From positions 1 through 64,000 of the forward strand of contig NZ_STGI01000014.1 of assembly GCF_004804275.1 (NCBI RefSeq): a stretch of DNA of 64,000 nt, written 5' to 3'. Position 1 is the first letter of the stretch; every line of letters starts with the position of its first letter. The position numbers and the translations under genes are program-made. The notes under the pieces are model-generated. The model was not told the origin of the DNA. It saw nothing but the letters and a program-made list of their open reading frames with translations, and did no database searches. Positions 1 through 64,000 of this stretch are shown in pieces. The stretch comes from Herbaspirillum sp. ST 5-3 (GTDB lineage Bacteria > Pseudomonadota > Gammaproteobacteria > Burkholderiales > Burkholderiaceae_D).

Positions 1-24
1 CAATTCGAGGGCCAGCGCGTTCAT
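1..24 (-). CDS. N-terminus of next transporter gene, probably livG (partial)
   Basis: The livM stop codon overlaps an ATG (ATGA) at 21-24. The new frame reads M-N-A-L-A-L-E-L up to the window edge. In branched-chain amino acid ABC operons livM is normally followed by the ATPase gene livG with this kind of overlap. Only eight codons are visible, so the identity comes from operon context alone. Confidence 0.45.
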
Positions 25-1322
25 GCTTCTGCCCTCCGGATCAGTTCTTCAATTTCGGTACTCACTTCGCCCCACGCCTGTTGAAATGCCTTCCTTGCAT
101 GCCATACGCCAAATCCGCCGATTGCCACCAGCACCAGCGCCGCAAACCAGCCGGACGGCGCAGCAGTGTCAACGATAAAACCGAATAGCTTCATCTCAGT
201 CCCGTTGACCGATTCAAGTGTCAAGTGGTACAGCATCTCGATCATCATCACCACGCCAAGCAGCGCAACCGCTCCCATTGCGCATACTGCCCACAAATGC
301 GGCCACACGCGCTTGAACTTGCCGTATTTTGCAAGTCGCAGATTGAGCATGAGAATGCTCGCGACGCCGCCCGGTGCATACATCACGATGATGATGAAGA
401 ACACGCCGACATACAATTGCCACGCATTGGTGTAGTCGGACAGCATCACAGTCAGGAACACGCCGATGATCGCGCCCAGGATCGGTCCGAAGAAAAAGCC
501 GATGCCCCCGATGAAGGTAAACAGCAAAACGGCGCCGGAACGGATCGCACTGACGTTCTCCGCCGTGACGATTTCAAAATTGATCGCCGACAGGCCGCCC
601 GAGATGCCCGCAAAGAACGCGGACAGGATCAAGGTCAGGTAGCGCGCCCATTGCGTGTCGTAACCGATGAACTCGACGCGTTCCGGGTTGTCCCGCACCG
701 CATTGATGATGCGTCCCAACGGCGTCTGCGTGAACGCATACATGCCCACGGTTGCCAGGAACAGCCAGAACGCAATCAGGTAATACACCTGAATCTGCGG
801 ACCATAAGTGATGCCGAGGAATGGCTCGCCATAAACCCGGTTGGTGGAAATGCCGCCTTCGCCGCCAAAGAATTCAGGGAACATCAATGAACAGGCGAAC
901 ACCAGCTCCACGATCCCCAAGGTAATCATCGCAAAGGTTGTGCCGGACTTCTTGGTGGTGACGTACCCGAACAGGATGCCGAAGACCATCCCGGCCAGCC
1001 CGCCGATCAGCGGGATCATGCTCACCGGCATCCAGATCTTGCCGGCCGTCGCCAGGTTCATCGCATGGATGGCGAAGAACGCACCCAGGCCGGAATACAC
1101 CGCATGGCCAAAGGAGAGCATGCCGCCCTGCCCCAGCAACATGTTGTAGGACAAGCCGAAAATCATCAGCGTGCCCATTTGCGACAGGATGGAAAGCGAG
1201 GCGCCCTTGTTGAAAATCAGGGGCGCCACGATCAGGATCACAGCGAACATGCCCCAGATGATCCAGCGCGCCAGATTCATCGGTTTGTAGGTCAGGCTGT
1301 TTGTCATTGCTAAAGTATTCAT
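21..1322 (-). CDS. livM: Branched-chain amino acid-type ABC transporter permease (LivM family)
   Basis: This is the second inner-membrane permease of a HAAT-type importer. The protein of about 433 residues is very hydrophobic, with many membrane segments. It carries the LivM-type stretch NMLLGQGGMLSFGHAVYSG near the N-terminus and FFGPILGAIIGVFL after the cytoplasmic loop that contacts the ATPase. The frame can start at GTG 1337, but ATG 1322 (M-N-T-L-A) has GAGGG at good distance and is preferred. The livH stop lies just 4 bp upstream, so the two are co-transcribed and probably coupled. The substrate is not readable from the permease; family members take branched-chain amino acids, urea, or aromatic and aliphatic acids. 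Confidence 0.93.
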   Translation of the reverse strand: MNTLAMTNSLTYKPMNLARWIIWGMFAVILIVAPLIFNKGASLSILSQMGTLMIFGLSYNMLLGQGGMLSFGHAVYSGLGAFFAIHAMNLATAGKIWMPVSMIPLIGGLAGMVFGILFGYVTTKKSGTTFAMITLGIVELVFACSLMFPEFFGGEGGISTNRVYGEPFLGITYGPQIQVYYLIAFWLFLATVGMYAFTQTPLGRIINAVRDNPERVEFIGYDTQWARYLTLILSAFFAGISGGLSAINFEIVTAENVSAIRSGAVLLFTFIGGIGFFFGPILGAIIGVFLTVMLSDYTNAWQLYVGVFFIIIVMYAPGGVASILMLNLRLAKYGKFKRVWPHLWAVCAMGAVALLGVVMMIEMLYHLTLESVNGTEMKLFGFIVDTAAPSGWFAALVLVAIGGFGVWHARKAFQQAWGEVSTEIEELIRRAEA

Positions 1323-1326
1323 TGGT

Positions 1327-2274
1327 TCAGCCCTCACGCGTGCCCATCAAGCCACGCGGCCTGAAGATCAGAATCAGTACAAGCAGCAAGTACGGCAGGA
1401 TTGCAGCGACCTGAGAAATTGTCAGTTTCCATAGTGGATATCCGAACGTGTCGCTGGTGATTTGCGCACCGACCAACGAAAACAGATTGATAAACGAATA
1501 GTCGAGAGCCACGGCAAATGTCTGCAGGACGCCGATCAGCAGCGAGGCGAGCAAGGCACCGACGAGCGAGCCCATGCCGCCAACCACCACCACCACGAAA
1601 ATGATGCTGCCCACCGTGGCCGCCATCGCCGGCTCGGTTACGAACGCATTGCCGCCAATGACACCGGCCAGGCCAGCGAGAGCACAACCGCCGCCGAACA
1701 CCAGCATGAACACGCGCGGAACGTTATGCCCCAGCGCCTCGACCATGTCGGGATGCGTCAGCGCAGCCTGGATCACCAATCCGATACGGGTCTTGGTCAG
1801 CACCAGGTAGATCGACAGTAGCATCAGCAGGGCGATCAGCATCATGAATCCGCGATAAGTCGGGAACGTGGTCGTGTAGAGAGTAAACAGCGGGCCGTCC
1901 AGTTCCGCGGGAATCGGATACGGTACGGCAGCGCGGCCCCATACCAGTTGCACCAGTTCGACCATCACATAGGACAGGCCGAAGGTGAACAGCAACTCGG
2001 AAATCGGGCCGTACTTGTGTACCGAACGCAACCCGTAGCGTTCGACTAGCGCGCCGATCAGTCCGACCGCCAACGGCGCAATCACCAGTGCCGGCCAGAA
2101 GCCGACCACCGAGCTGATCGCATAGGCGAAGTAAGCGCCGAGCATGTAAAAACTGGCGTGCGCGAAATTAAGCACGCCCATCATGCTCAGAATCAAAGTC
2201 AGACCTGCAGACAACATGAACAGCAAGAGCCCGTAGCTCAAGCCGTTAAGTAAGGTAATTAAAGTGAACTCCAC
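1327..2274 (-). CDS. livH: Branched-chain amino acid-type ABC transporter permease (LivH family)
   Basis: This is the first permease subunit of the importer, 315 residues with about eight hydrophobic spans. The N-terminal stretch NGLSYGLLLFMLSAGLTLIL and the following GVLNFAHASFYMLGAYFAY are typical of LivH. The second half carries GGMGSLVGALLASLLIGVLQ. It is the first gene of the livH-livM-(livG) unit. Upstream lie a rho-independent terminator (2326-2362) and a 12-bp palindrome (2301-2312). The permease unit therefore appears to have its own control, separate from the binding-protein gene upstream. Confidence 0.93.
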   Translation of the reverse strand: MEFTLITLLNGLSYGLLLFMLSAGLTLILSMMGVLNFAHASFYMLGAYFAYAISSVVGFWPALVIAPLAVGLIGALVERYGLRSVHKYGPISELLFTFGLSYVMVELVQLVWGRAAVPYPIPAELDGPLFTLYTTTFPTYRGFMMLIALLMLLSIYLVLTKTRIGLVIQAALTHPDMVEALGHNVPRVFMLVFGGGCALAGLAGVIGGNAFVTEPAMAATVGSIIFVVVVVGGMGSLVGALLASLLIGVLQTFAVALDYSFINLFSLVGAQITSDTFGYPLWKLTISQVAAILPYLLLVLILIFRPRGLMGTREG

Positions 2275-2296
2275 GAAGCAACCCCTATTTCAAAAT

Positions 2297-2317
2297 TCTT
2301 GTACGGCCGTACTATTT
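2297..2317 (-). promoter_or_regulatory. Palindromic operator candidate upstream of livH
   Basis: The perfect palindrome GTACGGCCGTAC lies at 2301-2312 between the terminator of the binding-protein gene and livH. Read on the minus strand the site is ATAGTACGGCCGTACAAGAA. A closely similar site stands upstream of the acyl-CoA synthetase (6967-6987). Its shape suits a TetR-type dimer, but no regulator gene is visible in the window. Confidence 0.55.
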
Positions 2318-2325
2318 TCAACCCG

Positions 2326-2362
2326 CAAAAAAGCAGCGTGACGACGCATGCCGGCACGCTGC
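2326..2362 (-). terminator. Rho-independent terminator after the first binding-protein gene
   Basis: On the minus strand GCAGCGTG (2355-2362) pairs with CACGCTGC (2333-2340) around a 14-nt loop and is followed by six T. It ends the transcript of the 2376-3620 gene before livH. Confidence 0.85.
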
Positions 2363-2375
2363 CCCAACAAAAAAA

Positions 2376-3620
2376 TCAGGACGGACGTTTCATCTGGCAG
2401 GAGGTCGGCTGTGTCGCGACATAAGAGTCGAGTTTCACATCCGTCTTCCAGCCGTAGCCGGTGTTTTCCTGATCGTATTTCACATCCTTGCCATTCACCT
2501 TGGTCCATGTAGCGATATAAAGAGGCTGCTGCAACTGGTGATCCGACTTGCGCATTTCGACTTCACCATTCAGGCTTTGAACCTTCATGCCTTCCAGTGC
2601 GAACGCGACTTTCACCGGGTCGGTCGACTTGGTTTCCTTGATAGCCTTGCCCATCATCAGCAAGCCGGTGTAAGTCGCCATGACATAGTAATCGTCGTTG
2701 TACTTCTTCTTGTACGCTTCGACCAGGTCCTTGCCGACAAACTTCTCGTTGTTCACGTTCCAGTAGCCTGTATATTTCACGCGCTCGGCGCCTGCGGCAC
2801 CCATCGCGGTCGGCACACCGGTGGTACTGGCATAGTAGGTGTAGAAGTTCGTCTTCAGGTCGGCTTCTTTCGCTGCCTTGATCAGCAACGCCAGATCGGC
2901 CCCCCAGTTGCCGGTGATGACCGTATCCGCACCCGACGCCTTGATTTTCGCCACGTATGGCGAGAAATCCTTCACCTGTCCGATGGGATGAAGGTCATCG
3001 CCCACGATCTGGATGTCGGGGCGCTTGCGTTTCAGGTATTCCTTCGCGGCGCGGGTCACCTGGTGGCCGAACGAATAGTTCTGGCCGATGATGTACACCT
3101 TCTTGATATTCGGATCCTTGGCCATGAAAGAGGTCATGGCCTCCATCTTCATGTCCGAATTGGCATCAATGCGAAAGTGCCAGAAACTGCATTTGCTGTT
3201 GGTCAGATCGGGATCGACCGCCGCATAGTTGAGGAACAGAACCTCCTTGCCGGGATTGCGCTCATTGTGCTTGTTGATAGCATCAACCAGCGCTAAAGCG
3301 ACACCCGAGCCATTGCCCTGGATGATGTAACGATAGCCTTGGTCGATCGCCGACTTGAGCTGGCTGAGCGATTCCTGCGGGCTGCCTTTATTGTCGAAGC
3401 CAACAATTTCAAACGTGTTCGGGCCTGCCCACTTTTCGGCGTTGGCCTTCTCCGCAATGAACTGCCAACTCTTGAGGATGCCTTGCCCGACCGGCGCGAA
3501 GGCACCGGACAGCGGATCGATGAACGCCATCTTCACTACATCGGCACTGGCTGTCGCGGGGATGGCAAACGCGGCAGCCAATGAGACCGGAAAGATCAGG
3601 GATTTGAAGTGAGTAGCCAT
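2376..3620 (-). CDS. ABC transporter substrate-binding protein (periplasmic binding protein type 1, LivK-like)
   Basis: This is a periplasmic receptor of 414 residues for the adjacent LivHM importer. A Sec signal peptide is clear: charged start, hydrophobic core, cleavage after ATASA near residue 26. The mature part opens with KMAFIDPLSGAFAPVGQG, the usual first strand and ligand loop of type 1 binding proteins, and contains GNWGADLALLIKAAKEA in the hinge half. It ends in a conserved QPTSCQMKRP tail. The next gene upstream (3939-5186) is a close paralogue sharing most of its sequence, including that tail. A terminator follows, so it is transcribed apart from livH. The ligand is unknown; the family covers amino acids, amides and aromatic acids. 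Confidence 0.92.
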   Translation of the reverse strand: MATHFKSLIFPVSLAAAFAIPATASADVVKMAFIDPLSGAFAPVGQGILKSWQFIAEKANAEKWAGPNTFEIVGFDNKGSPQESLSQLKSAIDQGYRYIIQGNGSGVALALVDAINKHNERNPGKEVLFLNYAAVDPDLTNSKCSFWHFRIDANSDMKMEAMTSFMAKDPNIKKVYIIGQNYSFGHQVTRAAKEYLKRKRPDIQIVGDDLHPIGQVKDFSPYVAKIKASGADTVITGNWGADLALLIKAAKEADLKTNFYTYYASTTGVPTAMGAAGAERVKYTGYWNVNNEKFVGKDLVEAYKKKYNDDYYVMATYTGLLMMGKAIKETKSTDPVKVAFALEGMKVQSLNGEVEMRKSDHQLQQPLYIATWTKVNGKDVKYDQENTGYGWKTDVKLDSYVATQPTSCQMKRPS

Positions 3621-3938
3621 TTGTCTCTTCCTTATAGGTTTTGTGCGTACAGCTTATCGATGGATATACCCCGTGTAAAGCATTGAACTTTCGAGGTTTC
3701 AGCTAGTGTCTGTCATGGTCTTTTCCCTTCACGCGTACATCAGTATGGTGTGGTCTGAAAGGCCGTGAGCCGACCGCCGTATCGCTCCTCCCCGACGGCT
3801 GCATCGCTTGCATCGCAGTACCTCCTGAATATCAAGCGGCACTACGCGATAAGGTATGGCTATATTTTTTTGTCCGCTGCTAGACAGCGGAGATCGGCAT
3901 GGACTGCTTCAGTACCATGCCGATTTTGATGTGAGAAT
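3621..3938. other. Intergenic gap between the two binding-protein genes
   Basis: About 318 bp without a convincing gene. A strong ribosome binding site for the 3620 gene (AGGAAGAG) lies at its left end. The small inverted repeat CCGCTG/CAGCGG near 3872-3888 lacks a T-run in the needed direction. I see no clear -35/-10 pair, though a promoter for the downstream gene would be expected here. Confidence 0.4.
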
Positions 3939-5186
3939 TTAGGACGGACGGGCCGGACGCTTCATCTGGCATGAAGTCGGCTGAGTGGCAACATAGCTCT
4001 CGACCTTCTGATCCATGCTCCAACCGTAGCCGGTATTTTCCTGGTCGTACTTGACTTTCTTGCCGTCGACCTTGGCCCAAGTGGAGATGTAGAGCGGCTG
4101 CTGCAACTGATGGTCCACTGCGCGCATTTCAACGTCACCGTTGACCGCCTTGACCTTCATGCCCTCCATTGCAAATGCAACTTTCACCGGATCGACGGAA
4201 TTGGTTTCCTTGGCTGCCTTCGCGACCATCTCGATAACCGTGTAGAGGTCGGAGACGTAGAAGTCGTCGTTGTACTTCTTCTTGAATGCTTCGACGATTT
4301 CCTTGCCGGAGAAGGATTCGTTATTCGGAATCCAGTAGGCGACCTGCTTCACCATGCCCGCAGTAGCACCACCCATCGCGGTCGGCACGCCCGAGGTGCC
4401 AGCATAGTAGGTGTAGAACTTGGCGGTCAGGCCTGCATCCTTCGCGGCTTTGACGAGCAAAGCGAGGTCAGCGCCCCAGTTACCGGTAATGACCGTATCG
4501 GCGCCGGATGCCTTGATCTTTGCGATGTACGGTGAGAAGTCCTTCACTGTCGCAATCGGATGGAGATCGTCGCCGACAATCTGCACATCCGGACGCTTGC
4601 GCTTGAGATATTCCTTCGCCGCACGCGTGACCTGGTGGCCGTGCGCATAGTTCTGGCCGATGATGTAGACCTTCTTGATGCTTTGATCTTTCGCCATGTA
4701 GGAAGTCAGTGCTTCCATCTTCATGTCGGAGTTCGCATCAAAGCGGAAATGCCAGAAGCTGCACTTGCTGTTGGTAAGGTCAGGATCAATCGCGGAGTAA
4801 TTGAGGAAAACGATTTCCTTGCCCGGGTTACGCTCGTTATGCTTGTTGACTGCATCGATCAGCGCCAGCGCGACACCTGAACCGTTGCCTTGCGCAATAT
4901 AACGATAGCCTTGATCAATCACCGTCTTGAGCTGGTTCAGCGACTCCTGCGGGCTACCCTTGCCATCGAACGCATTCACCTCGATGGTATGGTTGCCACC
5001 CCACTTCTGCTGATTGGCCATCTCGGTAAACATACGGAAGGTATTGAACTGATTTTGACCGATTGGAGCAAATGCGCCAGACATCGTTTCGATCATTGCG
5101 ATCTTGATGGTGTCTGCATGGACGGACGGCGCAAATGCAGCTGCCACGGAAAACGCCAGTGCGAGGGGACGAATCTTTTTCATCAT
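3939..5186 (-). CDS. ABC transporter substrate-binding protein, paralogue (LivK-like)
   Basis: A 415-residue periplasmic binding protein with a short signal peptide, cleaved after AFAPSVHA near residue 24. It aligns along its whole length with the 2376-3620 protein. Shared blocks include GSPQESLNQLK, YRYIAQGNGSGVALAL, NSKCSFWHFR, VYIIGQNY.HGHQVTRAAKEY and the QPTSCQMKRP tail. The pair is a tandem duplication that has diverged mainly in the second lobe, which suggests different ligand preference with one shared permease. Two adjacent ATG codons (5186, 5183) are possible starts, preceded by GGAAAAGAG. It lies 77 bp after the acyl-CoA synthetase, in the same direction. Confidence 0.92.
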   Translation of the reverse strand: MMKKIRPLALAFSVAAAFAPSVHADTIKIAMIETMSGAFAPIGQNQFNTFRMFTEMANQQKWGGNHTIEVNAFDGKGSPQESLNQLKTVIDQGYRYIAQGNGSGVALALIDAVNKHNERNPGKEIVFLNYSAIDPDLTNSKCSFWHFRFDANSDMKMEALTSYMAKDQSIKKVYIIGQNYAHGHQVTRAAKEYLKRKRPDVQIVGDDLHPIATVKDFSPYIAKIKASGADTVITGNWGADLALLVKAAKDAGLTAKFYTYYAGTSGVPTAMGGATAGMVKQVAYWIPNNESFSGKEIVEAFKKKYNDDFYVSDLYTVIEMVAKAAKETNSVDPVKVAFAMEGMKVKAVNGDVEMRAVDHQLQQPLYISTWAKVDGKKVKYDQENTGYGWSMDQKVESYVATQPTSCQMKRPARPS

Positions 5187-5263
5187 TTGTCTCTTTTCCT
5201 TACGAAGGTGCTTTTAGTTATGGAACGATGGCTGATTGGCTTCTGCTTTTCTACTTCATCATC

Positions 5264-6916
5264 TCAGGTAGTGGGTAGTTTGTACTCCTTGAATTGCTCG
5301 CGAATCCGGTTCTTCAAGACTTTGCCGGTGGCGCCGATTGGCAGAGCATCGACAAACGCGACGTCGTCGGGTGTCCACCATTTAGCGATCTTGCCGTCAT
5401 AGAATTTGATCAGCTCTTCCTTGGTGACTTCCGCGCCGGGTTTCTTCACCACGACGAGCAGGGGGCGCTCGTCCCATTTTGGATGGAAGACGCCGATGCA
5501 CGCAGCCTGTTGCACCGATGGGTGCGCCATTGCGATATTTTCCAGGTCGATCGAGCCTATCCACTCTCCCCCCGACTTGATCACATCCTTGCTGCGGTCG
5601 GTGATTTGCATGTAACCGTCAGGGCTGATCGTCGCGACGTCGCCCGTCGGGAACCAACCATCCTGCAGTACGTCACCGCCCTCCCCCTTGAAATAGCTGC
5701 TGATGATCCATGGCCCCTTTACCAGCAGGTTGCCGTAGGTCGTGCCATCCCAAGGCAGTTCCTTGCCTTCGTCGTCGACAATCTTCATGTCCACGCCGAA
5801 GATCGCATGCCCTTGCTTCTCAAGGATAGCCTGCTTCTGCTCTTCCGGCAAATCGTAATGATGTCCTTGTAATGTGCATGCAGTCCCGAGTGGAGACATC
5901 TCGGTCATGCCCCATGCGTGAACCACCTCAACCCCGTACTGATGACGGAAGGTTTTCATCATCGCAGGAGGACAGGCGGAGCCACCAATGACAGTACGCG
6001 TGAAGGTAGAAAACTTGAGGTTATTTTGTCCTACATGATTCAGCAAGCCAAGCCATACAGTCGGTACGCCCGCGGAGAACGTGACCTTCTCCTGCTCGAA
6101 CAATTCATAAATCGATTTGCCGTCCAGAGCCGCTCCCGGAAACACCATCTTCGCTCCGGTCAACGGTACGGAATATGGCAGACCCCACGCGTTCACGTGG
6201 AACATCGGAACAACCGGCAGCACCGAATCCCGCGCCGAGACGTTCAGCGCGTCCGGCATGCAAGAGGCATAGGAATGCAACACGGTCGAGCGGTGCGAAT
6301 AGAGTGCCCCCTTCGGATTTCCGGTGGTGCCCGAGGTGTAGCACAGGCTGGACGCGGAATTCTCGTCGAATACCGGCCATGCATACTGATCGGAGTTGTC
6401 GTTGATCAGATCCTCGTAGCACATCAGATTCGCGATCCTGGATTCCTTTGGCATGCGATCCCTGTCGCACATCATCACGAAGCCCTTGGTCGTCTTGCAG
6501 CTTGCGGCAAACGCCTCGACCAGCGGCAGGAAAGTCATATCGAAGAACAGGTACTGATCTTCTGCGTGATTGACGATATAGGCAATCTGTTCGGGATGCA
6601 GACGCGGATTGATGGTGTGCATGACAGCGCCGGAACCGGAGATCGCGTAATACAACTCCATGTGGCGATAGCCGTTCCACGCCAATGTCGCAACACGATC
6701 TCCCATCTTCACGCCAAGTCCGGTGAGTGCGTTCGCCATTTGGCGTGCACGCTTGTGGCAGTCGCGATATGTGTATCGATGAATATCACCTTCAACACGG
6801 CGAGACACGATTTCATTGCCACCGAAGTAGCGGTCCGCGTGCTGAATGATGCTGGAGATGAGCAACGGCTGGCTCATCATTTGGCCCATCAAGGGGCTCT
6901 TTACATACTGCGACAT
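5264..6916 (-). CDS. Acyl-CoA synthetase (AMP-binding, ANL superfamily)
   Basis: This enzyme makes an acyl-CoA from a carboxylic acid, ATP and CoA through an acyl-adenylate. It has 550 residues, usual for fatty or medium-chain acyl-CoA ligases and the related DmdB (methylthiopropionate) group. Visible motifs are the P-loop SSLCYTSGTTGNPKGALYSH, the adenine motif AWGMTEMSPLG, the hinge GWFPTGDVATISPDGYMQITDRSKD with its aspartate, and the C-terminal lysine in GATGKVLKNRIRE. It lies immediately upstream of the binding-protein genes on the same strand. A palindrome like the one before livH precedes it. Import plus CoA activation of one organic acid class is a reasonable inference; the acid is not identifiable. 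Confidence 0.92.
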   Translation of the reverse strand: MSQYVKSPLMGQMMSQPLLISSIIQHADRYFGGNEIVSRRVEGDIHRYTYRDCHKRARQMANALTGLGVKMGDRVATLAWNGYRHMELYYAISGSGAVMHTINPRLHPEQIAYIVNHAEDQYLFFDMTFLPLVEAFAASCKTTKGFVMMCDRDRMPKESRIANLMCYEDLINDNSDQYAWPVFDENSASSLCYTSGTTGNPKGALYSHRSTVLHSYASCMPDALNVSARDSVLPVVPMFHVNAWGLPYSVPLTGAKMVFPGAALDGKSIYELFEQEKVTFSAGVPTVWLGLLNHVGQNNLKFSTFTRTVIGGSACPPAMMKTFRHQYGVEVVHAWGMTEMSPLGTACTLQGHHYDLPEEQKQAILEKQGHAIFGVDMKIVDDEGKELPWDGTTYGNLLVKGPWIISSYFKGEGGDVLQDGWFPTGDVATISPDGYMQITDRSKDVIKSGGEWIGSIDLENIAMAHPSVQQAACIGVFHPKWDERPLLVVVKKPGAEVTKEELIKFYDGKIAKWWTPDDVAFVDALPIGATGKVLKNRIREQFKEYKLPTT

Positions 6917-6966
6917 GCTGCCTCCTGCTTCTAGTTAGAGTGTTGCCACTAAATTTATAGCGTGAT

Positions 6967-6987
6967 TTTTGAACGACCGTACTAATA
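6967..6987 (-). promoter_or_regulatory. Operator candidate upstream of the acyl-CoA synthetase
   Basis: On the minus strand the site reads ATTAGTACGGTCGTTCAAAA. It matches the livH-upstream palindrome at nearly every position (core GTACGGYCGTWC). It sits about 55 bp before the acyl-CoA synthetase start, where a promoter would be. Confidence 0.5.
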
Positions 6988-7038
6988 TCGTCAATGACTT
7001 TCGATGGTGCATCGCATCAATGTCCCTCACGCGACGTT

Positions 7039-7626
7039 TCATTCGGCAACTTTCTTGTAGATGGTATTTTTCGGGCGGGCCATTACGCGGCGCAGCATGG
7101 GCTCGAAAAAGTCCAACGGCAAGGTGTCGTATGCCGGGTCAAAAGCCGGTGCATCATACTTTTCACAAAACTCCAGCGTCGTGTCGTAAAGCGACTGGCC
7201 GGCGAATTGATCGCGAAGATTGCGATTCATACCGAGATGATGGAAGAAATAATAGCCCTGGAAAATGCCGTGCTTTTCCACCATCGCATGATTTTCCGGG
7301 CTCACAAAGGGCTTCAGGATCGCGGCCGCGATATCGGGATGATTAAAGCTGCCAAGGGTGTCCCCGATGTCGTGAAGCAATGCGCAGACGACGTATTCCT
7401 CGTCTCTGCCGTCGCGCCAGGCACGAGTGGCGGTCTGCAGGCTGTGCGTCAAGCGATCGACCGGGAAGCCGCCGCAGTCTCCATCCAGCAGGCGCAGGTG
7501 CGCAAGCACACGGTCGGGCAGCGCAGCTGCATAGGGTTTGAATTCGTCGGAAATGATTTTCCAGTCTTCCGCGGTACTCTCCTGCATGTCCCGGAATGCG
7601 GCGCGAGCGTGCATGTCTGTCTCCAT
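7039..7626 (-). CDS. HD-domain protein, PhnZ/MIOX-like oxygenase or phosphohydrolase
   Basis: A 195-residue, probably cytosolic protein with an HD-type metal site. First comes a histidine in LTHSLQTATRAW (about residue 60), then the paired HD in VVCALLHDIGDTLG, then H in NHAMVEKHG and a distal aspartate. The layout (HSLQTATRA, LLHDIGD) resembles the mixed-valent diiron oxygenases PhnZ and myo-inositol oxygenase more than nucleotide phosphohydrolases. It lies 15 bp downstream of the class II aldolase gene on the same strand, so it is probably co-transcribed. The substrate is unknown, and hydrolase activity cannot be excluded. Confidence 0.75.
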   Translation of the reverse strand: METDMHARAAFRDMQESTAEDWKIISDEFKPYAAALPDRVLAHLRLLDGDCGGFPVDRLTHSLQTATRAWRDGRDEEYVVCALLHDIGDTLGSFNHPDIAAAILKPFVSPENHAMVEKHGIFQGYYFFHHLGMNRNLRDQFAGQSLYDTTLEFCEKYDAPAFDPAYDTLPLDFFEPMLRRVMARPKNTIYKKVAE

Positions 7627-7641
7627 GTTTTGTTTTCCTGT

Positions 7642-8418
7642 TCAAGTGCGATACGAAGGATCGATGCGATCCAGCCGTCGGAGCAAACCGGGCCAGGCCA
7701 GCATGCCTCCCTGGGATTTCGTCACAGTCTTTGCCTGCTGTTTTGCGCCGTTGATGATCTCCGCAGGGATGGGGATGAGGTCTCCTCCGCCGGACTGCGC
7801 GCGTATCTGGATCATGCAGGCCGCCTCGAACACATACATGTTGACAAAGGCATCAGCAACCGTTTTGCCCAATGTCAACAATCCATGATTGCGAAGCATT
7901 AAATAATTTTTCTCGCCCAGGTCGGCGACAAGGCGAGGCTTTTCCTCGGCGTTCAGCGCTACGCCTTCATAGTCGTGATAGGCGAGACTGGACAAAACAA
8001 AAATGGACTGCTGCGAGATCGGCAGCAATCCATTCTTCTGCGCGGACACAGCGACGCCGTTGATGCTGTGAACGTGCAGCACACACTGTGCGTCGTGCCT
8101 TGCCGAGTGAATCGCCGAGTGGATAGTAAAACCGGCCGGATTGACCGGAAATGGCGACTCGTCGAGTTTGTTGCCATCAAGATCGATCTTCACCAGCGAA
8201 GATGCGGTAATTTCGTCGAACATCAATCCGTAAGGGTTGATCAGGAACTGGCCCTCCGTTCCCGGAACACGCGCGGTGATATGAGTGAAAATCAAATCAC
8301 TCCAGCCAAAATTCGCGACGAGCCGATAGCAGGCTGCCAGATCGACACGGGCCTGCCATTCTTCGGCGGAGACCCTGTCCTTGACCGACGGGATGGTAAG
8401 CGTTTCAGGTGCGTTCAT
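7642..8418 (-). CDS. Class II aldolase/adducin family protein
   Basis: A 258-residue protein of the zinc-dependent class II aldolase fold (fuculose-phosphate aldolase, ribulose-phosphate epimerase and adducin head relatives). Metal ligands are seen in CVLHVHSINGVAVS (the HVH pair) and in LMLRNHGLLTLG, where the third histidine sits. The N-terminal stretch ACYRLVANFGWSDLIFTHITAR is the typical opening. A longer frame goes to 8502, but it would overlap the divergent regulator. ATG 8418 has GAGAAGGG at good distance and is chosen. Many members of this subgroup have unknown substrates. It is followed at once by the HD-domain gene, so both may act on one catabolite. Confidence 0.87.
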   Translation of the reverse strand: MNAPETLTIPSVKDRVSAEEWQARVDLAACYRLVANFGWSDLIFTHITARVPGTEGQFLINPYGLMFDEITASSLVKIDLDGNKLDESPFPVNPAGFTIHSAIHSARHDAQCVLHVHSINGVAVSAQKNGLLPISQQSIFVLSSLAYHDYEGVALNAEEKPRLVADLGEKNYLMLRNHGLLTLGKTVADAFVNMYVFEAACMIQIRAQSGGGDLIPIPAEIINGAKQQAKTVTKSQGGMLAWPGLLRRLDRIDPSYRT

Positions 8419-8490
8419 ATGGGTCGTGCCCTTCTCTGTCAAAATAACGTAAGGTGCCCTGGCTTGTTGACGACCAAGCCAAGGCGCTGA

Positions 8491-9309
8491 ATGCAGTATC
8501 AACAGATAGCGCTACCCAACACTGTCAACTTTTTAACATTTCTCATGCCAATCAGAACCGTCGATGACATCGATAAGGCCGCCCTGCTGCGCAAGTCATG
8601 GCTCGCCGGCTTGCCTGAACAGGCCATCGCCGAAGCGGCGGATTGCGGGAGGCTTCGTGCAGTCGAGGACGGCACGCTCGTCCTCGCCCGCGGTGCTGCC
8701 GCCGACGGCCTGTACACGATCGCGCGCGGTTCGGTACGTTTTACCCGCACGACCGCTGACGGCCACGCCACGACAATTGCGGTATTCGATGCGCCCAACT
8801 GGTTTGGCGAAATGTCGCTGTTCGATGGCATGCCGCGTTCCCACGACGGACACGCTTTCGGACCGACGGTCCTCCTGTTTCATTCAAAGGCTGATTTCAA
8901 GCGCCTTGTGGCGCGCTACCCGGCAATCTGCGAGCGGTTTGCGAAGATTCTCAGCATGCGTCTGCGCGCAACATTTGACCTCGTGGAGGAAGCCTCGATC
9001 GCGCCCTTGCAGCAGCGCCTTGCCCGACGCTTGCTGGAACTGGCGCATATCAAGCCGTCGCCGATGAACGTGGCTACCATTCCGGGGGGACGCGAGGTGC
9101 CATTGACGCAGGAAGAGCTGGGACATCTTTTGGGAAAGTCGCGACAAAGCATTTCCAAATTGCTTCACATATGGGAGCAGAAAGGCCTGGTGCAGACGCA
9201 ATATGGCCGCATCTCCATCAAACAACCGGAGGCCCTGAACAAAGTTGCCTATCCGGACCACGCTGCATCGGCCACCGCCAGGAAGCAAGCGGCGCACAAA
9301 CGCGCCTGA
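8491..9309 (+). CDS. Crp/Fnr-family transcriptional regulator
   Basis: A DNA-binding regulator of 272 residues with an N-terminal cyclic-nucleotide-binding-type beta-barrel (about 45-165: GLYTIARGSVRFTR, FGEMSLFDGMPRSHDG) and a C-terminal winged helix (about 185-250: LTQEELGHLLGKSRQSISKL as recognition region). No cysteine cluster for an iron-sulfur centre is seen, so an FNR-type oxygen sensor is unlikely. ATG 8491 has AAGG six bases upstream and is preferred. Met 8545 is an alternative without a good ribosome binding site. It is divergent from the aldolase gene and a candidate regulator of it. Confidence 0.88.
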   Translation: MQYQQIALPNTVNFLTFLMPIRTVDDIDKAALLRKSWLAGLPEQAIAEAADCGRLRAVEDGTLVLARGAAADGLYTIARGSVRFTRTTADGHATTIAVFDAPNWFGEMSLFDGMPRSHDGHAFGPTVLLFHSKADFKRLVARYPAICERFAKILSMRLRATFDLVEEASIAPLQQRLARRLLELAHIKPSPMNVATIPGGREVPLTQEELGHLLGKSRQSISKLLHIWEQKGLVQTQYGRISIKQPEALNKVAYPDHAASATARKQAAHKRA

Positions 9310-9324
9310 GGACATGGAATCGCT

Positions 9325-10839
9325 ATGAATGCACCTGAATGTAATATCGGCCTCCATCGCGTGGACACCTTGCCGATTGAAAACTCTTTCGCGCGATTGC
9401 CGCCGGCGTTTTATACGCAGCTGCGGCCCACCCCGGTTTCTTCGCCCTATTTGGTTGGAGCAAGTGCCCGCGCAGCCGAACTGATTGGATTGGACCCTGC
9501 CGAGTTCGCCAAAGAGAATTTTATCGAGGTGTTTGCCGGCAATCGACTGATACCCGGCTCCGCTCCGCTCTCGGCCGTCTATTCGGGCCATCAGTTTGGC
9601 GTGTGGGCTGGGCAGCTTGGAGACGGCCGCGCAATTCTCCTGGGCGACGTCCCAGTCTGCGACACGGACGAATCGGGCACATCGGGCCGCATGGAGTTGC
9701 AGCTCAAGGGTTCCGGGTTGACCCCCTACTCCCGAATGGGCGACGGCCGTGCTGTGCTGCGCTCGTCTATCCGCGAATTCCTGTGTTCGGAAGCGATGGC
9801 GGCGCTTGGCATCCCGACCTCGCGCGCGCTCTGCGTGGTCGGTTCGGACATGCTCGTGATGCGCGAACTGCCGGAATCCAGCGCGGTTGCGACTCGCATG
9901 GCGCCGAGTTTCGTTCGATTCGGCTCATTCGAGCATTGGTATTACACGGATCGCCACGCAGAATTGAAGACGCTCGCGGATTACGTGATAGACCGGTTTT
10001 ATTCCGACCTGCGTGACGCGCCGAATCCTTATCAAGCCCTGCTCGCAGAAGTGACGCGTCGTACCGCCGAGTTGATCGCGCAATGGCAGGCAGTAGGCTT
10101 CATGCATGGCGTGATGAATACGGACAATATGTCGATCCTCGGTCTCACCATCGATTACGGGCCGTTCGGTTTCATGGAAGCCTTCGACTCGCGCCATATC
10201 TGCAATCACAGCGACCAGCAAGGTCGGTACGCCTATCACATGCAGCCGCAAATCGGACAGTGGAACTGCTTCGCCCTGGCCCAGGCGCTGCTGCCGCTGA
10301 TCGGCGAACCCGACGACGCGCACGCAGTGCTGGAAAACTACAAACCAGCCTTCGACGCCAAACTGGATGATCTGTTGCACGCAAAACTCGGTCTGCAGAC
10401 CCTGGAGCCGGACGACAGCGCTTTGGTCGGAGGCATGTTCTCGCTGCTGCAGAACACACATGCCGATTTCACCCTGTTCTTCCGCCGCCTCGGCGACCTG
10501 CAAGTCGACAATCCATCCGCCGACGAGCCATTGCGCGATCTGTTCATTGATCGCCCCGCATTCGATGCGTGGGCAATCCAGTACCGGGCGCGCCTGCGCA
10601 AGGAAAACAGCAAGGACACCGAGCGTCGCCAGCGCATGCATTCGGTCAATCCGAAATACGTGCTGCGCAACTATCTCGCCCAAATCGCGATAGAAAAGGC
10701 GCAAAATAAGGACTTTTCCGAAGTTGCAAAATTGTTCGCAGTGCTGGAAAAGCCCTTCGACGAGCAGCCGGAAAACGAAAAATACGCCGATCTCCCGCCC
10801 GACTGGGCCAGCGAACTTGAAGTGAGTTGTTCATCATGA
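9325..10839 (+). CDS. selO: Protein adenylyltransferase SelO (YdiU family)
   Basis: A pseudokinase-fold enzyme that transfers AMP from ATP to Ser, Thr or Tyr of redox-related proteins. The 504-residue protein shows the family blocks [19 protein letters not shown] (about 91-109), [20 protein letters not shown], the [20 protein letters not shown] helix, and the active-site region [18 protein letters not shown] with D and N for metal. The tail ends in Cys-Ser-Ser; eukaryotic homologues have selenocysteine at a similar place, but here TGT encodes cysteine. Its stop overlaps the msrB start (ATGA), which links it to oxidative protein repair. Confidence 0.95.
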
Positions 10840-11234
10840 CCGACAAGAAAGTCGTCAAGACCGATGCGGAATGGCGCGCGACGCTCGATCCGCATGAATA
10901 CGAGGTCACCCGACATGCCGCGACCGAACGCGCATTCACCGGCCGATACTGGGATCATCATGAGCACGGCATTTACACCTGCGTCTGCTGCGGCACGCCT
11001 CTCTTTGAATCGGATACCAAGTTTGATTCCGGCTGTGGCTGGCCCAGCTATTTCAAGCCGCTCAACCCGGAACATGTTTCCGAGCGCGTCGACCGCAGTC
11101 ATGGCATGATACGCACCGAAATTCTGTGCAATGTCTGCGACGCCCACCTCGGGCACGTATTTCCGGACGGCCCTCCGCCAACCGGATTACGCTATTGCAT
11201 CAATTCCGCATCCTTGCGTTTCGAACCCAAATGA
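10836..11234 (+). CDS. msrB: Peptide-methionine (R)-S-oxide reductase MsrB
   Basis: This enzyme reduces the R-epimer of methionine sulfoxide in proteins. It has 132 residues. The zinc site is formed by CVCCGTPLF and [14 protein letters not shown]. The substrate block is [13 protein letters not shown]. The catalytic cysteine is in [13 protein letters not shown] near the C-terminus, and a further Cys in the SGCGW block may be the resolving residue. A TTG start 9 bp upstream is possible, but ATG 10836 overlaps the selO stop and is chosen. It begins a chain of tightly spaced genes, selO-msrB-yciB-bolA. Confidence 0.96.
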
Positions 11235-11253
11235 TGAAAGACCCTAACCCGAC

Positions 11254-11874
11254 ATGAAGTTTCTGTTCGATCTCTTCCCGGTCATCCTGTTTTTCTCCAT
11301 GTTCAAATGGGGTGAAAGCAACCCGGATGCGGCCCAGGCGCTGGCGCAGCAATACTTGTCCGGCCTCGTGAACGGCGGCGTCGCCAGTGCAACGCAGGCG
11401 CCGATCATGCTGGCCACCGCCATTGCGATACTCGCCACGCTTGCGCAAATTCTCTATCTGCTACTCCGCGGCAAGAAAGTCGACACCATGCTGTGGGTGT
11501 CGCTCGCCATCATCACGGTGTTCGGCGGCGCCACGATTTACTTTCACAACGAAACCTTCATCAAGTGGAAGCCGACGGTGCTCTACTGGTGCTTCGGTGG
11601 CGCGCTCTTGGTGAGCCAGGCATTGGTGGGAAAGAATCTGATTCGCATGATGATGGAAAAGCAGATCAGCCTGCCCGATTCGGTGTGGCAGCGGCTCAGC
11701 CTTTCCTGGGCCGGCTTCTTTGGCGTAATGGGTTTGATCAACCTGTATGTCGCCTACAATTTTTCCACCGCCGCCTGGGTCAATTTCAAACTGTTCGGCT
11801 TCACCGGCATGATGTTCGCGTTCGTGATTGCTCAGAGTCTGTTTTTGTCGAAATATGTAAAGGATTCACGATGA
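11254..11874 (+). CDS. yciB: Septation protein A / inner-membrane protein YciB
   Basis: An inner-membrane protein of 206 residues with five or six hydrophobic spans. The opening [20 protein letters not shown] is diagnostic of the YciB (IspA/IspZ) family, which takes part in envelope maintenance and septum formation. Blocks such as [20 protein letters not shown] and [18 protein letters not shown] are also typical. The start lies 19 bp after msrB, and the stop overlaps the bolA start (ATGA). Confidence 0.94.
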
Positions 11875-12155
11875 GCGATCGTATCGAAAAAATGCGGGCC
11901 AAGCTGATTGCAACTTTCGCACCCCTCGAATGTCAATTGGAAGACGAATCGTACCTGCACGCCGGCCATGCAGGCGCCGCATCGGGCGCCGGTCACTATA
12001 AAGTCAGGATCGTTTCCGAGCGTTTTGATGGGTTAAATCGCGTAGCGCGTCATCGGCTGGTGTATGATTGCCTCCGTGACATGATGCACAGCGATATACA
12101 CGCTCTCAACATCATCGCATTAGCGCCGTCTGAAGCGTCACAAGCATTAAAATAG
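11871..12155 (+). CDS. bolA: BolA family protein
   Basis: A 94-residue protein with the BolA/IbaG class II KH-like fold, a partner of monothiol glutaredoxins in iron-sulfur trafficking and stress morphology. Visible are [20 protein letters not shown] at the start, a histidine in [13 protein letters not shown] (the conserved glutaredoxin/Fe-S ligand region), then [18 protein letters not shown] and [10 protein letters not shown]. The ATG at 11871 overlaps the yciB stop by 4 bp, so translation is likely coupled. Confidence 0.95.
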
Positions 12156-12208
12156 ACGCGCCCTTATTTCTCAACCTCATTCTTACACTGTAATTTTAGG
12201 AACAGATA

Positions 12209-12985
12209 ATGACATTACAACCTGCTCGCTTGCTGATGCTGCTTGTTGCCGCCGTTGCGCTACCCGTCATGGCCCAGAACCTCGCCGTCGTCAATGGCAA
12301 GCCTGTCCCCTCTTCGCGTGCTGACACGATGATCAAGCAATTGGCAGCGCAGGGCCAGCCGGATTCCCCGCAACTGCGCGCGATGGTCAAGGAAGAGCTG
12401 ATCAACCGCGAAGTTCTGATGCAGGAAGCGGACAAGCAAGGCCTGAGCAACAGCCCGGACGTCAAGAACCAGGTTGAGATCGCCCGCCAGTCCATCGCGA
12501 TTCGCGCTCTGGTCCAGGACTTCCTGAAGAAGAACCCGGTCAAGGACGCCGAGATCCAGGCTGAGTACGACAAGTTCAAGGCACAGGCCGGCGACAAGGA
12601 ATACCATGCACGCCATATCCTGGTCGAGAAGGAAGACGACGCCAAGGCGATCATCACAAAGCTTAAAGGCGGCGCGAAGTTTGAAGAACTTGCGAAGCAA
12701 TCGAAGGATCCTGGTTCTGCCAGCAACGGCGGCGACCTGGATTGGGCATCGCCGGCCTCGTTTGTGAAGCCGTTCTCCGATGCGATGGTCGGTCTGCAAA
12801 AAGGCCAGATCACCGAAACCCCGGTCAAGACGCAATACGGCTATCACGTGATCAAGCTGGAAGATGTCCGCCCCGCAAAGATCCCGACGCTCGACGAAGT
12901 AAAGCCGCAGATCGCGGAATCACTGCAGCAGAAGAAACTGCAGGCATACCAGGAAGGCCTGCGCAAGAAAGCCAAGATTCAATAA
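12209..12985 (+). CDS. Periplasmic peptidyl-prolyl isomerase, parvulin type (PpiC/PrsA/SurA-like)
   Basis: A foldase of 258 residues with a Sec signal peptide cleaved after VMAQ near residue 23. An N-terminal chaperone helix domain follows (LRAMVKEELINREVLMQEAD), then one rotamase domain at about 130-225 (YHARHILVEKEDDAKAII, SKDPGSASNGGDLDW, TQYGYHVIKLED). It probably folds envelope proteins. It has its own upstream gap after bolA and ends at a strong terminator shared with purL. A single parvulin domain makes it PpiC/PrsA-like rather than full SurA. Confidence 0.93.
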   Translation: MTLQPARLLMLLVAAVALPVMAQNLAVVNGKPVPSSRADTMIKQLAAQGQPDSPQLRAMVKEELINREVLMQEADKQGLSNSPDVKNQVEIARQSIAIRALVQDFLKKNPVKDAEIQAEYDKFKAQAGDKEYHARHILVEKEDDAKAIITKLKGGAKFEELAKQSKDPGSASNGGDLDWASPASFVKPFSDAMVGLQKGQITETPVKTQYGYHVIKLEDVRPAKIPTLDEVKPQIAESLQQKKLQAYQEGLRKKAKIQ

Positions 12986-13000
12986 GCTGTCCAGCCACGA

Positions 13001-13033
13001 AAAAAGGCGCTTCATTTGAAGCGCCTTTTTATT
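13001..13033. terminator. Bidirectional rho-independent terminator (isomerase gene / purL)
   Basis: GGCGCTTC (13006-13013) pairs with GAAGCGCC (13018-13025) around a 4-nt loop, flanked by an A-run on the left and a T-run on the right. It works for both convergent genes. Confidence 0.93.
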
Positions 13034-13075
13034 ATTCTGCGATTAACCGGCAGCGTTCACCGCCGGCCATCAATC

Positions 13076-16000
13076 TCAACCCACCCACTTGCGCGCGTTG
13101 CGGAACATGCGCATCCACGGCGAATACTCGCCCCACGAATCCGGATGCCATGAATGCTGCACCGAGCGGAAAACCCGTTCCGCATGCGGCATCAACACGG
13201 TGAAGCGACCATCCGGCGTTGTCACCGAGGTGATGCCCTGCGGCGAGCCGTTCGGATTGTACGGATACGCTTCGGTGACCTGCCCCTTGTTATCGATCCA
13301 GCGCATCGCGACGATCGCCTCTTTGACATCGCCGGTCTGCGAGAAGTCGGCAAAACCTTCGCCGTGCGCCACGGCGATCGGGCTTTGCGTTCCCGCCATA
13401 TCCTGGAAGAAGATGGAAGGCGAATCGGCAACTTCCACCATCGCGAACCGCGCTTCGAACTGCTCGGATTTATTGCGTGTGAATTTCGGCCATGCATGCG
13501 CACCGGGGATGATGGACTTCAGGTTGCTCATCATCTGGCAGCCATTGCAGATGCCCAGTGCGAAAGTGTCGTCCCGGTTGAAGAAGCCGGCGAACTGCTC
13601 GGCCAGCCTGGCGTGGAACAGGATCGTCTTGGCCCAACCCTCGCCGGCGCCGAGCACGTCGCCATATGAGAAGCCGCCAACCGCAATGAAGCCCTTGAAA
13701 TCATCCAGTCGTGCACGCCCCGCGATCAGATCGCTCATGTGCACGTCTACTGCCGTGAATCCGGCCTTGTGCATGACGTAGGCGGTTTCGATATGCGAAT
13801 TGACGCCCTGCTCGCGCAGGATCGCTACCTTGGGCTTGACACCGGTCGCGATAAACGGCGCGGCGACATCGATCTGCGGATCGAAGCTGATCTTCGGTGT
13901 AATGCCGGGGTCGGCTGCGTCGAGAATACGGTCGTATTCTGCATCTGCACACGCCGGGTTGTCGCGCAGGCGCGCAATGCGCCAGCTTGTTTCGCTCCAC
14001 AAGCGCTGCAAATCGATGCGCGGCTGGTTGTAGATGACCTTGGCGTCGCGCGTGAATTCGATGACATCGCGGTTGTTGAGCTTTCCGATGATATGGCTGC
14101 AGGCACCGAGATCGTAAGAACGCAGCACGTTCATCACGTCGGATTTTTCCTCGGCGCGCACCTGGATCACTGCGCCGAGTTCTTCGCTGAACAACGCGCG
14201 CAGCGTCATGTCATTGCGACGCTCGGCAATCTGACCCGCCCAGTTCTTGGCCTCGCCTGAGTCGGAGGCATGCTCGCCTTCCATTGCGAGGATATCGAGA
14301 TTGACCGACACGCCGGTGCGGCCCGCAAATGCCATTTCGGACAAGGTCGTGAACAAGCCACCGTCGGAGCGGTCGTGATAGGCGAGCAGCTTGCGCTCCT
14401 TGTTGAGCAGCTGAATCGCTTCAAAGAATGCCTTCAGGTCTTCCGCACTGTCGACATCCGGTACCTCATTGCCGATCTGCTGCATGACCTGCGTCAGCGC
14501 GGAAGCGCCCATGCGGTTCTTGCCGCGGCCGAGATCGATCAGGATCAAGGCCGTATCGCCAACATCCTTGCGCAATTGCGGGGTCAGCGACAGGCGGACA
14601 TCGGACACCGGCGCAAAACCCGACACGATCAGCGATACCGGCGAGCTTACCGACTTGCTGCCTTCCGCGTCCTGCCACGTGGTGCGCATCGACAGCGAAT
14701 CCTTGCCGACCGGGATGCTGATGCCGAGCGCTGGGCACAGTTCCATGCCAACCGCCTTCACGGTATCGAACAAGGCTGCATCCTCTCCCGGCTGGCCGCA
14801 CGCGGCCATCCAGTTGGCGGACAGCTTGATGTCGGAGATATCGACAATCGGCGCCGCCGCGATATTGGTGATTGCCTCGCCAACCGCCATGCGGCCGGAT
14901 GCAGCGGCGTTGATCACCGCCAACGGCGTACGTTCGCCCATCGACATCGCCTCGCCGCGATAGCCTTCGAGGCTCATGGTCGTGACCGCGCAGTCTGCCA
15001 CCGGCACTTGCCACGGCCCGACCATCTGGTCGCGCACCGACATGGCGCCGACCGTGCGGTCGCCAATGGTAATCAGGAAGGATTTGTCAGCCACCGTAGG
15101 AAGGCGCAAGACGCGCTGAGCGGCTTCGATCAAGTCTATCCCGGTCAGATCGACCGGCGGATAGGCATTGACGACATGGCTGACATCGCGATGCATCTTG
15201 GGCGGCTTGCCGAGCAGCACATCCATCGGCATATCCACCGGGTTGTTGCCGTGTTCGGGGTCGATCACTTTCAACTGGCGTTCTTCCGTTGCCGTGCCGA
15301 TGACGGCAAACGGGCTGCGCTCACGTTCGCACAAGTATTGGAACAAGGGCAGGCTTTCGGGTGCAATCGCGAGCACATAACGTTCCTGCGATTCGTTACT
15401 CCAGATTTCCTTCGGCGCCATGCCGCTCTCTTCCAGCTGCACCTTGCGGAGGTCGAAAATCGCGCCGCGTCTCGCATCGTTGGTCAATTCCGGGAAGGCG
15501 TTGGACAAGCCGCCCGCGCCCACGTCATGGATCGACAGGATAGGATTGTCGTCGCCCATCGCCCAGCACGCGTTGATGACTTCCTGCGCGCGGCGTTCCA
15601 TTTCCGGATTGCCTCGCTGCACCGAATCAAAATCCAGATCGGCCGTATTGGTGCCGGTCGCCATCGATGAAGCCGCGCCGCCACCCATGCCGATACGCAT
15701 GCCGGGACCGCCGAGCTGAATCAGCAGACTACCCACAGGCAGGTCATTCTTCCTGGTGTGCTTGTCGGAGATATTGCCCATGCCGCCGGCAATCATGATC
15801 GGTTTGTGATACCCCTTCACGGATCCAGCCACGTTCTGCTCATAGGTGCGGAAATAGCCACCGAGATTAGGCCGGCCGAATTCATTGTTGAATGCCGCGC
15901 CGCCGATCGGGCCGTCGATCATGATCTGCAAGGGCGATGCAATGCGGTCAGGTTTGCCGTAAATGCCGCTCTGGCCGTGCGAAACGCGCTCCGCGAGGGG

Positions 16001-17095
16001 TTCCGTCACATCGCGCGCGTTCTCCCATGGCTGAACAGAATGGGTCAGCATCAGGTTCGAGACGGTGAAACCGGTCAAGCCTGCCTTCGGCTTGGCACCG
16101 CGACCGGTCGCACCTTCATCGCGGATTTCACCTCCGGCGCCAGTCGATGCGCCCGGGAAAGGCGAGATCGCCGTCGGATGGTTGTGGGTTTCGACCTTCA
16201 TCAGGATATGGGTCAATTCCTCCGATGCTTCGTACACGTTGCCGCTGGCCGCGCCACGCGGATAGAAGCGCGAGACGGTCGCGCCTTCGATGATCGACGA
16301 GTTGTCGCTGTAGGCGACGATCGTGCCCTTGGGTTGCAACTGGTGCGTGTTCTTGATCATCGCAAACAGCGACTTGTCCTGCCTCACGCCGTCGATGGTC
16401 CAGTCGGCATTGAAGATCTTGTGGCGGCAGTGTTCGCTGTTGGCCTGCGCGAACATCATCAGCTCCACGTCGGTCGGATTGCGCTTGGCTTGAGTGAACG
16501 CGTTCAGGAGGTAATCAACCTCATCGTCGGACAAGGCCAGGCCGAGCTCGGTGTTGGCCCGCTCGAGCGCATTGCGACCGCCGGTCAACACATCGATGAA
16601 TTCCAGCGGCTTGGCGTCGAGCTCGCGGAACAAGGCAGAGGCATCGTTCGCGTTGCGCAGAACTGTTTCAGTCATGCGATCGTGCAGCAGATCGGCCACT
16701 TGCTGCGCGGCGGCGTCCGACAATTTCTTGCTTCCACCCAGCAGGCCGGATTTCATCTTCACGTGATAGGACACGCCGCGCTCGATACGCTTGATGTGCA
16801 CCATGTCGCAGTTGTGCGCGATATCGGTCGCCTTGCTCGCCCATGGCGAGATCGTACCGAAGCGCGGGATCACGACAAACTCCTCGCCCTCGGCAGCGCC
16901 GGTGAAAGGTTCGCCATAGGTCAACAACGCATCCAAACGGCCAATATCATCCTGGCTGGGAGCGTTCGCAGCATCGATGAAGTGCAAAAAGCGCCCTGTG
17001 ACACCAACGATAGCGGGCTCGACTTCTTGCAATTGTGACAAAAGACGCTGGGTACGGAAGGCAGACAGGGCATTGGAGCCCGGCAGAATCAACAT
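13076..17095 (-). CDS. purL: Phosphoribosylformylglycinamidine synthase, large single-chain form (PurL)
   Basis: This catalyses step four of purine synthesis, converting FGAR, glutamine and ATP to FGAM. The chain of about 1,339 residues has the full gamma/beta-proteobacterial domain order. An N-terminal PurS-like part ([16 protein letters not shown]) is followed by two AIR-synthase-like halves (e.g. [28 protein letters not shown]) and a C-terminal glutamine amidotransferase. The latter has the nucleophile Cys in [12 protein letters not shown] and His/Glu in [10 protein letters not shown]. The frame extends to 17122, but Met 17095 (M-L-I-L-P-G-S) matches family starts. It is a single-gene unit facing the isomerase gene. 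Confidence 0.97.
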
Positions 17096-17309
17096 GGCGA
17101 TGAGAAATTTGAGGCAGTGCAAGCGTCCCGAAGCACGGCTTGACCGCGGGTTAAATCAGAAAGCGTGATTATACCGCGACGCTGCTCCATGGCAGCTTGC
17201 CAATGTTCGCCCTCGATCGCCATCCGGCACACACTCGGACCGCTTTCACGCCCTGCCCTTCATGCGATACGGTTCGTTATGCTATTGTTCCGCTGCCCCG
17301 ACATCCTTC

Positions 17310-18644
17310 ATGAGCATTCAGAGCATGGTACCTCCCGTCACCCAACCGATCCTCGCGCTCGCCAGTCAATCACGTCGTGCGTTGGTCGACACCTGCCTGA
17401 CCGAAGCAGCGAAATCTTCCTCGGTATTCACCACACTTTACCCGGATGCCGCGCGTGCTGCTGCATCATGTGCCGATGCCATGCGCAAGGCCGGCGTGGA
17501 GACTTCTCCGCTGGCCGGGCTGCCGATATCGCTGAAGGATCTGTACGACGTTGCTGGCGAGGCAACGCTTGCGGGATCGACCGTCCTCAAGGGCGCCGCT
17601 CCAGCCACATCCGACGCGCCGGCTGTAAAACGCTTGCGCATGGCAGGCGCCGCGATTATCGGCAAGACCAACATGACCGAATTCGCCTTTTCGGGTGTCG
17701 GCATCAACCCGCATTACGGTACACCGGCAAATCCGGCCGACACCGAGGTGGCACGAATTCCGGGCGGCTCGTCGTCCGGCGCAGCGGTCTCGGTGGCGGC
17801 CGGTCTATGCGTTGCCGCATTGGGATCGGATACCGGCGGGTCGATCCGGATTCCGGCCGCGCTCTGCGGCATCGTCGGATTCAAGCCCACTGCCCGCCGT
17901 GTTCCCACAACAGGGGCGCTGCCCTTGTCGACCACATTGGACACCGTATGCGCAATGACACGCTCGGTGGACGACTGCATCCTTGTCGATAGCGTTATTG
18001 CCGATCAGGCCTTGTCGGTTCCGTCTCTGCCGTCACGCGGCCTGCGCCTCGCGGTTCCCGGCACGCTCATGCTGGACGGGTTGGACCCGCATGTCGCAGC
18101 CTCTTTTTCGGCGGCTCTCACGCGCCTGTCGGCATCCGGTGCCAGCGTCATCGAAGCACCGTTCAGCATGCTGGCCGACGCGGCAGGACTGAACAGATTT
18201 TCCAGTGCCGAGGCGTTTGCATGGCACCGCTCCTTGCTGGCCGATCATGAATCCGAATACGATTTTCGCGTTGCCAAACGCATCAAGATGGGCGCGGGAA
18301 TGAGTGCAGCCGACTATATCGATCTGCACCGCAGACGGCGCGATTGGATAACGAGCATGGAAGCAGCGCTGGCTCCTTACGATGCACTCATCATGCCGAC
18401 CGTACCCATCGTCGCGCCGCCGATTGCGGATTTCGAATCATCCGAAGACGAGTTTTTCAGGGTGAATGGGCAATTGCTTCGCAACCCGTCCACGATCAAC
18501 CTGCTCGATGGATGCGCAGTGTCCTTGCCTTGCCATGCGTCCGGCACCCTGCCAGTGGGATTGATGATCGCCGGTCCCGCGATGTCGGATAGCAGAATCC
18601 TCGCAGTTGCACGCGCAATCGAACACGCCTTGCACGGCGGTTGA
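17310..18644 (+). CDS. Amidase (amidase signature family)
   Basis: A hydrolase of about 444 residues with the Ser-cisSer-Lys triad. Lys is in GLPISLKDLYDVAGE, the cis-serine in IPGGSSSGAAVSVA, and the nucleophile in GSDTGGSIRIPAALCG. It resembles GatA and AtzF/allophanate-type amidases, but no gatB or gatC lies nearby, so it is a stand-alone amidase of unknown substrate. The start is uncertain: Met 17310 and Met 17325 both have weak ribosome sites, and the frame reaches 17262. It is transcribed away from purL. Confidence 0.9.
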   Translation: MSIQSMVPPVTQPILALASQSRRALVDTCLTEAAKSSSVFTTLYPDAARAAASCADAMRKAGVETSPLAGLPISLKDLYDVAGEATLAGSTVLKGAAPATSDAPAVKRLRMAGAAIIGKTNMTEFAFSGVGINPHYGTPANPADTEVARIPGGSSSGAAVSVAAGLCVAALGSDTGGSIRIPAALCGIVGFKPTARRVPTTGALPLSTTLDTVCAMTRSVDDCILVDSVIADQALSVPSLPSRGLRLAVPGTLMLDGLDPHVAASFSAALTRLSASGASVIEAPFSMLADAAGLNRFSSAEAFAWHRSLLADHESEYDFRVAKRIKMGAGMSAADYIDLHRRRRDWITSMEAALAPYDALIMPTVPIVAPPIADFESSEDEFFRVNGQLLRNPSTINLLDGCAVSLPCHASGTLPVGLMIAGPAMSDSRILAVARAIEHALHGG

Positions 18645-18722
18645 CAATCGCCGCTTCGCAAAAGGACAAGTTTCGAACGACCTCGGATAATTCCGCACCT
18701 GCATAGATTTCAACGCCGCGCC

Positions 18723-19448
18723 ATGCATCGAATTTCAACCCCTCTGCTGATGGCGATGGCCACCTGCGTCGCCAGCAACGTTCTCGCCGAGCCTGTCTGC
18801 AGCCGAAGTATTCCCGTTGATGCCAAGTGTGAAATCGCGCTCTCCGCGCTGCATCCCACGCAGCCTGCTGTCGGCATGATTCCGGTGGAAGAACGCGCGG
18901 CGCGATTCAAGGGCGATACCGACTTTGTCCGCTACACGAGCAAGCGGCCAATGCCGGTGGTGCAAGCGCCCGATGGCACATTTTATTTGACCGATGGCCA
19001 TCATCTGGCAAGCGTGCTCTGGCGCGTCGGCGCGGACAAGGTCATGGCCCAGGTCATCGGCCGCATCGACAATCCGGCGACTTTCTGGCAAGAGATGCAA
19101 GCGCGGCACTGGGTCTATTTGCATGATCCGAAAGGCAATCCGATTCCGCCGTCGGCACTCCCGCAGAGAATTGCCGACCTCGCCGACGATCCGTACCGCG
19201 CACTGGCGACCTATGCGCAGGCAGCCGAGTATTTCAAGCGCACGGACGCCTATTTCATGGAGTTCGAGTGGGCCAGGTATTTCGGCTCGCATATGGGCTG
19301 GCAGCCGATCGATCGCATGAACCTGCTGGCAGCTATCCAGACTGCGGAACAGTTGGCCTGCCAGCCGGCGGCGAAGGATCTTCCCGGTTATGCCGGCCCA
19401 TGCAAACGAGACAAGACCGGCGCGCCCTCCCTCGGTGAACAGCAATAA
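18723..19448 (+). CDS. Secreted protein with a ParB/Srx-like domain
   Basis: A 241-residue protein with a probable Sec signal peptide (cleavage after SNVLA near residue 22). A ParB/sulfiredoxin-like N-terminal fold follows: LHPTQPAVGMIPVEERAARF, then PVVQAPDGTFYLTDGHHLAS, where the DGHH replaces the GxxRxxA box of true ParB. The C-terminal half is rich in aromatic residues. Export makes a chromosome-partition role implausible; the fold also serves in nucleases and ATP-using enzymes. Its function is unknown. It follows the amidase by 78 bp on the same strand. Confidence 0.75.
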   Translation: MHRISTPLLMAMATCVASNVLAEPVCSRSIPVDAKCEIALSALHPTQPAVGMIPVEERAARFKGDTDFVRYTSKRPMPVVQAPDGTFYLTDGHHLASVLWRVGADKVMAQVIGRIDNPATFWQEMQARHWVYLHDPKGNPIPPSALPQRIADLADDPYRALATYAQAAEYFKRTDAYFMEFEWARYFGSHMGWQPIDRMNLLAAIQTAEQLACQPAAKDLPGYAGPCKRDKTGAPSLGEQQ

Positions 19449-19665
19449 GCATGTTGCGGGAAAGATGCGATCGTCGCTGAACCGTATACGGAAATCCCCA
19501 CACTTCCCGCCAAGAAATTAAAATGGTGCCCTCGAACTAGAAATGTGTCCGGCGGTCTACGATTCCTTGCGTTAAGGAAGATGAGTTCGCCGTGCTTTCA
19601 ACGTATCCTCTCGTTCACAGCACATCGCGTGCTGCAATGGCGTTCCAAAGTAATCAGGTAAATAA

Positions 19666-20919
19666 GTGACACAAAAACAAGTGGCTGTAATCGGTGGCGG
19701 CGTGGTGGGCGTCTGCACCGCCTATTTTCTGGCTGCGGCGGGGCATGACGTCTCCGTGATTGAACGTCATCACAATGTTGCACAGGAAGCCAGCTTCGCA
19801 AACGCCGGAATCGTTGCGCCGGGCCATGCCACACCTTGGGCCGCGCCCGGCATGCCAGCGAAAATCCTGTCACATCTGTTCAGCGCCGAAGCGCCGGTAA
19901 TGCTGAAGCCGACGCTCGACCGCGCACTCTGGCGCTGGGTACGCCGCTGGCTCGATGAATGCGAATTGGATCGTTACAGGATCAACAAGAATCGCATGCA
20001 ACGCGTTGCCTTTTACAGTCGCGATATCCTGCGCCAATTGCGCGAGCACTATCAACTCGAGTATGAACAGACTCAGGGCGTGCTGCAGTTGTTTCGCACC
20101 GAGAAGGACGCACAGATGGCCGAACCGGCCATTGCCGCACTCGCGGAGAACGACGTGCCGCACCGTCTGCTCGATCCCGAAGGCGTACGTGCCATCGAGC
20201 CCGCAATCGCGGCGGATACGTCGTTGGCAGGCGGCCTGTATCTGCCGCAGGACGAAGCAGGCAACTGCCCGCTGTTTGCCAAGCGCATGAAACAAATCGC
20301 CGCTTCAATCGGCGTTCAGTTTCACTTCACAAGCGTCGTGCATGCCATCGAGCCGGAAAACGGGGGCGTCGCCTTGCAGATTGACGGTGGAAAATATAAT
20401 GCCGACGCGGTAGTGCTCGCAGCGGGTGTCGATAGTGTTCAATTGCTCAAGCAGCTTGGCATTCAACTACCGATCTATCCGGTGAAAGGTTATTCGGCGA
20501 CTGCGCTCATCAAGAATTTCGATCAGGCGCCGCAGGCCGCAGTCCTCGATGAAACCTACAATGCAGCGATCACCCGCATGGGCGGCCGCATTCGCGTGGC
20601 CGGCACCGCCGACTTTGCCTCGCGACCGGACGAGCAGCTCGAACGTGCATTGCGCACACTGATTAAAGTCGGTAACGACTGGTTTCCGGATGCCGCCAAT
20701 TACGCACAGGCTACCTTCTGGACTGGCGCGAGCGCGATGCTGCCGGATGGTGCGCCCCTGCTCGGCGCCACTCCTGTTCGCAATGTCTACCTGAACGTGG
20801 GCCACGGATCATCCGGATGGGCCATGGCGGCAGGCGCCGGGAAGGTGCTGGCTGACATCATCTCCGGATACGCTCCGGATATCGACATGGATGGATTGAC
20901 GCTGGCACGCTATGGATAA
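19666..20919 (+). CDS. dadA: D-amino acid dehydrogenase, small subunit (DadA-like)
   Basis: A membrane-associated FAD enzyme that oxidises D-amino acids to 2-oxo acids and passes electrons to quinones. It has 417 residues. The Rossmann FAD site [20 protein letters not shown] is at the N-terminus, followed by [19 protein letters not shown], a DadA hallmark. The C-terminal FAD block is [20 protein letters not shown]. The start codon is GTG at 19666 with AGGTAA upstream. It overlaps the next oxidase gene by 8 bp, so the two flavoenzymes form an operon. Confidence 0.92.
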
Positions 20920-22027
20920 GCTCGACTGTGTGGTGATTGGCGCCGGAGCCGTCGGACTGGCGGTTGCAAGATCCCTCGCGATGGCTGGGCGCACGGTTTT
21001 CATCCTTGAGAAGCATCTCGCGATCGGCATGGAGACAAGCTCACGCAACAGTGAGGTGATTCATGCCGGGATCTACTATCCGACCGGTAGTCTGAAAGCG
21101 CGCTTGTGCGTTGCAGGCCGCGACGCACTGTATGCGTACTGCAATGAGCGCGCCATTCCCCATCGACGCTGCGGCAAACTGATTGTCGCCACCTCCGAGG
21201 CGCAAAGCGCCAGGCTCGCTACTCTGCACTCCCAGGCGCATGCGAACGGATGCAATGAAGTCAGCTTTCTCTCGGGACCGGAGGCTATGACGCTTGAGCC
21301 GGACTTGTCATGCGTTGCTGCCTTGTCCTCGCCGAATACCGGCATCATCGATAGTCATGCATACATGCTCGCATTGCATGGGGACGCGGAAAACGCGGGC
21401 GCCATGATTGCTTTCGGAAGCGAGGTCACGTCCGGTGCCGCGACCGAATCCGGCATCGTATTGCAAGTGACTTCGATCGACGGCACGCAAAGTGAGCTCC
21501 AGGCGCAGACCGTCGTGAATTGCGGCGGCCTGTGGGCTCCCCATATTGCCAGGCACATCGCAGGCCTGCAGAAGGAAAGCATTCCCGCCGCCTATTTTGC
21601 CAAGGGCAATTACTACTCGCTCGCGGGCAAGGCACCGTTTTCCCGGTTGGTCTATCCCGTGCCCGAACCGGGCGGACTCGGTGTGCATCTGACGCTGGAC
21701 CTTGGCGCACAGGCGCGCTTCGGGCCCGATGTCGAATGGCTGGAAAACGTCGACGGCAACATTGATTACACCGTCGATCCACGGCGCGCGGAGCGTTTTT
21801 ACCACGAGATCCGCGCGTATTGGCCCCACCTACCTGACGCATCCCTGCAACCCGCCTACTCAGGCGTACGACCAAAGATCAGCGGACCCGGCGCGCCGGC
21901 CGCGGATTTTCTGTTTGCCGCGCACGGCAGCGCACATTATCTCGGCTTGTACGGCATCGAATCGCCCGGCCTGACCGCATCGCTTGCGATTGCAGAATAC
22001 GCAGCCAGTCTCATCGCGCAAAAATGA
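20912..22027 (+). CDS. lhgO: FAD-dependent oxidoreductase, L-2-hydroxyglutarate oxidase-like
   Basis: A 371-residue flavoenzyme of the DAO superfamily. The dinucleotide site [20 protein letters not shown] is followed by [20 protein letters not shown], typical of L-2-hydroxyglutarate oxidase/dehydrogenase (LhgO/L2HGDH). Further blocks are [12 protein letters not shown] and [20 protein letters not shown]. It starts inside the 3' end of dadA, so a joint role in amino acid or 2-hydroxy acid breakdown is likely. Exact substrate specificity is inferred from similarity only. Confidence 0.85.
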
Positions 22028-22081
22028 AAACGGGCATGCCGGGTTTCCCCGCGCATGCCCGAATCCCCGGCAAAACAGCGA

Positions 22082-22348
22082 TCAGCCTGCGGTCACCAGG
22101 AAGTCGATCACGATTTCGCCCGGCTCGCGCTGCACGTAAGAAATCTTGACGCGCGGTCCGAAATAACCGTTGATCTGTGCCAGCAGCGGCAAGGGATCAT
22201 GGTCGTTGCAGAAGCGCATCGTCTCGCCGGGCTCCAGCGCGTCAAGTGCGCCGAAGATCGCGGCATGGCGAAAACGCTTTGCGATGCCACGCGCATCAAA
22301 CGGGTAGACGCCTTCGGAAACCATCGGACGGGAACAATCGTGTGCCAT
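22082..22348 (-). CDS. DUF2249 domain protein
   Basis: An 88-residue protein with the DUF2249 pattern. It opens with the short conserved block VYPFDARGIAKRFRHAAIFG, followed by LDALEPGETMRFCNDHDPLP and the closing VQREPGEIVIDFLV. The family is often coded beside nitric oxide or nitrite metabolism genes. Here it is 67 bp downstream of the nitric oxide reductase on the same strand, probably in one operon under the NsrR-type site. Its biochemical role is unknown. Confidence 0.85.
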   Translation of the reverse strand: MAHDCSRPMVSEGVYPFDARGIAKRFRHAAIFGALDALEPGETMRFCNDHDPLPLLAQINGYFGPRVKISYVQREPGEIVIDFLVTAG

Positions 22349-22415
22349 GTGAAAACTCCTTGTGTGAAATGAATTTGCCGAAGGGGCAATGCACCCCTTC
22401 AGCCTTTTACTGCAA

Positions 22416-24692
22416 TCAAGCCCTGAACGCCTGCGTCACAGGAATGGTCTGACCTGCCTTGCTCTTGCCTTTCAACAGACGCAGCGCAAACAGCATCAGG
22501 AACACGGTGCCGGCGGCGAATACGATATCGCCAGGTACACGCAGCCATACCAGCGTCTCCATCAGCGGCGAATGCACCACTTCAGGCGAACGTGCATACC
22601 ACATGCCGCGTGAAATGCTTGCCCAGGCCTGATAGATGCCAGCCGGGGTCAGCGACATGAACACCATCATCGCCAGGCCGATGTTGAGCAGCCAGAATGC
22701 CGGCTTCAGAAGGTTGTCAGCCCATGCCGCACGATCCGACAGCCCGCGCAGGCAGAACAGCATCAGGCCGATACCGAGCATGCCGTACACACCAAACAGC
22801 GCTGCATGGCCATGACTTGCCGTCATGTTCAGACCTTGCATGTAGTACAGCGAGATCGGCGGATTGATCGAGAAGCCAAGCAGGCCCGCGCCGATGGTAT
22901 TCCAGAAGCCGACGGCGATGAAGTAAAGGATCGCCCACTTGTACGTCTGGACCCACGGAGCAACCTTCAGGCGCTGGTAGTTGCGATAGCCTTCAACACC
23001 CATCATGGTCAGCGGGACGACTTCTAGTGCCGAGAACATGGCACCCAGCGCGATCACAGAAGTCGGCGTACCGGTGAAGTACAGATGGTGCAAGGTACCC
23101 AGGATGCCGCCGAACAGGAACACGATGGTTTCCAGCACGATCGCCGTGTTCGCGGTTGATGCCCGGATCAGGCCAAGACGCGAGAACAGCAAGGCAATGA
23201 CAGCCGTTGCAAACACTTCGAAGAAGCCTTCCACCCACAGGTGGACCAGCCACCAGCGCCAGTACTCGATCATCGAGTAATGGGTATGACTGCCCCAGGT
23301 CAGCGAGGTCGTGTAGAACAATCCGATGCAGGTGGCCGACAGGAATACCATGGACACCAGGCCACGGCTTTCCGACGGACGCTTGAGCGCAGGCATCAAC
23401 GCGCGGCCCATCAGGAACAGCCAGATCATCAGGCCGACGAACAGCAGGATCTGCCACACGCGCCCCATGCTGGTGAATTCCAGCCCCTGATTGCCGATCC
23501 AGAAGCTGAATTCCGTGCCTGCATGCTGCAGGCTGCCCAGCCAGCCGGTCACGGTCGAGCCGACAACGATGAAAATCAAGGCCCAGAACAGCACATCAAC
23601 GCCCAGTTTCTGGAACTTCGGCTCATGTCCGGACAGCGCGGGCGAAATGTAAAGACCCGTAGCCAGCCACGCCGTAGCGATCCACAACACGGCAAACTGC
23701 GTGTGAATCGTGCGGCTGATCTTGAACGGCAGGATATCGCCCAGCGGCAAGCCGAAGAAGCTTGTACCCTCCACGGAATAGTGCGCAGTGATTACGCCCA
23801 TCGCGACCTGGGCAAGGATCAGGCCGATGACGACGAAGAAGTACTTCTTGGTGGCCTTCATCGAAGGCGTCGCTTTCAGGTCGAACAAGGGATCGGCCTT
23901 CGGCGGCGTCGGATCGCCCTCTTCGCCGTGCGTGCTATGGAACAGCACCATCGCGGCAATCGCGGCAATCAGCAGGACCACACTGGCGACCGACCAGATG
24001 CCGGTGCCGGCTGTCGGCGTATTGCCGATCAGAGGTTCATGCGGCCAGTTGCTCGTATAGCTCAGGTTTTCTTCTCCCGGGCGATCGGTTGCTGCCGACC
24101 ACGACGACCAGAAAAAGAATGCTGCCAGCGCCTGACGATCCGCTGCTTCCGGCAAGGAGCCCGGCGTCATTGCATATTGCTCGCGCAGTTTGTTCAGCGA
24201 AGCTTCGTCGCCGAACAAGCCGATATAGTGCTGCGCCACTTGCTCAATGGCGGCGGCGCGCTCCGGCGACACGGTAATCGTGCCGGTCTGCGCATCGTAG
24301 GTATTGCGCCGCATTTCTTCCTTGAGCAAGCCGGTCAATTGCGCCTGCTGCGGAGCGGGCAGTTGGTCGAACGACTTGCCGAAATCGCGTTGCGCCCAGA
24401 CGTCACGCAGCGCCACGGCTTCACGGTGTAGCCAGTCGGCGGACCAGTCCGGAGCAACGTAGCTGCCGTGCCCCCATACAGATCCAAGTTGCTGGCCGCC
24501 GGCCGAGAGCCACGCCTGCTGCCCTCGATCAACCTGCCCCTCCGAGAAAATGAGCTTTCCTTTCGTGCTGACGACTTGTTTCGGTATCGGCGGTGCCTTG
24601 ACATAGATTTCAGTCCCGACCCAGCCTAGTACGGCAAAGGAAAGGACACAGATAACAGCCAGCCAAGTCCAGAGTCTTTTTGATGCGTGCAT
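22416..24692 (-). CDS. norB: Quinol-dependent nitric oxide reductase (qNor, NorB/NorZ)
   Basis: An inner-membrane enzyme reducing two NO to N2O with electrons from quinol. It has 758 residues. An N-terminal span (residues about 10-30) leads to a large periplasmic domain that replaces NorC (QQAWLSAGGQQLGSVWGHGSYVAPDW). The heme-copper-oxidase-like catalytic part follows, with about 12 spans: TIHTQFAVLWIATAWLATGL, YWRWWLVHLWVEGFFEVFAT with its FeB histidine and conserved glutamates, GTLHHLYFTGTP and SHGHAALFGVYGMLGIG. No heme c motif is present, which fits the quinol type. Upstream lies an NsrR-like operator. It is probably used for NO detoxification as no other denitrification genes are in view. 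Confidence 0.96.
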   Translation of the reverse strand: MHASKRLWTWLAVICVLSFAVLGWVGTEIYVKAPPIPKQVVSTKGKLIFSEGQVDRGQQAWLSAGGQQLGSVWGHGSYVAPDWSADWLHREAVALRDVWAQRDFGKSFDQLPAPQQAQLTGLLKEEMRRNTYDAQTGTITVSPERAAAIEQVAQHYIGLFGDEASLNKLREQYAMTPGSLPEAADRQALAAFFFWSSWSAATDRPGEENLSYTSNWPHEPLIGNTPTAGTGIWSVASVVLLIAAIAAMVLFHSTHGEEGDPTPPKADPLFDLKATPSMKATKKYFFVVIGLILAQVAMGVITAHYSVEGTSFFGLPLGDILPFKISRTIHTQFAVLWIATAWLATGLYISPALSGHEPKFQKLGVDVLFWALIFIVVGSTVTGWLGSLQHAGTEFSFWIGNQGLEFTSMGRVWQILLFVGLMIWLFLMGRALMPALKRPSESRGLVSMVFLSATCIGLFYTTSLTWGSHTHYSMIEYWRWWLVHLWVEGFFEVFATAVIALLFSRLGLIRASTANTAIVLETIVFLFGGILGTLHHLYFTGTPTSVIALGAMFSALEVVPLTMMGVEGYRNYQRLKVAPWVQTYKWAILYFIAVGFWNTIGAGLLGFSINPPISLYYMQGLNMTASHGHAALFGVYGMLGIGLMLFCLRGLSDRAAWADNLLKPAFWLLNIGLAMMVFMSLTPAGIYQAWASISRGMWYARSPEVVHSPLMETLVWLRVPGDIVFAAGTVFLMLFALRLLKGKSKAGQTIPVTQAFRA

Positions 24693-24748
24693 GGCAACAA
24701 TCCTCCTGCAGGTTGGTATTGATACGCGTTAGTGGAAATTTTGAACTT

Positions 24749-24771
24749 AAGATTCATTTTAAATCCATCTT
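24749..24771 (-). promoter_or_regulatory. NsrR operator upstream of the nitric oxide reductase
   Basis: The half-sites AAGATTCATTT and AAATCCATCTT form an imperfect palindrome 57 bp upstream of the reductase start. The known NsrR consensus is an AAGATGYATTT half-site and its mirror, and this site matches it at all but a few positions. It implies repression relieved by NO damage to the NsrR iron-sulfur cluster. Confidence 0.85.
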
Positions 24772-24908
24772 TTAAATGATGCAAACGAAATGTATGTTTT
24801 GGTGCAAACCGGGGAATCGTGCGCCTCGCACCGATACGTCAGATGGCATAAAATCAAGACACCTGTGAATTCCGCCCCCCCCTCACACAACTCCATGGAC
24901 CTTCCACC

Positions 24909-26438
24909 ATGCCTTCCCCGACAGCGATCTACTCTGTAGCGGAGATCCGTTCCATTGAACAGGCTGCGATGGCCGCGCTACCGCCGGGCACGCTGATGCA
25001 ACGCGCCGGACTGGCAGCCGCCCGTCTGGCAATGACCATGATTCCGGAGCCGCATCGCGCGGCGACGGTACTGATACTGGCCGGTCCGGGAAACAATGGC
25101 GGCGACGCGCTGGAAGTTGCGCATCTGCTGGCAGACGCAGGCGTGGAGGTGGTGGTCATGTTGTGCGCGCCTGGCGCTTCTCACACGACCGATGCGCAAC
25201 AGGCTCTGGAACGCGCCAGGCATAGTGCAGTGCAGTTCATCGAGGCGGATGTGACATCGCTTGATCAATCAAGCTGGCACCTCGTCGTCGACGGCCTGTT
25301 CGGGATCGGGCTGACAAAGCCGATAACCGGCGAGCTGCGGAGATTGGTCGAAGCAGTCAATGCCTTGCCCTGCCCCATTCTTGCACTCGATGTCCCCAGC
25401 GGGCTGGACGCGGACACGGGGAGTATTGTCGGCGATGAGGGCATCGCCATCCGAGCCAGCCATACAATCACCTTCATCGCAGACAAGCCCGGCTTGCATA
25501 CGCAGTACGGAAGAGACGTCGCGGGCGAGGTTCAGGTCGCCGATCTGGAAATCGACCACGGCCATTATCGCGAATCGCATACACACCTGAATTCCGTCGA
25601 AGCGTTTTCAAGCTTTCTTCAACGGCGTCCCCACAATTCCCACAAAGGCAGCTACGGCGATGTGATCATTCTCGGTGGCGCGCACGGCATGGCGGGCGCC
25701 GCAATACTCGCTGCCAGGACGGCCGCAAAATGCGGCGCCGGACGCGTGTTCGCGGCGTTTCTCGCCGAGCCCCCCTTGTACGACAGCGGACAGCCGGATT
25801 TGATGTGCCGCGCTGCGAGCGAAATCGATTTGTCATCCGCCACAATCGTCGCCGGCCCAGGCCTCGGCATGTCGCGCCAAGCACATGACCTCCTGGCCAA
25901 GGCGTTGCACACACCGCAGCCATTGGTGCTCGATGCCGATGCGCTGAATCTCATCGCGGCCGAGGCCGGGCTACAGCAAATACTCTCGCAGCGCCGCGCA
26001 GCGACCTTGATGACGCCGCATCCCCTCGAAGCGGCACGACTGCTTCAACAGACAACCCAAGAAATTCAGGCCGACCGCCTGTCGTCCGCACGGCGACTTG
26101 CCCGGCAATTCAACGCCACAGTCATATTGAAGGGCACAGGTAGCGTCGTCGCCAGAGCCGACGGAGAAGTCATGATCAACACCACCGGCAATCCCGCGTT
26201 GGCGACCGCTGGCACCGGGGACGTCCTTGCGGGAATCTGCGGTGCATTGTTGGCGCAGCATTTTCCTGCCTGGAACGGCGCGCTTGCTGCTTGCTGGCTG
26301 CATGGGATGGCAGCCGACAATCTCGTCAACGAGGAAGTCGGCCCTATCGGGCTCACCGCCACCGAGCTGATTCACTCTGTACGCATTCTCCTGAACCGAC
26401 TGACCGAACAGCATGCGCCACGTCACACCGCGCGCTAG
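24909..26438 (+). CDS. nnr: Bifunctional NAD(P)H-hydrate epimerase / ADP-dependent dehydratase
   Basis: This repairs damaged (hydrated) NADH and NADPH. Its 509 residues hold two domains. The N-terminal YjeF_N epimerase (about 1-215) has LILAGPGNNGGDALEVAHLL, VDGLFGIGL and LDVPSGLDADTG. The C-terminal ribokinase-like dehydratase (about 235-500) has HKGSYGDVIILGGAHGMAGA, MTPHPLEAARLL and the ATP-site block NPALATAGTGDVLAGICGAL. It is divergent from the nitric oxide reductase and overlaps the next gene by 26 bp. Confidence 0.95.
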   Translation: MPSPTAIYSVAEIRSIEQAAMAALPPGTLMQRAGLAAARLAMTMIPEPHRAATVLILAGPGNNGGDALEVAHLLADAGVEVVVMLCAPGASHTTDAQQALERARHSAVQFIEADVTSLDQSSWHLVVDGLFGIGLTKPITGELRRLVEAVNALPCPILALDVPSGLDADTGSIVGDEGIAIRASHTITFIADKPGLHTQYGRDVAGEVQVADLEIDHGHYRESHTHLNSVEAFSSFLQRRPHNSHKGSYGDVIILGGAHGMAGAAILAARTAAKCGAGRVFAAFLAEPPLYDSGQPDLMCRAASEIDLSSATIVAGPGLGMSRQAHDLLAKALHTPQPLVLDADALNLIAAEAGLQQILSQRRAATLMTPHPLEAARLLQQTTQEIQADRLSSARRLARQFNATVILKGTGSVVARADGEVMINTTGNPALATAGTGDVLAGICGALLAQHFPAWNGALAACWLHGMAADNLVNEEVGPIGLTATELIHSVRILLNRLTEQHAPRHTAR

Positions 26439-27324
26439 TCTCTGGCTCGGCATCGCCTTTCTGGTATCCGGACAATGGACCTTGTCCTTGCTCGACACAG
26501 CCGGCAAGCTGTTGGTGCAGGCGGGTTATCACGTGGTGATGATCTCGTGGATGCGTTATACGATCAATACGCTCTTCATGGCCGTCACGCTCGCGCCCTA
26601 TTACCACAAGCGTTATGGGAAAAGCATCCTCCACGCACGGCAGCCCGGCCTGCAGATATTCCGTGCAGCGCTGCTGCTCTTATCGACGATCGTATTTTTT
26701 TCGGTGCTCAAGATCGTTCCGCTGGCCGAAGGAACGGCGATGAATTTTTGTGCCCCGCTGATTGTTCTGGCGACCTCGCCCTGGTTGCTCAAGGAAAAGG
26801 CTTACCCTTCGCGCTGGGTCGCCGTTGCAATTGGCTTTTGCGGAATGCTGATCGTCATTCGACCCGGAGGCAGTATTGTTCCGGCCGGCGTCATGCTCGG
26901 GATTGCATCAGCGCTTGTCTTTGCCTTGGTCGTGGTATTGACCCGCAAGATAAACCAGTCCGATCACCCGATGGTGACCTTGTTCTATGGCGGCGTGGTG
27001 GGCATGGCCCTTAGCAGCCTGATAGTGCCTTTCTTCTGGTCTTCTCACATGCCCAGCCCGCGCGAATGGCTGATTCTGGCATCGACCGGTGTCACGAGCA
27101 CAATCGGCCACTTTTTTGTCAACAGCGCCTACAAGCATGCCGAAGCATCGCTGCTAGCGCCATTCGCCTACTTGCAAATCATCTCGGCTACCACGATGGG
27201 TTGGCTCGTGTTCAATCAACTGCCCGACAGCCTGACTGCACTCGGCATCGCGGTCATCTGTGCCAGCGGCATGGGCATCGGCTATATCGAACATCGTCGG
27301 ACCCACCCTGGTGGAACTGAATGA
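26413..27324 (+). CDS. DMT-superfamily transporter with two EamA domains
   Basis: An inner-membrane protein of 303 residues with about ten spans in two repeats, each an EamA unit (first about 15-145, second about 160-295). Recognisable blocks are [20 protein letters not shown] in the first repeat and [20 protein letters not shown] in the second. Members export metabolites such as amino acids. The substrate is unknown. It starts inside the 3' end of nnr, so both are probably co-translated. Confidence 0.9.
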
Positions 27325-27348
27325 ATTCGCTTCTGCGGCAGCCTTGGC

Positions 27349-28032
27349 TCAACGCAAGCGCCCCGCTGCGATCGTAATCGTCCGACCGCAGCGCGCTGCG
27401 ATCAGCGGATCGTGCGTGACAAGCACCAACGTGGATCCGCGCTCCTCGTTCAGTTCGAACATCAGCTTGATCACCGCCTCACCCGTGGCGGCGTCAAGAC
27501 TTCCGGTGGGCTCGTCTGCAAATAGAAGCGGAGGTTCCGTGACGAAGGCGCGAGCCAGCGCAACACGCTGCTGCTCACCGCCGGACAGAAATTTCGGATA
27601 GTGTCGCAAGCGGCTGGAAAGGCCAACTCGCCCAAGCATTGCCTCCGCCTTCTCCCTGGCGTCTTCATCGCGCCGCAATTCCAGCGGCAACATGACATTC
27701 TCCACTGCCGTCAGGTGCGCGAGCAATTGAAACGACTGGAACACGAATCCGAGCTTTGCTTGCCGCAGTACGGCACGCTGATCCTCGCTCAAGGCAAAGA
27801 TATCGACGCCGTCGAGCTTGACAGTTCCATCGGACGGCACATCCAGCCCGGCGAGCAGCCCGAGCAAAGTCGACTTGCCGGATCCGGATGCGCCGACGAT
27901 CGCCAACGTCTCTCCCGCCCGCACTGTAAAATCGATATCACTCAAAATGGTCAACTCACCCGTTGCATCCGCAACGCGCTTGCTCAGGTGGACTACTTCA
28001 ATAGCGGCAGAAATCGAGGAAGGCTCAGGCAT
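27349..28032 (-). CDS. ybbA: ABC transporter ATP-binding protein (YbbA/LolD family)
   Basis: A 227-residue ATPase with Walker [21 protein letters not shown]-loop in [20 protein letters not shown], signature [15 protein letters not shown], Walker [13 protein letters not shown] and switch His in [14 protein letters not shown]. This matches the MacB/LolD/YbbA group. In E. coli ybbA is divergent from tesA and followed by the permease ybbP. Here the tesA neighbour is kept, but no permease gene follows; the DMT gene converges instead. The start ATG and the ATG at 28031 on the other strand share bases. Confidence 0.9.
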
Positions 28033-28063
28033 GCAGAATTATTGGAAGAAATATGGAAAAGAG

Positions 28064-28684
28064 ATGCGCCTGTTCAGGTCGGTGTTGGCACTCTTGCTCG
28101 TCTCCTATGCAACGTGCGCCTATTCTGCATCAAAAACCGTGCTTGTGCTCGGAGACAGTCTCTCGGCGGAGTATGGCATTGCGCGCAGCACCGGCTGGGT
28201 CGCATTGCTTGGGAAGCGCCTGCAAGCCGACAAAATCGACGCAAACATTATCAACGCAAGCATCAGCGGCGAAACGACAAGCGGAGGGAAGGCGCGTCTG
28301 CCCGCGCTGCTCGAACAACATCATCCAGATGTCCTGATCCTGGAACTGGGCGGTAACGACGGCCTGCGCGGCTTGCCTCTCGCCAGCACGGAAGCGAATC
28401 TCCGAGCCATGATCAAGGACGCACAGAAAGCGAAAGCGAGGGTTCTTCTGGTCGGCATGCAGATTCCTCCGAATTACGGGCGCGACTATGCCGAGAAATT
28501 CTTCGGGCTGTACGCAAAGCTTTCCAGGGAAACGAAAGTTTCACTTGCCCCTTTCCTGCTCGATGGCGTCGCCGACTCGCCACAACTGCTTCAGCCCGAC
28601 CGGATTCACCCACTCGCAGAAGCAGAGCCGATCATGCTCAACAACATCTGGCCACACCTGAAACCACTGCTGACATCGAAATAG
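28064..28684 (+). CDS. tesA: Periplasmic multifunctional thioesterase/arylesterase TesA (SGNH family)
   Basis: An exported SGNH hydrolase of about 206 residues that cleaves acyl-CoA, aryl esters and lysophospholipids. The signal peptide ends at CAYSA. Block I is VLVLGDSLSAEYG with the nucleophilic serine, block III is ELGGNDGLRG, and the Asp/His pair is in DRIHPLAEAEP. In-frame ATGs at 28031 and 28064 are possible; the second has GGAAAAGAG directly before it and gives a normal signal peptide. It is divergent from ybbA, as in many proteobacteria. Confidence 0.93.
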   Translation: MRLFRSVLALLLVSYATCAYSASKTVLVLGDSLSAEYGIARSTGWVALLGKRLQADKIDANIINASISGETTSGGKARLPALLEQHHPDVLILELGGNDGLRGLPLASTEANLRAMIKDAQKAKARVLLVGMQIPPNYGRDYAEKFFGLYAKLSRETKVSLAPFLLDGVADSPQLLQPDRIHPLAEAEPIMLNNIWPHLKPLLTSK

Positions 28685-28810
28685 TGCGGTCGGAAAATTC
28701 TGTGGCCCACGAGCGAACATGTATGCCGTTGCCTCCGACCAGGGCGCCGCAAGAATCCGCACGTTGAATCGAGCCCGATCCATGCTGGATACTGAAAAAA
28801 GCCCGAAAGA

Positions 28811-28840
28811 AAAAAGCCGCTCATTGAGCGGCTTTTTTCG
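28811..28840. terminator. Bidirectional terminator between tesA and ppiD
   Basis: GCCGCTCA and TGAGCGGC (28816-28832) form a hairpin with an A-run before and a T-run after. It suits both convergent genes. Confidence 0.92.
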
Positions 28841-28858
28841 TGCGGTCATCAGACGCAG

Positions 28859-30790
28859 CTATTTCTTCTCATTCGCCTCAGCGTCGCCCTTCTCGACGAT
28901 CGGCTTGGTTACCTGCACCTTCGCCTTCTTCTTCAATACTTCAAGATAAGCCAGCGTTTCCTGCTGAGCCAACGCATTGGCAACTTGTTGTTGCTCCGCC
29001 TGACGACGCGCGGAATCGGGAGTGGCAGGCTGTGCAATCCTGTTGATCCGGAACACGCTATACCCCTGACCCGGCACTTCCACTCCGACATAGCTCGGCA
29101 GCTTGGATACATCGGCCTTCATCACCGCGCCAAGTGCAACGGCGTTCAAGCTCGCATTCTTCACGCGCGATACCGTCTTCGCTTCCGAAAAACTGCCTGC
29201 GTCACCGCCTGACTTCAATGCCGCAAGTTTGGCTTCCCCAGCCTTCCTGGCGAGATTTTCCGCCTCCGCCTGCGTGACGCGTTCGCGGATGACGCCCTTG
29301 ACCTCTTCAAACGGGCGTTTGGTCACAGGCTTGTATTCAATCACATGTCCGGCAATCAGTGTGTTCGGTGCGACTTCAATCGCATCTGTATTGCGTTTGT
29401 TCTTGATGGCATCGTCTGCAAACAACGCTGCCAGAAACTTCGGCTGATTGAATGGCGCGTTCGGCGAGGCCGCCGGATTCGGTACGCGTGTCAGGTCGCT
29501 TGCTGTTTCGATCTTCAGCTTCAGCTTTTCCGCAACCGGCTTCAGACTCTCCGACTGCTCATACACCGTGTTGGTGAACTGCTCCGCCATTTCCGTGAAT
29601 TTCTTGGCTGCCAGCTGCTTCTTGATGTCCGCAGCGATCTGGCCTTTCACCTCATCGAGACTCTTCGCAGCCGCCGGCTTGACCGCCGTCAGTTGAATAA
29701 TGTGGTAGCCAAAGTCCGACTCAACAACATCGCTGATCTCACCCTGCTTCAGCTTGAAGACAACATCCTCGAACGGCTTGACCATCATTCCTCGACCGAA
29801 GAAATCGAGATCGCCGCCGCGCTCTGCCGATCCGGGATCCTGCGAGTACTCTTTTGCCAGCTTGGCAAAATCGCCCGGATTCTTGCGAACTTGCGCGAGC
29901 AGTTTTTCGGCCTTTTCCCTGGCAGCAGTCTTCGCAGCAGCCGACGCATTCTTGTCCGCCTTGATCAGGATGTGGCTCGCGCGGCGCTGTTCCTCCTCGG
30001 TGTACCGCTTCGCATTCTGCTCGTAGTAGGACTTGATATCTGCGTCGCTGACAGAAATCTGTGAAGCGACCGCGTCGCTGTTCAACACAACGTACTCGGC
30101 CTTGACCTGCTCGGGAATTTCAAACTGGCTGCCGTTCTTCTCGTAATAGGCTTTCAGCATCTCGTCCGTAACCTTGGTCTGCGCGGCAAAGTCTGAGGCC
30201 TTGAACAGCATTTCCTGCACTTCGCGCTCTTGATCATTCAGATCGGACAAGCGGCCAGCCACGGTCTTCGGCGCAAATGCGGTTGACTGAACCGCAGCAT
30301 TGACTTGCTGCAGCGTCAGGTCATGACGCAGGCGTGCCTCGTACATCGCGGGCGTCATGCCTTGTGCGGCAAGCAGCGACTTGTAGCGTTCCACATCAAA
30401 CTTGCCGTCGGCGCCGGTCAGGCCAGGCACTGCAAGGATCGTTTGCTGCAAGGTCTGATCGCTGACCGAAAGGAGATTGCGGGACGCTTCCGCTTCCATC
30501 ACGCGCTGCGCGATCAAGCCTTCAAGAATGTTTTTTCTGGCTTCGGGCGTATCGAGCATTTTGGGATCGAACTTCCCCCCGAACATCTGGCGAAAGCGCT
30601 CCATCTGCTCGCGCTGGGCTGCATCAAACTCTTGCTGGGTGATTGAGCGGCCCGCCACTTTCGCAATTGAATTGTCGCCTTCGCGAAATCGCGAGTAGCC
30701 CTCAATCCCGAAGAACGTGAACGAAGGCAGGATTAACAGCATCAGCAGCAATTGCATCAAGCGCTGGTGCGTGCGAATAAATTCAAACAT
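28859..30790 (-). CDS. ppiD: Membrane-anchored periplasmic foldase PpiD
   Basis: A peptidyl-prolyl isomerase and chaperone of 643 residues near the Sec translocon. The N-terminus [20 protein letters not shown] gives a single membrane anchor. A SurA-N-like chaperone region follows ([20 protein letters not shown]), and one parvulin domain lies at about 263-365 ([38 protein letters not shown]). A long C-terminal chaperone part ends in lysines and glutamates. The frame begins with a TTG at 30796, but ATG 30790 is the natural start. It is downstream of the tRNA pair. Confidence 0.94.
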
Positions 30791-30900
30791 GGTCAATCAC
30801 AGTTCCACAGATACGAAAACGCAGACCCAACGCGACACAAGTTGCAATGCACGGATTGTGAGCGTCGGCTGCAACCGAAGCAAAAGCGCCACCACATATG

Positions 30901-30930
30901 AAAAAAGGCGAACTCACGTTCGCCTTTTTC
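30901..30930 (-). terminator. Terminator after the tRNA-Val/tRNA-Asp unit
   Basis: GGCGAAC and GTTCGCC (30907-30924) form a hairpin. On the minus strand a T-run follows directly. Confidence 0.88.
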
Positions 30931-30936
30931 GTTTTT

Positions 30937-31013
30937 TGGCGGAGTGGACGGGACTCGAACCCGCGACCCCCGGCGTGACAGGCCGGTATTCTAACCGACT
31001 GAACTACCACTCC
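30937..31013 (-). tRNA. tRNA-Asp (GUC)
   Basis: Full cloverleaf on the minus strand. The acceptor GGAGTGG pairs with CCACTCC, discriminator G, encoded CCA at 30937-30939. The anticodon loop CTGTCAC gives GUC, and the T-arm is GGGTTCGAGTCCC. Confidence 0.97.
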
Positions 31014-31047
31014 TGAAACTTCTGCTGCATCATAAGTCTGGCTGCTC

Positions 31048-31123
31048 TGGTGGGTGCTGAGAGGCTCGAACTCCCGACCTACGCCTTGTAAGGGCGCCGC
31101 TCTACCAACTGAGCTAAGCACCC
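31048..31123 (-). tRNA. tRNA-Val (UAC)
   Basis: Full cloverleaf on the minus strand. The acceptor GGGTGCT pairs with AGCACCC, discriminator A and an encoded CCA. The anticodon loop CTTACAA gives UAC, and the T-loop is GAGTTCGAGCCTC. It lies 34 bp from tRNA-Asp, probably on one transcript with it. Confidence 0.97.
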
Positions 31124-31223
31124 TGTTCCACACTTAGTCAGCCAAACTCTTCAGGCGTTTGTCACCACGCCCTGAAAAAACAAAATTATATAGCATCTTT
31201 TATTGAGATGCACTATCTAATCA

Positions 31224-31496
31224 CTAGTTGACGGCATCCTTGAGTGCTTTACCCGGACGGAACTTGGGTACCTTGGCCGCCTTGATCTTGATAGCATCGC
31301 CGGTGCGGGGATTGCGACCGGTACGTGCGGCGCGCTTGCCTACGGAGAAAGTGCCGAAGCCCACCAGGGTAACGCTTCCATTCTTCTTCAACGTGGTCTT
31401 GACTGCGCCGATCAACGCATCAAGTGCGCGAGTAGCTGCTGCTTTGGAAATGTCTGCTGTTCCGGCAATGTGATCAATTAGTTCGGTCTTATTCAC
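31224..31496 (-). CDS. hupB: HU-type DNA-binding protein
   Basis: A nucleoid protein of 90 residues with the full HU/IHF fold: [20 protein letters not shown], then [20 protein letters not shown] and the DNA-gripping arm [20 protein letters not shown]. Length and sequence fit HU-beta. The common lon-hupB neighbourhood is kept here. Confidence 0.96.
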
Positions 31497-31707
31497 TGAC
31501 GCCCCCTCAAAAAAGTTGGATTCTGCGAAGCTTGCTTATTGCTCTTCTTGGTAGCACAAGCGACACAAAATGCAGAGAAGAAATTTTCTGCAGCCCGTAT
31601 TAAACAAGTCGCAAAGCCTTGTGTCAAGCGGTTTCCCGGCCCGTCGGCTATTCGCAATCAACTTTTACAAATTAAATCCTTCGCATATTTTCATGTCTCG
31701 ACGGAAA

Positions 31708-31735
31708 TAAAAAAGCGCTCCGCAGAGCGCTTTTT
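31708..31735 (-). terminator. lon terminator
   Basis: AGCGCTC and GAGCGCT (31714-31731) with a 4-nt loop, followed on the minus strand by six T. It separates lon from hupB. Confidence 0.9.
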
Positions 31736-31755
31736 CAGCCTGCGATTTGCTGCGT

Positions 31756-34176
<2,421 letters not shown>

Positions 34177-34271
34177 GGCGAACCTTATTTAAGAGCTTGT
34201 TAATGATGTAGGCACGGCAGCCTAAAACTCAAGTCCAAGCAGCAACAAAAATCACTCCTCTTCAAAATACG

Positions 34272-34313
34272 TAATAAAAAAAGCCACACACGAAGTCGCC
34301 CTCGGGTGGCTTT
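34272..34313 (-). terminator. clpX terminator
   Basis: AAGCCAC and GTGGCTT (about 34280-34312) form a stem with a long loop. Seven T follow on the minus strand. Confidence 0.8.
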
Positions 34314-34456
34314 GCGATGGTTACCTGAAGTGATTCCCGTATTTCAAATTGTACTGCTTCTAGGAAAAGAGCGGACTCGACAGGACAGCCATCTGACACA
34401 TTTGCAGGCCTGGGGCGGTATCGCTTTCGCATCGTCCGCATCTTGAATACAGTTAT

Positions 34457-35725
34457 CTACTTTGCTCCGGATACCTTTGGCTGCTCGTGATAAATCAACA
34501 AAGGCTTCGCTCCATTCAGGATGGTATTTTCATCAATTACCACCTTTGCGACATTTTGCTGGTTCGGCAACTCAAACATTACCTCCAGCAAAGCATGCTC
34601 AAGAATAGAGCGCAACCCACGTGCACCAGTCTTGCGTTCAAGGGCTTTTTTCGCAATTGCGTGCAATGCTGCTGGCCGAACTTCCAATTCTGCCCCTTCC
34701 ATCTGCAGCAGCTTTGCATACTGCTTAATGAGAGCATTCTTGGGTTCAAGCAATATTTGGATTAGAGCTTCCTCGTTTAGTTCACTGAGGGTGGCAACAA
34801 CCGGCAGACGGCCGACAAGCTCCGGAATCAAACCAAACTTGATCAAATCTTCCGGCTCTGCATCCAGCAGCATTTCACTTGCATTGCGCTCCTGCTGGCT
34901 CTTGACGCTCGCGGAAAAACCGATCCCACTCTTCTCCGAACGATTGGAAATGATCTTGGCAAGCCCGTCAAAAGCACCGCCGCAGATGAACATGATGTTG
35001 GTGGTGTCGATCTGCACGAAATCCTGATTGGGATGCTTGCGCCCGCCTTGCGGAGGTACCGACGCCATCGTGCCCTCGATCAGCTTCAGAAGCGCCTGCT
35101 GCACGCCTTCGCCCGAGACGTCACGCGTGATGGACGGGTTATCCGACTTGCGCGAAATCTTGTCGATCTCGTCGATATAGACGATGCCCTTTTGCGCCTT
35201 CTCGACTTCGTAGTTGCAGTTCTGCAAAAGTTTCTGAATGATGTTCTCGACGTCTTCACCCACATAGCCCGCTTCGGTTAACGTGGTGGCATCCGCAATA
35301 ACGAAGGGCACATTGAGCATGCGCGCCAGGGTTTGCGCCAGCAGGGTCTTGCCGGAACCGGTTGGGCCAATCAGCAAAATATTGCTCTTGGCCAATTCAA
35401 CATCGTCTTTCTTGCCGAGATGCTTCAGGCGCTTGTAGTGATTGTAAACAGCCACTGACAGGATGCGTTTTGCAGTTTCCTGGCCAATGACATACTGTCC
35501 GAGCAGCTCGAAGATTTCCTGCGGCGTAGGCAGATCCGACTTGGGTCCAGCAACAGATTCAATACTGGATGCCTCGTCACGAATGATGTCATTGCAGAGG
35601 TCGATGCATTCGTCACAAATGAATACGGACGGACCCGCGATGAGCTTCTTTACCTCGTGTTGGCTCTTACCGCAGAAGGAGCAGTAAAGCAATTTTTCGC
35701 CGCTGGAGGATTTTTTGTCAGACAT
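34457..35725 (-). CDS. clpX: ATP-dependent unfoldase ClpX
   Basis: The AAA+ unfoldase that feeds ClpP. Its 422 residues begin with the zinc-binding dimer domain ([17 protein letters not shown], then [14 protein letters not shown]). Walker A is [19 protein letters not shown], Walker B is [14 protein letters not shown], the ClpP-contact loop includes [10 protein letters not shown], and the sensor-2 region is [12 protein letters not shown]. It is coded after clpP with a hairpin between them. Confidence 0.98.
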
Positions 35726-35830
35726 AGAGCAATGTGTGGATGGAGATTGATCCGATATTACCTGCGAATTCCGAATTCGTCACGACGCCGCTCAAGAAAT
35801 TGGGCAAACTGACAAAAATTCGTCGCCATA

Positions 35831-35876
35831 AAACAAAACGCCCGAACGGGCCTGCGTCCGGGCGTTTTCCGATTGG
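35831..35876 (-). terminator. Hairpin terminator between clpP and clpX
   Basis: AACGCCCG and CGGGCGTT (about 35837-35870) pair around a 16-nt internal segment. The minus strand continues TTTTGTTTT. Partial read-through to clpX is possible. Confidence 0.75.
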
Positions 35877-35885
35877 ATAACCGTC

Positions 35886-36512
35886 TCAGACGCGGGTGGT
35901 CAGCACCTTGTCAATCATGCCATACTCTGCCGCTTCGGCAGCAGACATGAAATTATCTCTGTCTGTATCCTTGCTGATTTGTTCCACGGTTTTGCCGGTT
36001 TTTTCAGCAAGAATGTGGTTCAGCCGGTCTCGCAGATACAGGATCTCGCGCGCCTGGATTTCGATATCCGTTGCCTGGCCTTGTGCACCACCCAAAGGCT
36101 GATGAATCATGATACGCGAATTCGGTAAAGAGAAACGCTTGCCCTTCGCGCCTGCGGCCAGCAAGAAGGCGCCCATCGAAGCGGCCAACCCGGTGCACAG
36201 TGTCGAAACGTCCGGCTTGATGAACTGCATGGTGTCATAGATTGCCATTCCTGCAGACACCGAACCGCCCGGCGAGTTGATATAGAGCGAAATATCCTTG
36301 TCCGGATTTTCGCTTTCCAGGAACAGCATCTGCGCAACGATCAGATTTGCGGTCTGATCGGTGACCGGGCCGACCAGAAAAATAACGCGTTCCTTCAACA
36401 GGCGCGAGTAGATATCGTACGCGCGCTCGCCGCGGCCGCTCTGTTCAATCACTATCGGCACCATACCGAGCATTTCGGTATCAAGCGCTGAATTTTTCAT
36501 CATGCGTGACAT
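35886..36512 (-). CDS. clpP: ATP-dependent Clp protease proteolytic subunit ClpP
   Basis: The serine peptidase core partner of ClpX, 208 residues. The oxyanion region is [18 protein letters not shown], the nucleophile is the serine in [14 protein letters not shown], His is in [14 protein letters not shown], and Asp is in the [10 protein letters not shown] stretch. The likely start is MSRMMKNS; the segment before MVPIVIEQ is a short propeptide. It belongs to the tig-clpP-clpX-lon quality-control cluster. Confidence 0.98.
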
Positions 36513-36552
36513 GTGCTTTCCTCATGGAGTGCGCACCGGCCGATCAAGCTGA

Positions 36553-37902
36553 TCAGGCCTGCGCGTTGTTGCCCATCAATTCGTCGAATGCGACCGGCTT
36601 TTCAGCTACCTTTGCCTTGCCCAGCACGTAGTTAACGACGTTTTCTTCCAAAACAAGGGCTTCCACTTCCGCCAGGCGACGACGGTCGCTGTAGTAGAAC
36701 TTGAGCACTTGCTGCGGATCTTCGTAGCTCTGCGCGAATTCTTCAACCTGACTCTTCACCTGCTCGGGCGTTGCATCCAGCTTGTTGGCCTTGACGACTT
36801 CAGCGAGGATCAATCCGAGGCGCACGCGACGTTCAGCCTGCGCCGTGAACAGCTCCGGCGGGAACGGCATGTCGTTGACCTTCATACCGCGTTGCGCCAT
36901 GTCCTGGCGAGCCATTTCAATCAAGCGCTCAACATCCTGGTCGACCAGCGCCTTCGGCACGTCCAGTTCCGAAGCCTTGATCAAGGCGTTCATCACGCTG
37001 TCCTTGGTCTTCGACTTGACGCGGCCGTTCACTTCGCGTTCCAGGTTGACCTTGATATCTTCGCGCATCTTTTGCAGATCGCCATCTGCGATTCCCAGCG
37101 ACTTGGCGAACTCCGCATCCACCTCCGGCAGATGCGCCCATTCGATCTTCTTCATGGTGATCGTGAACTCGGCGGTTTTGCCAGCTACATCCTTGCCATG
37201 GTAATCAGCGGGGAAATTGAGCGGGAAAGTCTTCGACTCGCCAACCTTCAGACCAATTGCAGCATTTTCGAACTCCGACAGCATGCGGCCTTCGCCGAGA
37301 ACGAACGGATAGTCTTCCGCCTTGCCACCCTGGAATTCGACACCGTCGATCTTGCCGACGAAGTCGACGGTGACGCGGTCGCCGTTCTGTGCGGTTTGAT
37401 CGGCACCGCCATCGCCATGCGCACCCTGCTCGCCTTTGACGTGGTAGTGCACACGCTGTTTGCGCAAGATGTCGATGGTCTTGTCGATTTCTGCGTCGGT
37501 AACCTGACTTGTGACCTTCTCAACCTCAACCTGGGACAGATCGCCAATCTTCACTTCCGGGTAGACTTCGAAGGTTGCATCGAAGGCGACAACGCCTTCG
37601 GGAGCTCCGTCGCCGGACTTCGGCTCGATCTTCGGGTAACCGGCTACCTTGAGGTTGTTTTCGCTGGCTGCCTCGTTGAACGCGCGTCCTACCTTGTCGT
37701 TCAGCACTTCGGTCTCGACCTGGTAACCATACTGCTGGGCGACCATTTTCATCGGGACCTTGCCCGGGCGGAAACCCGGAGCCTTTGCGCTACGGGCGCG
37801 AATCTTCAAGCGCTTTTCAACTTCTGCCTGTACATCCGCCAGCGGCACGGTAATGGTGATGCGGCGCTCGAGTTTGTCCAAAGTTTCGACTGCAGTTGCC
37901 AT
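36553..37902 (-). CDS. tig: Trigger factor, ribosome-associated chaperone
   Basis: The first chaperone to meet nascent chains. Its 449 residues show the ribosome-binding signature [14 protein letters not shown] (about 40-53), the FKBP-type isomerase domain (about 165-245: [33 protein letters not shown]) and the helical C-terminal cradle. Only 29 bp separate its start from the encoded CCA of the tRNA-Leu remnant. This leaves no room for a normal promoter between them; its original promoter was presumably upstream of the tRNA and is now displaced by the inserted ICE. Confidence 0.97.
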
Positions 37903-37931
37903 GTGAATCGTCCAAAAAATTAACTATTTTG

Positions 37932-37988
37932 TGGTGCGAGGAGGGGGACTCGAACCCCCACACCATTGCTGGCGTCAGGACCTAAACC
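37932..37988 (-). pseudogene. tRNA-Leu (UAG) 3' half: attachment site remnant
   Basis: On the minus strand this 57-bp piece runs from the anticodon loop (TTTAGGT) through variable arm, T-arm (GGGGGTTCGAGTCCCCC) and acceptor strand CCTCGC, discriminator A, to an encoded CCA. The 5' half (acceptor 5' strand, D-arm and anticodon 5' stem) is absent. AT-rich foreign DNA begins at the anticodon loop instead. This is the displaced 3' end left when an integrase recombines in a tRNA gene. The restored full tRNA-Leu should lie at the other end of the element, beyond position 64,000. Confidence 0.9.
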
Positions 37989-37994
37989 AAAAGT

Positions 37995-38035
37995 GTTGAA
38001 AAATATAGTAGATGAAAAATCCCTTATTTTTCAAC
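37995..38035. repeat. Inverted repeat at the ICE left end with outward promoter candidate
   Basis: GTTGAAAAAT (37995-38004) and ATTTTTCAAC (38026-38035) are perfect inverted copies, and TGAAAAAT (38013-38020) is a third, partial copy. They lie just inside the recombination point and may bind integrase or an excision factor. On the minus strand TTGAAA (38029-38034), an 18-bp spacer and TACTAT (38005-38010) could act as a promoter pointing to the tRNA remnant and tig. Confidence 0.5.
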
Positions 38036-38044
38036 GGCTTACAT

Positions 38045-38226
38045 CACATTTCCCAATTTTTCAAACCATTTTCCCAGACAAAATACCAAACTGGGACTAA
38101 AATTTGCCAATGGGACAAGTGGTGTAAACAGGTTCAGGGAGTCCCCTGACTCGTCGGCTCCCAAACTCCCTTCAGGGTTCAGTTTGGGAAAAGCTCGCAA
38201 TTTTAACACATGATACCTAACGCACA
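38045..38226. other. Integrase upstream region with repeated TGGGA motifs
   Basis: No gene is seen here. TGGGA or its complement occurs at 38051, 38072, 38092, 38111 and in the inverted repeat CCCAAACT/AGTTTGGG (38160-38188), which also encloses CCCTTCAGGG. Such spaced repeats next to an integrase gene resemble arm-type binding sites. This is inference without experimental support. Confidence 0.4.
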
Positions 38227-39606
38227 ATGGCAAACATAGCAAACCGATCACCTTGGCTCGTCACCTGCCCTGGATTGCCCGACAGCAAGATCCGGCTCAA
38301 GTCCAAAGCCCAAGCCTACCTTGACGGTCTCAAGAACCCATCAGCCAAGATGGTGCAGCTAGAGACAGCCTTTGAAGTTCAGATCAAGTTGAAAGACAAG
38401 CTTGGCAATGTGGTCCAGGACAGCAAAACCTGTAGCACTAAAGCTGAAGCCGAAGCATGGGCTAAAAAACGAGAAGATGAAATTCTTGCCTATAAAAAAA
38501 CAAACGGTCACTTTGACATAGGCTATGAAACCATCTCGCTTGAAGAAGCGCTAAATAAATTAATGGAAGAACACTATAAGGGGAAATCTTCATACGAAGA
38601 GAATTCTTATCGTGTGCCTCACATTGTTCAATTTTTTGGCAAGAAAAAACTATTAAAAGATGTAACAACAAGAGATTGCCTGGACTACCGAAAATATTTA
38701 GAGACTGAAAAATATTCAGCCTCAAGCATCCGAAATTATTTTGTCGTGATTAATGTATTGTTCAAGCATGCCGTTAGCGAATGGCTCTACGCCATTCCTA
38801 ACCCTGCGGCCGGCATCAAGTTGCCAAAGGTTTCCAATGCTGTGCAAAGATATTGGAAGGAAGAAGAAGAAAGAAAACTGGTTCTTGAAGCGGTTAAAAA
38901 ATACCGTCCAAACATTTTAGATGCTGTTGAACTAGCCTTGCTGGTGTCGTTTCGCAAAGGTGAACTTGTCCCGAAAACGCTACTTGAGAAGCATGATGGG
39001 ACAGGCTTGATGTGGGAAGGTGTCAATTTTAAAAATAATACGATCACCCTCTTCCAAGAAAAAAACGATCACAAGAAAAGAAATACAGAATACAAAGGTC
39101 GCACGGTTCCCATGCCCAAGAGAGCAAGGGAAATTCTTTTACGAAGGTATGAGGAAAGCCCAACTAAGAAAGGCAGGGTTTTTGAGTTTTCGGGAAATAC
39201 TCTTTACCATGCTTTTAAATGGTGCTGCCGAAAGATTGGCATTGAAGACTTGAATGTGCATTCTTTGCGGAAGATTGCAACAGTAGATTTAGGGCACAAG
39301 GTTCAAAATGTTTTGCAACTGTCAAAAATGACAGGACATAAAAGCCTGCAAGTTCTAAATGATCGCTACTACAATCCTAGCATTGAAGAATTACAATCCC
39401 TATTGGTGGAAATTGACACCAATAATCCCATCTTAAAATGTATTTTAATTCTAGAAAAGCATGTTGGAAAAACAAATGCTCAGGAATTTTTGAAGTTTGT
39501 TCGCGAAGCTCCAATCAATGAACCAATAGATGAAAGCGAAGACTTATACGAGCAATTAAAATTAATTTCGGACAGCCTTGAGGAAGCTGAGGCTGAAGAA
39601 ATCTAA
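38227..39606 (+). CDS. int: Tyrosine-type site-specific integrase
   Basis: A tyrosine recombinase of 459 residues that would integrate and excise the element at tRNA-Leu. It has an N-terminal arm-binding-like region, a core-binding helical domain (about 95-190: TRDCLDYRKYLETEKYSASS) and the catalytic domain (about 200-390). The first Arg is in LALLVSFRKGELV, the H-x-x-R box is LNVHSLRKIATVDL, the following His is in KMTGHKSLQVLNDR, and the nucleophilic Tyr is in DRYYNPS. It extends about 60 residues beyond this. It stands next to the attachment site, as usual. No excisionase is recognised nearby. Confidence 0.93.
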   Translation: MANIANRSPWLVTCPGLPDSKIRLKSKAQAYLDGLKNPSAKMVQLETAFEVQIKLKDKLGNVVQDSKTCSTKAEAEAWAKKREDEILAYKKTNGHFDIGYETISLEEALNKLMEEHYKGKSSYEENSYRVPHIVQFFGKKKLLKDVTTRDCLDYRKYLETEKYSASSIRNYFVVINVLFKHAVSEWLYAIPNPAAGIKLPKVSNAVQRYWKEEEERKLVLEAVKKYRPNILDAVELALLVSFRKGELVPKTLLEKHDGTGLMWEGVNFKNNTITLFQEKNDHKKRNTEYKGRTVPMPKRAREILLRRYEESPTKKGRVFEFSGNTLYHAFKWCCRKIGIEDLNVHSLRKIATVDLGHKVQNVLQLSKMTGHKSLQVLNDRYYNPSIEELQSLLVEIDTNNPILKCILILEKHVGKTNAQEFLKFVREAPINEPIDESEDLYEQLKLISDSLEEAEAEEI

Positions 39607-39619
39607 CCTCCAAAAAAAC

Positions 39620-39650
39620 TAAAGCCCCGATGATGGGGCTTTTTTTATAT
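39620..39650. terminator. Terminator after the integrase gene
   Basis: AAGCCCC, a 6-nt loop and GGGGCTT, followed by seven T. It is usable for the converging small gene too. This is the first of a dozen similar GCCCC/GGGGC hairpins in the element. Confidence 0.92.
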
Positions 39651-39656
39651 CTTCAA

Positions 39657-39869
39657 TCATGATGGCTTCTCAGTCATTCGCTCAAATACAAATTGGTTTA
39701 TAAAATTTAGCTTGCCAATTTCCGTGAACATCTGCCCTTCTTTTTGAAGTCTTCTTATCTCCTTCCTGGCTTCAAGCTTTAACTTCTTCTTCGTATCAAG
39801 AAATGCTTGCACCTTATCAAAGGTATTTTTTTGCGGGCTTCGCATTGCCTCCATTTTTGTTTTATGCAT
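39657..39869 (-). CDS. Hypothetical small protein, 70 aa
   Basis: I do not recognise it. It is lysine-rich and probably helical (KVQAFLDTKKKLKLEARKEI). Its start lies inside the 3' end of the 90-residue gene upstream (8-bp overlap), so the two are translationally coupled. Codon use fits the other ICE genes. A toxin-antitoxin pair was considered, but no known family pattern is visible. Confidence 0.6.
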   Translation of the reverse strand: MHKTKMEAMRSPQKNTFDKVQAFLDTKKKLKLEARKEIRRLQKEGQMFTEIGKLNFINQFVFERMTEKPS

Positions 39870-40134
39870 TTTTAACGATCCTCATTCTTCTTTCAATCAT
39901 CGCAAGCGACAAGGTCGTATTTGCCAACAACAAAATCTCTTTATAGTGCTGCTCGTTGTCACACTTTGATTTATCAATTAAAAGCTTATTAATGACAGGC
40001 ACAGTATCAAGACATTTTGCAAACTGCTCATCCGTTTGATTGGCAAAATCAGCAGCAAGCATTGATTCAATAGTTATGAAATTATTTCCAAAATTATTCT
40101 TTTTAAACTGCGCTGGCGTAAAATTCTTTTTCAT
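39862..40134 (-). CDS. Hypothetical protein, 90 aa
   Basis: Not recognised. It is a soluble protein with a basic N-terminus (MKKNFTPAQFKKNNFG) and a helical C-terminal half (HYKEILLLANTTLSLAMIER). It is the first gene of a two-gene unit with the 70-residue product. A GGAAA ribosome site lies just upstream. Confidence 0.62.
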   Translation of the reverse strand: MKKNFTPAQFKKNNFGNNFITIESMLAADFANQTDEQFAKCLDTVPVINKLLIDKSKCDNEQHYKEILLLANTTLSLAMIERRMRIVKNA

Positions 40135-40196
40135 GTATATTTCCTTTTCTAATTATATAAATATTAGCATAAATTAATTTAAAAGGCCACCAATTA

Positions 40197-40302
40197 TTGA
40201 CATCAAATTTTAATTTTGCTACTTAATATATAAAGTTAATTTCAGCGGCCAGGCGATATGGACTCAACGACTTAAACAAGCCTCCTTACGGGGGCTTTTT
40301 TT
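40197..40302 (+). ncRNA. Candidate small RNA with own promoter and terminator
   Basis: TTGACA (40197-40202) and TACTTA (40220-40225) are spaced 17 bp apart. About 70 bp later AGCCTCC, a 4-nt loop and GGGGGCT with a run of T (40279-40302) form a strong plus-strand terminator. No ORF lies between them, and both flanking genes are on the minus strand. The layout suggests a short transcript of about 70 nt. Promoter strength and target are unknown. Confidence 0.45.
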
Positions 40303-40312
40303 ATGTATTTAA

Positions 40313-41041
40313 TTATGAAAACAACTTCATGAAACATAAACCACACATAACAACCGATCCACCTAATAAGAAATAAGCAAAGTTATGAAGCTTGTTCACG
40401 ACAATCTTCTTGTTTTCAAATTCATTGTAGTAAGCCTTCTTCCTGAAATCGGAAAAATTTAGCTCACAAATTGACCTTAAAATCTTGTGTGTTTTTTCTT
40501 CAAATTCCTTGGTTTCCTTCGTAATGCTGTTGTCGCCTTTATTCCTGATTTCATTGCCCTGAACACTGACACGCTTTGCTTGATTCAATACACTCTCCAA
40601 GAGTTGAATAACTTCATCGTGCTTTGCAAGTGTCTTATTTTTAGCTTCCAATGATTCGCTTTTAAAATTTTCGTCAATGTCTGAACAAACATTTTTCACG
40701 GCATATGAGAAATCGTTCTCAACGCCCTGGATGAGCTTTTTATTCTTCACCAAGGCATCATTCATTAGCTCGTTAATCAGCATGATTTCGGCTATGTATA
40801 GAGCCTTCATCTTCATTGATGATGTGGCGAGTTGGGATAGTTCAGGAAGCGAATTCAGCCCCCTGCTTCCGAAAAGTTCGTTCACCACGCTTGCACCAAA
40901 CACCTTTTCAAGCTCGTCCTTAACACCCTTGGAAAGCTGAATAGCCTGGTCGTTGCCAATGTGGTTGATTGACTCGTTCAATTTTGAGTGAATGATTTCT
41001 TCAATTTGCTTTGCATTTTCTAGTTTCATATATCTATCCAT
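40313..41041 (-). CDS. Hypothetical coiled-coil protein with C-terminal membrane anchor, 242 aa
   Basis: No family recognised. Most of the chain is charged and helical, and the last 25 residues (FAYFLLGGSVVMCGLCFMKLF) form one membrane span, giving a tail-anchored layout with the bulk in the cytosol. Its ATG overlaps the stop of the next gene upstream (TAATG). Met 41029, preceded by GGATAG, is an alternative start. The neighbour 41041-41730 has the same layout, so the two may form a heteromeric membrane-tethered complex. Confidence 0.65.
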   Translation of the reverse strand: MDRYMKLENAKQIEEIIHSKLNESINHIGNDQAIQLSKGVKDELEKVFGASVVNELFGSRGLNSLPELSQLATSSMKMKALYIAEIMLINELMNDALVKNKKLIQGVENDFSYAVKNVCSDIDENFKSESLEAKNKTLAKHDEVIQLLESVLNQAKRVSVQGNEIRNKGDNSITKETKEFEEKTHKILRSICELNFSDFRKKAYYNEFENKKIVVNKLHNFAYFLLGGSVVMCGLCFMKLFS

Positions 41042-41730
41042 TAAAATAAGTGTTTAAGTGACATACCCATCAGGAACAAAGAAACACCGGCAATAACAAA
41101 TAGATATTTGAACCCATCAAGTATTTTCTTATTCCTTTTATCCTGCTCCCTGTCAAGAAATTCCTCAAGATGCTCATCAAGATTCTTCTTAAAGCTCTTC
41201 TCCACCTGTCCATAGATATTTTTGGCTATCTTTAATTGCGCAGAATCCGAATCAATTAAAAGGTTTTCAGCCTTCTTCACAACATCAAGAATTTCTCCTT
41301 GCAGCCTTTTTATTTCCGCAATTTTTTTATCTAGGTCGGTATTGTTTGCGGAACCAAGTGACTGCCTTATATCCTCTGTGGCGCCACGGCTTTTTTCAAT
41401 AATGCTAGACAATAAATTGTTATATTCCTTTTTCAAGCCTTCAAGATTATTTGCAATGATTTCTTTGGTTGCTTTGTCCAGAACCACGGCATGAAAATTC
41501 CTGGCTTTTATGATTTTCTGATTGATATTGAAAATTTTTAATTCATCGTCATCAAGTCTTCTTTTCGCCAAAGCATCAATGAATTCCGTGCCGCGCTCAT
41601 CGGAAAAATCTTTTAAATTCTCTCCTGTGAATTCAATGTTACTTTTCTTTTCTGGACTCATCACACCATCAAACAAATCAAATTCGTTTTCAAAATCAAA
41701 ATTGCTTTCATCGTTTGCTTCGTCGTTCAT
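41041..41730 (-). CDS. Hypothetical coiled-coil protein with C-terminal membrane anchor, 229 aa
   Basis: Not recognised. An acidic N-terminus (NDEANDESNFDFENEFDLFD) is followed by a long helical, probably coiled-coil part (about 60-190). One membrane span lies at the C-terminus (YLFVIAGVSLFLMGMSL). It is first in a two-gene unit under a class I ICE promoter (41761-41818). The same tail-anchored plan as its downstream partner suggests paired action at the inner membrane, perhaps in transfer or element defence; the sequence does not decide. Confidence 0.68.
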   Translation of the reverse strand: MNDEANDESNFDFENEFDLFDGVMSPEKKSNIEFTGENLKDFSDERGTEFIDALAKRRLDDDELKIFNINQKIIKARNFHAVVLDKATKEIIANNLEGLKKEYNNLLSSIIEKSRGATEDIRQSLGSANNTDLDKKIAEIKRLQGEILDVVKKAENLLIDSDSAQLKIAKNIYGQVEKSFKKNLDEHLEEFLDREQDKRNKKILDGFKYLFVIAGVSLFLMGMSLKHLF

Positions 41731-41760
41731 TTTCTTCCTCTCTTTTTATACTTATATTTA

Positions 41761-41818
41761 TTTATAGCAAAAGGAAAGTCGTTGTCAATACGAAAGAGGG
41801 GAAAATTAAATATTTTTA
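41761..41818 (-). promoter_or_regulatory. Class I ICE promoter/operator upstream of the tail-anchored pair
   Basis: On the minus strand AAATATTTAATTT, a C-rich core and CGTATTGACA lead into the -35 TTGACA (41783-41788), a 16-bp spacer and the -10 TATAAA (41761-41766). It is one of six similar sites in the element. Confidence 0.75.
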
Positions 41819-41877
41819 GATCATGAATTCTTAAGCCTCAAAGAGTTTTTTGAACTATTAGGAAATGAGGAAATAAA

Positions 41878-41905
41878 AAAAGCCCCGAAGGGCTTTTTTT
41901 TAGAT
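41878..41905 (-). terminator. Terminator of the relaxase operon
   Basis: AAGCCC, loop TTCG and GGGCTT on the minus strand, with seven T following. The stem also has a T-run on the other side. Confidence 0.9.
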
Positions 41906-44900
41906 GGTCAGTGATTTTTTATTGTTTTGTGCTTCTTTTTGCTTATCTGTTAGCTTATCATCTTCAAATAAACTATCAACATTTGACAGATTTCCAATAG
42001 AGTCAAAACCGCTCGTCATCGCTAAACTAGCTTCACCATTGATGACAATGGATTGTTTCAACCTGATTTGCTGCTCTTCCTGCTTGGCTTCAAAGTTCCC
42101 AATTTTCTCCATCATGGCTGCAACACGCCTATCAAGAACCTTATAGTCAAATGTCGTTTTCTTGACCTCCAAGACTGTTGAGGCGATTAACAAGTTTTCA
42201 TACTCGTCCATAGGATGCGATTCAATTTGGAAAAGCTCTTTCACTGCATATTTCTTGATAAAGTTCTTCGCTCTTGCATAGGACCAGTCTTCAACATTTG
42301 TGCCTGAATTCTTGAACTCAAAATTTTGATACTCAACATATTTTTTGATTAGTGCTATGTCTTCGGGTAGTGCTACAAGCTTCTTCCTTGCTGTGTCGTT
42401 AAGATCGCCTTTCAATCCATCGTGCAAGAAAAGCCCCATGTCCTTCTTGTGCCTGGATAGAGCAACCAACATTGGATTAAGGTTCTGAACCTTGGAGATC
42501 ACAACCCCAACATAGTCTAAGCTCGCCCCTTGGCTCTTGTGGATGGAGTACGCATAGGCATGTGACATATCTAGCTTCTGATCGGTCGCTATGGTTCTCT
42601 CGGCGCCATCGCTCGTTTTGATGGTCATCTTATTGTTTTCAGGATCAACGGCTATCACTTCAGCTTGCTCACCATTCTTCAATCCAAATACCGTGTTCTT
42701 TCTCTGCTTGTGGTTTTTGATCACATTACCGAACTTATCAAAAGAGGTTGTTCCTGTTCCCAAGAACATGACCTTATCCCCCTTCATAAATTCTTTCTTA
42801 CCAAAATCCACGGTTTCAACAGAGACTTCAACAGGCTTTTCTTTTAATTCAGATTTAATTTTCTCCCTGATCGCAATGTTCAACTTGTCAGCAACTTCAT
42901 TGGTGTCAGTGATGACAACCCTACTTTCCTTGTATTGGGTATCAAAATATTCTTGAACGGCATTGGAAATAGCTCCGTCAATGTCCTTAGCCTTGTAGAA
43001 CACTTTGCCTTCATCACAATATCTTTTGATTGCAATGTCTCCTTTTTTATCAGAAAGGTCTTGTGTCATCTGTCGTTGCCAATTCTCTTCCTGGCGGTTC
43101 ACGATGGTTAATTTAGATGTGTTGTAGTTCTTACGGCTTAATGTAGTGAACCCCTGCCCTACCCCGACAGGAGTTAATTGCTCTGTCTGACCCATTGCAA
43201 TTAGCTTTGGTCGTTGACCTTCGGGAAGCTCGTTGATGTGGTCGCTTAACCTAATCCACATTCTTAAATCGCACATGCCCATTTCATCGGCAATGATTAC
43301 ATCATTTGCAGTGAGCTTTCTCTTACCGCTATCCAAGTCAGTAAGAAGTTTTGCAATGTTTGCCGATTCGTTGGTATCAATGCTTTGTCTTAAATTCTCA
43401 GTATTTAATGCGCTTGTGCCAACTGCAATGATGTTGAAACCCTTCTGCTGATAGGCTTCTTTGATGACCTTGCTTGCAAAAGATTTACCTGTGCCTGGTA
43501 GCCCTTCAATGATTGCCAAAGCACCTTCCTTGGTGGTTGCATTCACTATTGCATTCACCTGTTCATGTGAAAGCTTCGGAAGCGCTGACTTCTCATCTTG
43601 TCTAAGGAAGGTGATTCTTTCCAATGCCTTCATTTTTTCATCTTGAGGAATGTCTTTCTTAATTTGTTCTTCAAGATGTTTGAGTTCATTGATGGCATCA
43701 ACTTTTGCTGTTAAATCCTCAAAGTCCCTAATTGCTTTTGCCTGCTTCTTCTCATCAAGGGTAGCCAAGTATTCAGGTGTTAAGCGTGCTTTTGTTTTCT
43801 CAAACTTCTTCAAGGTGTCTTCAATAATTCCATCATTGAAGGACCTGATAAGCTTCCTAACATCGCTATCGGCAAGTAAGAAATCTTTAGCAAATCGTCT
43901 GCTTTCCCATGCTGCAATCATTCTCTTTTCGTTTTCAACCAAGACCTTATCCATAAAAAGAAGATCCTTTTTATATTTTAGCTGTGCATCTTCCTGCTCA
44001 TCCAAAGAGAGTTTTTTATCTAGCAGCCTTTCATAGTGCTTATCTGCTTCATGAGTTAAGCAACCTGTGAAGTGTCTATCAAAGATTTCTTCAGCTAGTT
44101 TTTCAGCATCTATTCTATTGGTATAGGTGATCAGCTTTCTAACGAAGAAACCAACAGCGGCTTCTTCCCTGGTTGCTGCCTGTTTAGAATAGTCATGGAA
44201 GCTTTCAATCAATTCTCTTTCGAAGACCTCCATAGACTTGTTTTCATTAGCAAGAGCATCAATCAACCCTTGTCTATTTTTGTTGGTGTCCGCAAATGTC
44301 TGAAGTGATTTAAGGTCGTCAGCGGTAACGCCGTGTTCCTTACCAACCTCTCTCCAAAGCTTCTGAAGCTCGCTTAATGACATTTCTGTTTTGCCGTTCT
44401 TGGTCTTTAGTTGTGCCAATGCCTTAGCATCAATGCTATCGGTATCTCCGCGAAGTTCGGGACCGTCATCAACAATTGACCCATTCTCTTCCAGGTATTT
44501 AGCAACACCTTCATTAGCTTCAGCTTGGATTTCTTTTGATCTTTGACTGAAGGTTTCCACCAATTTTTTTAACTTATCTGGAATCTTGATGGTGTGGGTT
44601 AGAACACCTCTCTCAGTCTCTTTTTTGTGGGGGTTCTTCTCAACCTGGTCAGCTTTCACATATACAGCCTCAGTTTCAAACCCAAGCTCTTCCCTGTCCA
44701 TTTCAGTAACCAATGAACAAAATAATTGGTTGTAGTAAGCCTTTCTTTTCGCAATAAGAGAATTATCTAAGGAATAGTAATTTCCATCCTTATCAATGGC
44801 TGTGTTCATCACAATTAAATGGTCGTGGTCAAAGGGCTCAGGAAGTCCACCTTTTGGCCCGCGATTTTCACCATGAGAATTTTGAACGGCGATGATTCCC

Positions 44901-45481
44901 GCGCCTCTCTGTTCTTTCGTAATCCCGTTCTCAGTTATTCGAACAATCGCATCCTTCTCCATTTCCTTGACAACCATAGCCAAAGCACGGCTCTTGATGG
45001 TCATCATCTTCTTGTAAAGCTCAGGATCAAGAATGGCGGCCTGGGAGGAAATAACTGAGCGTTCTTTGGTGGTGGTAAATAAAATTTCTAGTCCAACTCT
45101 TCTGTCGTCCTTCGGATCTGTCGGGAACTGAATTTCACCATTAACAACATCAAAAGCTTTATCGTTTAATTTTTTTGGATTGTTGCTTAGGTCTGCATTT
45201 GCCTCATAACCGGCACATAGCTTTCTAAAGCTTTCAGGATCGACAATCGCTCCCTCCAATCCAAGGTTTTCGGCAATCCTCCCGATGTAAGTAGGAGCAA
45301 GAGGATTCTTGGAAACCTTCTCTTGAACTTCAGGAAGCTTCATTAGCTCATCATCTGCCAGGCTGGCATGTTCAGGGAAAAGCTTCCTAGCATCTGCTAT
45401 GAATTGTTTTTGGTAGTAGTCAATTTGGTCCATAAAATACTGACCTGACTTTATATTTTGATAGCCTTGAATAGTTGACAT
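41900..45481 (-). CDS. MobF-family conjugative relaxase-helicase (TrwC/TraI-like)
   Basis: This would nick oriT, stay bound to the 5' end of the strand and unwind the DNA for transfer. It has 1,193 residues. The N-terminal relaxase domain (about 1-320) has tyrosine candidates Y15 and Y22/Y23 (QYFMDQIDYYQ), spaced as in TraI. The metal histidines are H203 and the pair in FDHDHLIVMN (H219, H221). The helicase part has Walker A IIEGLPGTGKSFASKVI (about 655-670), Walker B VIIADEMGMCDLRMW and the late motif AYSIHKSQGASLDYVG of SF1/RecD helicases. Three small genes precede it in a tight operon, with a candidate oriT upstream. Confidence 0.93.
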   Translation of the reverse strand: MSTIQGYQNIKSGQYFMDQIDYYQKQFIADARKLFPEHASLADDELMKLPEVQEKVSKNPLAPTYIGRIAENLGLEGAIVDPESFRKLCAGYEANADLSNNPKKLNDKAFDVVNGEIQFPTDPKDDRRVGLEILFTTTKERSVISSQAAILDPELYKKMMTIKSRALAMVVKEMEKDAIVRITENGITKEQRGAGIIAVQNSHGENRGPKGGLPEPFDHDHLIVMNTAIDKDGNYYSLDNSLIAKRKAYYNQLFCSLVTEMDREELGFETEAVYVKADQVEKNPHKKETERGVLTHTIKIPDKLKKLVETFSQRSKEIQAEANEGVAKYLEENGSIVDDGPELRGDTDSIDAKALAQLKTKNGKTEMSLSELQKLWREVGKEHGVTADDLKSLQTFADTNKNRQGLIDALANENKSMEVFERELIESFHDYSKQAATREEAAVGFFVRKLITYTNRIDAEKLAEEIFDRHFTGCLTHEADKHYERLLDKKLSLDEQEDAQLKYKKDLLFMDKVLVENEKRMIAAWESRRFAKDFLLADSDVRKLIRSFNDGIIEDTLKKFEKTKARLTPEYLATLDEKKQAKAIRDFEDLTAKVDAINELKHLEEQIKKDIPQDEKMKALERITFLRQDEKSALPKLSHEQVNAIVNATTKEGALAIIEGLPGTGKSFASKVIKEAYQQKGFNIIAVGTSALNTENLRQSIDTNESANIAKLLTDLDSGKRKLTANDVIIADEMGMCDLRMWIRLSDHINELPEGQRPKLIAMGQTEQLTPVGVGQGFTTLSRKNYNTSKLTIVNRQEENWQRQMTQDLSDKKGDIAIKRYCDEGKVFYKAKDIDGAISNAVQEYFDTQYKESRVVITDTNEVADKLNIAIREKIKSELKEKPVEVSVETVDFGKKEFMKGDKVMFLGTGTTSFDKFGNVIKNHKQRKNTVFGLKNGEQAEVIAVDPENNKMTIKTSDGAERTIATDQKLDMSHAYAYSIHKSQGASLDYVGVVISKVQNLNPMLVALSRHKKDMGLFLHDGLKGDLNDTARKKLVALPEDIALIKKYVEYQNFEFKNSGTNVEDWSYARAKNFIKKYAVKELFQIESHPMDEYENLLIASTVLEVKKTTFDYKVLDRRVAAMMEKIGNFEAKQEEQQIRLKQSIVINGEASLAMTSGFDSIGNLSNVDSLFEDDKLTDKQKEAQNNKKSLTI

Positions 45482-45484
45482 GAT

Positions 45485-45712
45485 TTAGCCCCTTAAATGA
45501 ATTTCCATAAGAAGGTTTAGAACCTTGTCTTGTTTTTCGTGCAAGCCCTCTAGCAGTCCCATTTGTTTAGAATACTTCTTATAAAACTTGAGTGCTCTTC
45601 TGATCGCCTCGGTTTGATTGGACATATCTTCTTTCTCCAACACAAAATCTAAAAGCTTGTCATCCTCTTTTGAGAATTTGATGTGGATGCTTCTTGTATT
45701 GTTGTTATTCAT
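45485..45712 (-). CDS. Small ribbon-helix-helix-like protein, probable relaxosome accessory
   Basis: 75 residues: a short basic beta-type N-terminus (TRSIHIKFSKEDDKLLDFVL) followed by a helix (NQTEAIRRALKFYKKYSKQM), as in ribbon-helix-helix DNA-binding proteins. It lies 3 bp before the relaxase gene and overlaps the gene upstream by 8 bp. Small proteins of this type (such as TrwA) bind oriT and control the relaxase operon, so this role is likely but inferred. Confidence 0.65.
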   Translation of the reverse strand: MNNNNTRSIHIKFSKEDDKLLDFVLEKEDMSNQTEAIRRALKFYKKYSKQMGLLEGLHEKQDKVLNLLMEIHLRG

Positions 45713-46028
45713 CTTCTGCTCCTGCTAATAAAAGTCCCTTAAGGATCTCGTTGTTTAATTTTTTTTCTGAACGGGTAAGCCTTACCTTTTGAACGCCTCG
45801 TATGTAAGCCCAAATTACATCATCAATGTTTGATGCTAACTCAGGGTATTTCTTAACTTCCCCGTTTGTTTCAAAGCATAGCTCTCCATTTTCCACAAGT
45901 ATCTTTGCCGCCTCTAGCATGTCGCGGACCTGTTTTTCAGAGTAGTTCTTGGCTCCAAAATATCTGTCTAGACCGTCTATTGATTTTCGTAGCTCCCTAA
46001 TCCTGGTTGGTGATGTTTCCTTCTTCAT
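45705..46028 (-). CDS. Hypothetical protein of the relaxase operon, 107 aa
   Basis: Not recognised. It is soluble and helical, with a basic N-terminus (TSPTRIRELRKSIDGLDRYF). It is 9 bp after the 46038 gene and overlaps the next gene by 8 bp. Its place in the relaxase operon suggests DNA processing for transfer. Confidence 0.65.
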   Translation of the reverse strand: MKKETSPTRIRELRKSIDGLDRYFGAKNYSEKQVRDMLEAAKILVENGELCFETNGEVKKYPELASNIDDVIWAYIRGVQKVRLTRSEKKLNNEILKGLLLAGAEDE

Positions 46029-46037
46029 AGCCGTTCC

Positions 46038-46406
46038 TTACAGTTTTATTCTTTTTGTGATGGCTGCTTGCTTCACTGCCAACTCACTATCCAATTTATT
46101 CTTCAATCTCACTGATTCAAGAGAGTTAAGAAATTCTTCAGTGGTGCATTTCAATGCGCACTCAAAAAAAATCGGCAACTCATCATCCTCAAGCAAAGCG
46201 ACGATTCTTGTTGCAAGTCTCGGCTCGATATCATCGAAGGCAGAAATGAAAATGTTATTTAATTTTTCCCTTAAAGTTCGGCCGGTATCTTCTTCAATTC
46301 TATTTTGAGCCACTGAGCATGTTAAATATATGTAGTCATGCACGAATGGTGTGCGCAATTTTTCAAGCTCTGACAAGGTAGTTAAAATTTCATTCAATTC
46401 ATTCAT
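46038..46406 (-). CDS. Hypothetical protein, first gene of the relaxase operon, 122 aa
   Basis: Not recognised. It is a mostly helical protein of mixed charge. ATG 46412 and ATG 46406 are in frame; the second is chosen because AAGGA lies six bases before it and would be too close to the first. Upstream are a promoter with -35 TTGATT (46460-46465) and -10 TATTAA (46438-46443), the palindrome AGGTGTACACCT and then the candidate oriT. Confidence 0.65.
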   Translation of the reverse strand: MNELNEILTTLSELEKLRTPFVHDYIYLTCSVAQNRIEEDTGRTLREKLNNIFISAFDDIEPRLATRIVALLEDDELPIFFECALKCTTEEFLNSLESVRLKNKLDSELAVKQAAITKRIKL

Positions 46407-46437
46407 CTTCATTCCTTTTTTTATTGTTCTTATTAAA

Positions 46438-46476
46438 TTAATACCGGATTTAAAACAAAAATCAAGGTGTACACCT
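46438..46476 (-). promoter_or_regulatory. Relaxase-operon promoter with overlapping palindromic operator
   Basis: On the minus strand the -35 TTGATT and -10 TATTAA are 16 bp apart. The perfect 12-bp palindrome AGGTGTACACCT (46465-46476) touches the -35 box. A second half-site AGGTGT lies at 46495-46500. Repression by an element-coded protein, perhaps the ribbon-helix-helix one, is a fair inference. Confidence 0.65.
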
Positions 46477-46499
46477 AAACATTTTTTAAAAAGAAGGTG

Positions 46500-46770
46500 T
46501 TCAGATAGGTTTTACGGGGCTTCGCAGAAGCACAATACGAGACACGAAGTGTATTGAGTAGGGTGCTGAGAAAAACAAATTGCCGTTGGAGCCGTTGGAA
46601 ATTAATCCAAATGAAGTGGAATGAAACCAAATAAATTGAAATGAATATGAAATGAACTATAGATGAAGATGGAATGAACACAAAACTAAACCGAATGAAC
46701 CAAAAATTAATTGCTATGAAGCGGCAATGAAGAAGAAATTAATCCAAATGAATTGACAATGAAAAAAAAT
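46500..46770 (+). other. Candidate origin of transfer (oriT) with iteron-like repeats
   Basis: The region between two divergent operons holds no gene. The hairpin GCTTC/GAAGC lies at 46519-46531. Next is ACAC-GAA-GTGT (46542-46552), whose second arm runs into GTATTGAGTA. The MobF plasmid R388 has a hairpin with a GAAA loop followed by GTATTGTCT and the nick before ATAG, so a nick near 46559/46560 is proposed. To the right AATGAA or ATGAA recurs many times at roughly 10-20 bp. An 18-bp direct repeat (GAAATTAATCCAAATGAA) occurs at 46598-46615 and 46735-46752. Confidence 0.65.
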
Positions 46771-46780
46771 CCAATATATT
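46753..46780 (+). promoter_or_regulatory. Promoter of the 46819 gene
   Basis: -35 TTGACA (46753-46758), 16-bp spacer and -10 TATATT (46775-46780). The -35 box directly follows the second copy of the 18-bp repeat, so a protein bound to that repeat could regulate it. Confidence 0.7.
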
Positions 46781-46818
46781 GATATAGAGAACAACTATAA
46801 CAATAAAGGTGGGTAAAG

Positions 46819-47082
46819 ATGAACGAATTGAAAACAAAGGTGGTAGGTGATGCGCTAAAAATAAGAAGTGCAAGCATCACTAAAATAATAAGGGATAACA
46901 AAATTTATTTGATTACACTGATTGAAGTGTATAAAGAAAACAGGCTCAAGCCTGGCTACTCAGGAAGTGTCTATAAATTGATTAGTGATGCCTTGGCTTA
47001 TCGTGGCATCTATAAAAGAAGTGGTGAAAAAATCGGAGCGGAAGAACTTACAACGATATTCGCTAGACTTCGCAAAGAATAA
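46819..47082 (+). CDS. Hypothetical protein beside oriT, 87 aa
   Basis: Not recognised with confidence. It is a basic protein with a beta-helix N-terminus and a helical C-terminal part (AEELTTIFARLRKE). A ribosome site GGTGGG lies before the ATG. Being next to the candidate oriT, divergent from the relaxase operon, it could be a DNA-binding mobilisation accessory such as the TraK/MobI types. That is context only. Confidence 0.6.
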   Translation: MNELKTKVVGDALKIRSASITKIIRDNKIYLITLIEVYKENRLKPGYSGSVYKLISDALAYRGIYKRSGEKIGAEELTTIFARLRKE

Positions 47083-47098
47083 AAAAGGAGAAACAAAC

Positions 47099-47827
47099 AT
47101 GAACTTCACTGACATAATTAATGAGGTCAAAGACCGAACAAAAATTGATGGTAGCCAAATCACTATCACAGAATTCTTCAATAAGCATTACGATGACCTG
47201 TCATGGCTGATCGAGGCGAGCCGTGCTGACAAGAGCATCTTGGTCATCGGTGACAAGCAACTGAAGGCATATGAGTTCATTGCACTGAAGTGTGAGGAAG
47301 CTGAAGACTTCCCCATGAAGAGGAAGGGTAAGCCCTTAACTGAGAGTGAGATATGCAAGTATCTGAACATCGCTCGTAGCAAACGAGGATTGGCAAAAAA
47401 ACGAGGTGTGGCGGCTCCCCCTGCTCGTCATAGTGTGGTTGCACCTATGCCAAAGGCTCTAAACGAGGCTATACGGGCTTCAAATCCTGTTCCTGTCGTA
47501 CCTGGAGCAACCTCCACAAAAACGGCTGTAGAGCCTTCTATGTCGTCCGTAATCGTGGCTAAGACAGTGGACCAGATCAGAGCGGAGGGAATGACAGATG
47601 TGGTGTGGGCTAAGCTGCTTGATGCGAAATACAACATTCATAAATCAACAAGCATCCCTTGGACACAAGAGCTAGCGGACTTCGAAACGATCCTCTATCA
47701 CCATGCCCCGAAAAAATTCTTAGACATTTCTGATTCAACGGTAGGAAAAAATAAGGTTGGAGAATTTAGTTTCGCTGACATTTATAGATTTATCTGTAGA
47801 GTAAAAAAATTCAACGAAATTATATAA
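47099..47827 (+). CDS. Hypothetical protein of the oriT-flanking operon, 242 aa
   Basis: Function unknown. Two structured ends (about 1-100 and 165-242) are joined by a Pro/Ala/Val-rich linker (AAPPARHSVVAPMPKALNEA). This linker is visibly more GC-rich than its surroundings. The frame extends up to 46985, but ATG 47099 with AAAGGAG before it is the clear start. It lies 16 bp after the 87-residue gene, in one operon. The N-terminal part weakly resembles mobilisation or plasmid-control proteins; I would not name it further. Confidence 0.65.
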   Translation: MNFTDIINEVKDRTKIDGSQITITEFFNKHYDDLSWLIEASRADKSILVIGDKQLKAYEFIALKCEEAEDFPMKRKGKPLTESEICKYLNIARSKRGLAKKRGVAAPPARHSVVAPMPKALNEAIRASNPVPVVPGATSTKTAVEPSMSSVIVAKTVDQIRAEGMTDVVWAKLLDAKYNIHKSTSIPWTQELADFETILYHHAPKKFLDISDSTVGKNKVGEFSFADIYRFICRVKKFNEII

Positions 47828-47849
47828 AAAAGATAAACCCCAGCTAAAA

Positions 47850-47884
47850 CCAAGAAACCCTCCAATTGAGGGATTTCTTTTTAG
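47850..47884 (+). terminator. Terminator of the oriT-flanking operon
   Basis: GAAACCCTC and GAGGGATTTC (about 47854-47877) form a stem with one bulged base, followed by a T-rich run. It differs from the common GCCCC type. Confidence 0.8.
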
Positions 47885-47904
47885 GTAGAATTCATTTAAA
47901 AAAA

Positions 47905-47935
47905 CCAAAGCCCCTTTCGGGGCTTTTTTATTTTA
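47905..47935. terminator. GCCCC-type terminator between convergent operons
   Basis: AAAGCCCC, loop TTTC and GGGGCTTT, with T-rich DNA on both sides. On the minus strand it ends the ParA-like operon. Confidence 0.88.
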
Positions 47936-48119
47936 GTAGTCGTTTTTTCATGTCCTCCTTATCTATTGAACCGTCATCAAGCATCTTTAATAAAAGCCCT
48001 ACCAATAACGATTTTGAAATGTACATCTCTTTTGAATATTTTTCCAAGACAGGATCAAAACGATCATCAACCTTAAGTGAAACAAACTTTCTTGGAGCAT
48101 CTAGAATTGGTGTGCGCAT
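47928..48119 (-). CDS. Small ribbon-helix-helix-like protein, 63 aa
   Basis: A short protein with a beta-type segment (RKFVSLKVDDRF) and two helices (SKSLLVGLLLKMLDDGS), fitting a ribbon-helix-helix repressor. It is the last gene of the 49759-47928 operon and lies 7 bp after the ATPase gene. Such a protein beside a ParA-like ATPase often acts as centromere-binding adaptor or autoregulator; that is inferred. Confidence 0.6.
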   Translation of the reverse strand: MRTPILDAPRKFVSLKVDDRFDPVLEKYSKEMYISKSLLVGLLLKMLDDGSIDKEDMKKRLLK

Positions 48120-48126
48120 AATAATT

Positions 48127-49059
48127 TCACTCCCAATTCAAGATTTCTTTTACGATGTGTGGGAAGCCATTAGGTCCAACAAATAATTTTCTAATTTTTG
48201 CTGAAAAAATGTCCTCTTTTCCATTCGCATATTCTTTAGGAATGTTTGCTTCAATCGGCTCATCTTCCTCCACATCGTAATAATGGGAAAACGGAATATT
48301 GTCATCTTGAATGGCTGTCAAAACCTTCGCATCAATGTATGCAGTTTTGAGCAATTTAAATCTATTTCCTAAAGCCGCTAATCTTTCATACTCTTCAGTC
48401 TGCAAGAATGCTTCATAGCTCAAAGATGGTGTGTCAGTCTTAGGGTTGTAGATGATGACGAACTTAAATCTTTCGTTTAGGCTTTCGTAGGTTCCTGTGA
48501 ATGTGAAAGTGTCCAATGCGAGATTGATGCTCGTTAAGCTTTTCTCTTCGTTTACAGGAATCACAATCACATAGTCTTTTTTAGAACGCTTTAAAAAGAA
48601 CGCCTTCTCATCATCAACAACTTCACCATCTACACTTTCCCCCTTCTCATAGAGATTGTTGAAGATAGTGATGCCCTGTCCTGGGAAGTCAAACCAAGAT
48701 ACAGGAACCTTCTTTTTTAGGCTTGCAATGAATTGCTCTTTGATCTCGGCGTGCTGCTCTTTTGAATAGCCGTTTTGGTTAAGAATGTCGAACTGTTGAA
48801 CACCAAGCAAAGCATCTTGTTTTGATGGATTTTGCTCAGGTTTTCCAAAGCTATCTTTCTGCCCCATTCTATTTAATGTTGCGGTCGCTTTGGTATCCAT
48901 TAGATAGGCAGCAGTTTCAATCGCTAACTTTCTTGATTGGTCAATGCCGTTCGTTGTTATGTGACTTTTTCCGCTTCCGCCCTGCTCAGAAAGAACAAGA
49001 ACATTCACATTTCTTTCAGATAGCTTGTCCATCAGTTTGCTTAATAATTTTTTTTCCAT
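48127..49059 (-). CDS. P-loop ATPase, ParA/StbB/MobD-like
   Basis: A cytosolic 310-residue P-loop protein. The N-terminal LVLSEQGGSGKSHITTNGID contains GGSGKS (about 27-32), close to the deviant Walker A of the ParA/MinD group. The later FDFPGQG has the place of a Walker A' or B aspartate. The overall plan recalls StbB of R388 and MobD-type mobilisation ATPases. It sits in an operon with small DNA-binding-like proteins, between relaxase and coupling-protein modules. A role in element stability or positioning for transfer is likely but not proven. Confidence 0.72.
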   Translation of the reverse strand: MEKKLLSKLMDKLSERNVNVLVLSEQGGSGKSHITTNGIDQSRKLAIETAAYLMDTKATATLNRMGQKDSFGKPEQNPSKQDALLGVQQFDILNQNGYSKEQHAEIKEQFIASLKKKVPVSWFDFPGQGITIFNNLYEKGESVDGEVVDDEKAFFLKRSKKDYVIVIPVNEEKSLTSINLALDTFTFTGTYESLNERFKFVIIYNPKTDTPSLSYEAFLQTEEYERLAALGNRFKLLKTAYIDAKVLTAIQDDNIPFSHYYDVEEDEPIEANIPKEYANGKEDIFSAKIRKLFVGPNGFPHIVKEILNWE

Positions 49060-49094
49060 TTCGTTTCTCCTATTTAGTTATTGTATGGATCGTC

Positions 49095-49382
49095 TTAATA
49101 TTTAATTTTTTCTATGTTTTCTGGAATGAATGTTGGGTTTCCAATGCACATAGGAACATTTGTTTTTGTTTCATCCCAAGACCATTTCAAAGTTCGTTGG
49201 CAATAAATTTTGCCCTTGTCGCCAATGATCATTGGGGTCGCATCGCGGCATGTAGCACAAGCATTCAATTTAGGATTTGGCAAAGAATTCTTGAACAGTT
49301 CAAAGATCGGCAGAACCTTCTTTTCTAGTTCGTCCTGGATCTCTACCTGGTCTGTAGCCTTCTTCTCAGTGTTTTTATTCAT
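49095..49382 (-). CDS. Hypothetical small protein with four cysteines, 95 aa
   Basis: Not recognised. Cysteines occur in NACATCRDATP (CxxC), KIYCQRTLKW and VPMCIGNP. Four Cys could bind one zinc or iron-sulfur centre; a wHTH or ribbon role is open. Its ATG overlaps the stop of the upstream gene (TAATG), so the two are coupled. It lies 35 bp before the ATPase gene. Confidence 0.62.
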   Translation of the reverse strand: MNKNTEKKATDQVEIQDELEKKVLPIFELFKNSLPNPKLNACATCRDATPMIIGDKGKIYCQRTLKWSWDETKTNVPMCIGNPTFIPENIEKIKY

Positions 49383-49759
49383 TACTTATCTCCCCAATCG
49401 CTTTCAATCGCTTGCAAAACTGCTTCTTCAATCAAATACATTTGGTTGATACCAGTTGAACGCTTTTTATTTTTCAAGTGCTGTCTAATATCGTCGGGAA
49501 GATTCAGGCTGTGCCTATAGACCTTTGAGGTTCCAAAGTCTCTCTTCCCGTTGAACAGCTTCCAATCGTTTTCAATTGCAATGTCAAGAGCCGTGGTAAT
49601 CAAAACTTTCATCGTTACACCCGACTTTTTGCACTTCTCTCGCAAACCATTTATAGCAGTCTCATGGAAAGAAAGATTATGGGTATATCTTGGGCTGTTA
49701 TTTCGTTTGTATTTTTTCTCAACCAATTTATTCTCCTTTTTATCGTTGATTTTCTTCAT
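49382..49759 (-). CDS. Hypothetical basic protein, probable DNA-binding regulator, 125 aa
   Basis: A very basic N-terminus (KKENKLVEKKYKRNNSPRYT) is followed by two segments that each look like beta-helix-helix units: YTHNLSFHETAINGLREKCK and YRHSLNLPDDIRQHLKNKKR. Two ribbon-helix-helix units in one chain are plausible. It is first in its operon under a class I promoter (49769-49827), so it may be the operon regulator. Confidence 0.62.
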   Translation of the reverse strand: MKKINDKKENKLVEKKYKRNNSPRYTHNLSFHETAINGLREKCKKSGVTMKVLITTALDIAIENDWKLFNGKRDFGTSKVYRHSLNLPDDIRQHLKNKKRSTGINQMYLIEEAVLQAIESDWGDK

Positions 49760-49768
49760 CCTTTTTTA

Positions 49769-49827
49769 GTTATATTAAATTAAAATTATTTGTCAATACT
49801 TTAAAGGAGAAAATTAAATATTTTTTT
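49769..49827 (-). promoter_or_regulatory. Class I ICE promoter/operator upstream of the ParA-like operon
   Basis: On the minus strand AAATATTTAATTT, TCTCCTTT and AAGTATTGACA lead into the -35 TTGACA (49791-49796), a 16-bp spacer and the -10 TATAAC (49769-49774). Confidence 0.78.
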
Positions 49828-49847
49828 GGTCGATAAAAATACCGCAT

Positions 49848-49960
49848 TTGACAACTGATTTTATTCTGCTAATTTGTTCTTGCTATCACGGTTATTGTTA
49901 TAAATCGTTTTTCCTTGTGTTCATGCTGATAGTAAAAGCCCCTTAATCGGGGCTTTTTTT
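49848..49960 (+). ncRNA. Candidate small RNA with own promoter and terminator
   Basis: TTGACA (49848-49853), a 16-bp spacer and TAATTT (49870-49875) are followed about 60 bp later by AGCCCC, a 6-nt loop and GGGGCT with seven T (49938-49960). No ORF is present. A transcript of about 79 nt from near 49882 is predicted. It has the same plan as the candidate at 40197-40302 but no sequence likeness to it beyond the terminator type. Confidence 0.5.
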
Positions 49961-49968
49961 ATTTCGGG

Positions 49969-49996
49969 TTGAAATCAATTATTTATACGCTATAAG
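49969..49996 (+). promoter_or_regulatory. Promoter of the 50029 gene
   Basis: -35 TTGAAA (49969-49974), 16-bp spacer and -10 TATAAG (49991-49996). It lies directly behind the preceding terminator, and neither ICE operator block is present. Confidence 0.65.
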
Positions 49997-50028
49997 AAAA
50001 GAGTGTATTTAATAAAAAGGAGAACGAC

Positions 50029-50910
50029 ATGAATACATTTGATACTATAAATTTTGGAAAGAAAGATGGTGTTGAAGTCTTCCACGACGAACAAAAGAAT
50101 GAAGTGGTCGTTGTGGCGCCGAACCAATACGACTTGATATGGCAATTGAAGGGAAAGACTGAAGACGGAACGCCCTATTCCGATCAGGTCGCTTGGAACA
50201 ATACAGACAGGCTCACTGAGCTTTCATTCTTGGCTAAGAAGTCCGTAGATGAACTTCAGAAAAAAGCCGTGCTAGTCATCCCTGCGGGCAACCTTGAATC
50301 ATCTGACAAGCAGAAATTCTTTAACAGTAAGGTCAACAAGACTAGGGAAAGGGTTCTAGAGGCTGCTACTGAATACAACAGCTTCTTCTATAGGAAGGAC
50401 CAGGACGGAACCTATAGGAGCAAAACCACTTCGGATAAGGTCGAAGAATTTCTATATAAAGCAGCGTTTGAACAACCTGGTGAAAGGCAACCGTCCTTCC
50501 ACTTCGCAAAAAATGACAAAGACAATCCTATTCTTTCAGGTGAAGTCGCTCATGTCGGAAAATATTATGTTGTTCTTTACAGTGGCTTTGGTGAAGACAA
50601 GATAAATTTTGATGTGGTGAATACGGGAAAATTTTTGAAGGGTGATCAACTAAAAGAACAAAACAGAGAAAAGGAAATGCAAAAAATTCTTTCTGTCGGT
50701 GAGAAAGTTTTCATTGATCGCGACAAGATGGGCAATGTCATTGAGGTTTCAAAAGAGCCTATCCCATTAGAAAAGAATCATCCTGAACTTGCGGCAGCCG
50801 CCAAAGTTGAAAAACAGACTGAGGAAATAAAGTTGAAAGAAGAAAAAGCTAAACAAGATCCCCCAAAAAAGGAGCAGAAGCAAAAGAAATCAACACGATT
50901 GAAGATTTAA
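50029..50910 (+). CDS. Hypothetical protein with possible KfrB-like domain, 293 aa
   Basis: A soluble protein. The N-terminal part (about 1-130) is unassigned. The segment at about 170-245 (ILSGEVAHVGKYYVVLYSGF to LSVGEKVFIDRDKMGNVIEV) resembles the KfrB-like beta-barrel found at the ends of relaxases and plasmid proteins. The tail is a lysine/glutamate-rich disordered stretch. It has its own promoter and a terminator shared with the coupling-protein operon. The KfrB likeness is by eye only. Confidence 0.6.
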   Translation: MNTFDTINFGKKDGVEVFHDEQKNEVVVVAPNQYDLIWQLKGKTEDGTPYSDQVAWNNTDRLTELSFLAKKSVDELQKKAVLVIPAGNLESSDKQKFFNSKVNKTRERVLEAATEYNSFFYRKDQDGTYRSKTTSDKVEEFLYKAAFEQPGERQPSFHFAKNDKDNPILSGEVAHVGKYYVVLYSGFGEDKINFDVVNTGKFLKGDQLKEQNREKEMQKILSVGEKVFIDRDKMGNVIEVSKEPIPLEKNHPELAAAAKVEKQTEEIKLKEEKAKQDPPKKEQKQKKSTRLKI

Positions 50911-50940
50911 AAAATAAAGCCCCTTTCGGGGCTTATTTAT
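50911..50940. terminator. GCCCC-type terminator between convergent genes
   Basis: AAAGCCCC, loop TTTC and GGGGCTT. A T-rich stretch follows on the minus strand, serving the coupling-protein gene, and a weaker one on the plus strand. Confidence 0.87.
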
Positions 50941-53240
50941 ATAATTCTTCGTTCATTTATTCCCTGCCATTGATTCATCATGTTGGGCAAACTCGGCACT
51001 CTGTAAGTTTCGTTCAACCAATCCGCGCGTACTGGCTCACTTCGTTTCGGATAAGTCAGAAGTGGTATTTCCAAGAGAAAGACAGGATTTAATCCGCCGG
51101 CAATGTAGCAGTATTTGATTGTCTTGGTTGGCAAGTCCACCCCTAAATAATTGAACTCATCGGGCGTCATAACCTTATTTTGGAGTTCCTTGGGGCTCTC
51201 ACTTGTGGACTTGCCCCCTGCTCCCCAAGATGTTGTGCGATCAGGTCGTTTGATTGTGGCTTCGCCAACTAACCTTGAATACTTCTCATTGGTTTCACCG
51301 TCATTTGTTCCTAACAAAAATATTGAGCCGACATTTGAAGTTAAGAAGTTTGTCCACTCTTTTTTGTAGGTATCTTCAAGTTGGGCCAAGTCCTGGAAGG
51401 CAAGGCTAACTGACACTCCGCGGCTACGGAAAAGAGCCAAAGCTTTAGAAGTGAACTTCTTGATGTTCCCGTAAGATTGGAATTCGTCAATGATCAAAAG
51501 AAATTGTCTTTTATCGCTGTCTTCCAACTCACCTAAAATAATACTTGAAGAATAGTCCAAGATACCTCTGATGAAGCTATCAGTAAGTGTCGGGAATGCT
51601 TCGGATGGCTTCAACACTAGAATCTTTTTTGATGGTTTTTCATCCAAAATCCAATCTCTAATGGACAACCTTTTTTGATTTTCAATTTCGTCCCATTGTT
51701 TAGCATAGTGGACGACATTCGCGCACAGATCAGCCCATGCCCTTACTACTTCACTGTTTGAGGCCACACCTTGAAATATTTCTTGTTCATCCTTATCCAA
51801 TGTGTGTGCGGAGATGATTTTTTTAATTTGCTTCTCAACGGGCATTTCCAGATACTGAGCCAAGTGCTTCCATGCCCAAACCTTTTCTTTGCCAGCTTTG
51901 TTATTCAATGCCTTCACTAGACCTTTGAACATATTAGCTTTGAACTGTGCTTCGTTCTTGGATGGATTTCCTTTACCTTTGTTCTCTTCCGCTTCATCGT
52001 TATCATTTCTCATTTCATCAACGATAAAATTCAAATACAGATCACTTCTCAATGCTCGTGCTGTGGCTTGGTAGATAGCTCCTTTAATATTAAAGCCATC
52101 AAATACCCTTGAGATTTGAATTAAATCCTTAGTGTATGTTCCGATGTTGAACATGACACTTGATAGCGTTTCTTCGTGAGCATTAAGAATTTGCATTGAT
52201 TCAGGGTAGAACTTTGTCAGTATCGGTTCTAGTTCTTCGCCTGACTTCATCAGCATGTAAGCAAGCATTCCTGCATTCCAGGCTTTAGGGGCAACACCTT
52301 GGAGGAACACGGTTGCACCTGTTCCCACTGCAATGGCAGCTTCCGGCCAAATATCAGCATTTTCACTGACAGGGATTTTTCCCCTCCAAAAAGATTCAGC
52401 GACTAGGTTGTTATAAATGTCCGCTGGCATATCCCAAGCAATAGAGCCCTTTTCATGGGGCGCCCATCTCCACATGTCTTCCTCAGCAAACAGGGTAGCG
52501 TAATCGCCTTTGGGCGTATCCGCGATGAACATCTTGACATTTTCCCCATTGCGAATTTTTTGGTATTCCTGGGAGACAAGAATATATTTGATGGATTGAG
52601 ATTTACCTCTACCTGTTCCCCCTGTGAAGATGTGATGTTTTGTTCTTACATCTTCGGGAATTTCGATAACATCGCCTCTATCAACCTCATCAATGCTTGT
52701 CTCATTGGGGTTAAATTTTCCGCTACGGCTCGCAAGAATTAGCCTTGAACTAAATTGCTTTTTTTTCCCGATCATGCGGTCAAACGCTTGTTTGAGGAAT
52801 TCAAAAGCCTCTAAGCCTTCTAGCTTTTTCTTACCTCTAATAACCTGAATTCCGGTTCTTACTTTGAATGCTGATTTGAAGACAAAGTAACCGCATATAA
52901 AGCCAAGAACCAAGGGAGTGAATACAAGGACCTGGTATGTCCCTGCGACCCCTGCAATCATCGCTTGCTTGTCCAGGGCGTTATAGACCCTGAAACCATC
53001 AGAGACAAAGCCGCTGCGCAGTAAGCCAAAGAAGAAATTCCAATAATGAAAAGCCATCAAAAAAGGATGTTCAGGGATTTGAACGGGATACATTCTTAAT
53101 GTCAGCAACAAGGTAATTGAAACGACAAAAAAGAAAGTGGTTGACGAAAGATAGATTGCTGCCTTCAGGCTTCTAAATTTAATCGTTGGATCGCTCGGAT
53201 CGTTTTCTAATGGATATACTATTTTTATTTGCTCTTTCAT
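50937..53240 (-). CDS. Type IV coupling protein (VirD4/TraD-like)
   Basis: An inner-membrane ATPase that links the relaxase-DNA complex to the secretion channel. It has 767 residues. Membrane segments lie at about 28-50 and 98-120 with a periplasmic loop between them. The ATPase has Walker A HHIFTGGTGRGKSQSIKYIL (about 203-222), Walker B RQFLLIIDEFQSYGN (about 577-590) and the following VSVSLAFQDLAQLEDTYKKE, typical of TraD/VirD4. The LLGTNDGETNEKYSRLVGEA stretch also fits. It is second in a two-gene operon after a 117-residue protein. Confidence 0.92.
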   Translation of the reverse strand: MKEQIKIVYPLENDPSDPTIKFRSLKAAIYLSSTTFFFVVSITLLLTLRMYPVQIPEHPFLMAFHYWNFFFGLLRSGFVSDGFRVYNALDKQAMIAGVAGTYQVLVFTPLVLGFICGYFVFKSAFKVRTGIQVIRGKKKLEGLEAFEFLKQAFDRMIGKKKQFSSRLILASRSGKFNPNETSIDEVDRGDVIEIPEDVRTKHHIFTGGTGRGKSQSIKYILVSQEYQKIRNGENVKMFIADTPKGDYATLFAEEDMWRWAPHEKGSIAWDMPADIYNNLVAESFWRGKIPVSENADIWPEAAIAVGTGATVFLQGVAPKAWNAGMLAYMLMKSGEELEPILTKFYPESMQILNAHEETLSSVMFNIGTYTKDLIQISRVFDGFNIKGAIYQATARALRSDLYLNFIVDEMRNDNDEAEENKGKGNPSKNEAQFKANMFKGLVKALNNKAGKEKVWAWKHLAQYLEMPVEKQIKKIISAHTLDKDEQEIFQGVASNSEVVRAWADLCANVVHYAKQWDEIENQKRLSIRDWILDEKPSKKILVLKPSEAFPTLTDSFIRGILDYSSSIILGELEDSDKRQFLLIIDEFQSYGNIKKFTSKALALFRSRGVSVSLAFQDLAQLEDTYKKEWTNFLTSNVGSIFLLGTNDGETNEKYSRLVGEATIKRPDRTTSWGAGGKSTSESPKELQNKVMTPDEFNYLGVDLPTKTIKYCYIAGGLNPVFLLEIPLLTYPKRSEPVRADWLNETYRVPSLPNMMNQWQGINERRII

Positions 53241-53261
53241 AGAGTCTCCTTATTATTTTTC

Positions 53262-53615
53262 TTAAATCTTAACTGCTAACTGTTTTTTACTTTCGCTTAT
53301 GAGAAAATTTTCAAAACTAAATTTTATTAATGCTCGCTGAAGGTCTTGAAATATATCCAACCTTCTTAGCCCAATATCACATTCTTCTATTTTTTTATCA
53401 AGGGCATCAATTAAGAATTCCGTCAAACCCTGCTGACTTTGAATTGCTTTATTCACCTCAACGACATTTGAGTTGACCAAAATTTCTGTGATCAGTGAGA
53501 GGCATGATAAGAAAGGATTTTCATAAGCAACATCACTATCAATCACCCCGTAATGAGAAACTATGTTTTTTATTATTATTGTGTTATGCATGCCAGTCTG
53601 TCCAAATTCTTTCAT
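53262..53615 (-). CDS. Hypothetical protein upstream of the coupling protein, 117 aa
   Basis: Not recognised. It is a soluble, helical, slightly acidic protein. It lies 21 bp before the coupling-protein gene and is first in the operon under a class I promoter (53652-53710). A chaperone or adaptor role for the coupling protein is a guess from position. Confidence 0.62.
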   Translation of the reverse strand: MKEFGQTGMHNTIIIKNIVSHYGVIDSDVAYENPFLSCLSLITEILVNSNVVEVNKAIQSQQGLTEFLIDALDKKIEECDIGLRRLDIFQDLQRALIKFSFENFLISESKKQLAVKI

Positions 53616-53651
53616 AGCCCTTCCCTTTTTAATTTTATTGTTGCTAATATA

Positions 53652-53710
53652 TTTATAGTAAATTAAAATTTATTGTCAATACTTTTTAGGGAAAAATTAA
53701 ATATTTTTTA
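53652..53710 (-). promoter_or_regulatory. Class I ICE promoter/operator upstream of the coupling-protein operon
   Basis: On the minus strand AAATATTTAATTT, TTCCCTAA and AAAGTATTGACA lead into the -35 TTGACA (53674-53679), a 16-bp spacer and the -10 TATAAA (53652-53657). Confidence 0.78.
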
Positions 53711-53723
53711 CGGCACGGCGAAA

Positions 53724-53751
53724 TAAAAAAGCCCCATCGTCGGGGCTTTGC
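53724..53751 (-). terminator. Terminator of the AAA+ ATPase gene
   Basis: AAGCCCC, a 6-nt loop and GGGGCTT on the minus strand, followed by six T. Confidence 0.9.
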
Positions 53752-53753
53752 TG

Positions 53754-55616
53754 TTAGAAACCAATTTTGTTTTTTGTTGGCTCTTTTGCTTTGTCAAAGT
53801 GGGACAGACTTACTTCTATTTTTTTATTTTCTTCTTGAAGCTTATCTAGTTCTTCCTTTGAGTGTTCAAGCAATACTTTTGACACTGCACTTGAGATTTT
53901 TCCTTTCGCAACCCTTGGAGCATCATCCAAGAGCCAAGAAACAACCTCTTCATTGAGGGTGTCCATGAACACTGAGCAATCACAGATTTCATTCTTGTAG
54001 ATGTTCTGAATGATCTTCTTCTGTTCGTCCTGGTTGGGCCTCTGAATGTGGAAGATGCGGAATCTTGTTTGCAATGGATCAGGAAGGCTATCTAAGCCGT
54101 TTGCACAAGCGATGAAGATCATCGGGGATATGTCGACAGGACACTCTACAAACTCATCAACAAAGGCTTTAGCACTGCCCTCTTCTAGAAGCTGATAGAG
54201 AGCGTTTAAGGGGTTGTCGGCCGCGTCCTGTGATGACTTGTCCACCTCATCCAACAAAACGATTGGAGACGCTGTAGGGCTGTCTAACATCGCTTCAAAT
54301 ATCTTTCCTGGCTTGGCGCCCTTCCAAGATGAATTCAAGCCGTTTAAAACCCAATATGTTGATGTTGATGCCATGTCAACATAACTAAACCCTGTGTTCA
54401 GCTTGCTTGCTAAAGTTCTAGCAAACATGGTCTTGCCTATACCTGGTTCGCCGGTTAGCAAGATCGGTTGAAAGCGGTTCTTGTCTGCTAGGGCATTGAA
54501 GCGAAACTGAGACTTATAGAACTGAATGACTTCTCTGAAGTTTGGGAACTGATTCTCCAACTCATCAAATACTAATTCGTTTTGAGCAAATAACTTTTCC
54601 TTGACAGGATCGCTCTCTAAAATTCTTCTGTAGTGCCTTGATGAGTCTCCGTCCTCGTTATTCTTTGGAACCTTTGCAAGAATTCTTTTATCAAACCATT
54701 TATGGTAATTCTTCCCGACTCTAAAGTCTGCGATCGGAAGGCTAACTTCCATTCCTTGTGTCTCTTTTATATAGCACTCGGTTAAATACTCGGTTGCAAT
54801 GCGATGCTGGTCTGGACTGTCTTCTTTAAAGGACTGTATGGCAGAAACATTTAGAAGGTGAAGACTCCTTGCCTTAGAAACCTGATATTTTTCTTCCAAC
54901 CTGGCTTCCACCTGGTCAAGATAACGAATTATTTTATTCCTCAAAAAGTCGGGTGCGCTGCTATTGCCTTTGTAGAAGTCAACTATCTCATCCACATCTT
55001 TAAAGTCGAAATCATCCTCAAGGTAGGACTGAATATAATTTTTAATGCAGAACAAGCCGTTATCATCAGGATATAGGCGTGGCGGTTTGGCTGAATATTT
55101 CAATGCGAGTTCATCTACAGTCTTTTCCACATCATTAAATATTTTTTCCTCATCCTCAAGGATGCTTTCCAGCTTCACGCCAGCATTAGCGTTGTTTTCT
55201 TCTTTTTCTTCAGCCTCCATAAAGACATTTATTTCACTGTCTTCGCCATCATCATCATCATCATCGTCAGTTCTTTCCACTCTTTTTATAGCTTCTAATC
55301 TATACTCTTCAGCCACCATTTCTTCAGTTGTTTTATTTAAATCACCTGTCGTAGTGCTTTCGGTTTGATTTGCGAAGGTGTTAGTTTCTTGTTCTTGCAC
55401 CTGGTTGAACAGATTGACACTGTTGCTACCTTCGATTTCTTTGTCCCTCTCATCATTCAAGCGGCGAAATTCTCTGTTCACATCATTGATGAAGGATACG
55501 ATTAGGAAGAACCAAAAAAAGACGGTGTAACCTATCAAGTGAAGTATTACGGCATACAGTTTTTTAGATAAGTATTTTCTGTTGAGGCTTTCTAACTCAG
55601 TCGGCTTTGAAAACAT
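53754..55616 (-). CDS. Membrane-anchored AAA+ ATPase with Lon-like ATPase module, no protease domain
   Basis: A 620-residue protein. A membrane span lies near the N-terminus (LYAVILHLIGYTVFFWFFLI, about 20-44). A long charged linker follows with a run of seven aspartates (about 117-123, coded by a GAT repeat) and a helical region. The AAA+ module has Walker A LLTGEPGIGKTMFARTLASK (about 386-400), Walker B SPIVLLDEVDKSSQD, sensor 1 in MIFIACANGLDSLP and an arginine-finger region DPLQTRFRIFHIQ. The wording of the module resembles Lon/LonB, but no Ser-Lys protease domain follows. It is a single-gene unit under a class I promoter. Unfolding or assembly work at the transfer channel is possible. 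Confidence 0.78.
   Translation of the reverse strand: MFSKPTELESLNRKYLSKKLYAVILHLIGYTVFFWFFLIVSFINDVNREFRRLNDERDKEIEGSNSVNLFNQVQEQETNTFANQTESTTTGDLNKTTEEMVAEEYRLEAIKRVERTDDDDDDDGEDSEINVFMEAEEKEENNANAGVKLESILEDEEKIFNDVEKTVDELALKYSAKPPRLYPDDNGLFCIKNYIQSYLEDDFDFKDVDEIVDFYKGNSSAPDFLRNKIIRYLDQVEARLEEKYQVSKARSLHLLNVSAIQSFKEDSPDQHRIATEYLTECYIKETQGMEVSLPIADFRVGKNYHKWFDKRILAKVPKNNEDGDSSRHYRRILESDPVKEKLFAQNELVFDELENQFPNFREVIQFYKSQFRFNALADKNRFQPILLTGEPGIGKTMFARTLASKLNTGFSYVDMASTSTYWVLNGLNSSWKGAKPGKIFEAMLDSPTASPIVLLDEVDKSSQDAADNPLNALYQLLEEGSAKAFVDEFVECPVDISPMIFIACANGLDSLPDPLQTRFRIFHIQRPNQDEQKKIIQNIYKNEICDCSVFMDTLNEEVVSWLLDDAPRVAKGKISSAVSKVLLEHSKEELDKLQEENKKIEVSLSHFDKAKEPTKNKIGF
55240..55270. repeat. ATC/GAT trinucleotide repeat inside the AAA+ gene
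   Basis: A run of ATC units with one variant codes for seven aspartates in the acidic linker. Length changes would add or remove Asp residues without a frameshift. Confidence 0.8.
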
Positions 55617-55645
55617 ATTTGCTCCTTTTGTTATTGTTTTGAATA

Positions 55646-55703
55646 CCTATAGCAGATAGATTCAACATGTCAATACTTTTAAGGGGCAAATTAAATATTT
55701 TTG
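55646..55703 (-). promoter_or_regulatory. Class I ICE promoter/operator upstream of the AAA+ ATPase
   Basis: On the minus strand AAATATTTAATTT, GCCCCTTA and AAAGTATTGACA lead into the -35 TTGACA (55668-55673), a 16-bp spacer and the -10 TATAGG (55646-55651). Confidence 0.77.
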
Positions 55704-55772
55704 AAAAAATATTGATTTTGTTTTTTGAATTACTAATATAAGTATCGAGCACAACTACAATAAGGAGAAACG

Positions 55773-56144
55773 ATGCTTAATAACGAAATTAAAAACGAAA
55801 AGATAGCCAAATATGTTGGTGAAAGAGATTTTGGGAGGGCGAACGAATTTCAAACCTATCTAAATTTCTTTATAGAAAACCATGATAAGTTTGAAGAGGT
55901 CTTGCTAGATAAAGAAAAGTTCTCGTTTGGGAATGGATTGAAGAAGTATGAAAGGCTCTCAGCTTATATTGCGGAAGAACATAATATTTGCTGGAAGGAT
56001 GGCGAAAACATCCCTTCTTCCCTGGTTAGCAACCTACATAAATTGGCCCGAAGAGAAAAGGAAGCGAACATGCCTAAGAAAGTGAAGCTACCTGAGCATG
56101 ATACGGTTTTCAGGATCTACCATCCCGACGATGATTGGGAATAA
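55773..56144 (+). CDS. Hypothetical protein, 123 aa
   Basis: Not recognised. A soluble helical protein with an acidic end (RIYHPDDDWE). It is a single gene divergent from the AAA+ ATPase, with AAGGAGA before the ATG and TATAAG at 55737-55742 as a probable -10. A terminator follows. No neighbours share its direction closely, so context gives little. Confidence 0.62.
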   Translation: MLNNEIKNEKIAKYVGERDFGRANEFQTYLNFFIENHDKFEEVLLDKEKFSFGNGLKKYERLSAYIAEEHNICWKDGENIPSSLVSNLHKLARREKEANMPKKVKLPEHDTVFRIYHPDDDWE

Positions 56145-56176
56145 AAAAGAGCCCCTTTCGGGGCTTTTTCTTTTTC
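56144..56176. terminator. GCCCC-type bidirectional terminator
   Basis: GAGCCCC, loop TTTC and GGGGCTTTTTCTTTTT. Long T-runs lie on both sides, serving the 55773 gene and the converging secreted-protein gene. Confidence 0.9.
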
Positions 56177-56181
56177 ATATA

Positions 56182-56613
56182 TCACCCTGCACAAACTTGA
56201 TAACTTACATAGTATGGAATGCTCCATCCATAAACTGTGCAATCGCTAGACTGGAAATTTCTCACAGTTCCGGCTGGCATAGATGAAGTGTTATTCGCAT
56301 AGCAGCTACTCCAAGTTTTCATTTCTGTAGTAGTGGCATATCTATATCTCATCTCATTCACAGTTTGATAGCTTGAGCATTGAACGGTTCCATTTTGGGT
56401 TACATAGGTTGTTTGAGTCGGCTGTGTTATATAAACAGTCTGATTAGGGATAGCTACAGCATGAGATACACCATTTGATCCTGTGCTTGATCTTTGTTGC
56501 ATAGCCTGGTTAATACGAGCAAAATTTGGTGATGTGCTATCACCGGCTACAGGTGATGCCAAAACATTAGCTGATAATGCTAATGCGACCAACACGATAA
56601 ATCTCTTCTTCAT
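56182..56613 (-). CDS. Secreted Thr/Gln/Tyr-rich small protein, 143 aa
   Basis: No family recognised. A clear Sec signal peptide (MKKRFIVLVALALSANVLA) precedes a low-complexity part rich in Thr, Gln, Ser and Tyr (YITQPTQTTYVTQNGTVQCS). The mature chain has four cysteines (QCSSY, SSCYA, SDCTV, YQVCAG), so two disulfides are possible. It is divergent from the ABC importer operon and shares its class II operator pair, which suggests joint control with the importer. A surface or periplasmic role is likely. Confidence 0.68.
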   Translation of the reverse strand: MKKRFIVLVALALSANVLASPVAGDSTSPNFARINQAMQQRSSTGSNGVSHAVAIPNQTVYITQPTQTTYVTQNGTVQCSSYQTVNEMRYRYATTTEMKTWSSCYANNTSSMPAGTVRNFQSSDCTVYGWSIPYYVSYQVCAG

Positions 56614-56645
56614 AACATTCTCCTTATTATTGTTGTTATATATAT

Positions 56646-56760
56646 TATTTAATAAATTTTAATGGCAAAGTCAATATTATTTGGTTAAATATTTGCATAT
56701 TTTGTCGTTTAGATTTTTTAATCAAATAATATTGACTTTCAAAAATCTTTTTCTTATAAC
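56646..56760. promoter_or_regulatory. Divergent class II promoters with inverted operator pair
   Basis: Two copies of TTTAAYCAAATAATATTGAC face away from each other (minus copy 56669-56688, plus copy about 56717-56736) and differ at one core base. Each runs into its own -35 TTGACT. The plus strand has a 17-bp spacer and -10 TATAAC (56755-56760) for the importer. The minus strand has -10 TAAATA (56646-56651) for the secreted-protein gene. Confidence 0.75.
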
Positions 56761-56796
56761 TTAAAATGTTCATATAACAACTATAAGGAGAACAAT

Positions 56797-57792
56797 ATGA
56801 AAAGAACTAACAAATTAAAAAAAATCGCTTTATCTTTAGCATTGACAGGTTCATTCGTCGCGATGGGTTCAGCGCATGCTGAGACAGGCAAGGTTGTCTT
56901 TGCGTATCAAACAGGTTGGGCATACTTACCTATCCATGTGATGAATGAATTGAAATTGGTTGAGAAACATGCAAAAGCTCTTGGTGTGAATGTCACTACT
57001 GAATATAAAGCACTTGGCACACCTGGCATGATTAACGATGCGATGAATGCAAACCAAGTGGACTTCGGGACAGTTGGCATCCCTTCCTTAGTGACCCTCA
57101 ACGACAAGACTAAGGGGCAATACAAGGCTGTAGGAGCAATCGTTGACTTACCTATGTACCTAAACACTACTGCGTCATACAAAAGCATCTGTGAGTTCAA
57201 AGAAGGCGACAAGATTGCTCTCCCAACTGTGAAAGTATCTGTCCAGGCAGTGACCCTACAAATGGCAGCAAAGCAGCAATGCGGCGACCCATACAAGTTG
57301 GACAAGTTCACCATCTCTTCTACCCATCCAGACGGTTTCACTTCTCTAATGTCAGGCAATGTGATTGGACACTTCACCAGCCCTCCATTCCAGTATTCAG
57401 AATTGAAAGACAAAAAAGTTAAAACATTGGTGAGTTCTTACGATGTTCTAGGAGGTAAGTCCTCATTCATCTCTTTAGTCGGAAAGCAGACTTTTGCAGA
57501 TGCTAATCCAAAGGTCCAGAAAGCAGTATATGAAGCCTTAGTAGAAGCCCAAGAGTGGATCAACAAGAGCAAGATCGATGCAGCAAAACTCTACTTTAAA
57601 GTGGAACAGCCAAAGAATCAGACAATGGACGAAGTTCTAGGTCAGCTTACTGACAAAGAAATTGAATTCACAGCAGTTCCACACGGAATTGAGAAGTATT
57701 CAAAGTTTATGAATGAAATCGGCACTGCAAAGAGCAACGCAACTTGGAAAGACTTGACCTTCCCAGCAGTTCATAACAAGAAAGGTTCTTAA
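56797..57792 (+). CDS. ABC transporter substrate-binding protein (SsuA/TauA/NMT1-like)
   Basis: The periplasmic receptor of an importer carried by the ICE, 331 residues. The signal peptide is cleaved after GSAHA near residue 28. The mature part starts VVFAYQTGWAYLPIHVMNEL, matching the NMT1/SsuA type 2 binding fold. LGTPGMINDAMNANQVDFGT and NVIGHFTSPPFQYSELKDKK are further family-like blocks. Relatives bind sulfonates, nitrate, thiamin precursors or aromatic acids. The substrate here is not identifiable. It has no lipobox, so it is soluble in the periplasm. It is first in a tight three-gene operon. Confidence 0.88.
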   Translation: MKRTNKLKKIALSLALTGSFVAMGSAHAETGKVVFAYQTGWAYLPIHVMNELKLVEKHAKALGVNVTTEYKALGTPGMINDAMNANQVDFGTVGIPSLVTLNDKTKGQYKAVGAIVDLPMYLNTTASYKSICEFKEGDKIALPTVKVSVQAVTLQMAAKQQCGDPYKLDKFTISSTHPDGFTSLMSGNVIGHFTSPPFQYSELKDKKVKTLVSSYDVLGGKSSFISLVGKQTFADANPKVQKAVYEALVEAQEWINKSKIDAAKLYFKVEQPKNQTMDEVLGQLTDKEIEFTAVPHGIEKYSKFMNEIGTAKSNATWKDLTFPAVHNKKGS

Positions 57793-57796
57793 TATC

Positions 57797-58549
57797 ATGG
57801 ATAAACGACTATCAACAGAAATACAAGAAAAATCACCTCTACTTCAGGTAGTTGGGGCGACAGTCGTTTATTCCACCAAGACTTCAAGAAATACGGCTAA
57901 CTACCGTGTTTCCTTTGAAGTGGAGGAAGGGAATATTGTGATGTTTCTAGGTCATTCAGGTTGTGGAAAGACCACTTTACTCAATGCAATCGGTGGCTAC
58001 CTTCCAACGGCAGAGGGCGAAATTCTTTTGGACGGTAAAAAGGTTGTTGGTCCTGGACCTGATCGCATGGTTGTATGGCAGGACACTAACCAACTCTTCA
58101 ATTGGTTGACTGTTCTTCAGAATGTGGTGTTTCCTCAAGTTAGTAACGGCATATCAAAAGCCGAAGCGACGGAAAGAGCTGTCCATTTTTTGCGCAAGGT
58201 AAAGCTTATGGACCATCTGAAAAAGTATCCACATCAACTTTCAGGTGGTATGAAGATGAGAGTTGCGATTGCAAGAGCCTTGGCAATGAAACCGAAGATG
58301 CTTCTTATGGATGAGCCATTCGCTGCCCTGGATGCTCTAGCAAGAGAACAACTACAAGACGAAGTATTGAAAATTTCCAAGGAAGAAGGAACAACGATTG
58401 TATTTGTGACCCATGATATTAAGGAGGCCGTGAAAATGGCAGACAAAATTATTGTACTATCCAAGAATCATGGTCAGGTCAAAGCAATCTTCCGTGGCAA
58501 GCAAGAAGGACTAGAACAGAAAATAGAAGAACTAATAAAAGGAGAATAA
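57797..58549 (+). CDS. ABC transporter ATP-binding protein (SsuB/TauB-like)
   Basis: A 250-residue ATPase with Walker A MFLGHSGCGKTTLLNAIGGY, Q-loop in VVWQDTNQLFNWLTVLQNV, signature HQLSGGMKMRVAIARALA, Walker B MLLMDEPFAALDALAREQ and switch histidine in IVFVTHDIKEAV. This is the pattern of the nitrate/sulfonate/taurine group. It starts 4 bp after the binding-protein stop and ends 4 bp before the permease. Confidence 0.94.
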   Translation: MDKRLSTEIQEKSPLLQVVGATVVYSTKTSRNTANYRVSFEVEEGNIVMFLGHSGCGKTTLLNAIGGYLPTAEGEILLDGKKVVGPGPDRMVVWQDTNQLFNWLTVLQNVVFPQVSNGISKAEATERAVHFLRKVKLMDHLKKYPHQLSGGMKMRVAIARALAMKPKMLLMDEPFAALDALAREQLQDEVLKISKEEGTTIVFVTHDIKEAVKMADKIIVLSKNHGQVKAIFRGKQEGLEQKIEELIKGE

Positions 58550-58553
58550 TAAA

Positions 58554-59411
58554 ATGGATAAAGATTTAATATTTGACACTGAATCGGTAAGGATTGAAGA
58601 CACAAGCAGAGAACTTAATTTTGTTGAAAAACTAAAAGAAAACCAAGTCTTCAGGAAGATGATGATTCTCGTTGTACTAGCAGGACTATGGGAGCTTGTA
58701 GCAAGATATGTGAACAATCCAATGATGCTCCCTACCTTTGTGGACATTACTAAAGCCCTAGTGGAGAGTCTCATGACAAAAAATCCTGAGAACGCCTTAG
58801 CGGGTTATTTCGCCAACTCAATGACAAGTTTATTTAGTGGTTTCGGTCTAGGGGTCTTAGTAGCAGTCATTGCTACAATTTTTGCAGTGAACTCTAGGAT
58901 TGGCGAAGACATTTTGCACACCATAACAGCATTGGGAACACCACTGCCGGCCGTAGGGGTTCTGCCTGTTGCGATGTTGATGTTTGGCTTGACCTTCAAG
59001 ATGGTTCTCTTTGTCGGTGCATGGGCGACCATGTTCCCTGTAGCACAGAACATGTTCATGGGCTTCAAGACCTCTTCAAAGACCATCTTGAATGTTGGGA
59101 GGAACATCGGCCTGACTGGTATCGCCTACACACTGAAGGTTCGCATCCCTGACACCCTTCCCTCCATCCTCACAGGCTTGAGAACAGGCTTCTCCAACGG
59201 TTTTAGAGCCCTGGTAGCCCTAGAGATGGTGATCGGCGCAGCAACAGGCTCAGGAGGCTTAGGATGGTTCATAATGAACGGAAAAAATCAAATGGATGCA
59301 CCGACAGTCTTTGCAGGATTGTTCGCAACAATGTTCGTGGGTATTGCCATTGAAGCGTTGTTTGGATTCGTTGAAAAACACACCACAAAGAAATATGGAA
59401 TGATGAACTAA
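58554..59411 (+). CDS. ABC transporter permease (SsuC/TauC-like)
   Basis: The inner-membrane permease of the ICE importer, 285 residues with about six spans after a charged 35-residue N-terminal tail. The ATPase-contact loop is GRNIGLTGIAYTLKVRIPDT, followed by LPSILTGLRTGFSNGFRALV, as in SsuC and TauC. With the two preceding genes it makes a complete importer; a single permease gene implies a homodimer. A terminator follows at 59440. Confidence 0.93.
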   Translation: MDKDLIFDTESVRIEDTSRELNFVEKLKENQVFRKMMILVVLAGLWELVARYVNNPMMLPTFVDITKALVESLMTKNPENALAGYFANSMTSLFSGFGLGVLVAVIATIFAVNSRIGEDILHTITALGTPLPAVGVLPVAMLMFGLTFKMVLFVGAWATMFPVAQNMFMGFKTSSKTILNVGRNIGLTGIAYTLKVRIPDTLPSILTGLRTGFSNGFRALVALEMVIGAATGSGGLGWFIMNGKNQMDAPTVFAGLFATMFVGIAIEALFGFVEKHTTKKYGMMN

Positions 59412-59439
59412 TCAAAGAAGCTAGAACGAATAGAACAGA

Positions 59440-59467
59440 GCCGACTTAAATAGTTGGCTTTTTTATT
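59440..59467 (+). terminator. Terminator of the importer operon
   Basis: AGCCGACT (59440-59447) pairs with AGTTGGCT (59453-59460) with one G-T pair, followed by six T. It is not of the GCCCC type. Confidence 0.87.
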
Positions 59468-59484
59468 TCTCAAATATATTTAAA

Positions 59485-59530
59485 TTTTTAACCAAATGAT
59501 ATTGACTTTGACTTTTTAAAGCGCTATAAG
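59485..59530 (+). promoter_or_regulatory. Class II ICE promoter/operator upstream of the small membrane-protein genes
   Basis: TTTTTAACCAAATGATATTG leads into the -35 TTGACT (59502-59507), a 17-bp spacer and the -10 TATAAG (59525-59530). Confidence 0.75.
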
Positions 59531-59560
59531 TATATTATAAAAACAACATAAGGAGTTAAA

Positions 59561-59677
59561 ATGAAAAATTCATCACAGAACAAAATCAAATTCTATACTT
59601 TCGTTCTCTACGGACTCGCAACATTTGTTTGTGGCGTCGCTGGAACTGTGGCAGTTGAAATGATCCATAGAATTTAA
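59561..59677 (+). CDS. Very small single-span membrane protein, 38 aa
   Basis: A start ATG with AAGGAG seven bases upstream opens a 38-residue frame. A basic N-terminus (KNSSQNKIK) is followed by one hydrophobic span (FYTFVLYGLATFVCGVAGTV) and a short charged end. The strong ribosome site and the class II promoter in front argue that it is real. Its neighbour at 59711 is a second single-span protein. Both may be small subunits or regulators of the importer just upstream; this is inferred from shared operator and position. Confidence 0.65.
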   Translation: MKNSSQNKIKFYTFVLYGLATFVCGVAGTVAVEMIHRI

Positions 59678-59710
59678 AATAATCCATAACAAAAATAAAA
59701 GGAGATTAAT

Positions 59711-59956
59711 ATGTCAGAAAGAAAGGAAAAACCTAACGGGCTTCTATGGAACAACTACTACAATTCCCCATCAAACTTCAATGTGCTTATCGTTTCGGTT
59801 CTCGCTGGATTAGTGGTAATGGTGGGAACAATTGGAGCAGCCCGTTTTGCAGCTAATTATCATAGTGAGCAGGTAGCAAAGAAGTGGGAAGCGGAATATC
59901 GTGTTAAGGTGCAAAAAGAAGCCAAAGAAAAGGCTGATTTGCCTGCTAAGTATTAA
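59711..59956 (+). CDS. Small single-span membrane protein, 81 aa
   Basis: An N-terminal polar part (about 1-24), one membrane span (VLIVSVLAGLVVMVGTIGAA, about 25-45) and a charged helical tail (EQVAKKWEAEYRVKVQKEAK). No family recognised. AAGGAG precedes the ATG, and it is 33 bp after the 38-residue gene, on the same transcript. A terminator follows at 59978. Confidence 0.7.
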   Translation: MSERKEKPNGLLWNNYYNSPSNFNVLIVSVLAGLVVMVGTIGAARFAANYHSEQVAKKWEAEYRVKVQKEAKEKADLPAKY

Positions 59957-59975
59957 GAACTAATTTTATTCCAAT

Positions 59976-60004
59976 GAAAAAGCCCCGTTTGGGGCTTTGT
60001 TTTT
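59976..60004. terminator. GCCCC-type bidirectional terminator
   Basis: AAAAGCCCC, loop GTTT and GGGGCTTTGTTTTT. It serves the 59711 gene and the converging 60003-60362 gene. Confidence 0.88.
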
Positions 60005-60362
60005 ATGTGTTCAACACCAGAGATAATTCTTTGACTCTAGTATGATCGATCTCTAGGTTCTCAAGCATAGAAATTAGAACCGAAGCGATTTTGTATGCTG
60101 GCTTCTTTAAATCTGCGGATAACCTAGCAAGCTTTTCCGCATCTTTTCGATTGGCGCCAATCCTGGTGTCCACCTGGTTCCTCATCTCAGGCAAAAGCTT
60201 CTTCACTCGCTCAACATCGATTTCACCACTCTCTACCATTGCCAACAAAACTGATATAACCTTATAAGCTGGAATATTCAACGCGACAGCCAATTTTGAA
60301 AGTGCGTCTTTGTCGTGGCTAGTCGCTCCAATCAGGGTATTTTTTTTATTATCCTTTCTCAT
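60003..60362 (-). CDS. Hypothetical protein with internal duplication, 119 aa
   Basis: Two homologous units of about 40 residues are visible: one around LSKLAVALNIPAYKVISVLL and one around LARLSADLKKPAYKIASVLI, each closing with an acidic helix (SGEIDVERVKKL and NLEIDHTRVKEL). Each unit may be a small helical DNA- or protein-binding domain. The frame extends to 60506, but Met 60362 after GAGGGG fits better and avoids overlap with the 62-residue gene. It lies in one operon with that gene under a class II promoter. Confidence 0.65.
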   Translation of the reverse strand: MRKDNKKNTLIGATSHDKDALSKLAVALNIPAYKVISVLLAMVESGEIDVERVKKLLPEMRNQVDTRIGANRKDAEKLARLSADLKKPAYKIASVLISMLENLEIDHTRVKELSLVLNT

Positions 60363-60369
60363 CGTCTGC

Positions 60370-60558
60370 TCATCCCCTCTTATTTTGTTTGTGGCTACGC
60401 ACATTCGTAAGCTGAAGGTCCAGGCATTGACAAATAATTGTGTTGACTGATAGCCCCGTTGATTTGGCAACATCTTGTAGTGTTTGTTTTTGCATCGGAG
60501 TGACACGAAGATTTAATTGAGCACTTCGCACCTCGCTTGGATTCTTATAGTTAGACAT
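60370..60558 (-). CDS. Small ribbon-helix-helix-like protein, 62 aa
   Basis: The core AQLNLRVTPMQKQTLQDVAK followed by STGLSVNTIICQCLDLQL is a good ribbon-helix-helix pattern: a beta strand with alternating residues, then two helices. It resembles small plasmid repressors and MobC-like accessories. It is first in the 60558-60003 unit behind a class II promoter, so it is a candidate regulator of the class II regulon. Confidence 0.7.
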   Translation of the reverse strand: MSNYKNPSEVRSAQLNLRVTPMQKQTLQDVAKSTGLSVNTIICQCLDLQLTNVRSHKQNKRG

Positions 60559-60591
60559 TTAATCTCCTTTTTTATTTTACTGTCTGAATAA

Positions 60592-60637
60592 CTTATAAGA
60601 AAATGCCTTTTTAAAGTCAATAGTATTTGATTAAAAA
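60592..60637 (-). promoter_or_regulatory. Class II ICE promoter/operator upstream of the ribbon-helix-helix gene
   Basis: On the minus strand TTTAATCAAATACTATTGAC leads into the -35 TTGACT (60615-60620), a 17-bp spacer and the -10 TATAAG (60592-60597). Confidence 0.75.
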
Positions 60638-60666
60638 AATGATAGGTTTTGCAGACAGCAAAAAGT

Positions 60667-60695
60667 AAAAAAGCCACCTCGCGGCGGCTCTTGTT
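60667..60695 (-). terminator. Terminator of the 60709 gene
   Basis: AGCCGCC, loop GCGA and GGTGGCT on the minus strand, followed by six T. Confidence 0.87.
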
Positions 60696-60708
60696 GTTCC
60701 TTAAGAAT

Positions 60709-61197
60709 TTACTTTGCGAACAATGGTATCCACTCGCTTTTTCTTTGCATGAAATCCGACACCGCACACAATGATCTGTGTTTGATTTGGAATGCTCTAA
60801 AAGAAAATTTAAAGGCATTTGCAAGGCATACCGTCGTAATCGTTAATGCACTTACGGCGCCCAATAAATTTCCATCAAATACATAGCCTAATCCTACCCC
60901 GGCACATGCAAGCGCAAAAACAACAGATACATAAAAAGTGATAACAAAATTATTGTAGTTCTTTTTTAAGTCCTCATCGGTTACGCCGTGTCTTTGAACA
61001 GCTTGCTCAAATGTCTCTTTACGGGCGTTCTCAATGTATTTTTTTGGGGTTAATACAAGTGATGCCATCTGCTTAAAATAGTTGTGATTCTGTTTGATTG
61101 CTTCTACACCGGCCGTATTTTTAACTGTGCCGACAATGCTTCTAATTTCATTGCGAACTGCATTTTTGGTAGTCTGAAAGATTTTTTTAAATATCAT
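60709..61197 (-). CDS. Membrane protein of the transfer region, 162 aa
   Basis: A basic helical N-terminal part of about 85 residues is followed by two hydrophobic spans (VITFYVSVVFALACAGVGLG and NLLGAVSALTITTVCLANAF) and a short cytosolic tail. It recalls the small TraX/IcmC-like membrane proteins of IncI/Dot-Icm systems, but I cannot assign it. It is a single gene under a class I promoter, near the DotA-like gene. Confidence 0.65.
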   Translation of the reverse strand: MIFKKIFQTTKNAVRNEIRSIVGTVKNTAGVEAIKQNHNYFKQMASLVLTPKKYIENARKETFEQAVQRHGVTDEDLKKNYNNFVITFYVSVVFALACAGVGLGYVFDGNLLGAVSALTITTVCLANAFKFSFRAFQIKHRSLCAVSDFMQRKSEWIPLFAK

Positions 61198-61235
61198 AAT
61201 AATTCTCCTATAGTTATTATTATTTTCATATAACT

Positions 61236-61336
61236 AATATATTAAAATAAAATTTAAAGTCAATACTTTCTTGGGAAAAAAATAATACTTATTTGCACCA
61301 TCTTCGTATTGACATTTTTTTTAAATCTAATATAAG
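61236..61336. promoter_or_regulatory. Divergent promoters: class I (minus) and TTGACA-type (plus)
   Basis: On the minus strand a variant class I block with AAGTATTGAC leads into the -35 TTGACT (61258-61263), a 16-bp spacer and the -10 TATATT (61236-61241). On the plus strand GTATTGACA gives the -35 (61309-61314), a 16-bp spacer and the -10 TATAAG (61331-61336). Confidence 0.7.
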
Positions 61337-61367
61337 TTATAAGCAATAACAAAAAAAGGAGATTAAA

Positions 61368-61583
61368 ATGCATGACATTATTGAAGATGACGATATGATT
61401 GAGGACGAAAGCCCTGAAAGCGATCCTGATTTCGCAATCGCAGCAATTTATGTGGATATCGCTCTTTGCTTGAGTGATTTGAAGAATTCTGTTGATGGCG
61501 AGACTAGAAGAACGGCGAGAGAACTTGCTGAGTTGCTTGCAAAGCTAAGAACCTACATAGATGCGAAATCAAAAAACCAATAA
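61368..61583 (+). CDS. Acidic hypothetical protein, 71 aa
   Basis: A strongly acidic N-terminus (HDIIEDDDMIEDESPESDPD) is followed by a helical region. AAGGAG precedes the ATG, and the promoter is clear. Very acidic small proteins on mobile elements include DNA mimics and anti-restriction or anti-defence proteins, but no family pattern supports a name. It is divergent from the 61197 gene. Confidence 0.65.
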   Translation: MHDIIEDDDMIEDESPESDPDFAIAAIYVDIALCLSDLKNSVDGETRRTARELAELLAKLRTYIDAKSKNQ

Positions 61584-61612
61584 AAAAAGCCCCTTTCGGG
61601 GCTTTACAATTT
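61584..61612. terminator. GCCCC-type bidirectional terminator
   Basis: AAAGCCCC, loop TTTC and GGGGCTTT. The T-run is stronger on the minus strand. Confidence 0.87.
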
Positions 61613-61625
61613 TCAACGAATTTTT

Positions 61626-61916
61626 TTACAGTGTTACGGTCGGCTGATTTTCACAAAGTTCTTTCATGACTTTTCTTGAATGCTGTGATTTCTCAGTAAA
61701 TTGTGATTTACAGGCAGGATTTTCTATTGTGGTTTTCTGCTTCATGATTTCATCCACCATATGACCATTGTGGATTTTTTGGGCAACACAATAGAAAAGC
61801 ACAAGACACAAGATAGAAAATAACAACCACTTTACTGTGGTGAAAGCGATCTCTATCATCTTGCCAATGCCAACTAGAATAAAATTCGGCTTATTCTTTA
61901 TTGCTGCTGTGCTCAT
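61626..61916 (-). CDS. Single-span membrane protein, 96 aa
   Basis: An N-terminal helical part leads into one membrane span (VKWLLFSILCLVLFYCVAQK, about 28-47). A polar C-terminal part has two cysteines (NPACKS and KELCEN) that may form a disulfide in the periplasm. It is transcribed alone from a class I-type site at about 61961. The family is unknown; a small secretion-channel component is possible. Confidence 0.65.
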   Translation of the reverse strand: MSTAAIKNKPNFILVGIGKMIEIAFTTVKWLLFSILCLVLFYCVAQKIHNGHMVDEIMKQKTTIENPACKSQFTEKSQHSRKVMKELCENQPTVTL

Positions 61917-61960
61917 GTTATTGCCCTCCTTACTTGTACCCTAGCAAAAATCTATGTGCG

Positions 61961-61995
61961 CGTCAATACTTTTTAGAATGAAAATCACATATTTC
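61961..61995 (-). promoter_or_regulatory. Diverged class I operator upstream of the 61916 gene
   Basis: On the minus strand AAATATGTGATTT, a short core and AAAAGTATTGACG carry the block into the -35 TTGACG (61961-61966). The -10 is unclear (GCTAGGGT). It is the weakest member of the class I set. Confidence 0.55.
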
Positions 61996-62011
61996 TTGAC
62001 TTCAAAGACAA

Positions 62012-62040
62012 GTAAAAAAGCCCCTTGCGGGGCTTCCTTA
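62012..62040 (-). terminator. Terminator of the DotA-like gene
   Basis: AAGCCCC, loop GCAA and GGGGCTT on the minus strand, followed by six T. Confidence 0.9.
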
Positions 62041-62050
62041 ATTGATGCTT

Positions 62051-64000
62051 TTATTTCTTAAGCATTTTTTCTAAAGCTGTGTCCATCGCCTCACTCACAC
62101 CAACATTGTTCTTCTCTGCATAACCTTTCACGATATTCAAAGAGTCACCGATTTTGTCCTTGATTTGTAGTGGTGATAAACCTTTCGCCTGGTAGAAGCC
62201 ATGAACAGATTTAAGCTGTTCAACACCTTTTGTGAAGTCTGAACCGGCCAAGCTGCCATCTGATGCTTGTGATAAGTAATCCGCTGAACCTGCTCCAAAT
62301 TTTTCATCTAGCGCGCCTGAGAATGCTTTTTGATGTGCTTCACCGAAAGACATGCCTTCGTCCAGGTTGCTGACTAGATTCTCCCTATAAGCTTCCGCAT
62401 CAGAAGTATCTTTACCACCCAAAGTGTGATTTGCCTTGTCTAGTGTCGACTGTATCTGCTGGCCTTCTAGTGAATTGAAAAGCTGAGGATTAGGACCCGT
62501 AAATTTTCCAATGTTAGCTAAAGCTTTCCCCACTATGTTAGAACCGTTTGAACCAAGATTTTTGTTGATAGCGCTGGAAGTCGCGTCATGCTTTTCACCA
62601 ACTCGTTCTAGCTCTTTGGCACTTCCTTCCATATTCTTTTGCTCATTCTTCTTCATCTCGTTATGCTCACCAAATTTCTTATTGGAGAGATTTTTCAAGC
62701 CACCACTTAAAGTGTTTCCAATATTATTGGTTGCCATGCCTATTGCACCTGAAGCAAGCGCACTTGCTCCGGCAGCACCATTCATTTGACTAGCTGAAGA
62801 ACTGAAATCACTGCCTGAGTTAGTTACCCACTTCAAGACGCTATCAGGAATTTCATGAATGAGATTGAATATTCTCTTAATTACAGAGTATGTAACTATG
62901 CCGTATAGCACGCTTGCAAAGATTGTGCTTGTCAACATTACGAATATGTTTGAATCTTCAGATAGTGAAATGAATGTGTCGTTAAAGATTGCGGCAACAT
63001 AATTCCCCATGATTGGCAATAGAATAATGCTCACCGCGGTTCCGAAAACAAGCAAGGTTGGTTTCAAAATTAAGTTTAACAACAAGCGGTAGCCTTGAGC
63101 TCCACTGCCAACCATGTCATCACCTTTTCCCGCAAGGTGCATAACTGCCCAAACAGGTGCGATTATGATTGCTTCGACACACATGACAATCCATCCGATG
63201 ATTGCGGAAATCAATAAAATTGTCGGGGTGAACGGTATGAGGAATGAGCAAATAAAACCGCCCATACTCAGCATAGGAACAAACAACATTATTGTTGAGC
63301 CAATAGCAGCAGTAACCCCGCCTCCGATACCTGGTATAGCATTACCTGCCACCATAGCAACAACACCACTAGCATAGCCTGCCCCTGCCCAAGACAACAT
63401 GCTGTTACCGATTCTCTTCAATGCCATCAAAGGATGCTCATTTGGCTGGAATAGCATTGGTGTTTCACCGCCTGTGAACAGTGATTTCACTGCTAAATTC
63501 CAATTGAAGTTTGGATTAATCATGTCAGTGACTGAAAAACCTGATCCCTGGTTGTTTGAACCTCCGCTTTCAAAAGATATTCCGTAAGCCTGTCCACGCT
63601 GGCTTTTGGTAATCACCGCCATCATGTTGTTATAAGACTGAATATATTGGTCTTTGAATACACCGCCATTGATGGTTGGTGCAGTTGTGGTTGGGACTTT
63701 TGCCATACTTCTTTGGATGAGATCGTTGAGTGAAGCCATCTTGACATAGAAATTTGCCATCCCAACAAATCCATCTTGGCTGGCGTTTTCTGAGACTTGT
63801 TTGAACTCGTCAATAGCAAGAATTTCGCTTGTTGCTTTGTCTCTTACTGCCAACTCATATTTATTGATAACCGCGTCTATAGCTGCTGGATCAACTGCAC
63901 CACCATTCACAATCGATTGTGCCTGTGACTGCATTGAACCCATCATTATTGATAATTGGTTTAATTGTTCAGCATTAATGTTCGCTAATCTTTGCTTGCT
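62051..64000 (-). CDS. DotA/TraY-family integral membrane protein (partial, runs off the window)
   Basis: A core membrane component of MPF-I/Dot-Icm type IV secretion. The frame is open to the window edge: codons before the first visible ATG (63946) encode ..LANINAEQLNQLSI without a stop, so the N-terminus is missing. At least 649 residues are seen; family members often reach 700-1,100. The diagnostic block is FLIPFTPTILLISAIIGWIV, then EAIIIAPVWAVMHLAGKGDD and GAQGYRLLLNLILKPTLLVF. About five spans follow each other, then a long polar Gly/Asn/Ser-rich C-terminal tail. It is probably the end of a longer secretion operon. Confidence 0.88.
   Translation of the reverse strand, partial: SKQRLANINAEQLNQLSIMMGSMQSQAQSIVNGGAVDPAAIDAVINKYELAVRDKATSEILAIDEFKQVSENASQDGFVGMANFYVKMASLNDLIQRSMAKVPTTTAPTINGGVFKDQYIQSYNNMMAVITKSQRGQAYGISFESGGSNNQGSGFSVTDMINPNFNWNLAVKSLFTGGETPMLFQPNEHPLMALKRIGNSMLSWAGAGYASGVVAMVAGNAIPGIGGGVTAAIGSTIMLFVPMLSMGGFICSFLIPFTPTILLISAIIGWIVMCVEAIIIAPVWAVMHLAGKGDDMVGSGAQGYRLLLNLILKPTLLVFGTAVSIILLPIMGNYVAAIFNDTFISLSEDSNIFVMLTSTIFASVLYGIVTYSVIKRIFNLIHEIPDSVLKWVTNSGSDFSSSASQMNGAAGASALASGAIGMATNNIGNTLSGGLKNLSNKKFGEHNEMKKNEQKNMEGSAKELERVGEKHDATSSAINKNLGSNGSNIVGKALANIGKFTGPNPQLFNSLEGQQIQSTLDKANHTLGGKDTSDAEAYRENLVSNLDEGMSFGEAHQKAFSGALDEKFGAGSADYLSQASDGSLAGSDFTKGVEQLKSVHGFYQAKGLSPLQIKDKIGDSLNIVKGYAEKNNVGVSEAMDTALEKMLKK

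Follow-up and report, generated by a model that had tools for sequence, protein, structure and literature searches.

Membrane-anchored AAA+ machines such as FtsH, Msp1 and Yme1 consist of an N-terminal anchor followed by an AAA+ ring, and in LonB, the membrane form of Lon, membrane helices are inserted in the AAA module and a protease domain is present. In ClpX, IGF loops are described as docking on the H sites of ClpP (PMC9035409). With regard to conjugation, TraY is described as building the entry exclusion system of MPF-I together with ExcA (PMC6112013). It has also been described that SGI1, an island that is not self-transmissible, carries replacement subunits for the mating pore of its helper under regulated promoters, namely TraN, TraH and TraG for an IncC helper (PMC5389848). 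A search of the literature, leaving aside preprints and most subscription papers, listed no title or opening of an abstract that dealt with conjugation and a Lon-type ATPase devoid of protease, or with mobilizable elements that have DotA as their only channel gene.

The locus described here lies in the window, a stretch of 64,000 nucleotides from Herbaspirillum sp. ST 5-3 (contig NZ_STGI01000014.1, positions 1 to 64,000), and encodes a Lon-type AAA+ ATPase of 620 residues with a predicted membrane anchor (53754..55616, minus strand). The reading that we favour, and to which we give about even credence, is that this protein is a Lon-type unfoldase without protease, tethered to the membrane, which belongs to the transfer regulon of a mobilizable element resembling SGI1 and probably remodels a protein of the conjugation machinery.

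The Integrative Element

The ATPase gene belongs to an element of 42,347 bp (contig 37,989-80,335) with a G+C content of 40%, compared with 57-60% in its flanks. The host tRNA-Leu(TAG) gene is split inside the anticodon region, and part of it (37933..37988, minus strand) adjoins the left end of the element. Neither flank alone contains an intact tRNA-Leu gene, and the ends of the element are supported because an intact one results when the two flanks are brought together at the CCTAAACC core. The element brings a complete, different tRNA-Leu(TAG) of its own (contig 79,952-80,038).

The products of the element include a tyrosine integrase (38227..39606, plus strand; PF00589), a MobF (TrwC-type) relaxase-helicase (41900..45481, minus strand; PF08751, 100.5 bits against a cut-off of 25) and a TrwB/TraD-type coupling protein (50937..53240, minus strand; PF10412, 123 bits against a cut-off of 20.5). 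An IcmV/TraX-like membrane protein (60709..61197, minus strand) matches NF038219 with an E-value of 1e-15 and 58 bits, below the cut-off of 100. The DotA/TraY gene (62051..64000, minus strand) runs on to contig 64801, and its product reaches 192.6 bits with TIGR04346 on 62051-63946, against a cut-off of 100. Further genes encode ArdC, a P4-type primase, a type III restriction system and an Hcp protein. Since a P4-type primase is present, the element may replicate after excision.

Two other gene groups of the element can be mentioned here. A complete plus-strand ABC transporter operon (56797-59411), with a binding protein, an ATPase and a permease identified by eye, is found as cargo in the middle of the transfer region. 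At contig 71703-73026, the gene of the Hcp protein (PF05638) is accompanied by that of a BPSL0067-family protein and by a small gene whose product probably begins with a signal peptide; the group may be effector and immunity cargo of a T6SS.

Anatomy of the ATPase

The ATPase gene is an ATG-to-TAA open reading frame with matches in Pfam, NCBIfam and the PDB. A single hydrophobic helix, predicted to span the membrane, covers residues 22-45 (55482..55553, minus strand). It is the sole strongly hydrophobic stretch of the 620 residues (Kyte-Doolittle 19-mer maximum 2.32) and is enclosed by a helix that AF2 predicts over residues 6-63, with a pLDDT of about 77-88 over residues 21-50; the AF2 model, made from three aligned sequences, is poor as a whole (mean pLDDT 49.3, with 395 of the 620 residues below 50). 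The helix is followed by an acidic linker (residues 46-284, net charge -30) that includes a run of seven Asp at residues 117-123 (55248..55268, minus strand).

The remainder of the protein begins with a region (residues ~285-380; 54477..54764, minus strand) that is collinear with the start of stand-alone relatives of ~320 aa. It continues with the Lon-type AAA+ module (residues 381-540; 53997..54476, minus strand), a small lid domain containing Pro567-Arg568 with a linker to the tail (53772..53996, minus strand) and a C-terminal NKIGF tail (53757..53771, minus strand). The module carries the Walker A motif GEPGIGKT, the Walker B motif LLDEVDK, Trp431, Asn506 and Arg518; we take Trp431 to be the pore-loop position, the Asn to be a sensor and the Arg to belong to the Arg residues of such modules. 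Directly 3' of the stop codon, a terminator-like stem-loop (53728..53749, minus strand) was identified by its match to a consensus only.

The preliminary description had proposed a single membrane span, a long acidic linker with an Asp run and the absence of a Ser-Lys protease domain, and all three are borne out: the chain ends after the lid, and no Pfam match to the Lon protease or Lon N-terminal family was found in the ATPase at E 0.1. Its reservation that the gene might be a truncated pseudogene does not apply, as the gene appears intact, with no stop or frameshift and with the ATPase motifs kept.

The orientation of the protein is less straightforward. Residues 1-21 have a net charge of +3, and residues 46-66 are about neutral (five K/R against six D/E). 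Taken alone, the positive-inside rule would place the N-terminus inside and the ATPase outside, which argues against a cytoplasmic ATPase; the ATPase domain is assumed here to be cytoplasmic because it needs ATP.

Relation to Lon and Other AAA+ Proteins

The NCBIfam lon model (TIGR00763) matches residues 379-548 with an E-value of 6.5e-30 and 104 bits, below its curated whole-protein cut-off of 608. In a sequence search of the PDB, the best 32 of the 60 matches listed are Lon chains, with a top E-value of 4.3e-25, and the next match stands at 2.7e-5. These Lon-type matches are far beyond chance. No LonB model appears among the best 25 of the 28 NCBIfam matches, the FtsH match is weak (E 2e-5, NCBIfam), and no metalloprotease or peptidase match was found in the ATPase. 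The profile comparison suggested in the preliminary description thus places Lon first, and of the "Lon/LonB-like" module named there the Lon part stands while the LonB part falls away: by its profile matches, the ATPase is LonA-like, not LonB.

It had also been claimed that the protein differs from the DotB/DotL-type ATPases of MPF-I systems, and this agrees with the searches. No secretion-ATPase family was matched, and tblastn of the contig at E 0.1 with R64 TraJ, TraU and TrbC, pOXA-48 TraJ and part of pOXA-48 TraU revealed no relation to MPF-I secretion ATPases.

A Family of Stand-Alone Lon-Type ATPases

A profile of eight such ATPases, the row of the window protein included, was searched against 300 genomes of the order, with up to eight candidates scored per genome. 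At a score of at least 170 bits, the family was found in 70 places in 62 of the 300 genomes, including that of the window (a hand count from the profile search). Its open frames range from 211 to 630 aa, and one of them, in genome G317, has an internal stop. The best canonical Lon in this search scored 159.6 bits, with an open frame of 815 aa, while the core of the window ATPase, in a frame without protease, reached 354 bits, its own row being part of the profile. No second family member above the Lon range was found in the window's own genome.

Fourteen rows were picked by hand for alignment, all of them with the C-terminal tail (the three tail-less rows of the eight-ATPase profile and a Variovorax row were left out). 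Residues ~285-620 of the window protein span the whole length of the stand-alone relatives of ~320 aa in this alignment. The Walker A and B residues, Trp431, Asn506, Arg518, Pro567-Arg568 and Gly619-Phe620 are invariant in the 14 rows, and Trp431 aligns with the pore-loop Tyr of the host Lon. As judged from these alignments, the window protein is a Lon-derived, protease-less core of ~335 residues with an N-terminal extension, and not a broken Lon.

The relatives are annotated as "AAA family ATPase" or "hypothetical protein", as on Aeromonas pWP2-S18-CRE-03_1, Variovorax WDL1 plasmid 2 and Polaromonas pPNAP02. NCBIfam recognizes the four relatives searched only as Lon far below the cut-off, and for the members tested no model of the family's own was found in Pfam, NCBIfam, PHROGs or PADLOC.

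Of the 78 distinct family open reading frames (the window's, 69 from genomes and 8 from plasmids), that of the window is the only one with a strongly hydrophobic helix at its N-terminus. No credible relative of the N-terminal 370 residues was found in 399 genomes of the order; a match to the N-terminal half in genome G098 (E 6e-4) was discarded as spurious, its open frame being a PpiD/SurA-type protein by eye. Among 72,556 plasmid records and 50,697 phage records, none matched the ATPase over 80% of its length. Exact peptide patterns of the ATPase gave no relative in viral contigs and one remote AAA match in genome contigs, a Nostoc locus with 24% identity over residues 383-594.

Several of these observations count against a role in transfer. 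No relative with the membrane extension was found in the genomes or in the plasmid and phage records. The tree, from which five family open frames without a Walker A pattern were omitted, also speaks against it, since the branch of the window protein in it is long (2.97); its neighbour is a clade of 43 rows, mostly of 318-409 aa, with a support of 95/79. The gene neighbourhoods listed, inspected by eye, point the same way, as most relatives do not lie beside transfer genes. In favour of a role in transfer, two of the eight plasmid relatives inspected (Acidovorax p1-T1 and Rhodoferax) have a gene for mobilization or a relaxase no more than 2 kb away; the other six have none among the features listed.

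A gene-neighbour signature common to the family was sought by eye in the same neighbourhoods, and none was seen. Some family members adjoin HAD-like or metallophosphoesterase genes, which could point to a tie in function elsewhere in the family.

A Promoter Module Shared with Transfer Genes

A module of 66 nt recurs in the element. It is made up of AAAAATATTTAATTT, a C-rich patch, GTATTGACA, about 16 nt and a TATAAA-like box, its upstream box being AT-rich. The matrix was built from six copies, and the sites of DotA and of the 142-aa gene were then found with it. Seven sites hold in leave-one-out scoring, with values of 33.8 to 70.1, compared with 15.5 to 22.2 for the next best places in the element and below -11 for the best place in 124 kb of host flank. 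The core motif, with up to three mismatches, occurs six times in the element; it is present in one of 399 genomes, and there within the element alone, and absent from the other 398.

The site of the ATPase lies 22 bp before its start codon (55638..55703, minus strand) and scores 42.1 in leave-one-out, against 15.5 for the best other place in the element. Further minus-strand modules precede the 117-aa gene and the coupling protein (53644..53709), the IcmV/TraX-like gene (61228..61293), the genes of a 125-aa (RHH-like), a 95-aa and a 310-aa P-loop protein (49761..49826) and the 229-aa and 242-aa genes (41753..41818). Beyond the window, the module of DotA/TraY is located at contig 64828-64893, and that of the 142-aa and 105-aa genes, at contig 66136-66201, completes the seven. 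Most of the seven units are linked to transfer. The ATPase is consequently tied to the transfer region, as the preliminary description had supposed, by a module common to the ATPase, coupling-protein, DotA and IcmV units. Given the terminator-like site after it, the ATPase gene probably forms a unit of its own, which would be activated together with the genes for transfer.

Two results of the promoter analysis weigh against a role in transfer. The 96-aa gene was rejected as an eighth member of the regulon, its site scoring -7.7 in leave-one-out though it was in the matrix, and no module was found before the relaxase operon. Among the best 16 sites of the scan, none lies before the ABC-transporter, ArdC or restriction units. 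Three IMG/VR contigs with a similar promoter pattern were set aside, as they have no genes in common.

MPF-I Channel Genes

The MPF-I system that the preliminary description had assumed as the setting of the ATPase is not complete in this element. When thirty R64 and pOXA-48 proteins were compared with the whole contig (tblastn, E 0.1), only TraY was found. R64 TraX gave no tblastn match on the contig, though the IcmV/TraX-like profile match (below cut-off) exists. R64 TraU was not found in the 5.8-Mb genome of the window, and as positive controls the same query found TraU in pOXA-48 (36% identity) and Pseudomonas pND6-2 (28%). Pfam DotH gave no match, in a search run without a positive control. 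The reading as a complete MPF-I ICE was rejected, since only DotA and the IcmV-like gene were found.

The element shares with SGI1-like islands the possession of its own pore subunits (DotA and, below cut-off, the IcmV-like protein) with no complete T4SS detected. The presence of DotA/TraY and IcmV/TraX would point to an MPF-I helper. Neither an MPF-I helper nor an oriT was identified, which counts against the transfer reading.

DotA/TraY was detected at E 1e-10 in 14 of 399 genomes of the order, including that of the window. In 18 stretches around DotA genes, from 11 of the other 13 genomes, the R64 and pOXA-48 queries match only TraY and some relaxases. TraU is present in two of these 13 genomes (G332 and G381, in the latter about 9 kb outside the fetched stretch) and gave no match in the other 11. 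A 29.9-kb Salmonella plasmid likewise has DotA/TraY, and TraU was not found in it. The genomes with DotA and without TraU, which are partly drafts with remote matches, fit elements that carry their own DotA/TraY and would borrow the rest of the channel. Such cases, the Salmonella plasmid included, may represent a general class of mobile elements with their own TraY for a borrowed MPF-I channel.

At E 0.1, the 18 stretches around DotA genes from these 11 genomes contain no relative of the ATPase, and none turned up in the portions retrieved of pCFSAN004025.2 and of R64, pOXA-48 and pND6-2, the three plasmids typed as MPF-I. In genome G124, outside these stretches, a DotA fragment at the contig edge is followed ~7 kb on by a family member of 416 aa, without a membrane helix and ending in MGFL. 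HAD-like genes lie nearby and an integrase related to that of the window is found just behind, all within ~11 kb. With ~0.23 family members per genome, a 20-kb neighbourhood and 3.4-Mb genomes, the number of such neighbourhoods of DotA and a family member expected by chance in 13 genomes is ~0.02. The outcome for the conservation beside coupling-protein genes raised in the preliminary description is accordingly mixed, as it fails in the 18 DotA stretches of 11 genomes and receives some support from this helix-less relative.

The C-Terminal Tail

The 14 rows chosen for the alignment all carry the tail, so its frequency has to be judged on the full set of 78 open reading frames. A hydrophobic-Gly-Phe motif occurs within the last 11 residues in 69 of them, with Ile (52), Met (10), Leu (4), Val (2) or Phe (1) as the hydrophobic residue; 31 of the 78 end exactly in GF, and nine have no tail. 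As a control, the same tail was found in six of 389 other mechanically called open reading frames of at least 150 aa from the fetched stretches. The ten residues before the tail have a mean net charge of +2.75 in the family. MGF is likewise the end of a relative from an IMG/VR contig, and the NKIGF end of the window ATPase fits the hydrophobic-Gly-Phe end of the family.

Proposed Role and Alternative Explanations

According to the favoured reading, the ATPase would be an inner-membrane-tethered AAA+ protein-unfolding motor, a putative hexamer with its ATPase in the cytoplasm, in which the protease-less, Lon-derived core of ~335 residues is joined to an extension of 285 residues (the hydrophobic helix, then the acidic linker). 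The motor would be produced together with the transfer components of the 42.3-kb integrative mobilizable element, which would depend on a putative helper for the other parts of an MPF-I (T4BSS) channel, as SGI1 does on IncC plasmids. It would most likely be located beside the conjugation machinery and use its aromatic pore loop to pull on a protein of the membrane or of transfer, perhaps when the helper's DotA or coupling protein gives way to that of the element. To remove or remodel a helper subunit would be a natural task for an element that inserts its own DotA into a borrowed channel. The channel, the relaxase and an exclusion complex, named as targets in the preliminary description, may each apply, the results favouring none over the others.

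The promoter module that the ATPase has in common with the coupling protein would also suit a motor acting in the cytoplasm on DNA-processing proteins (relaxase, primase, partition), the helix only placing the ATPase at the channel entry. A clamp-loader-type PHROG match (E 1.3e-16) and the P4-type primase, with the replication after excision that it may allow, are in line with this proposal, which we regard as rather unlikely: no clamp-loader match reaches the strength of that to Lon, and the relaxase operon lacks the module. The same promoter evidence bears on the suggestion that the ATPase is cargo for defence or competition, unrelated to conjugation. Its best PADLOC match is PDC-M37B (E 1.1e-11), some plasmid relatives lie near restriction-modification genes, and the element itself has a type III restriction-modification system. 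However, the PADLOC match is confined to residues 358-542, in the AAA region, and falls far short of that to Lon, and the module is shared with the transfer genes and not, among the best 16 sites, with the restriction-modification, ArdC or ABC-transporter units, so that a defence role appears unlikely. A truncated, decaying Lon would also account for a Lon-type module without protease, but the gene has neither stop nor frameshift and keeps its motifs, a family of like architecture is found in 62 of 300 genomes with the tail in 69 of 78 frames, and the gene has a promoter module and a terminator-like site; decay is therefore scarcely credible.

The tail introduces another possibility, in which the protein would be an unfoldase feeding the host ClpP. 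The tail would dock on the hydrophobic sites of ClpP like the IGF loop of ClpX, and the tethered motor would degrade membrane proteins of the helper or the host. The excess of the tail over the controls, the positive charge before it and its presence in the IMG/VR relative agree with this proposal, as does its predicted placement on the side of the ring that in Lon would bear the protease; the docking of ClpX IGF loops on H sites provides the precedent (PMC9035409). On the other hand, a three-residue motif is weak evidence, the motif of ClpX is an internal loop and not a C-terminus, the profile that selected the family itself contained the tail, and nine of the 78 members lack it. Moreover, the tail is near the junction of ATPase and protease in Lon (host Lon ...GVRRYDFG..., by eye), and the sober alternative is that it may be a changed remnant of this junction used in ring packing. 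Feeding of ClpP is thus held to be decidedly unlikely. A more far-reaching version, which we consider improbable, would make the whole widespread family Lon-derived motors that lost their own protease and dock on host ClpP through a C-terminal [I/M/L/V]-Gly-Phe, adding to ClpX and ClpA/C another kind of motor for ClpP; the tethered copy in the transfer regulon would here extract and destroy the pore or exclusion protein of the helper while the element's DotA/TraY and IcmV/TraX take over the borrowed channel.

To return to the remodelling of a conjugation protein as the favoured role, its significance would be that, if the ATPase has a part in transfer, the contribution of mobile elements to conjugation includes a motor that remodels proteins, beyond the ATPases that pump DNA. 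As for the family, which occurs in 62 of the 300 genomes searched and for whose tested members the four databases have no model of their own, its widely kept C-terminal tail offers a handle on a possible new class of ClpP motors.

Comparison with Known Systems

The window protein and Lon (LonA) have in common the AAA+ module with Walker A and B motifs, the aromatic pore-loop position, the Asn sensor and the Arg residues, and Lon is its best match in NCBIfam and the PDB. Unlike Lon, it lacks the Lon N-terminal and Ser-Lys domains, has an N-terminal hydrophobic helix and ends in IGF. In comparison with LonB, there are no helices within the AAA module, the only strong hydrophobic stretch being residues 22-45. 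The N-terminal membrane anchor ahead of a predicted AAA+ ring recalls FtsH, Msp1 and Yme1, but the sequence is of Lon type, with an FtsH match of only E 2e-5 and no metalloprotease match. With its stand-alone relatives on plasmids and chromosomes it is collinear over ~335 residues at up to 34% identity, and the xGF tail is found in most of them, whereas the membrane helix (one of 78) and the transfer-gene promoter are found only in the window protein. Like the IGF loop of ClpX, which is internal (PMC9035409), the C-terminal tail of the window ATPase has an aliphatic-Gly-Phe motif that would lie on the distal side of the ring.

Finally, as in SGI1, an element with no complete channel carries its own mating-pore subunits under shared promoters (PMC5389848). 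SGI1 has TraN, TraH and TraG to fit its IncC helper, and the abstract of that account names no ATPase of this kind (PMC5389848), whereas this element has DotA/TraY and IcmV/TraX. The element may extend the strategy of SGI1, in which a replacement pore subunit is supplied and the rest is borrowed, to MPF-I channels.
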